DNA from: a virus
DNA: 25,192 nt
IMG/VR virus record: IMGVR_UViG_3300009161_001944
Location: 1-25,192 of that record
Reading direction: 5' to 3' (one strand)
The notes beneath the pieces were generated by a model that was not told where the DNA came from, did no database searches, and was given only the letters and a program-made list of their open reading frames with translations. Position numbers and translations under genes: made by a program. This document shows positions 1 to 25,192 of the stretch, in pieces (position 1 is the stretch's first letter; each line of letters starts with the position of its first letter).

Positions 1-465
1 CATTGCATATAGTTGTTTATCCTTCCAATCAAACATTCTAAAGTTCCAACCATATGATCCATTATATGGGATAAATTTATCCTCCATATGTAATACTGCC
101 GAATCACTATAGACAAATCCTGTTTCATCATCTTGATATGCAACATTTAATTTTTCAAGACAGTTTGGAATTAATATATCGTCGTGATCTACTTCTACTA
201 AAACGTCGCCAGTACCGCAGGCAAATGCCAACTTTTTAATGGCGCCAATGTTACTATTTTTTTCTTCAGTTCTGAATAGTTTGACTTTTGGATTATTTTT
301 TATAATGTCTGGAATATTTGCTGCAATACATTGATTATTCAAATACAATACCCATTCCCAATTTTCATAAGTTTGTTGACAAATGCTATCATACAGCTCC
401 AAGAGAAATACAATATTACCAGGATTGTGTTCAGGTGTGATAAGGCTAAATTTTAAGTTTTTCAT
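1..465 (-). CDS. Family 2 glycosyltransferase, C-terminus cut by window edge
   Basis: The minus frame opens with ATG at 465 and stays open for 155 codons to the left edge, so only the N-terminal part is seen. It begins MKNLKFSLITPEHNPGN, a GT-A first strand, followed by QTYENWEWVLYLNN, and has a DHDD motif near residue 98 (VLVEVDHDDILIPNCLEKL), the metal/nucleotide-sugar binding acidic motif of family 2 glycosyltransferases. It probably transfers a sugar from a nucleotide-sugar donor; acceptor unknown. Its ATG lies one base after the stop of the 765-aa glycosyltransferase fusion upstream, with no clear Shine-Dalgarno, so translational coupling is likely. The family call is firm, the substrate is not. 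Confidence 0.85.
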   Translation of the reverse strand, partial: MKNLKFSLITPEHNPGNIVFLLELYDSICQQTYENWEWVLYLNNQCIAANIPDIIKNNPKVKLFRTEEKNSNIGAIKKLAFACGTGDVLVEVDHDDILIPNCLEKLNVAYQDDETGFVYSDSAVLHMEDKFIPYNGSYGWNFRMFDWKDKQLYAM

Positions 466-466
466 T

Positions 467-2764
467 TTAATCAAAGAAGAATAAGTGTGTTAAACGACCG
501 TCTTCTTTTGTTTTTCCAAAGTAAGGACCTGCTGAATGAATGCTTTGTGCATCCATAATAACAAGTCTATTATACATGTTTGCTGCTGAAGCCACAACTT
601 CAAATTTTGTAGAATCTAAAAATCCACCTTCAAATGCCATGTTAATGCCTGGGTCATTTATATGACCTGCTTTATTAATTTTAGAACGAATCAATCTTGT
701 TCCGCTTTCAATTGGGGCATTTGGAGTTAAGTAAATCATAGCGGCCCATTTTTGTAAATCGTGATGATAAACTTGTGGGTCAAATGATGTTGTAATTTGG
801 AAACATCCGTTAGGCATATTGGTGTCAAAATTTACAATCTTTTGACCAATAATACTTTCAAATGATTCTACAATACCTGGTGGATGATATGCCAACACTG
901 ATCTTGAACCTTTATAAAATCTAAGATCTTCATTGAATTCAACTCCCAACGCATATTGACGAATTTCATCAGGATTACTATAAAAGTTATCCACTACAAA
1001 TAGTTTCTTATTTGAAGACTTATTAATCATAAATGTAAAAGTTTGTGGCGTTGTTGTTTTCATATTTGATAATGCTCTATTATGCAGATCCTGTACACGA
1101 TTACTGGGACTATCAACATACACGCTACTATCAATCATCATAAAATATGTAGGGAAAGGATTCTTTCTTTCTGGATCTACTAACCGTGTTGTAATTTCCA
1201 ACATTTTATCATAGTGGCCCAATTCTTCATAAATTACAGCTAATGGAACTAAGTGGTCATTTCTTGTAGGTGCAAACCCTTCTGCAAGAATAAATGTTTC
1301 AATAGCGTTATCTACCTCGCCAATAAACTTTTGATTTTCGCCAATAAGAACCATGGCCATGTAGGCCATTTCGTGAATGCCCTTAGCTGTTTTGGTATTA
1401 CTAAAATCGTGAGTTGTGTTTAAGTACTCTTTGAAATAATATATACATCGTCTAGAAAATTCTTTTTGTTGAGATTCACCTAACGGGAATGATGGATTTT
1501 GATGTGCATCGTTATAGCTTTTGCCAATGTACCAAAAATGATAAAGATCAGTAAGGATTGAATTTTCCTTAATCATCTTTTCTTCTAATATCAATGCATC
1601 ACTGATAAACTTTGTGGGATTGCTCCAACTTTGGCCATCAGGAAAACCAATCTGTCTAATTTTATTAGGTAGATCGTATCTATCAAAATGTTCACCAAGA
1701 TCATTATCTGTAGTATAGATAGTTTCGTGGCAAGGGTCGTGATTAAATCTCCAATTCATCCGAGCATTCCACATCCAAGCTCGGTAATATATTGAGTTTC
1801 CTTGTTGTGCAGTTATATGGAATGAATGATGTGAATGATTATATAGTGGTGCCCAACTGAAATCTTCATCAACTTCCAAAATTTCATCGCAGTCCATTTT
1901 AAGGATCCAATCACACCCGTGATCAAGTTTTTGTGTATACTGTATTAAATGATCTCGATTCCAACCAAATCCCTTCCATCCTTCTTCACAGTTATAAATC
2001 ACTCCTGGAATGTTTTTATCTTTAAAGAAATCTTCTACGATTTCTTGAGTACCATCAGTTGATCCGTTGTTTTGAATAACATAGAAATCAATATATTTGT
2101 AACAAGATTCCAACATTCTACGAATCACTTTGGATTCGTTTTTAAACATTGTAATCATTACAATTTTGGCTAAAATTTCGTGGCCATTTTTGTTTGGTCT
2201 AAGATAATTGTAATAACATAAATCTTTTTGAATAGCTAAACAAGATCCTGTAAAGTTAAAACAATCTTCAGCATAAATTCCATCTGCTTCATATTGCAAT
2301 CTAAATCTAAAATTCTTGGCAATATCCCATCGCACCATATACTGTGCAGTATCGATGTTGCCTGATGCGGGTGTATTTGTTGAGTCAGCCCTATGATAAT
2401 TATTAAACCAACATTGACCCCAAGTAATTAGAGTATTATTAGTCAAATGATCTTTAACATTCTCCCACCAGTCGGGATGTATGATATTGTCATCGTCTAA
2501 TATATACAACCAATCTTGGTCAGTAATAATTCCGCTATCATATAGATAATTTAATCCAGTATTTCTGGCATAATTTCCATATTGTCCGGTCATTGGCGAT
2601 GTTAAATGAATGGCATTTTCCATCTCCACAGGGTCTTTAACTGTTGGATCAAATACAATAATCCACTGTATGCGTTCTGTTGGGAACGATTCTAATAGTT
2701 TAGGAAGGTTATAAGGTCTAGTACAAGCAGTAAGTATAAAAATTTTAGGTAATGATGTGTTCAT
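467..2764 (-). CDS. Fusion protein: glycosyltransferase - family 2 glycosyltransferase - helical linker - 2OG-Fe(II) oxygenase-like domain
   Basis: A 765-aa protein with several modules. Residues about 7-185 form a GT-A-like domain with acidic motif LYILDDDN (86-93) and a later EDC motif. Residues about 199-420 form a second, canonical family 2 domain: MITMFKNE at 203-210, NNGSTDGT at 232-239, and metal motif MDCDE at 290-294. Residues about 455-535 are helical and TPR-like. Residues about 585-765 resemble prolyl-hydroxylase-like 2OG oxygenases: H667-H-D669, distal H743 in IHSAG and R757 in GRLTH are plausible iron and 2OG ligands. The combination suggests coupled hydroxylation and glycosylation of one target, which is inference. 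No Shine-Dalgarno is seen before the ATG at 2764; a TTAAATA box lies only five bases upstream. Domain 2 is most certain, domain 1 and the oxygenase slightly less. Confidence 0.85.
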   Translation of the reverse strand: MNTSLPKIFILTACTRPYNLPKLLESFPTERIQWIIVFDPTVKDPVEMENAIHLTSPMTGQYGNYARNTGLNYLYDSGIITDQDWLYILDDDNIIHPDWWENVKDHLTNNTLITWGQCWFNNYHRADSTNTPASGNIDTAQYMVRWDIAKNFRFRLQYEADGIYAEDCFNFTGSCLAIQKDLCYYNYLRPNKNGHEILAKIVMITMFKNESKVIRRMLESCYKYIDFYVIQNNGSTDGTQEIVEDFFKDKNIPGVIYNCEEGWKGFGWNRDHLIQYTQKLDHGCDWILKMDCDEILEVDEDFSWAPLYNHSHHSFHITAQQGNSIYYRAWMWNARMNWRFNHDPCHETIYTTDNDLGEHFDRYDLPNKIRQIGFPDGQSWSNPTKFISDALILEEKMIKENSILTDLYHFWYIGKSYNDAHQNPSFPLGESQQKEFSRRCIYYFKEYLNTTHDFSNTKTAKGIHEMAYMAMVLIGENQKFIGEVDNAIETFILAEGFAPTRNDHLVPLAVIYEELGHYDKMLEITTRLVDPERKNPFPTYFMMIDSSVYVDSPSNRVQDLHNRALSNMKTTTPQTFTFMINKSSNKKLFVVDNFYSNPDEIRQYALGVEFNEDLRFYKGSRSVLAYHPPGIVESFESIIGQKIVNFDTNMPNGCFQITTSFDPQVYHHDLQKWAAMIYLTPNAPIESGTRLIRSKINKAGHINDPGINMAFEGGFLDSTKFEVVASAANMYNRLVIMDAQSIHSAGPYFGKTKEDGRLTHLFFFD

Positions 2765-2819
2765 AGATATATTTAAGATATACGGTTTTTAGCCAATGCA
2801 AAACTGACTAAGTTTTTTC

Positions 2820-3851
2820 TTACGCCAACTCAAGTTCTAGTGCCCGGTTGTACACTTGAGCACTGGATAAGTTTTTTCCCTTACTTTCGCACATGATATC
2901 AAAATGCTCCCAGAAGCTGAGCGCCCAATCAGTCACAGGCTGATTCCAGTACCAATCACTGTGTGCTCGCATCTTTTGTTTTTTGTAACCTGTGGCCAGT
3001 AGTTGTGCATGGTCTGGCATGACATCAACAGGGTGATCCACTAACACGTCTTCACGGCTTACAGAGTAGTGCATGGTAGGACGCACACCTCGCCATGAAT
3101 CAATTATACGTTTCACTCTGTCGTCTGTGGGTTGAATGTATTCACCAGTACGAATCCAGTGATGGTGAATGTCCAGAACTAGAGCGCAATGATCCACCAG
3201 TTCAATACTGCTGTCTACACCCCATGAGTTTTCATCATTCTCGATAGTAATGCAGTTGCGAGCTTCAGGGCTCAGACGTTTCAGTGTTTCCTTGATGCCT
3301 TCGGGGCCACGCTTGCCACTAATATGCACATTGATCTTCATGTCTTGAAAGGTCTTGCCAAAGCCCATCCACCGTGCCATGTCCGCATGGTATTCAAATT
3401 CTTCAATCGATCGTTCCACAATGCCAGGATTTTCACTGCTTAGAACACAGAACTGTCCAGGATGGAAGCTAAGCCGAACATTATTGTCCCTAGCACTGTT
3501 GCCAATAGTGATAAAATTTTTATTGCAATAGTTAACAACATCGCTACGACGCCAAAAATAACTCCAGTCGCGTTGGGTATAAACAGGCAAAATATCACTG
3601 CCAAGCCGAACCATCCTAAGATTTTCATCAAGACCACCTACACGTTCAACGAGCTTGCGAACAGCTTCGATATTACCTACCATTAGGTCCCATAGCTTTT
3701 GTTCTGCAATTTCTTTGCTCTGTCTATTTAACCATGCGACAGTAGTACTGCCGGTATTATACTGTTTGGCATCATCGTTGGGTTTGATACCATTAACTTG
3801 TGCAGGAGTGTCGATCCACTTGCACGCGAATCCCAGACGTTTTATTACCAT
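2820..3851 (-). CDS. uvsE: UV damage endonuclease UvdE/UvsE
   Basis: UvdE enzymes are TIM-barrel metal-dependent endonucleases that nick DNA immediately 5' of UV photoproducts and start an alternative excision repair. This 343-aa protein starts with the family signature LGFACKW and shows the conserved metal and catalytic segments in order: LSFHPGQF (127-134), HISGK (176-180), ENDE (204-207), LDIHHH (226-231), MRAHSD (294-299) and a C-terminal ESKGKN (322-327) matching the family's acidic/lysine end. Length fits the family. It has its own consensus sigma70 promoter (3885-3913) and is followed by the 765-aa glycosyltransferase fusion after a 55-base gap. A repair enzyme suits a phage exposed to sunlight, as in surface water; that setting is inference. 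Confidence 0.95.
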   Translation of the reverse strand: MVIKRLGFACKWIDTPAQVNGIKPNDDAKQYNTGSTTVAWLNRQSKEIAEQKLWDLMVGNIEAVRKLVERVGGLDENLRMVRLGSDILPVYTQRDWSYFWRRSDVVNYCNKNFITIGNSARDNNVRLSFHPGQFCVLSSENPGIVERSIEEFEYHADMARWMGFGKTFQDMKINVHISGKRGPEGIKETLKRLSPEARNCITIENDENSWGVDSSIELVDHCALVLDIHHHWIRTGEYIQPTDDRVKRIIDSWRGVRPTMHYSVSREDVLVDHPVDVMPDHAQLLATGYKKQKMRAHSDWYWNQPVTDWALSFWEHFDIMCESKGKNLSSAQVYNRALELELA

Positions 3852-3875
3852 ATTTTATCCATTTACAAGCAAACA

Positions 3876-3883
3876 CATAAATA
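3876..3883 (+). promoter_or_regulatory. T4-late-like promoter box for the GIY-YIG gene
   Basis: CATAAATA on the plus strand resembles the T4-type late promoter core TATAAATA. A start about six bases downstream would leave a leader of about 25 bases before the ATG at 3915. The second homing endonuclease in this window has the same ATAAATA core at a similar distance, which supports the reading. In AT-rich DNA a single 7-base match would be weak on its own. Confidence 0.45.
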
Positions 3884-3884
3884 T

Positions 3885-3913
3885 ATTATACAACATTATT
3901 TAATAAAAGTCAA
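3885..3913 (-). promoter_or_regulatory. Sigma70-type promoter of uvsE
   Basis: On the minus strand TTGACT (3913-3908) and TATAAT (3890-3885) are separated by exactly 17 bases. Transcription would start near 3878, giving a leader of about 27 bases before the uvsE ATG at 3851. The -35 box ends one base from the ATG of the plus-strand homing endonuclease at 3915. The spacer contains TTAAATAA, a possible overlapping late element. Confidence 0.75.
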
Positions 3914-3914
3914 C

Positions 3915-4694
3915 ATGGCAAATACCAAACATCAAAATAAAAGAAAATTCCATACCGTTTATCAAACTACTAACCTGATAAACAATAAGATTTATGTAGG
4001 TGCTCATTCTACAGATGACTTAATTGACGATTATTGTGGATCCGGAACTAACATAAATCGTGCTTTGGAGAAATACGGAAAATCTTCTTTTAAAAAAGAT
4101 ATATTATATGTATTTGAAACGCCAGAGGAAATGTTTTCTAAAGAAAAAGAAATTGTAAACGCTAATTTCGTGAGACGTCCTGATGTTTATAATATCGTAG
4201 AAGGTGGGTATGGGGGATATAATAAAGGAACTACAGGGCTAAAACATCTTTACCATTTAATTACTAATGAAAGATGTGCGGTTCATCCTAACGCTGTAGA
4301 TAAAATGTTACAAAAAGGTTGGTCACTGGGTAGGAATATGTCTCCTACAACAGATACTATTTGGATTTATAAAAATACTGAGAAGAAGATGATAAATCCA
4401 ACCGACTTATCTGTATATGTTAAAGAAGGGTGGCAGAAGGGGCTTCCTAAATCACCCACACATGGAAAAGTTTGGATTTTTCATCCTAATTCATCTGAGT
4501 ATAGTTTGTGCGAAACTTCTGAACTTTCAGTAAAATTATCTATTGGTTGGATTAAAAAGAAGTGGGCTCCTGTTAAAAAAGGAGCCGCTTGGGTAAACAA
4601 CGGTGTTGATAATCTTCGAATTCCTAAAGAAGAAATAGATGCCTATACTTCTAAAGGTTGGAAAAAAGGAATGATCACATCTCGGTGGAATTAA
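3915..4694 (+). CDS. GIY-YIG homing endonuclease with C-terminal repeats
   Basis: A free-standing homing endonuclease of the GIY-YIG class, 259 aa from the ATG at 3915. An upstream in-frame ATG at 3798 would overlap uvsE and lies before the late-type promoter, so it was not used. The nuclease core is FHTVYQTTNLINNKIYVGAH (GIY as VYQ, YIG as YVG), then YCGSGTNINRALEKYGKSSF, a catalytic-type glutamate in SKEKEIVN and the YNIVEGGYGG end. After about residue 110 come four related units of about 30 residues ending in GWxxG or GWxKK motifs, likely DNA-binding. It is on the strand opposite to its neighbours, and its stop shares TTAA with the stop of the convergent 60-aa gene. No Shine-Dalgarno is evident. 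Confidence 0.9.
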   Translation: MANTKHQNKRKFHTVYQTTNLINNKIYVGAHSTDDLIDDYCGSGTNINRALEKYGKSSFKKDILYVFETPEEMFSKEKEIVNANFVRRPDVYNIVEGGYGGYNKGTTGLKHLYHLITNERCAVHPNAVDKMLQKGWSLGRNMSPTTDTIWIYKNTEKKMINPTDLSVYVKEGWQKGLPKSPTHGKVWIFHPNSSEYSLCETSELSVKLSIGWIKKKWAPVKKGAAWVNNGVDNLRIPKEEIDAYTSKGWKKGMITSRWN

Positions 4695-4873
4695 TCACTT
4701 TTAACTTTCGATAGAGTCCATGAACCGTCTTCGTTATCTTTCCAATCCAGCGTATCGCCTTCTACCCAACCTTGTTGATCCAGAAAGTCTTGCGGCAGTG
4801 GCATTACAAGATCGCCACTGCCGTCATCAGCTTCTTCTACAGTTACTGTCCACGATGTTTTAGGTTCAGTCAT
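4691..4873 (-). CDS. AbrB/MazE-like small protein
   Basis: A 60-aa acidic protein. The central segment LVMPLPQDFLDQQGWVEGDT, followed by LDWKDNEDGSWTLSKV, has the strand-turn-strand pattern of the SpoVT-AbrB swapped-hairpin fold (a proline-led strand, a helix, then GWxxGD). Such proteins are often DNA-binding transition regulators or antitoxins, but no toxin gene lies next to it, and phages carry many stand-alone versions of unknown role. The ATG overlaps the stop of the 58-aa gene upstream, so translation is probably coupled. Confidence 0.7.
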   Translation of the reverse strand: MTEPKTSWTVTVEEADDGSGDLVMPLPQDFLDQQGWVEGDTLDWKDNEDGSWTLSKVKSD

Positions 4874-5046
4874 GTCATTCTCACATTTCTAAATTTAAAG
4901 TTAACATATATAATGGCAACATCTATAGCCGCCCAAATGTAATCACCCTTGGAAAAACTATGTAAACAACTCATAGAAAGAATTCCAATGATAAACCATG
5001 TGATTGCATCTTGGTTGCAAACATACCAACGTCTAAATGTGTTCAT
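4870..5046 (-). CDS. Small hydrophobic protein, 58 aa
   Basis: Reading from the ATG at 5046 gives 58 residues starting MNTFRRWYVCNQDAITWFI and containing two hydrophobic stretches (about 16-27, TWFIIGILSMSC, and 37-49, YIWAAIDVAIIYV), so it is probably membrane-associated. AAGGAACAG lies six to ten bases before the ATG, a good Shine-Dalgarno. Its TGA overlaps the ATG of the next gene at 4873. A sigma70-type promoter lies just upstream at 5069-5097. Function unknown. Confidence 0.7.
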   Translation of the reverse strand: MNTFRRWYVCNQDAITWFIIGILSMSCLHSFSKGDYIWAAIDVAIIYVNFKFRNVRMT

Positions 5047-5068
5047 TACTGTTCCTTATCATATTACT

Positions 5069-5097
5069 ATTTTACACTATTTTGCGGAAATAGTCAA
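5069..5097 (-). promoter_or_regulatory. Sigma70-type promoter upstream of the 58-aa gene
   Basis: TTGACT (5097-5092) and TAAAAT (5074-5069) lie 17 bases apart on the minus strand. The boxes overlap the last codons and stop of the UXS-like gene. A start near 5062 would give a leader of about 16 bases to the ATG at 5046, placing the AAGGA site near the RNA 5' end. Confidence 0.6.
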
Positions 5098-6007
5098 TCG
5101 TTTTGATTAAGCCCTGCTCCAAATTAATCTTAGGTTCCCAGTTAAGCATGGTCTTTGCTTGAGTAATATCGGGCCTTCGTTGTTTTGGATCATCCTTGGG
5201 CAACGGGAATTGAACTATTCGACTTTTACTACCAGTTAATTCAATAACTTTTTCTGCTAATTCCCACATGGTAAATTCACCTGGATTACCAATATTTACA
5301 GGCCCAATAAATTCATCATCATTATGATTCATCATTGCCTGCATAGCATCCAAAAGATCATCAACGTAACAGAAACTGCGAGTTTGTTGGCCAGTACCGT
5401 AGATAGTGATGTCCTGACCTTTTAGAGCCTGAACAATGAAATTACTCACCACTCTACCATCATTTTCCGCCATTCTAGGGCCATAAGTGTTGAAAATACG
5501 CACAATTTTAGCTTTGATATCGTGAGTACGATAGTAGTCCATAAACAGTGTTTCGGCAGCACGTTTACCTTCATCGTAGCAACTACGTATACCAATTGGA
5601 TTTACGTTACCCCAATATTCTTCTACTTGTGGGTTTACAGTGGGATCACCATAAATTTCACTAGTACTTGCCTGCAAAATTTTAGCATCAGTACGTTTAG
5701 CAAGTCCTAACATATTGAATGAACCAATTACACTAGTTTTCATTGTTTGTATTGGGTCCCATTGATAGTAGTAAGGGCTTGCAGGACAAGCAAGATTATA
5801 AATCTCATTAACTTCCACATACAATGGAATACATATGTCTTGCCGAATAACTTCGAAGTTTTTATAATCCAACAGGTGTTCAATGTTCTTTTTACTGCCT
5901 GTAAAGTAATTATCAACACAAAGCACATGATGTCCTTGGGCAACAAGTCTCTCACATAAGTGGCTACCTAAAAATCCAGCGCCACCGGTTACTAATATTT
6001 TCTTCAT
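5072..6007 (-). CDS. UDP-glucuronate decarboxylase (UDP-xylose synthase)-like, extended SDR
   Basis: A 311-aa extended short-chain dehydrogenase/reductase. The NAD-binding Rossmann motif is [12 protein letters not shown] (5-16). The catalytic STSE (114-117), Y144xxxK148 in SCYDEGKR, and QTRSF with R210 match the pattern that distinguishes UDP-xylose synthases (a catalytic glutamate after TS and an arginine in TRxF) from other nucleotide-sugar epimerases. The enzyme would convert UDP-glucuronate to UDP-xylose using bound NAD. The UDP-glucose dehydrogenase-like gene at 22440-23375 could supply its substrate. The start at 6007 has AAAGG seven bases upstream and overlaps the stop of the cytidylyltransferase gene by four bases. 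The superfamily is certain; the exact reaction is likely. Confidence 0.88.
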
Positions 6008-6495
6008 TCTGGTACCTTTATTAATTCTGGTGAGTATTGTGGTAGGTCAGCTTCCTTACTGTCAACTCCTACATTCTTTTCATTTTCAAGTCGAGCTGTT
6101 CTGGAACGCAGTTCACTTGAACTATAATTATGCTGACGTTTATGATAATGTAACTCAATACCATTATTCATACACCATTGTTTACCTGTAAAATCTCTAT
6201 TCAAATATTCGTCACTTAAAAAACGTATGTGAATAGTTTGAGTTTGTATCAGTTGTAATAGATCATATTCAGTTTCGTAGATGAGAATTTCATCCACATA
6301 CTTACACGCCTGTAATTGTACATGACGTTCATATGCACTTTGTACAGGTCTATTTTTAACACCCGGCCTGTCAATAGTAGGATCAATTTGTAATGCTACA
6401 ATAAGATAATCGCATAGTTGTTTTTCCATCTTTAACATGGTAACATGGCCTGCATGTAGTAAATCAAAACTACTACAGTTAAATCCAATTTTCAT
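6004..6495 (-). CDS. Cytidylyltransferase-like nucleotidyltransferase
   Basis: A 163-aa protein of the HxGH nucleotidyltransferase superfamily, close to glycerol-3-phosphate and ADP-heptose type cytidylyltransferases. The nucleotide-binding HAGH is at 14-17, preceded by a [10 protein letters not shown] strand; a second conserved block [13 protein letters not shown] lies near residue 50, and [11 protein letters not shown] near 122 replaces the usual RTxGISTS motif. It probably joins CMP or a related nucleotide to a phosphorylated sugar or alcohol. The last 20-25 residues are variable and acidic. It sits between the RmlC-like epimerase and the UXS-like enzyme with four-base overlaps on both sides, so all three probably belong to one sugar pathway. 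AAAAGGA precedes the start. Confidence 0.85.
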
Positions 6496-6965
6496 ACTGC
6501 GTCCTTTTCTGATAAATGTGGAGTGCCGTCAATAGGCCATTTAATTCCATATTTGTTCCAATTAAAGTTTTCTTCTTCTGCTTTATTGTATGGAGCATCT
6601 ACTACATATTGTACTATTGCTAGGTCTGATAATACTAGATATCCGTGGGCATATTGTGGCGGAATTAGTAATGCATTAGTGTTGTTTAGAAAAATGCCAA
6701 ACCATTTACCAGTTTCTGGATCAAGTGCTACATCAAATATACTTCCATAAACTGGCATTACCAGCTTGGATTGATTTTGTCGATGCATACCCCGCAGCAC
6801 GTCACGTTTGGAATTGGCAATATTTAATTGACGAAAATCACCACGCATTAAGTCAGTATTAATTTTCCATAGCTCGCAGAAACTGCCTCTATCATCTTTA
6901 TATTTTGTATGTTCAATTATTTGTAGTCCAGGTAACATTTCACCAAAAGTGTTTTGATCAATCAT
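6492..6965 (-). CDS. dTDP-4-dehydrorhamnose 3,5-epimerase-like (RmlC family cupin)
   Basis: The frame is open from an ATG at 6989, but GGAG sits ten bases before the ATG at 6965, which also overlaps the stop of the 47-aa gene upstream, so 157 aa starting MIDQNTFGEML is preferred. It is a cupin of the RmlC family: DRGSFCELW, then LRGMHRQNQSKLVMPVYGS with the catalytic-type histidine, IFDVALDPETGKW, and IPPQYAHGYLVLSD. RmlC epimerises C3 and C5 of a 4-keto-6-deoxy nucleotide sugar. RmlA, RmlB and RmlD partners are not in the window, so it may act on another 4-keto sugar or on a host-supplied one. Confidence 0.88.
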   Translation of the reverse strand: MIDQNTFGEMLPGLQIIEHTKYKDDRGSFCELWKINTDLMRGDFRQLNIANSKRDVLRGMHRQNQSKLVMPVYGSIFDVALDPETGKWFGIFLNNTNALLIPPQYAHGYLVLSDLAIVQYVVDAPYNKAEEENFNWNKYGIKWPIDGTPHLSEKDAV

Positions 6966-7101
6966 TATTTTTTGTCTCCACAATACCATATTGGCGATAT
7001 AGCCAAGCTATAAAGTTTTCAATATCTAGCTTTGGTCCTACCTGATCTGAATATACTGTATAGGCAATTGTTACTCGTTCTAACCAATCTTTGTCAATCA
7101 T
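6958..7101 (-). CDS. Small protein, 47 aa, wedged between mazG and rmlC-like genes
   Basis: Reading from the ATG at 7101 gives 47 residues, starting MIDKDWLERVTIAY and containing DIENFIAWLYRQYGI. Both ends use the same eight-base overlap ATGATTGA: its ATG overlaps the mazG stop, and its TGA overlaps the ATG of the RmlC-like gene. No independent Shine-Dalgarno is clear, so it should be translated by coupling. No known domain is recognised. Confidence 0.6.
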   Translation of the reverse strand: MIDKDWLERVTIAYTVYSDQVGPKLDIENFIAWLYRQYGIVETKNND

Positions 7102-7366
7102 AAATTGTGGACCATTTCTTAAGTTTTTCAATTTTTGCTAGCTTGGCAACTTCCATATTCCCCCAAGATACAATGTCCATTTCTTTCATAATATCAACCA
7201 TTGCTAACAAGTCACCGAGTTCTTCTTCTAAATGCTCGCGGTTAGTTTTTGGTTTGCCAGGTTTATAGTTATCAATACCAAAGCGACTGACTTTGCTAAC
7301 TGCTTGAATAACTTCTGCACATTCTTCTTGCAGAATATCCATTACTTCTTTTTCTTTGTTGTTCAT
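7094..7366 (-). CDS. MazG-like nucleotide pyrophosphohydrolase
   Basis: A 90-aa all-alpha NTP pyrophosphohydrolase. The metal-binding motifs of the superfamily are present: EECAE at 14-18 and EELGD at 48-52 (ExxD), with the helical spacing of a single MazG-like domain. It hydrolyses a nucleoside triphosphate, or possibly ppGpp, to the monophosphate and pyrophosphate; in phages such enzymes are thought to modulate host nucleotide signalling or remove unwanted dNTPs. The substrate cannot be read from sequence. A second relative lies at 16756-17121. Confidence 0.85.
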   Translation of the reverse strand: MNNKEKEVMDILQEECAEVIQAVSKVSRFGIDNYKPGKPKTNREHLEEELGDLLAMVDIMKEMDIVSWGNMEVAKLAKIEKLKKWSTIYD

Positions 7367-7372
7367 TTTAAA

Positions 7373-7534
7373 TTACCAGTGATGTATAACACCTGCTATA
7401 ATAAAGCAATTAGTTACAATATAGCATAGCACAATCAAGGTACGAATGCAAGCAATAAAATCAGCCTCGTTATCAGTCTTACCAGATTTGTCGCCTAATG
7501 CCTTTGCCCACAATTGCCAAAATCTATTTTTTAT
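7373..7534 (-). CDS. Small membrane protein without an ATG start, 53 aa
   Basis: Between the 2OG oxygenase and mazG an open frame ends at TAA (7375-7373). It reads RFWQLWAKALGDKSGKTD and then a strongly hydrophobic segment (LIVLCYIVTNCFIIAGVI) ending HHW. The composition looks like a real one-helix membrane protein with an amphipathic N-terminus. There is no ATG, GTG or TTG near the start: the in-frame stop is followed by codons including ATC (7537) and ATA (7534), with AGGGTGG just upstream; the first TTG is at 7513, inside the WQLW segment. The end coordinate uses ATA and is provisional. It overlaps the oxygenase stop by 11 bases. Confidence 0.55.
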   Translation of the reverse strand: MKNRFWQLWAKALGDKSGKTDNEADFIACIRTLIVLCYIVTNCFIIAGVIHHW

Positions 7535-8102
7535 GATACCACCCTGTTAAAATATATTTAGGATGGCTATATACTGGATTGCCACGATGTACATGTGTCA
7601 TTCCCGCTGGCCAAATAACTAGTGTACCACACGTGGATTTTACTCTTTTAGCTTGGTAGATAAATTCAGTTTCAGCTTCATTATCGGGCATGTCATTTAG
7701 ATATATCATCCAAGCCAATTCTCTATTCCAAGATGTAGCACCAGCAGCTGATTCATAATGCCAGGTGTGATAACCTCCCATGGGCAATGTGCGTTGAAAT
7801 TTAAGGCAATATTGATTACTTAAATTTAACTCTTTTAATTGTCCAAACTCTTCAATATATTCTAAAAAACATTCATGCAGAATATTTAAGAAAGTGTCGC
7901 ACAAATATGCTTGATTTAATGAAGGTTCCTCTAAAAAAAATGATAAATCTTTTCTTCCTAAATTATTATTAAATTGCTTACTGTTATTAGTAATCAAATT
8001 AGCAAAATTAGAATCATTAATAGTTTCTTCAAAAAAATCTATTGCAGTTTGACACAGTTCTTTTGAAACTTTATTAGGCCAAGTCCTGATAAATGTTTCC
8101 AT
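7524..8102 (-). CDS. 2OG-Fe(II) dioxygenase-like protein
   Basis: A 192-aa protein with a double-stranded beta-helix signature. The iron ligands are likely H-x-E/D in GGYHTWHYES (about 109-118) and the distal histidine in THVHRGNP (about 170-177); a YILTGWY strand closes the fold. RELAWMIYLND is the typical core strand of phage and marine bacterial family members. It would hydroxylate a substrate at the expense of 2-oxoglutarate and oxygen. It is expressed with the QueD-like gene, three bases upstream, and AAGGA precedes its ATG. The substrate is unknown; protein side chains, a base or a metabolite are possible. Confidence 0.85.
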   Translation of the reverse strand: METFIRTWPNKVSKELCQTAIDFFEETINDSNFANLITNNSKQFNNNLGRKDLSFFLEEPSLNQAYLCDTFLNILHECFLEYIEEFGQLKELNLSNQYCLKFQRTLPMGGYHTWHYESAAGATSWNRELAWMIYLNDMPDNEAETEFIYQAKRVKSTCGTLVIWPAGMTHVHRGNPVYSHPKYILTGWYHKK

Positions 8103-8105
8103 GAG

Positions 8106-8588
8106 TTATTCCTTGAATTCGTTATCCTCGCGACGTCCTTGACGTCCAGCCATGTTGTTATCAGTTTCGCGAACTTCAACTCTAGTACACCAAACACGAG
8201 CTGCTTCGGTACTTCCGCAATTTGGCAAAAAAATTGTGTTTACGTATTCATACAAAAAGTCAGCAATACCTTCGCAGCCTGTCTTCTCCACTTCGGTAAT
8301 CTTAGCAAGTTTAAGTCTACCAAGTTCCAACAAGTGTTCACGCATGGGATCATCCTGTGCCACAAGTAAAGTATGATCAAACCAATCTTCTAGCACTCCT
8401 TTGAGTGGTTTTAGTCCACCAAAGTCTGTGCACCAGTTTCTAGCATCAAGTGTATCACACTCAAACTGGAAATGAAATGACAAAGCATATCCATGTATCA
8501 ACCGGCAATGTGAATCTGCCCGCCATTGTCTGTATGCTACTGGACCTATTTGATTGTAAGTCTTTGTGCTGAAATATTTTTGTGCCAT
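8106..8588 (-). CDS. queD: 6-pyruvoyltetrahydropterin / 6-carboxytetrahydropterin synthase (QueD-like)
   Basis: A 160-aa T-fold enzyme. RADSHCRLIHGYALSF (24-39) carries the catalytic-type Cys28 and zinc-type His32, CTDFGGLK (53-60) is the conserved second block, FDHTLL (70-75) holds the Asp-His pair, and VEVRET (137-142) ends with the pterin-anchoring glutamate. QueD converts dihydroneopterin triphosphate, the FolE product, into 6-carboxytetrahydropterin on the way to preQ0. Oddly the usual HGH zinc motif is HGY, and the first His of the classic AH motif is not obvious, which marks a divergent branch. FolE is encoded at 21696-22409; QueE and QueC are not seen in the window. It heads an operon with its own promoter and a GGAG site. 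Confidence 0.85.
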   Translation of the reverse strand: MAQKYFSTKTYNQIGPVAYRQWRADSHCRLIHGYALSFHFQFECDTLDARNWCTDFGGLKPLKGVLEDWFDHTLLVAQDDPMREHLLELGRLKLAKITEVEKTGCEGIADFLYEYVNTIFLPNCGSTEAARVWCTRVEVRETDNNMAGRQGRREDNEFKE

Positions 8589-8605
8589 TATTTTCTCCTA
8601 TGTTA

Positions 8606-8634
8606 ATTATAGCATAGGCAGCAGAGTTTGTATA
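8606..8634 (-). promoter_or_regulatory. Sigma70-type extended -10 promoter of queD
   Basis: TATAAT (8611-8606) is preceded by TGC, giving an extended -10, and by TATACA (8634-8629) as a partial -35 at 17 bases. The start would be near 8599, immediately at the AGGAG site (8599-8595), so the leader is only about 11 bases. CCTATG (8618-8613) and CATAGG (8602-8597) form an inverted repeat around the -10. Confidence 0.6.
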
Positions 8635-8664
8635 CCGGGAATGATGCCAGAAGGCCGGTTGAAC

Positions 8665-8835
8665 TTATTTAAGCTCTGCAATTTCTTCTTTGATTTTTTT
8701 AAGTTCTTTTGAAATATTTTCAATCATTATTAATTCTTTACTACGGCATATCATAGTGATATATATCACAAATGTAAGTATACACCAGCCAACAAACCCA
8801 CCTAAAAATAAAAATAATATTATAATATCTGCCAT
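8665..8835 (-). CDS. Small membrane protein with C-terminal coiled coil, 56 aa
   Basis: The frame opens at an ATG at 8847, but GGAG lies six bases before the ATG at 8835, so MADIIILFLFLGGFVGW is the likely start. One long transmembrane segment (about residues 3-29) is followed by a charged heptad-like tail (ENISKELKKIKEEIAELK). N-terminal anchoring with a cytoplasmic or periplasmic coiled coil is likely. It follows clpP, from which it is separated by a hairpin that covers its ribosome-binding site. Function unknown. Confidence 0.7.
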   Translation of the reverse strand: MADIIILFLFLGGFVGWCILTFVIYITMICRSKELIMIENISKELKKIKEEIAELK

Positions 8836-8840
8836 AATAG

Positions 8841-8878
8841 TCTCCATAAGTGCAATATTTACCCCACACTTATGGAGA
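8841..8878 (-). promoter_or_regulatory. Perfect 12-bp hairpin sequestering a ribosome-binding site, with late-type box in loop
   Basis: TCTCCATAAGTG (8841-8852) and CACTTATGGAGA (8867-8878) are exact reverse complements with a 14-base loop. On the minus-strand RNA the 3' arm contains GGAG (8845-8842), the Shine-Dalgarno of the 56-aa gene. The loop holds GTAAATA (8862-8856), close to a T4-type late box; a start near 8850 would leave out the 5' arm and free the site. Read-through RNA from clpP would carry the full hairpin. Confidence 0.65.
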
Positions 8879-8891
8879 ATTTAGTTAAGAG

Positions 8892-9479
8892 TTAATAACG
8901 ACTTTCAACAATCTTATCAACAAGACCATATGCCAATGCTTCTTCTGCACTCATAAATGTATCTCGATCCATATCTCGCTCAAATTGAGCATATGTTTTA
9001 CCTGCTGTATTATGCTTAACATAAAGCTCAGTTAACATCTTCTTCATTTGAGTAATTTCGTTGTATTGGATCTCAATATCACTTTGCATGCCGCGGGCAC
9101 CGCCACTTGGCTGATGAATCATATGTCGAGCATGTGGCAAAATATAACGCTTTTTTGGAGTACCTGCTTGTGCAAGGAAACTGCCCATACTACATGCCTG
9201 CCCCATAACATATGTTGCTACATCGTTTTTAACAAATTGCATAACATCATAGATAGCCATACCACTGGTAATCACACCACCTGGACTATTGATATAAAAG
9301 TGAATATCTTTCTCACTATCGGCACTCTCCAAATGTAGCAGTTGTGCCACAACAAGATTGGCGCTATGGTCATCAACTGGTCCGTTTAAAAATACAATGC
9401 GTTCATTAAGCAAACGACTAAAAATGTCAAACGCACGTTCGCCTTGACCGGTCTTCTCAACCACCATAGGTACCAACAT
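8892..9479 (-). CDS. clpP: ATP-dependent Clp protease proteolytic subunit
   Basis: A 195-aa ClpP with all catalytic residues at the standard spacing: Ser97 in GQACSMGS, His122 in [10 protein letters not shown] and Asp171 in RDMDRDTF. The N-terminal [20 protein letters not shown] matches the mature bacterial enzyme, and [16 protein letters not shown] and [14 protein letters not shown] are conserved. The propeptide is very short or absent. As no Clp ATPase is seen here, it probably forms barrels with host ClpX or ClpA or mixes with the host ClpP, redirecting proteolysis during infection; that role is inferred. AAGGAAATA precedes the ATG. It is the last large gene of the group containing the SPFH lipoprotein. 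Confidence 0.96.
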
Positions 9480-9488
9480 ATTATTTCC

Positions 9489-9962
9489 TTATTTTACTTC
9501 TTGATATGTTTGTGCAAAAGCATCTAGCTTTACAGCACCATAATCGCCTGTGCCGTGACGTACAATATAATCATTACCTTTGGTATATTCGAGATTACCC
9601 CAACTGGTATGTAGCACGCCATCATGATCCGCAAGTTTTACCTGTTTGGGAATGGCCTTGGGACTAGCGGTACCATCACCGTTGTCTGTTTTCAACTCAT
9701 GAAAAGTTTTAGGATCATTAAGATATTCAAATCTACCAGTTGCTTCGTCCTTTGGACCGGCAATAACATAACTACCAGCCCTGCCTTGTATATCACCTTC
9801 GCGACTGTGAATAATTTCAGGCTCAGTTAAAATCCTAAATGGTTCAATCTTGTTTGGAATCTTAGCAGCAATAAACGATCCTGTTTTAAACCAGTCGTCA
9901 TTAACACCAGTAATGGCATCTTCTATTATGTTAATAATTTTTCTAATATCTTGTGTTTTCAT
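9489..9962 (-). CDS. Hypothetical protein between SPFH lipoprotein and ClpP, 157 aa
   Basis: No family is recognised. The N-terminal 20 residues are helical (MKTQDIRKIINIIEDAI), the rest looks beta-rich, with EGDIQGRAGSYVIAGPKDE and a C-terminal GDYGAVKLDAFAQTYQEV segment. No signal peptide or membrane segment is visible. It is nine bases from clpP and follows the SPFH gene directly, so a shared role with them is possible. AAGGA lies upstream of the ATG, in a 17-base block repeated before the 58-aa gene at 11048. Confidence 0.75.
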   Translation of the reverse strand: MKTQDIRKIINIIEDAITGVNDDWFKTGSFIAAKIPNKIEPFRILTEPEIIHSREGDIQGRAGSYVIAGPKDEATGRFEYLNDPKTFHELKTDNGDGTASPKAIPKQVKLADHDGVLHTSWGNLEYTKGNDYIVRHGTGDYGAVKLDAFAQTYQEVK

Positions 9963-9974
9963 TATTGATAATCC

Positions 9975-10775
9975 TTATTTGTTGGTAGTTACTGTAGGAG
10001 TCACAACACCGTTGATAACCAAGGTCTGTCCCCTGAAGTTAGCAATAGCATCTGGTAACTTACGCATAGCTTCTGCTTGAGCTTCTGCCATCAGCAAAGG
10101 AATTGCCATTGGGTTAGCCTGCATACTTTCGTTACGTTTACGGGCAGTAGCAACTTTGACTTCTTCAGTCTTGAATTCGTTCTTGGCTTTGACCAATTCG
10201 TTAGCACTTGCAACAACTGAGTCAGCTGGCACAATGTTACGAATCAATACTTGACTAATACTGATACTGCCGTCCAACTTTTCTTCAGCAAGATTGCGAA
10301 CAATTTCTTCCTTGATAAAAGTTTCCATGTCGCTACGGGCATCTGCCATGTCCAGGGCTTCGTACTTGCGAGCAGCCTTGTAGATAGCGTTACGAGCGTT
10401 CTGTACAATGTAGTTGTACATCACATAGGTATCGCCTTTGAACTCGGCGTGGAAGCTCTTGTTCTTAGTGCTATACAGTTCAGATACTTGTTGTGGGTTG
10501 ATGTTGTAGACAACCACAGCATCAAAGTCTTTCATGGTCGAGTTGTCTTTGGCAACTGGAGTCATGTCGTTGAGTGTGACATTGACATCCTTGATTGGAA
10601 AGGTTAACACTTCACCAATAATTGATTGATTGAATGAGCCGGGCAACAGTTCGCCGCTTTGGACTTGTTTGTCAAAGCCAACTCGCACACCAACTTCACC
10701 AGTTTCAATACGAGTACATGCAGATGCTAGTGCAACTGCGGCGGCAATGAGGGAAAGTTTAATAACACGATTCAT
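9975..10775 (-). CDS. SPFH/prohibitin-domain lipoprotein
   Basis: The ATG at 10775 is chosen over that at 10814 because GGAG lies upstream and it gives a clean lipoprotein signal: MNRVIKLSLIAAAVALASAC, with LASAC as lipobox and Cys20 as the acylated residue. The 266-aa product then reads TRIETGEVGVRVGFD, the start of an SPFH (band 7) domain that runs to about residue 190, followed by a helical stretch (ELVKAKNEFKTEEVKVATAR) and a C-terminal VINGVV tail typical of bacterial prohibitin homologues. Such proteins form membrane rings that scaffold or regulate proteases. In a phage it may protect or remodel the host membrane; this is inference. ClpP is encoded one gene downstream. Confidence 0.88.
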   Translation of the reverse strand: MNRVIKLSLIAAAVALASACTRIETGEVGVRVGFDKQVQSGELLPGSFNQSIIGEVLTFPIKDVNVTLNDMTPVAKDNSTMKDFDAVVVYNINPQQVSELYSTKNKSFHAEFKGDTYVMYNYIVQNARNAIYKAARKYEALDMADARSDMETFIKEEIVRNLAEEKLDGSISISQVLIRNIVPADSVVASANELVKAKNEFKTEEVKVATARKRNESMQANPMAIPLLMAEAQAEAMRKLPDAIANFRGQTLVINGVVTPTVTTNK

Positions 10776-10776
10776 T

Positions 10777-10863
10777 TTAGATAACTCCAGTAGAAAAAAG
10801 AAAGAAACAAACACTAAACCCTAGAACAAAATACAGTGGCCGAAGCAACACATTATTAATCAT
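10777..10863 (-). CDS. Possible hydrophobic micropeptide, 28 aa
   Basis: From the ATG at 10863 an open frame encodes 28 residues, MINNVLLRPLYFVLGFSVCF then FLFSTGVI, almost all hydrophobic and able to form one transmembrane helix. AAGGA lies about six bases upstream. Its TAA is one base from the ATG of the SPFH lipoprotein and eight bases follow the stop of the 58-aa gene, fitting the compact operon. Its size makes chance possible. Confidence 0.45.
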   Translation of the reverse strand: MINNVLLRPLYFVLGFSVCFFLFSTGVI

Positions 10864-10871
10864 ATAAGTCC

Positions 10872-11048
10872 TTAAAATAAAATTACAAGTACTGTCATCA
10901 ACATTACTGTTGCCAGTGATACAAGTATACTATAGCCTATGCTTTTTGTCAAGGCCAATTGTTCCAAACCGTTCATATTTCTCAAAGCACGAATGCCAAA
11001 GTGAATAAGAACGGCAATGACTGCAAATGCTAACCAAAGTTTAATCAT
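10872..11048 (-). CDS. Small two-helix membrane protein, 58 aa
   Basis: From the ATG at 11048 this 58-aa frame begins MIKLWLAFAVIAVLIHFGI, has a short polar loop (RALRNMNGLEQLALTKS), and ends in a second hydrophobic segment (about 39-58), so it should be a helical hairpin in the membrane. AAGGATTATCA gives a Shine-Dalgarno, and the ATG overlaps the stop of the 142-aa gene as ATGA. It precedes the 28-aa peptide and the SPFH lipoprotein, forming a membrane gene group. A TTGACA-17-TATACT match (10924-10952) lies inside its coding region. Confidence 0.7.
   Translation of the reverse strand: MIKLWLAFAVIAVLIHFGIRALRNMNGLEQLALTKSIGYSILVSLATVMLMTVLVILF
10924..10952 (-). promoter_or_regulatory. Possible internal sigma70-type promoter
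   Basis: TTGACA (10952-10947) and TATACT (10929-10924) are 17 bases apart on the minus strand, with the same spacing as the other promoters here. It lies within the 58-aa coding sequence and would drive the 28-aa peptide, SPFH lipoprotein and clpP. Because it is inside a gene it could be a coincidence of codon choice. Confidence 0.45.
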
Positions 11049-11473
11049 TGATAATCCTTATTTAATTTAACATTGGTTAATCCTGCTACTACTTGGAAAT
11101 TATCCCAAGCAATTTTTGCTGCCGGATTCCTATCTAGCTCACTGCTTGGCAAACAAGTCTCCAACCAGTATTCTGGACGGCGCAGGGGCCGTGCTCCAAA
11201 CTTACGTGGCTGATGGAACTTACCATCTTCCCATAGCATAATGCTCACTGCTCGGAACTTGTCTTCGTGTTCCTTATTATGGAAATCATAGTCTTCCCAT
11301 TCTGGGGCACTCATGCCGCCACCATAACAGTATCCTGACCAAATACCTGACCACTGACCATCATCTCGCGGATCAAAATCTGTACGAGAAATAATAACCA
11401 ACACATCATCAATATCCACATTACCTTCTACAATATCACGGATACAACGGCTGTAACTGAGTCCAATTTTCAT
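11045..11473 (-). CDS. Hypothetical phage protein, 142 aa
   Basis: The protein starts MKIGLSYSRCIRDIVEGNVD and then IDDVLVIISRTDFDPRDD, followed by a Trp/Gly/Tyr-rich region (WSGIWSGYCYGGGMSAPEW) and a basic segment around RKFGARPLRRPEYW. I recognise this pattern only as a recurring phage protein of unknown function. It is soluble by composition. The ATG overlaps the stop of the 84-aa gene upstream; the stop overlaps the next ATG. Confidence 0.75.
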   Translation of the reverse strand: MKIGLSYSRCIRDIVEGNVDIDDVLVIISRTDFDPRDDGQWSGIWSGYCYGGGMSAPEWEDYDFHNKEHEDKFRAVSIMLWEDGKFHQPRKFGARPLRRPEYWLETCLPSSELDRNPAAKIAWDNFQVVAGLTNVKLNKDYQ

Positions 11474-11724
11474 TCTGTTTCATCCTCATTAGTTAGTTGA
11501 TTCATTGCAGTGGTTAACAAATCAATCATTGCCTGCGCACCAGCTTTATTCATAGTGATGCTACTGTAGCCCATTTTGAGACTAATACGATTATCGTCAG
11601 TTGGACCGAGTGAGTAGTAAGTGACCGGATCTTTAACTTTTGGAGCAGGTGGCTCAATACACGGCACTGGAGTTGGAAATTTGACTACATTAGTGTAGTC
11701 GGATTTTTTAAACCAATTAAACAT
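11470..11724 (-). CDS. Hypothetical protein, 84 aa
   Basis: Starts MFNWFKKSDYTNVVKF, followed by a proline-rich linker (PTPVPCIEPPAPKVKDP) and a compact segment ISLKMGYSSITMNKAGAQAM with a helical end. No known family. Overlaps both neighbours (four bases with the 142-aa gene and eight with the 80-aa gene), so it is translated in a coupled run. Confidence 0.65.
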   Translation of the reverse strand: MFNWFKKSDYTNVVKFPTPVPCIEPPAPKVKDPVTYYSLGPTDDNRISLKMGYSSITMNKAGAQAMIDLLTTAMNQLTNEDETE

Positions 11725-11959
11725 CTTTCTTCTCCTGTTCGTATTGTTTAATCATGCGATAAAGTGGTTCCATCTTTTCTGCAAATACATCAGGGCAATT
11801 TTCTGCCGCTCGTTTCATATCCCATGCACTTGGATAATGTCGTAGTAGAGATCTTGCTCGTTCCTTAATTGCTTTAGGAACTCTAGGAGTATTGCAGATA
11901 TCAGTAAGGAACTGTATAGTCTGCATCACTGCACGATACCTTTCATCAGGGAGTGTCAT
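11717..11959 (-). CDS. BPSL0761-like small protein
   Basis: An 80-aa helical protein with the pattern PDERYRAVMQTIQFLTDI, TPRVPKAIKERARSLLRHYPS and a following DM segment, which resembles the BPSL0761 family of small proteins found in proteobacterial chromosomes and phages. The family has no established function. The ATG overlaps the upstream gene by 14 bases. The family assignment is from remembered sequence pattern and is moderate. Confidence 0.65.
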   Translation of the reverse strand: MTLPDERYRAVMQTIQFLTDICNTPRVPKAIKERARSLLRHYPSAWDMKRAAENCPDVFAEKMEPLYRMIKQYEQEKKDV

Positions 11960-12338
11960 TTCTTACAGCCTCACGTTCGTTATGGTGTATATCACACAAT
12001 ACTTTGATCCAGCCTCCTTCACGAGGTTTTCCTAGATTACCACATTGTTCACAAGTTATTTCGCTCATGCTTTCTGCCATACGTACCATACCATCAATTA
12101 TATCGTCGCCACCGTCATAGTAAAAACGCAAGGTGCCAAACTTTTCTTTTACCTGTGCTATAACTACTGGTGTAACAACTTCCGTTTCTTTGTTCTTCCA
12201 ATTGATATGGCTTTGGATGTTTTGACAGAGATGATTGATGATATTAAACCATCCGTCGTTACACTCAAATCCCCACCAATCCTGTGGGAACATTAGTGGA
12301 TACGTTTGCTTTAAGTAATCTTCATTTTCTTGCTTCAT
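11946..12338 (-). CDS. Phage protein with C-terminal zinc-finger-like motif, 130 aa
   Basis: The N-terminal half is aromatic-rich (FPQDWWGFECNDGWFNII); the middle has VKEKFGTLRFYYDGGDD, a segment common in phage and prophage proteins of unknown role; the C-terminus has CEQCGNLGKPREGGWIKVLC followed by DIHH, a CxxC...CxxH zinc-ribbon-like site. Nucleic-acid binding is possible but not shown. AAGG precedes the ATG, which overlaps the 181-aa gene by 17 bases. Confidence 0.75.
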   Translation of the reverse strand: MKQENEDYLKQTYPLMFPQDWWGFECNDGWFNIINHLCQNIQSHINWKNKETEVVTPVVIAQVKEKFGTLRFYYDGGDDIIDGMVRMAESMSEITCEQCGNLGKPREGGWIKVLCDIHHNEREAVRNDTP

Positions 12339-12867
12339 GAGAAGCCTTTAGACGTTTGATAAACCCATCGTCTTCTAAAGTTTCACGTAGGATCTTTTCA
12401 ACATATTTATTAAATGTCATATCTGCGTCGTGAGCCAGTTTGAATATCACCATGAGTTCGGCTTCTGGCAAGTCAATTGGAATACTAACACGAGTATCAT
12501 AATCTTCGCCTGCAATAATAGACAATGCCTTTTGGATAAAGTCGTCATCATCTTCGAGGTCAACATAATTAACATCGTCCCATGCTTCATTTTTATCAAT
12601 ATTTCGACGTTTAGATTCCTTCTTCATTTTCTTTTGGAAGTCCTCATTGATCATACGGTAAGCGCGGTTATGTAAATAATCATGTGCTTGTACTTCATAC
12701 ACAGTTTGATCTCGAGTATCAAAGGTAATAGTAAGACTATACCCCTCATGTTCTCCATTCCAACTATCTAATTGATAAGCAGATGATCCGTAGCATTGCC
12801 ATCCGTAGTCACTACCTTCGGTAATACGATAGTTGACCAGTTCCATCCATTCTTTCATTGTAATCAT
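12322..12867 (-). CDS. Hypothetical protein with ribbon-helix-helix-like C-terminus, 181 aa
   Basis: The first half (MKEWMELVNYRITEGSDYGW, ..DSWNGEHEGYSLTITFDTRD) looks like a small alpha/beta domain. The second half starts after an acidic stretch (YVDLEDDDDF) with TRVSIPIDLPEAELMVIFKL and ends with FNKYVEKILRETLE, a strand-helix-helix pattern like Arc/MetJ or antitoxin-type DNA-binding modules. That similarity is by pattern only. AAGGA is six bases from the ATG at 12867. Confidence 0.7.
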   Translation of the reverse strand: MITMKEWMELVNYRITEGSDYGWQCYGSSAYQLDSWNGEHEGYSLTITFDTRDQTVYEVQAHDYLHNRAYRMINEDFQKKMKKESKRRNIDKNEAWDDVNYVDLEDDDDFIQKALSIIAGEDYDTRVSIPIDLPEAELMVIFKLAHDADMTFNKYVEKILRETLEDDGFIKRLKASHEARK

Positions 12868-13130
12868 TTTGTTTCCTTTATTCCGTAAATTTCTTCAATC
12901 ATTTTAAAAATTTCAACCTTAACACATTCTGCAATAGATAAATCAAATGTAGTTCTTACACATCTGTTATATGTTGTAGGATCTTTGATGTGTTGCATCA
13001 AATCAGTAATAAGTAACTCGGCTGTACGATTTTGAATCTCCTTGATTTTATCGTAGCCCAATGCTACCCAAGTATCGGGCACTATCTCATCAAGCACCTG
13101 TCCCGTAAGTTGTTTAACTCGTTCGTTCAT
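12864..13130 (-). CDS. Hypothetical helical phage protein, 88 aa
   Basis: MNERVKQLTGQVLDEIVPDT is followed by IQNRTAELLITDLMQHIKD and a helical C-terminus (AECVKVEIFKMIEEIYG). Small proteins with the NERV/I-QL start are common in T4-like phages, function unknown. AAAGG lies before the ATG, which overlaps the stop of the 403-aa gene as ATGA. Confidence 0.7.
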   Translation of the reverse strand: MNERVKQLTGQVLDEIVPDTWVALGYDKIKEIQNRTAELLITDLMQHIKDPTTYNRCVRTTFDLSIAECVKVEIFKMIEEIYGIKETK

Positions 13131-14338
13131 TTATATACCTTTAGGATAATAGTATCTTCACTGAATCGACCATTCAATATTGTTTCCGTAGTTTTGACAC
13201 CTTTGGTAAACCAAGTTTCAAAACGCCGTTGTGTATTTTGCTCTTTGAACTCTTTGATCTGTTCAGGAGGCTTACGTAGAGTCTTTTGCATACTCTTATC
13301 AGTAAATTCAACAATGCTACTGTTCTTAACATTCAACCCTGCGCTAGTTTTAGCAATGTAATAGCCAATTTTTCGAATCTTTGTATTGTAAACAACAACT
13401 GCCTGAGCACCAATAATACCTGCTGGCGGAACACTGGTAATACCGAGTTTAGTGTCGCTCAACATAAACTTTAGTTTCTTAACAATTTCTTCTGCTGGCT
13501 TAACTTTGGCAGCACGTGGCTTCTTCATTACCTTAGCTTCGGCGGCAATCTGCTCACAAGCCTGTGCAATACTTTCGTAAAACTCAATCAGCTTCTTAAC
13601 ATTCTTACGGCTAACGTGCTTATAACCTTCCTTCAACTGATCATCCGCGTTACCACCTGCAAGTTCTTGCAGTTCTGCCAAACCATTTGCAAAGAAGCCC
13701 TTAATGTAGCGAGCTTGTGCAGCCTTGGCACCCTTGCCTTTAAGCAAGTTTACAACTTTAATGTCCTTGGGGTTGAACGCTTCTGGATCAGTAATCCAAG
13801 AATCAATTGCGTAATCAAGTTCGTCACTCATTGTAACAGCTTGTTCACGGATACGATCTTGAATGTTAATAACTTGAGCGGGCAAGCTAGTTTTAACTTC
13901 CGGAACTATTTCCACATCGTATTTGCCGTTTTCAATAACGCTGTCAATTTCGTTCTTCAACCATTCAACTGCACTTTTGTTTTGGTTAAAACCTGCTTTA
14001 ACATCTGGCATACCTTTGATCAAACAGGCTGCAATAGCGCCCATTGTCAAATGGCAGCGCCAATCTTTAGTCTTTTTAAACTTTTGAATAGTTGTTTTGT
14101 CGTAATCGTTACGACCCATCCAATCAATGACCTTAACTTTAAGATCCTTAGCAGAAGTTTCCAAATTGTAATATTTAAGAGCTGCTCGAAAATACGTGGT
14201 GTATTCCGAGGAAGACATGGATTCAGCACCGTCCCATTTTGGACTATAATCACGTTTGGCATTCTCACGAATGCTTACACTAGTGATCTTTTCTTTTTTA
14301 ACCTTGGGTTTAATCTTAATGCCTGCTACTGTTGCCAT
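13127..14338 (-). CDS. Unrecognised 403-aa basic protein downstream of the DnaA-box region
   Basis: The start at 14338 has AGGAG five bases upstream; an earlier in-frame ATG at 14365 lacks a site. The protein starts MATVAGIKIKPKVKKEKITS, has a long helical body, a Lys/Ala/Pro-rich linker around MKKPRAAKVKPAEEIVKKL, and a C-terminal part with PPAGIIGAQAVVVYNTKIRK and YYIAKTSAGLNVKNSS, which looks like a small beta domain. No catalytic motif is recognised. The basic ends fit nucleic-acid binding. It has a consensus sigma70 promoter and lies next to two DnaA boxes and repeats, so a replication or early regulatory role is possible, but that is only context. Confidence 0.75.
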   Translation of the reverse strand: MATVAGIKIKPKVKKEKITSVSIRENAKRDYSPKWDGAESMSSSEYTTYFRAALKYYNLETSAKDLKVKVIDWMGRNDYDKTTIQKFKKTKDWRCHLTMGAIAACLIKGMPDVKAGFNQNKSAVEWLKNEIDSVIENGKYDVEIVPEVKTSLPAQVINIQDRIREQAVTMSDELDYAIDSWITDPEAFNPKDIKVVNLLKGKGAKAAQARYIKGFFANGLAELQELAGGNADDQLKEGYKHVSRKNVKKLIEFYESIAQACEQIAAEAKVMKKPRAAKVKPAEEIVKKLKFMLSDTKLGITSVPPAGIIGAQAVVVYNTKIRKIGYYIAKTSAGLNVKNSSIVEFTDKSMQKTLRKPPEQIKEFKEQNTQRRFETWFTKGVKTTETILNGRFSEDTIILKVYK

Positions 14339-14372
14339 TTTTGCTCCTATGTTTGTGTTTAACAATATCTCT

Positions 14373-14401
14373 ATTATATAGCAAATTCAAGAAGAAGTCA
14401 A
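14373..14401 (-). promoter_or_regulatory. Consensus sigma70 promoter of the 403-aa gene
   Basis: TTGACT (14401-14396) and TATAAT (14378-14373) are exactly 17 bases apart on the minus strand. A start near 14366 gives a leader of about 28 bases to the ATG at 14338. The nearer DnaA box begins 33 bases upstream of the -35 box. Confidence 0.75.
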
Positions 14402-14433
14402 GTGTTTTTTAGGTATCTTTTACCAAAAGTTAC

Positions 14434-14453
14434 TGTGGATAACCTGTGGATAA
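14434..14453 (-). promoter_or_regulatory. Two tandem perfect DnaA boxes
   Basis: TTATCCACA, the consensus high-affinity DnaA box, occurs twice on the minus strand (14442-14434 and 14453-14445), 11 bases apart, close to one helical turn. They lie upstream of the consensus promoter for the 403-aa gene and next to AGCCCC repeats. They could be part of a replication origin or let host DnaA regulate the promoter. Confidence 0.7.
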
Positions 14454-14461
14454 CTTCTACA

Positions 14462-14535
14462 AGCCCCTATAAGCCCCTACAGCAGCCCCGTGTATGTAGA
14501 ATCCCTTGTATCTTTAGCCCCTGCTATAGGGGCTA
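14462..14535. repeat. AGCCCC repeats and 8-bp inverted repeat
   Basis: AAGCCCCTA occurs twice in tandem (14461-14469 and 14471-14479), then AGCCCC at 14484-14489 and 14516-14521, with an inverted copy GGGGCT at 14529-14534. The last two copies form a perfect stem TAGCCCCT (14515-14522) / AGGGGCTA (14528-14535) with a five-base loop. These GC-rich units stand out from the AT-rich surroundings. No T-run follows on either strand, so it is not a standard terminator. Together with the DnaA boxes it is iteron-like. Confidence 0.6.
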
Positions 14536-14545
14536 TAAACGTGTC

Positions 14546-14854
14546 TTAGAACACGGGAATAAATGGTCCAGAGTCCCGCTTAGATATAAGTTCACCATAT
14601 TTGAGTAAAAACATTGTGCGTTTTGGTTCGTTATAAAAATCCAAACGGATAGTTTGTACGCAAAATTTGGTTCTGTATCTGACATCTTTGAGGGATACTT
14701 CCTGCGGAAACCATTCTTCGTGTTCTCTATGAGTAAATCCCAAAACCGATTTCATTTTGTTTCGAATCAGCGTTACACTAGGCGGGTGATCTTTTCGAAT
14801 TTGTTCGTAAATCTTATTCCAAGATTCTTGTGTTAAAATTATAGCTTTGCTCAT
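14546..14854 (-). CDS. Hypothetical phage protein, 102 aa
   Basis: MSKAIILTQESWNKIYEQIR then KDHPPSVTLIRNKMKSVLGF, HREHEEWF and a C-terminal beta-rich part with QTIRLDFYNEPKRTMFLLKY. I know this as a recurring type of phage protein without known function. Basic. Its ATG overlaps the stop of the 195-aa gene as ATGA with no separate Shine-Dalgarno. Downstream is the non-coding repeat region. Confidence 0.7.
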   Translation of the reverse strand: MSKAIILTQESWNKIYEQIRKDHPPSVTLIRNKMKSVLGFTHREHEEWFPQEVSLKDVRYRTKFCVQTIRLDFYNEPKRTMFLLKYGELISKRDSGPFIPVF

Positions 14855-15438
14855 AGCATTTGATCGTAATCACCCTCACGGAAGATCCACCCCAGTTTCT
14901 TTAGATCTTCTTTGATTTCATCAGTAATCGCACCTTCACCCACAAAGGCTTCGCCTTCTTTGTAATAGGTTTGCTGTTCTAATGTCCAGCTTTCCCATTC
15001 CCCATCTTCCAATAGTATATTATTACGTATGCCCGAGCAATACCAATCAATGTAATCACCTTCACCACGCATGTCTGCCACAATGCCACCAGCACTACGC
15101 CAACTGGCGCTCCAACGTTGATCCTTAAGAATTGGTAATACTTCAAGTTGTTGGAAATCGTTATTGCACATGGCAGCATATAGATGTTGAGCATATACAC
15201 GACTCTCACGTACTTTTGCAACCATCCAATCGGAACTACGCATATCAAATTCCATATTGTTCCGTTGCCAATCAGTATCAGTTAAATTTTCCTCATCTCG
15301 AAGAATCCAACTGTTATACATTTCAATCATAGCCTTGACATTGGGGTCGTCAAGACTTTTACCTTCCTCAACAACTCGTTTAATATAGTTGTCTCTTTGG
15401 AAGGTGTGACGTTCAGGACTGCTGGCTACACTAGTCAT
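14851..15438 (-). CDS. Hypothetical phage protein, 195 aa
   Basis: The central part is conserved-looking: SDWMVAKVRESRVYAQHLYA, then WSASWRSAGGIVADMRGEGD and YIDWYCSG, followed by an acidic C-terminus (AITDEIKEDLKKLGW). Proteins with this pattern occur in large phages; no function is known to me. No membrane segment. Overlaps both neighbours by four bases. Confidence 0.7.
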   Translation of the reverse strand: MTSVASSPERHTFQRDNYIKRVVEEGKSLDDPNVKAMIEMYNSWILRDEENLTDTDWQRNNMEFDMRSSDWMVAKVRESRVYAQHLYAAMCNNDFQQLEVLPILKDQRWSASWRSAGGIVADMRGEGDYIDWYCSGIRNNILLEDGEWESWTLEQQTYYKEGEAFVGEGAITDEIKEDLKKLGWIFREGDYDQML

Positions 15439-15701
15439 TGCACAAGTCTAGTGGCAGTATCATTGATTGAGTCAATTAGTTTTTTGGCCAACTTAGGATC
15501 TTCCTCAATCAGTTGATCCAAATCAACTGGAGCCCCGTCTAATACTTCTCCAGTATGAATCATTTTGGTAATTTCTGCAATCAATTCATCAAGTTCTTCT
15601 TGGGAACCTTCAAAATCATCAAAACACCCTGGAGCAAATTCAACCTTGAGAGTTTTGTAATCATTGGGAGTCAAATCTTCAAATTTTTTCGTATCACTCA
15701 T
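15435..15701 (-). CDS. Hypothetical acidic protein, 88 aa
   Basis: A strongly acidic, helical protein: DFEGSQEELDELIAEITKMI, LDGAPVDLDQLIEEDPKLAK. It starts MSDTKKFEDLTPNDYKTL. No family recognised beyond similarity to small acidic phage proteins. The ATG overlaps the stop of the Cys-rich 53-aa gene. Confidence 0.65.
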   Translation of the reverse strand: MSDTKKFEDLTPNDYKTLKVEFAPGCFDDFEGSQEELDELIAEITKMIHTGEVLDGAPVDLDQLIEEDPKLAKKLIDSINDTATRLVQ

Positions 15702-15859
15702 TTCACACTTTCTGGAGTTACAGGTCTATTAATACAATATTCACAAGTTGGATCATCACATTTGTCTTCCGACCAAATGTTACAAGGTTCACAATAGAAA
15801 CAATCATATTCTTCCGAATACGACTTTGGTGCTTGGCAGCAGATTGCAGTTAGGTCCAC
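15698..15859 (-). CDS. Cysteine-rich small protein with GTG start, 53 aa
   Basis: A frame of 53 codons begins at GTG (15859), overlaps the stop of the 282-aa gene by ten bases and ends with TGA overlapping the next ATG. The protein has eight cysteines: CC at 7-8, then C20-F-Y-C23-x2-C26, C34, C39 and C42. The paired spacing suggests one or two zinc sites. The preserved frame, cysteine pattern and operon-type overlaps argue for a real gene. Function unknown. Confidence 0.6.
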   Translation of the reverse strand: MDLTAICCQAPKSYSEEYDCFYCEPCNIWSEDKCDDPTCEYCINRPVTPESVK

Positions 15860-16698
15860 AATGCGTCTCTTATCTTGATCAAACGTATCATCATTGCTTC
15901 ATCTTCTTCGTCGTATTCACGTTCAATTTTTGAAGATAAATCAAGTGCCAGTCGGCTTTCTTCTCGTTCTTCTTCAGTTCTATCACTAAGCATACTCATA
16001 AATCCTTTTTTAGGATTTGCCAGTCTACGACGTTCACACAATTCACTCCATCCGCTTGCATCCATTGCATCTGGACGATTTGGATATACAGTGGTCCACC
16101 ATACATAAAGTTCTTTAAGTTCCTTGGCACGTTCTGCTTGTGGAGTGGGTTGCCCATAGAGTGGATTTTCTTTGTCAAACCAATCTTCGTCAAATTTCAA
16201 AGTCATTGCCCAGTCAAGGTGATCCATCCCCGCTTGTGGACTGCGCCAAGTTCTCCAACGCCACCAACCACTTGCCCAAAATGGAGGATCATATTTGGCA
16301 CGGTCTTCCTTATCTCCCCAGGCAATATGGCTCCATGCTGATTCTATTTCAACAAAATCAACCAGCTCATTGAATAAGCAAGGCAAAAAGCGGTTCCCCA
16401 CGTCGCGCCATTGACCCGGCTTAATATCCCGGGGATGAGCGGTAAGACTATGAGTGCGACTAACCCAACGGTTGTTAATGTAGTACTTGATATCATATAG
16501 TTTCCTTATAGGCCATGTTACAAAGTCTTGAAGATGACTAAGTGCTTCTTCCGCTAACCAGTATCGGAAGTTATGTTTCATTTGAGCTGTAGTTGTCCAG
16601 TCATCCCATTCCTCGCTTGTGCCTGTGCTGAGTTTTTTGGTGCCGCGAATCCAGTCTGCAAAAGGAGTGCAACTCCAGTAATGTGCATGTTGTGCCAT
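15850..16698 (-). CDS. Hypothetical tryptophan-rich phage protein, 282 aa
   Basis: Starts MAQHAHYWSCTPFADWIRGT and has DWTTTAQMKHNFRYWLAEEA, then a Trp-rich core with DPPFWASGWWRWRTWRSPQA and MTLKFDEDWF, and an acidic, helical C-terminus (IEREYDEEDEAMMI). Proteins of this type recur in T4-like phages, function unknown. No transmembrane segment despite 18 or so tryptophans. It has its own consensus promoter and a hairpin over its ribosome-binding region. Confidence 0.75.
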   Translation of the reverse strand: MAQHAHYWSCTPFADWIRGTKKLSTGTSEEWDDWTTTAQMKHNFRYWLAEEALSHLQDFVTWPIRKLYDIKYYINNRWVSRTHSLTAHPRDIKPGQWRDVGNRFLPCLFNELVDFVEIESAWSHIAWGDKEDRAKYDPPFWASGWWRWRTWRSPQAGMDHLDWAMTLKFDEDWFDKENPLYGQPTPQAERAKELKELYVWWTTVYPNRPDAMDASGWSELCERRRLANPKKGFMSMLSDRTEEEREESRLALDLSSKIEREYDEEDEAMMIRLIKIRDALWT

Positions 16699-16705
16699 AA
16701 TATAA

Positions 16706-16746
16706 AAATCCTGTTTATGTATTTAATTATACACTAAACAGGATTT
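16706..16746 (-). promoter_or_regulatory. 12-bp inverted repeat with promoter -10 in its loop
   Basis: AAATCCTGTTTA (16706-16717) and TAAACAGGATTT (16735-16746) are perfect reverse complements with a 17-base loop that contains TATAAT. On the minus-strand RNA the 3' arm contains AGGA (16712-16709), ten bases before the ATG at 16698, and runs into TTTTTA. Read-through RNA would fold into a hairpin that hides this site or acts as a weak terminator; RNA started at the internal promoter would lack the 5' arm. Confidence 0.65.
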
Positions 16747-16754
16747 GTTGTCAA
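16726..16754 (-). promoter_or_regulatory. Perfect consensus sigma70 promoter of the 282-aa gene
   Basis: TTGACA (16754-16749) and TATAAT (16731-16726) with exactly 17 bases between, all on the minus strand. The start would be near 16719, about 21 bases before the ATG at 16698. This is the only fully consensus promoter in the window. Confidence 0.8.
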
Positions 16755-16755
16755 T

Positions 16756-17121
16756 TTATTTCTTTAAGAACTGTGCTAGTTCTGGCGCCCGCCAACCCAA
16801 AGGTTTTAAGACTTTTCCATCTTCACGTTTACGAACTTTGCCAGTTTCTTTATCAACTTTTTCAAAGTTTGTACGCATTACTTCTTTCCAAGCGCCTTCA
16901 CCATCTGCGCCCATGCTATGGATAGCACCAATAGTAACAACTAGGATATCAATAAGTGCATCTAATTGTTCCACTTGATCATCTGATAATGTTGCTTCCA
17001 ACAATTCCTGATGTTCTTCATTGATAAGATTAACATACATTGCGTATTGTTTTTCGTTAAAACCTTCAACCAATTGGTCGCAGGCCGTCATAAATTTTTG
17101 TTGATCTCTAAAGGGGTTCAT
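16756..17121 (-). CDS. MazG/HisE-superfamily NTP pyrophosphohydrolase-like protein
   Basis: A 121-aa helical protein with the metal motif EEHQE (35-39) and a second acidic helix EQLDALIDILV (51-61), followed by MGADGEGAWKEVMRTNFEKV and a C-terminal GKVLKPLGWRAPEL segment. This arrangement is typical of a phage branch of all-alpha NTP pyrophosphohydrolases, distinct from the shorter relative at 7094-7366. Likely a house-cleaning or nucleotide-signalling enzyme; substrate unknown. AAGGA precedes the ATG. A consensus promoter for the next gene begins at its stop. Confidence 0.8.
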   Translation of the reverse strand: MNPFRDQQKFMTACDQLVEGFNEKQYAMYVNLINEEHQELLEATLSDDQVEQLDALIDILVVTIGAIHSMGADGEGAWKEVMRTNFEKVDKETGKVRKREDGKVLKPLGWRAPELAQFLKK

Positions 17122-17131
17122 GTTATTTTCC

Positions 17132-17329
17132 TTATGCTAATTTGTCTAAATTTTGTCCTGGCCGATTCATTCGACGATTCATTTCAATTCGTTTTGCTTC
17201 GTCAATTTCTCGATTATGTTTGATTCTACGGTCGTCCTGAATTCTTTCGGTATGACGTCGTTCGGCACGCCTAATTTCTGTTCGACGATGTAACTCGTTA
17301 TTGTAAGCAGTTATTTTATCAATGGTCAT
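17132..17329 (-). CDS. Small highly charged Arg-rich protein, 65 aa
   Basis: Sequence is dominated by Arg, Glu and Lys: ELHRRTEIRRAERRHTERI, then QDDRRIKHNREIDEAKRIEM. It should form a single long helix or coiled coil, possibly binding nucleic acid. No Shine-Dalgarno is clear; it begins one base after the stop of the gene upstream. Confidence 0.55.
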   Translation of the reverse strand: MTIDKITAYNNELHRRTEIRRAERRHTERIQDDRRIKHNREIDEAKRIEMNRRMNRPGQNLDKLA

Positions 17330-17330
17330 A

Positions 17331-17513
17331 TTAGTCTACTATCATTAATTGTTTTTCATTGTAGATGTGTAATGCACCTGCTACTTCTGGAGTAGTGCAT
17401 TCCACAACAACTCTACGTTCGCCAGCCAGTGTATCAAATACTGAAATAACAATGCCGGGCCATTTGTAGCCACTGATCTTCTCTACCTTATCGCCCACTG
17501 CAAGTAATGCCAT
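17331..17513 (-). CDS. Small SH3-like beta protein, 60 aa
   Basis: MALLAVGDKVEKISGYKWPG then IVISVFDTLAGERRVVVECT and GALHIYNEKQLMIV. The VGDKV...G.V..VF....G..R.VVE......LHIY...L pattern is a common small beta-barrel protein in phages and prophages, function unknown. AGGAAG precedes the ATG. Confidence 0.7.
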   Translation of the reverse strand: MALLAVGDKVEKISGYKWPGIVISVFDTLAGERRVVVECTTPEVAGALHIYNEKQLMIVD

Positions 17514-17517
17514 TTTA

Positions 17518-17751
17518 TTATCTTCCTGTTGTTGTTTTATTTATTTTTGGACCCGTTGTTACAAAGTCCAATCCCGCCATACGACCCTCGTATAATTTAC
17601 CATTCCATTTCATAGCAAGTTTAACGCTTTTATTAAGCACCACAGTGAGACGTTCATTTTCTTTAAATTCATGAACTTCAGCTGATACATTTTTACTGCT
17701 GCTACCCACTTGTTGAATAATGCAGGTACTACTAACTCTACTTATTTCCAT
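17518..17751 (-). CDS. Hypothetical basic protein, 77 aa
   Basis: MEISRVSSTCIIQQVGSSSK with a beta-rich middle (FKENERLTVVLNKSVKLAMK) and KLYEGRMAGLDFVTTGP at the end. No family recognised. AAAGG lies before the ATG; it follows the GT4 gene by one base. Confidence 0.6.
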   Translation of the reverse strand: MEISRVSSTCIIQQVGSSSKNVSAEVHEFKENERLTVVLNKSVKLAMKWNGKLYEGRMAGLDFVTTGPKINKTTTGR

Positions 17752-17752
17752 A

Positions 17753-18724
17753 TTAACCTTTTAGAAATACTTGATTAAATTTATGCATAACTGGAATTGG
17801 AGCAAATTGTTCTACACGCTTTGTCCAATCTTCCTTACCAACTAGCTCACGCACATTCATTAACATTTCAAAAACATTATGTTGAGAATATAATGTTCCT
17901 GAATTTTCTAGAACTTTTGTATGATGTAGATCACTGCCATGTTCCCATGCTAATACAGGTTTGTTCAAATACAATGCTTCACATATTGCAAGTCCAAAAC
18001 TTTCGCCATCGTTTCGAGCATGTAGCATTGTATCCCATGTATGTATTAAATTTGACTTTACTTGTAAATCCTGTACGTCTGATAAAAACGTTACATTGGG
18101 ATGATTAATCCACGGCTCAGTTCCAGCAAATACAAATGCAATATCATTTCGAATGTCTAACAAATTAGCAATGGCTTGTTTAACAAACGGAATATCAAAA
18201 GAGTATCTTCCTCCATGTCTTCCAATAACAAATTTGTCTGGATCTATTCCCAAGTCCGTTCTATAATTAGCGGTAGGCGTGGGTAACTTAACAATATGAG
18301 GTACCCATGGTAACGATTCGATATTGTTACGTTTGGCAATGTTGTCAGCTAACCATTCGGATACATACGCATATTGATCACCGTGTGGTTGATAATTTTG
18401 AAATACTGCATGAACACCTGTCTTGCAGTTATTTGGTAAAAAGTCCACATTCCCGCTTCTAAGAAAATATGCATAGTCAATCTTTTGTGTTTCAATGATG
18501 TTTTGCACATCGTCAGGACCTTGATGACCAATAATTTGAAATTCTTCTTCCAGCCTTTCTCGTACACCAACATCGGTACCCAAGTATCCATCGGGTCGAC
18601 GTGTTGCATCATAGCAAATAATACTTTCATTTCCCAACACTTCTTGATTATATCTAGCATAATCAGTTACTGCTACTGTAGTACCTCGAACATCTAATTG
18701 ATTGTTATGAAATAAAACCTTCAT
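17753..18724 (-). CDS. GT-B glycosyltransferase (family 4-like)
   Basis: A 323-aa protein with the C-terminal signature of GT4 enzymes: DKFVIGRHGGRYSFDIPF (about 163-180, with the donor-phosphate Arg169), FVFAGTEPW (198-205), and HARNDGESFGLAICEALYLN (235-254), an E-x7-E motif (E241, E249) that holds the nucleotide sugar. The N-terminal half starts MKVLFHNNQLDVRGTTVAVT, a typical acceptor Rossmann start with the GG-loop replaced by RGT. Retaining glycosyltransferase; acceptor unknown. The ATG overlaps the stop of the 101-aa gene. Confidence 0.88.
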   Translation of the reverse strand: MKVLFHNNQLDVRGTTVAVTDYARYNQEVLGNESIICYDATRRPDGYLGTDVGVRERLEEEFQIIGHQGPDDVQNIIETQKIDYAYFLRSGNVDFLPNNCKTGVHAVFQNYQPHGDQYAYVSEWLADNIAKRNNIESLPWVPHIVKLPTPTANYRTDLGIDPDKFVIGRHGGRYSFDIPFVKQAIANLLDIRNDIAFVFAGTEPWINHPNVTFLSDVQDLQVKSNLIHTWDTMLHARNDGESFGLAICEALYLNKPVLAWEHGSDLHHTKVLENSGTLYSQHNVFEMLMNVRELVGKEDWTKRVEQFAPIPVMHKFNQVFLKG

Positions 18725-19026
18725 TTAACAGATCCCCATTTTAAATAAAACTCACTTAATTTCTTTACTTCAAGTTCGGCCACAATAATGTATTCGTAAC
18801 CATATCTAGAATGATTTAAATACCTACGCCACTCGGGCTTGTCAATTGCATGTTCCATAACAAATTGTCCTTGCTCACTCTTTTCCCAATTGTACATAGG
18901 TTCAGCGGCATACAGATCAGGATCTTCAACATCTCCCAATTGAAAACTATGAACAACAACTTTGTGAATCTCTTTCACAAAAACTTGATCATCCTTATGG
19001 TATTGTTCCCACCTTACTGTGCCCAT
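18721..19026 (-). CDS. Hypothetical phage protein, 101 aa
   Basis: MGTVRWEQYHKDDQVFVKEI then VVVHSFQLGDVEDPDLYAAE, WEKSEQGQFVMEHAIDKPEW and YGYEYIIVAELEVKKLSEF. This layout, particularly the VEDPDLYAAEPxYxWExSExGxWVMExA-like part, is recurrent in T4-like phages; function unknown. No Shine-Dalgarno; its start is inside the 3' end of the 82-aa gene. Confidence 0.7.
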   Translation of the reverse strand: MGTVRWEQYHKDDQVFVKEIHKVVVHSFQLGDVEDPDLYAAEPMYNWEKSEQGQFVMEHAIDKPEWRRYLNHSRYGYEYIIVAELEVKKLSEFYLKWGSVK

Positions 19027-19262
19027 TTTAGTATTAATGTTATATAAATTTTTTTGTGTATATCAAATGTATTTGAATAAACTTTTGCATAAGCTGGGGC
19101 TCGGTGTGCGTAATAAAATTCTTTATTATGAGATCTTATCCAATCTGCAACCTCTTGTTTACAGCTTATAGTATACCATGTATCTCCATCAACATCAGCA
19201 CTATCCACTAATCTAAATGCAGGTACATCGTATCCGCCTGACATTACATATACACCTGACAT
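19014..19262 (-). CDS. Hypothetical protein, 82 aa
   Basis: Starts MSGVYVMSGGYDVPAFRLVD, contains DTWYTISCKQEVADWIRSHN and ends in a hydrophobic YITLILKWAQ. GGAAACAGTA precedes the ATG. The first and seventh codons lie in a repeated AATGTCAGG, so either ATG could be used. No family recognised. Confidence 0.6.
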   Translation of the reverse strand: MSGVYVMSGGYDVPAFRLVDSADVDGDTWYTISCKQEVADWIRSHNKEFYYAHRAPAYAKVYSNTFDIHKKIYITLILKWAQ

Positions 19263-19579
19263 TACTGTTTCCGTGATAGATGAAATAATGTAATAAACTT
19301 TTCAGCATCTTTAAGATGTTTAAAATCCCACATATCCCAAGACATACGATTACAGTTGGACCATTCTTTTAATTTTTCTTCAACCCATTTAACACATTCA
19401 TCTAAATCTTTAGTAGGATAGTGATTACCTGCATCGTCCGTAATTCCAAAATCTTCTATAAATTGCAAACGCCATTTATATGTGATATTTGGTAAACGTC
19501 TAAGGGTGGGTTTAATCACTGAATGTCCGTCTTTCCATTTAAACATTACTGACTGCAATTTATCCAGTGCCGCGTTCAA
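19262..19579 (-). CDS. Hypothetical protein, 105 aa
   Basis: A Trp- and Lys-rich soluble protein: QSVMFKWKDGHSVIKPTLRR, LQFIEDFGITDDAGNHYPT and a helical ECVKWVEEKLKEW. No family recognised. One-base and four-base overlaps with neighbours. Confidence 0.6.
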   Translation of the reverse strand: MNAALDKLQSVMFKWKDGHSVIKPTLRRLPNITYKWRLQFIEDFGITDDAGNHYPTKDLDECVKWVEEKLKEWSNCNRMSWDMWDFKHLKDAEKFITLFHLSRKQ

Positions 19580-20073
19580 ACTTTTTTCTTCCTTGGTGGA
19601 TAGTTCCTACGTTTGGGTTTGGATTCTTTAACAACCATTGGACCATGACTTGCATCTTGTTGTGACTTTTCCATTGCTGCATGAATAATGTCTGGATCAA
19701 TATGATCTTCGTCTATATAGTACTCGTCCATACCATCATGACCATCACCAGTAAATTCTTCATCATCAGTTGAAATAACTGCCATCCCAGTTCTAGCCAG
19801 CATTTTATGAGCAGCATCTACATCACTAAATGCGTCTCTAACACTGCCAACATGACCATCTTTAGTTTGACTAATTGTATGCCAAGTACGGACTTCTAAC
19901 AAAGGTTCAATTTCTGTTGGGACTTCAACAAGGTAATGGGGCTCTTTATTATAATTGCCGTAATCAATAGTAAAGATTTTGATTACAATACCTTGTGTGG
20001 ATTTGGCGTTATTTTTGGTAATGCCATAAATCCAAACTGTATCACCTACAAAATATTTTTTCTTAACTGTCAT
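19576..20073 (-). CDS. Hypothetical protein with SH3-like N-terminus and acidic/basic tail, 165 aa
   Basis: The N-terminal MTVKKKYFVGDTVWIYGITK and TQGIVIKIFTIDYGN...HYLVEVPTEIEPLLEVR read as a small beta barrel. The C-terminal half is acidic (ISTDDEEFTGDGHDGMDEYY) and then ends in a basic tail, ESKPKRRNYPPRKKKV. The polar tail may bind nucleic acid. There is no clear Shine-Dalgarno, but a strong dyad lies 12 bases upstream. Confidence 0.65.
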   Translation of the reverse strand: MTVKKKYFVGDTVWIYGITKNNAKSTQGIVIKIFTIDYGNYNKEPHYLVEVPTEIEPLLEVRTWHTISQTKDGHVGSVRDAFSDVDAAHKMLARTGMAVISTDDEEFTGDGHDGMDEYYIDEDHIDPDIIHAAMEKSQQDASHGPMVVKESKPKRRNYPPRKKKV

Positions 20074-20078
20074 ATATT

Positions 20079-20252
20079 TTAATTAGTGTCAGTAACTGAC
20101 ACTTTACCTTTGCTTTCAAGAAGGTCTTTGACAAACTTGATAGCTTTACTATCTTTGTCATAGACATATTCTTGATCTTCGTCTTCGTCAGTTCTAAGAG
20201 TAACAATTACGCCATTCTTGACTTTACGTATTTCTATACTTTCAAACAACAT
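20079..20252 (-). CDS. Small acidic protein, 57 aa
   Basis: The ATG at 20252 has AAAGG five bases upstream and is preferred over the in-frame ATG at 20309, which lies inside the upstream glycosyltransferase gene. The protein MLFESIEIRKVKNGVIVTLR then TDEDEDQEYVYDKDSKAIKF has a strand-turn-strand and a helix. This type is widespread in T4-like phages without known role. Confidence 0.65.
   Translation of the reverse strand: MLFESIEIRKVKNGVIVTLRTDEDEDQEYVYDKDSKAIKFVKDLLESKGKVSVTDTN
20085..20103. repeat. 19-bp dyad AGTGTCAGT-A-ACTGACACT
   Basis: A perfect 9-bp inverted repeat around one base, at the last codons (SVTDTN) of the 57-aa gene and 12 bases before the ATG of the 165-aa gene. As RNA it folds to an 8-bp stem with a 3-base loop. 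No T-run follows, so it is not a classical terminator; operator or translation control are options. Confidence 0.5.
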
Positions 20253-20265
20253 AGTTGCCTTTCTT

Positions 20266-20988
20266 TTATTTAGGAACTGACAAGTTATAGTTAAAATGGA
20301 AAATACCAATGTGTGCTACTTCTCTACTCAGTTCTTGATCACACCAAATTTCATATCCCGACTTTTGAGCTTGTTGGCAGAAGTAGATATCCTCACCAAT
20401 TTCAAGATTCAAATGTGGAACATATTCCTGTAGGTAGTGTGGTTGAGGAATTTTTTCGTAAACTTCACGTTTACATAAGACCATTCCATGTGGCAACACA
20501 TCAATCAGTTCCATTGCTGGACTGTTATCAGTAGTTTGGAATTCTCTAAATTGACCGCTACTTCCCATCATACCTGTAAAGTTGGGATTGGGAAAACGGC
20601 GTCTACGATAGTTAGCACCAACAATAGGTTTGTTACGTGCCAATAAACGCATGGGTGCATCAATAGGAAACTTCATATCACTATCAACCCACCAGACGTA
20701 ATCAAAGTCACTCTTCAAAAAGATGTCAACTAAGTTGCGACGTGCAATAGTAATAACACTACCAATGTTAAATGCACAATTGATCTTAATACCGTTGGCA
20801 ACAAGATTGGCACAAGACATTGCTAAATGTTGTGCAAATTCTGCATTGACCATTTCCATTGCTGGTACTGCTACCATAATACTTGGACGTTGACCAGCTG
20901 GCATTGGTTGCATTGGACTTGGAGCAGGCGCAGTTGGCTTTTGTCCCATCATAGGACGGGTGGGAATGTTTAGTTTTGTTTTTTTCAT
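20266..20988 (-). CDS. GT-A-fold glycosyltransferase
   Basis: A 240-aa protein. A proline-rich N-terminus (about 10-34, PTAPAPSPMQPMPAGQRP) precedes the catalytic domain beginning SIMVAVPAMEMVNAEFAQHL. YVWWVDSDMKFP (98-108) has the DxD motif at D102-D104, ANYRRRRFPNPNF resembles a donor/acceptor loop, and EIGEDIYFCQQAQKSGYEIW (196-215) holds the ED catalytic-type pair, with His226 near the C-terminus. It would transfer a sugar to an unknown acceptor; related phage enzymes are annotated simply as glycosyltransferases. AAGG is upstream of the ATG, with a late-type TGATAAATA box about 60 bases before the start. Confidence 0.85.
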   Translation of the reverse strand: MKKTKLNIPTRPMMGQKPTAPAPSPMQPMPAGQRPSIMVAVPAMEMVNAEFAQHLAMSCANLVANGIKINCAFNIGSVITIARRNLVDIFLKSDFDYVWWVDSDMKFPIDAPMRLLARNKPIVGANYRRRRFPNPNFTGMMGSSGQFREFQTTDNSPAMELIDVLPHGMVLCKREVYEKIPQPHYLQEYVPHLNLEIGEDIYFCQQAQKSGYEIWCDQELSREVAHIGIFHFNYNLSVPK

Positions 20989-21046
20989 TTTTACCTTATA
21001 GTTGTGTTATCTGGGTGCAAACTCTTGTTGTAGTTTATTATATAGG

Positions 21047-21076
21047 TATTTATCACAGCATCCAGTTTGATAAATA
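21047..21076. promoter_or_regulatory. Divergent pair of TGATAAATA late-type promoter boxes
   Basis: TATTTATCA (21047-21055) and TGATAAATA (21068-21076) are an inverted 9-bp repeat with 12 bases between. Read outwards, each is a T4-late-like GATAAATA box: the left for the glycosyltransferase at 20988 and the right for the HNH gene at 21112. Predicted starts are near 21040 and 21082. Confidence 0.55.
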
Positions 21077-21083
21077 ATATTTA

Positions 21084-21112
21084 AGTTTAGCATAGTTATA
21101 AGAGTAAGTCAA
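21084..21112 (-). promoter_or_regulatory. Possible sigma70-type promoter of the GT-A gene
   Basis: TTGACT (21112-21107) and TAAACT (21089-21084) are 17 bases apart on the minus strand; the -10 is weak (4 of 6). As with uvsE, its -35 box sits at the start codon of an opposing homing endonuclease gene. The similarity of layout raises confidence a little. Confidence 0.4.
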
Positions 21113-21717
21113 TGTTTTTAGATAACAAATACACCAAAGTTTATTACAGAATAATCAACCGTTCTCTTGAGCGTAATCACCTTAAAGAAAGGCACGACGG
21201 GTTTCAGACTCATCATATTATTCCACGCTGTTTTGGCGGAACTGATTCTGCCGATAATCTTGCAGTACTTACTTACAAAGAACATAGAGTTTGTCATCGT
21301 TTATTGATAGGAATGACAGCCGGAGCAAGCAAACATAAAATGATGTATGCCTATAAACTGTTTAACAAACATTACGATACTTCTCATCTACCTACTCCAC
21401 AAATTTATTCTACCCCTGAATCCTATATCAAAATGGTCAAGACACGCAAGCGTCAAGGCACATACAAAACTGGAAAGAATAATATTTTCTCCACTCCGGA
21501 AATTGTTGAACAAGTTCGCCAGCGTATGGTTGATAACAATCCTATGAAAGCATCCGAACAACGACAGCGTATGAGCCTACATAACAATAACCCCAATGTT
21601 TGTCCTATAGTAGTTGAAGGAATAACCTTTCCTACAATAGGAGCCGCATCTCGACATTTTAACACTACTCCATATCTTCTAAGAAAGCGATACACTTACC
21701 GCTTATTAGATTCCTGA
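21112..21717 (+). CDS. HNH homing endonuclease with NUMOD-type DNA-binding modules
   Basis: A 201-aa free-standing homing endonuclease. The HNH (beta-beta-alpha-metal) core is THHIIPRCFGGTDSADNLAV followed by LTYKEHRVCH (about 33-62). Near residues 125-150 a NUMOD3-like element (NIFSTPEIVEQVRQRMVDNN, PM) and at about 166-195 a NUMOD1-like helix-turn-helix (TFPTIGAASRHFNTTPYLLR) should bind the target DNA. It lies on the strand opposite to its neighbours, is preceded by a late-type box, and its last 22 bases overlap the 3' end of folE in convergent orientation. Its own RBS is weak (GAG). Confidence 0.92.
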   Translation: MFLDNKYTKVYYRIINRSLERNHLKERHDGFQTHHIIPRCFGGTDSADNLAVLTYKEHRVCHRLLIGMTAGASKHKMMYAYKLFNKHYDTSHLPTPQIYSTPESYIKMVKTRKRQGTYKTGKNNIFSTPEIVEQVRQRMVDNNPMKASEQRQRMSLHNNNPNVCPIVVEGITFPTIGAASRHFNTTPYLLRKRYTYRLLDS

Positions 21718-22409
21718 AGGCTCAATGTATCAAAAAACTCTTTCTTAGTGCCAGCATCTTTGTTGAAAGCACCTTTAAGTACTGTAGTAGTTGTTGAACT
21801 ATCGTGGGCCATTATTCCCCTGTTCTCACAGCACCCGTGGGTCATTCTTAAATAAACACCTACGTTTTCTGAGTCAGTTGCTTTGCTAATCTCGCGGGCA
21901 ATGTCGTTACAAAGTTCCTCCTGGAGAGTTCCTCTTCTGGCACACCACTGGGCGATTCGGGTATACTTAGATAAGCCAATAAGTTTATTGGCAGCAATAA
22001 TACCAATATAAGCCACGCCAGTGACAGGTTGGTGATGATGACTGCACATACTGCGCAGTTCACTGCGTACAACAAGCATACCTTCATAACGGTCCGCCGA
22101 ATCATTTGGGAACGCAGTTGCATCTGGTGCTGGTTCATATCTACCTGCCATAATTTCATTGTAGTACATTTTAGCCAACCGGCGAGCAGTACCTTTGCTG
22201 TTGGGGTCGTTCTCACGATCAATTAGCAGTGCATCTAGCACACCTTCGAACGCCGTTGTTGCTTCATTAATTAATGAGTCTTTTTCAACATCACTGACAT
22301 ATTCAGCAATATTGTCTCCGGCCCAAAAACGTTTATTGTCACGTTTAAGTTGGTCACGGATAACTTGGCTAAGTGGTCGGCCTTCTTCTCTATATTTTAG
22401 TTCACTCAT
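21696..22409 (-). CDS. folE: GTP cyclohydrolase I
   Basis: FolE converts GTP to 7,8-dihydroneopterin triphosphate, the entry to folate, biopterin and 7-deazaguanine pathways. The 237-aa protein has ELRSMCSHHHQPVTG (117-131) with zinc ligands Cys122 and His125, the IGLSKYTRIAQWCARR segment (144-159), and HGCCENRGI (191-199) with the third zinc cysteine, followed by ST. The N-terminus (about 1-45) is longer and variable. The QueD-like enzyme at 8106-8588 would use its product, so 7-deazaguanine synthesis is plausible. The last residues (LSLQESNKR) are coded in the region overlapped by the HNH gene. AGGA precedes the ATG. Confidence 0.95.
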   Translation of the reverse strand: MSELKYREEGRPLSQVIRDQLKRDNKRFWAGDNIAEYVSDVEKDSLINEATTAFEGVLDALLIDRENDPNSKGTARRLAKMYYNEIMAGRYEPAPDATAFPNDSADRYEGMLVVRSELRSMCSHHHQPVTGVAYIGIIAANKLIGLSKYTRIAQWCARRGTLQEELCNDIAREISKATDSENVGVYLRMTHGCCENRGIMAHDSSTTTTVLKGAFNKDAGTKKEFFDTLSLQESNKR

Positions 22410-22428
22410 TATTAATTTCCTATAGTAT

Positions 22429-22457
22429 ATAATACACTATTATTTAGGTTCTGTCAA
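22429..22457 (-). promoter_or_regulatory. Sigma70-type promoter of folE with overlapping late-type box
   Basis: TTGACA (22457-22452) and TATTAT (22434-22429) are 17 bases apart, overlapping the end of the ugd-like gene. CTAAATA (22447-22441), a phage late-type core, lies in the spacer and coincides with the last codons and stop of that gene. The sigma70 start near 22422 abuts the AGGA site (22421-22418). Confidence 0.6.
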
Positions 22458-23375
22458 CCTAAGGAAAGTATTTTTCTTAATTGCGGCGTCCAATACCATA
22501 GGAGTAATTCCCAAACTATCTGCATATTTGAGTAATGCTGAAGTGTCTTTTGGAAAACATGCTCCGCCAAATCCATAATGACCGTCGGGTCCGGGTACTT
22601 GCATATGACTATTACCAATTCGTTTATCCATTGTGATCATTGATGCAATGGTATCATAATCTAAATTAGCTGCGTCTGCGATTTGTTTTATTTCATTCAT
22701 AAAAACAACTTTGGTACTCATAAATGAATTGATAGCATACTTGGCTAGACTAGCTTCACCTATTGAACAGAAGCGAACTTGGTCGCCTAAACCAGTTTGA
22801 CCAAGACGAATAACACGTTCTGCTTCTTTTAAATATGCTTTAACACGGCCGCCAATAATACAAAATGTTCCACCTAGGTAATCTCTAGTGGCATTGGCCG
22901 CAGTTAAAAACTCTGGAGCATGTACTAAATTTGGATATTGTTCATTTAATCGTTCATACACATCGGGTGGCGCGGTACATTTGCTGATGATGACGCCATC
23001 ATAATTAATTTGGCTCAGCTTACTTAATACATCTTCTAATATACTAGTATCGCAACTGCCATCTGCATTTTGCGGACTAGGAACGCAAATAAAAACCCCG
23101 TCGCATTTTTTAATGTCTGAATAAGAATCTTTACCTCGAGTTGTATCTTGATCAATTAACACAAGATTACTAGCATCTGCCATTGCACCCTTAATAGCAT
23201 TACCTACAAATCCTAGACCAATAATCCCAACAGTATCCTGATAAATCTCAAACGGACTGAAACTAAGTGAGGCACCACCAATTGTACCTGGCATTTTTAT
23301 ACTAGGTGATAGTTTTCCTATATTTGTTAACTGTGAAATTTGTGCAGTGGTCAACGCACTGATTGGACTACTCAT
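22440..23375 (-). CDS. UDP-glucose/GDP-mannose dehydrogenase-like enzyme, short form with N-terminal extension
   Basis: A 311-aa NAD-dependent nucleotide-sugar dehydrogenase. A 47-residue extension (MSSPISALTTAQISQLTNIG ...) precedes the Rossmann motif VGIIGLGFVGNA (49-60). CVPSPQ (97-102), HAPEFL (152-157), AKYAINSF with Lys212, and GFGGACFPKD with catalytic Cys273 are conserved. UDP-glucose would be oxidised to UDP-glucuronate, the substrate of the UXS-like enzyme at 5072-6007. The chain ends about 38 residues after the catalytic cysteine, so the usual C-terminal UDP-binding domain is absent. AAAGG precedes the ATG at 23375, so the extension appears to be translated. UDP-glucose is the likeliest substrate, others are possible. 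Confidence 0.85.
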   Translation of the reverse strand: MSSPISALTTAQISQLTNIGKLSPSIKMPGTIGGASLSFSPFEIYQDTVGIIGLGFVGNAIKGAMADASNLVLIDQDTTRGKDSYSDIKKCDGVFICVPSPQNADGSCDTSILEDVLSKLSQINYDGVIISKCTAPPDVYERLNEQYPNLVHAPEFLTAANATRDYLGGTFCIIGGRVKAYLKEAERVIRLGQTGLGDQVRFCSIGEASLAKYAINSFMSTKVVFMNEIKQIADAANLDYDTIASMITMDKRIGNSHMQVPGPDGHYGFGGACFPKDTSALLKYADSLGITPMVLDAAIKKNTFLRLTEPK

Positions 23376-23407
23376 TATTGGCCTTTATTAAACTGTATTG
23401 TTTTTAT

Positions 23408-23422
23408 TCACGGTACGTGAAC
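23408..23422. repeat. Small inverted repeat in ugd leader
   Basis: TTCACG and CGTGAA flank a three-base loop, forming a short hairpin in the leader between the ugd promoter and its ATG at 23375. There is no U-run after it on the minus strand, so a regulatory or RNA-stabilising role is possible. Confidence 0.35.
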
Positions 23423-23444
23423 ATATTATATGTTATGAAAAACT

Positions 23445-23473
23445 ATAATAACACAATACTATTTAAAGGTCAA
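23445..23473 (-). promoter_or_regulatory. Sigma70-type promoter of the ugd-like gene
   Basis: TTGACC (23473-23468), which overlaps the stop codon of the peptidase gene, and TATTAT (23450-23445) are 17 bases apart. The start would be near 23438, giving a leader of about 63 bases. The spacer includes TTAAATAG. Confidence 0.55.
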
Positions 23474-24186
23474 TGGCATATCCAGTCGCGACTCTTGAAA
23501 GGCTTTCCATCTTCTGCTCGGGGGATATATCGAATTACCTTTTTCTTCAATCTTTTGATAATTTCATGTTTATGGTCATGTCCAAATGCCTTAAGGTACA
23601 TTTTCCAACTGCCACCATATTGCCTACTATTCTTCAAATCAAGGTTTAAATGTTTACTTACAAATTTATGATTACCTTTGTATTTTTCCAAAAGTTCACA
23701 GGCAATGTTAAACCCATACGCATCTATTTCATCAGTACCGCCTAAATATTCTTGTTCTTCACGAAGTCTGCTAGATGCTGCCGTACTGGAATAATTAGGT
23801 AACGATTTGAATCCTCGACGACGATATTGTCTCATATGGATTATTTCGTGTAGTAACGTATCAGCAATAGTAGAACAAATACTTTTGAATCTTCGTTTAG
23901 ATATTTTTAGATCGTCGTAAACGGGATGATAGACAAATGTTATTTCTATACATTTTTTATCATTTTCATCATAATCACTATAATAGGCGCCGCCTACAAA
24001 CGTAATATGATTTTTGATTTTTTCATCCCAACTTATGGAAGTTTTAACGGGATAATTTCTTTTGAGATAGTTAGTGACAGTTTTGTGGAATTCGTAAGCT
24101 GATATTGTTTTATCAGTAAGGCGTGGTGCAAGCACGTATAGACCTTCTATAATTTTGGCACGTTCTAAATTACTCCAATCGAACAT
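23470..24186 (-). CDS. Zinc metallopeptidase-like protein (HExxH)
   Basis: The ATG at 24186 is preferred (238 aa, MFDWSNLERAKII) because AAGGAAATTCT lies just upstream; an in-frame ATG at 24204 precedes that site. TLLHEIIHMRQYRRRG has the zinc HExxH at His113, Glu114, His117; a third ligand may be Glu153 in GGTDEIDAYGFNIA. This arrangement fits phage zinc peptidases of gluzincin or SprT-like type. The C-terminus is basic (IIKRLKKKVIRYIPRAEDGK), which may mean nucleic-acid association. No signal peptide, so it acts in the host cytoplasm. Target unknown. Confidence 0.78.
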   Translation of the reverse strand: MFDWSNLERAKIIEGLYVLAPRLTDKTISAYEFHKTVTNYLKRNYPVKTSISWDEKIKNHITFVGGAYYSDYDENDKKCIEITFVYHPVYDDLKISKRRFKSICSTIADTLLHEIIHMRQYRRRGFKSLPNYSSTAASSRLREEQEYLGGTDEIDAYGFNIACELLEKYKGNHKFVSKHLNLDLKNSRQYGGSWKMYLKAFGHDHKHEIIKRLKKKVIRYIPRAEDGKPFKSRDWICH

Positions 24187-24207
24187 AGAATTTCCTTGTA
24201 ACATTAA

Positions 24208-24218
24208 TATTTATTATA
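24208..24218 (-). promoter_or_regulatory. Late-type ATAAATA box overlapping TATAAT before the peptidase gene
   Basis: The minus strand reads TATAATAAATA (24218-24208): a TATAAT followed by an ATAAATA core, about 22 bases before the ATG at 24186. The matching -35 (TAGAAT) is poor, so the late-type reading is preferred. Confidence 0.4.
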
Positions 24219-24238
24219 TCAGATGCTACTATGAAATT

Positions 24239-24622
24239 CTATTTCCAATCGTCTATATAACGTCCTAAATCTTTAATTTTTTCATTCTGCTGTTCTATTT
24301 TAGTAGCAGCTTCTTCCAACAAATCAGCAATTCTGTCAGTTTTTCCCTCTTCTACGCTTTTACGAGTGGGAATTTGCCTGCGTATTTCTGCCCTTTTACG
24401 TAATCTAAATACTAGACTTTGTTCACTTACGGGTAAATGACTTTCGTCTTTCATGTTAGCTAGTTTATCTGCAACAGTAACCATTATTTCATTTGCCATA
24501 TGTTCCTCAAAACGGTCAAATTCTTCGTGCAATTCGGGCGGCCTTATCTCCACTGGCCCACAGGCATGTGCCCAGTCGCCTGTACCGTTGTCGCTGTATC
24601 CACATTTGTCACACTTTATCAT
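24239..24622 (-). CDS. Hypothetical protein with N-terminal zinc-site-like motif, 127 aa
   Basis: MIKCDKCGYSDNGTGDWAHA CxxC-type start with a later AHACG may bind zinc. The rest is charged and helical, with a coiled-coil C-terminus (LLEEAATKIEQQNEKIKDLG). No family recognised. It overlaps the 58-aa gene upstream by 14 bases. Confidence 0.65.
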   Translation of the reverse strand: MIKCDKCGYSDNGTGDWAHACGPVEIRPPELHEEFDRFEEHMANEIMVTVADKLANMKDESHLPVSEQSLVFRLRKRAEIRRQIPTRKSVEEGKTDRIADLLEEAATKIEQQNEKIKDLGRYIDDWK

Positions 24623-24785
24623 TTTTCATCTCCAACAGCAATTGTTTAAACTCTGACATATGTGCTAGTTGAATGTTATGTAGATACACATACAGTTTGG
24701 TATCCGCTGGCCAGTCTTTTACTCGTTCAACAAATGCGGGATTAACCTGTATCTCAAGGAAATCAACATAGTCTTCCAGCGTCAT
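24609..24785 (-). CDS. Small phage protein, 58 aa
   Basis: From the ATG at 24785 (overlapping the upstream stop as ATGA) the frame gives MTLEDYVDFLEIQVNPAFVE, RVKDWPADTKLYVYLHNIQL and a helical end, 58 aa. The pattern is of a compact alpha/beta protein. Its 3' end overlaps the 127-aa gene. Function unknown. Confidence 0.65.
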   Translation of the reverse strand: MTLEDYVDFLEIQVNPAFVERVKDWPADTKLYVYLHNIQLAHMSEFKQLLLEMKNDKV

Positions 24786-24970
24786 TTAATTTGACCTTCT
24801 GCAATCATTGTTTCAAATGTATCCCACAATTGTTTAAATTTAAATTCATAAACACATGCCAAACTAGTCATGTCTACTGTTTTGGCGCCTTGAGATTCCA
24901 TCATAGGAATGTCATTGGTAATTTTCCAGCAATCTAAAATCTGTTGTTCTAAATCAAATCTATCAGTCAT
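24782..24970 (-). CDS. Small phage protein, 62 aa
   Basis: The start at 24970 (MTDRFDLEQQILDCWKITND) has GGAG seven bases upstream; an in-frame ATG at 24982 is inside that region. The rest contains TVDMTSLACVYEFKFKQLWD, a helical segment. Proteins starting with this FDLEQQI-CW pattern are very common in T4-like phages, with no assigned function. Confidence 0.75.
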   Translation of the reverse strand: MTDRFDLEQQILDCWKITNDIPMMESQGAKTVDMTSLACVYEFKFKQLWDTFETMIAEGQIK

Positions 24971-25192
24971 TTTTATCTCCAAAATGTTCTTTAATCTCGT
25001 CCCTAATTTCTTTCAACGCATCATAAGTCCATTCGCAGGCCATTTCACCTGCGGCACTATTGCCAACAGGAATACGATATGTTTCAATCTTATCAATACA
25101 TTCCCTCACAATCAACTCGGCGAACTTTTCAGGGTTCTGTTTAATAACCAGCATAGGATTGCCAGCGTGGTCCTTACCCGTCTCACGGATTA
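24963..25192 (-). CDS. Phage protein of the NPEKFAELIVRE type, N-terminus cut by window edge
   Basis: The frame remains open to the right edge through IRETGKDHAGNPMLVIKQNP, so the internal ATG at 25154 is not the start. The visible part includes EKFAELIVRECIDKIETYRI, PVGNSAAGEMACEWTYDALK and EIRDEIKEHFG, a pattern found again and again in T4-like and other large phages; function unknown. The stop overlaps the next gene by eight bases. Confidence 0.75.
   Translation of the reverse strand, partial: IRETGKDHAGNPMLVIKQNPEKFAELIVRECIDKIETYRIPVGNSAAGEMACEWTYDALKEIRDEIKEHFGDKND

Follow-up and report, generated by a model that had tools for sequence, protein, structure and literature searches.

Exact tandem DnaA boxes upstream of a conserved sigma-70 promoter in a viral genome fragment

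The window, the whole stretch of 25,192 nucleotides analyzed here, is a 25-kb viral fragment in which two exact DnaA boxes lie side by side in a non-coding gap, raising the question of what sites for a host replication initiator could do in front of a phage gene. The gap comprises 207 bp (14339-14545) and is the second longest of the window behind 10779-11044, not the longest as the preliminary description had stated. Read on the minus strand from the upstream 102-aa gene to the 403-aa gene, the order is a hairpin, a 14-bp inverted repeat, a 10-bp tandem repeat, the double box and a promoter. The features, some compared with the related locus L013 and its sister loci L048 and L060, are as follows.

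14546..14854, minus strand: the upstream 102-aa gene, without a family match.
14540..14555, minus strand: hairpin with a 5-bp stem, CGTGTTCTAAGACACG, followed by TTTAT, covering the stop codon of the 102-aa gene; derived from folds.
14521..14534, minus strand: promoter-distal arm of the 14-bp inverted repeat, AGCCCCTATAGCAG, with one G-T mismatch to the other arm.
14515-14522/14528-14535: 8-bp stem TAGCCCCT/AGGGGCTA, present in the window and not among the repeats reported for L013.
14472..14485, minus strand: promoter-proximal arm of the 14-bp inverted repeat, CTGCTGTAGGGGCT, with the same sequence in L013.
14457..14476, minus strand: 10-bp tandem repeat that includes two AGGGGCT units and adjoins the double box, kept in L013 with its distance to the boxes changed by 3 bp.
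14445..14453, minus strand: promoter-distal DnaA box 1, an exact TTATCCACA at -88 to -80 relative to the inferred transcription start; same sequence in L013/L048/L060.
14434..14442, minus strand: promoter-proximal DnaA box 2, an exact TTATCCACA at -77 to -69 relative to the inferred transcription start; same sequence in L013/L048/L060.
14401-14373, minus strand: sigma-70 promoter TTGACT-17-TATAAT; nearly all relatives with upstream sequence have a promoter at the same place.
13127..14338, minus strand: the 403-aa gene that the promoter precedes, a PHROG 11903 gene of unknown function.

The fragment probably comes from a large T4-like phage, judging from the relatives of the 403-aa gene and from the T4-like RNase H near which the relative lies in Sinorhizobium phage phiM12 and Ochrobactrum phage OC. 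About 60 viral contigs, up to 259 kb long, contain a relative, and more distant relatives are found in isolates such as these two and Pseudomonas phage PA5oct. The window itself carries genes for UvdE, GTP cyclohydrolase I, ClpP, MazG and a band-7 protein, together with glycosyltransferase and sugar-nucleotide enzymes. The 403-aa protein has no Pfam match and no PDB sequence match, and its AlphaFold model (pLDDT 82, pTM 0.38) gave no significant fold match. No close phage isolate or plasmid with the cassette emerged from the searches, which returned weak short matches only. In seven records, some of them fragments, no match to a phage-encoded DnaA domain IV or DnaB helicase was found; a family B DNA polymerase is encoded about 50-55 kb away in two large relatives.

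The two boxes have the same orientation, a start-to-start distance of 11 bp and a 2-bp gap consisting of GG. They are the only exact copies of TTATCCACA in the window, for which 0.41-0.51 exact boxes and 1.2-1.7e-4 same-strand pairs at 9-40 bp start-to-start are expected by chance. Sites with at most one mismatch number 12 against 10.5 expected, indicating that single near-boxes are background. The preliminary description had reported two perfect boxes 11 bp apart and judged their chance occurrence in 25 kb very unlikely; both statements hold, with a pair expectation of about 1.5e-4, and the scan that it proposed, here of the whole window, shows that exact boxes are not scattered elsewhere. 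The same pattern emerged from 48 related records (3,244,308 bp), which were chosen by the 403-aa gene and not by boxes. These records contain 41 exact boxes. Six tandem pairs, each located upstream of a 403-aa-type gene, account for twelve of them, and the remaining 29 compare with 27 for a reversed-pattern control, which puts single boxes at background.

The promoter matches 11/12 consensus bases, is the only promoter-like site within 13.9-15.0 kb, and was correctly placed by the preliminary description. Among ~56 related phage loci, TTGAC-16/18-TATAAT precedes the 403-aa homolog in nearly all of those with upstream sequence, and it is kept just before the homologs irrespective of which gene is upstream; genes like the 102-aa gene occupy that position in several relatives, but not in L013. 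The boxes lie at a regulatory distance from a sigma-70 promoter. Their positions in L013 (-87..-79 and -76..-68) differ by 1 bp from those in the window, even though the spacer has indels, so that the box centres lie about -73 and -84 from the inferred start in two lineages. All exact boxes within 400 bp upstream have one common orientation.

Most relatives keep the promoter without the boxes. Among the related loci, exact boxes in tandem are confined to the window, L013/L048/L060 and L027/L028/L030, with a 2-bp gap in the window and the L013 group and a 3-bp gap in the third group. L013, L048 and L060 represent one lineage, near-identical to each other at the locus, and the full cassette is therefore known from two distinct sequences. 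Between these two, the 403-aa gene has 74% protein identity, 74% DNA identity and 54% identity at fourfold-degenerate sites, 46% of which differ. In spite of this divergence, two intergenic runs of about 24-26 bp each are identical, one comprising an inverted-repeat arm and the 10-bp repeat and the other the double box and its left flank. The DNA between and around these runs has diverged, with indels. A transferred block would have brought the intervening DNA too, and we infer from the patchy identity and the constant spacing in these alignments that selection is a better explanation than recent transfer. The conservation on which the preliminary description had made its claim depend is thus found in one lineage, with a separate double box in another.

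The repeats next to the boxes share this conservation in part. AGCCCC is found at 14462, 14472, 14484 and 14516 and GGGGCT at 14529, confirming the earlier count of five units, two of them in 10-bp tandem and two as an 8-bp stem. The preliminary description had missed the 14-bp inverted repeat, whose arms are separated by 35 bp in the window and 36 bp in L013. L013 also has a hairpin at the same place over the upstream stop codon, with a different sequence. The hairpin at 14540..14555 is possibly a weak terminator; a simple terminator scan did not call it.

The best reading, to which we assign a probability of about 0.5, is that the segment regulates the sigma-70 promoter from an upstream position by means of host DnaA. 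Host DnaA would bind, probably as a dimer, to the two boxes centred at about -73 and -84, and the bound protein would modulate host RNA polymerase at TTGACT-17-TATAAT, such that transcription of the 403-aa gene would track the level or the nucleotide state of host DnaA. The position of the boxes, upstream of the polymerase core contacts, makes activation likelier than repression. The AGGGGCT repeats and the 14-bp inverted repeat are probably the operator of a second DNA-binding protein. Control of the promoter by host DnaA is preferred because a conserved sigma-70 promoter lies at a fixed distance and because DnaA is an established transcription factor, which activates ori-lambda transcription (PMC8203912). 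A DnaA-controlled promoter for the 403-aa gene was one of the two proposals of the preliminary description, and it gains support from the conserved promoter, the box distance constant to 1 bp and the location of all pairs upstream of the gene. In vivo, the sites of E. coli DnaA are mainly box pairs with a 2- or 3-bp gap, and spoiling one box, or adding 1 bp to a 3-bp gap, strongly cuts binding (PMC11317965). Several considerations weaken the proposal. A promoter with 11/12 consensus bases may need no activator, and a survey of alphaproteobacterial phages showing no positional asymmetry of DnaA sites counts against it (PMC9437464). Since the promoter of most relatives lacks the double box, control by DnaA would at best be a lineage-specific addition.

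The double box of L027/L028/L030 is found some 300 bp upstream of the 403-aa homolog (boxes at -296/-284, and at -307/-295 in L030) and about 250-265 bp upstream of the start, and the fixed box-promoter geometry is therefore not general. It is located inside another gene, which, judged from its residues, looks like a class I glutamine amidotransferase. Thirteen homologs of this gene, some near-identical to each other, are without the double box and have other residues there (for example EHKVQYH or EHAVIYN, compared with IHKVIHN in L027/L028/L030). The seven box codons are the same in 3/3 genomes vs. 74-85% identity of same-residue codons gene-wide, seven codons being too few for significance on codon identity alone. 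The pairs of the two lineages occupy non-homologous positions and have different gaps (2 bp vs. 3 bp). In a tree, both box lineages fall, along with boxless rows, into a single well supported group of 17 rows, a grouping that does not separate one gain from independent gains. Tentatively, and with the odds against it, some T4-like phages might have placed an ideal pair of DnaA boxes in front of the 403-aa-type gene at least twice, once via codon changes in an overlapping gene; the conserved 403-aa-type gene would then read the replication-initiation state of the host, and virulent phages would have host DnaA as a recurrent transcription input.

A phage replication origin, the other proposal of the preliminary description, is unlikely. 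DnaA would open or mark the site, or the promoter transcript would prime as at the promoter-linked origins of T4, and the repeats would be initiator sites. Two high-affinity boxes, short repeats, an inverted repeat and a promoter do form a familiar origin layout, oriC and plasmid origins likewise combine exact DnaA boxes with adjoining repeats, and 14348-14387 is 80% A+T. However, this A+T stretch ranks no higher than the top 2-4% of the window, overlaps the promoter and does not appear to be a marked unwinding element; there are two boxes only, with no further DnaA-like box nearby; most relatives lack the boxes here; and no linked initiator gene was found. The preliminary description had suggested looking for a turn in the cumulative GC skew at the locus. 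In G038, G010, G029 and G039, four related records that span 77-229 kb, the skew passes the locus smoothly and turns only elsewhere, which counts against an origin, albeit as a weak test under recombination-driven replication. The family B DNA polymerase of the two large relatives also fits a phage that has a replisome of its own.

It is distinctly unlikely that the pair serves as a decoy, in which many phage copies would draw DnaA off oriC and stop host initiation, the adjacent promoter being incidental. Multicopy DnaA boxes do titrate DnaA in E. coli (PMC5835720), and viral contigs in general have a strong excess of tandem boxes: pairs with a 2-bp gap number at least 120 vs. 2 for the reversed pattern, and are thus at least 60 times commoner. 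Titration, however, needs no site upstream of one gene, no single orientation and no promoter distance fixed to 1 bp, and it leaves the conserved inverted repeat unexplained.

Tandem pairs of exact DnaA boxes abound in the environmental viral contigs L068-L147; the gap is GG or AG in most cases, and arrays are frequent. Among 81 tandem pairs in other phages, a set selected for TTGAC 15-45 bp downstream, a loose -10 follows in 25 and a strict -10 in 2, both in L143. In several unrelated families, L284/L296/L332 and L276/L283/L345 among them, the distance between the boxes and a TTGAC-n-TATACT-like site is constant. Because of the selection for TTGAC, these pairs are suggestive only of a general link between tandem boxes and promoters in other phages.

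The 11-bp repeat GTTATCCACAG could instead be the site of another phage or host regulator, its likeness to DnaA boxes being coincidental, and the adjoining conserved repeats do imply at least one further DNA-binding protein. We regard this as very unlikely for the boxes themselves, as both are exact in two lineages and the 2-bp and 3-bp gaps are those of DnaA in vivo; with no phage DnaA domain IV found in the seven records, such a regulator could only be an unrelated protein. A chance occurrence or neutral leftover without function is highly improbable, for although most relatives manage without the double box, the pair expectation is very low, long identical runs persist despite the divergence at fourfold sites, and every tandem pair in 3.24 Mb precedes the 403-aa-type gene, in two lineages.

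Among known systems, control of the promoter by DnaA would resemble that at the double DnaA boxes of E. coli (purH, polA and mutH/DARS2; Stringer et al. 2024, PMC11317965), which are likewise tandem with a 2- or 3-bp gap and in many cases lie upstream of genes linked to DnaA. The putative phage site differs in having both boxes at exact consensus and in carrying the AGGGGCT array and the inverted repeat. The lambda ori, as cited in PMC8203912 from Szalewska-Palasz et al. 1998, is likewise a phage transcription unit on which host DnaA acts; according to that citation lambda transcription serves replication, whereas here an exact tandem pair lies upstream of the promoter of a T4-like phage gene of unknown function. 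Alphaproteobacterial phages have promoters with sites for CtrA, likewise a host cell-cycle regulator ('lytic deferment', PMC9437464); the regulator differs, and DnaA sites in the phages surveyed there lack positional asymmetry. If DnaA binds the double box, a phage whose relatives own replication genes would still sense the host replication initiator via a promoter, and the 403-aa gene would probably be timed to the growth or cell-cycle state of the host. Together with the excess of tandem boxes in environmental phage contigs, host DnaA would then be a testable and perhaps widespread control input of phages, analogous to CtrA in Caulobacter phages.

Other explanations of the repeats were discarded. 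The inverted repeat folds well as RNA in both versions (z of -3.2 and -5.0), but the predicted structures differ, and two distinct sequences are too few for covariation; no known RNA families were found in the window. Searches for GGGGCT with a 2-bp-gap double box, made for a cassette derived from a bacterial chromosome, yielded scattered unrelated genomes only. As a mobile element, TAGGGGCTTATAGGGGCT was found beyond the L013-type phages in two contigs only, without adjoining boxes, a tally at about chance level for a collection of such size.

Several further observations concern promoters. TTGGTAAAACC is located just 5' of the -35 of the promoter of the 403-aa gene in many relatives, with TTTTGGTAAAAG in the window, and a cluster of strong promoters in G010 (198431-207231) has TTGGTAAAACC in the -35/-10 spacer of many of its members; the motif is possibly the site of a phage regulator. 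A separate group of strong promoters has the -10 inside a 10-13 bp inverted repeat with the second arm 3' of the -10, in some cases followed by a T-rich stretch (window 16754, minus strand; G038 7881, 16291 and 47553; G010 17449 and 143435; G029 174316). At these sites a promoter and a terminator-like hairpin overlap, and the version AAAAGGTATAGTATAAT..ACTATACCTTTT is present in three genomes. Elsewhere in the window, two homing endonuclease-like genes (3891-4694 and 21112-21717, both plus strand) lie on the strand opposite to the other genes, the pair comprising a SegE-type GIY-YIG and a weak HNH match, and 4691-4873 (minus strand) encodes a 60-aa protein with a sub-threshold MazE-antitoxin match.
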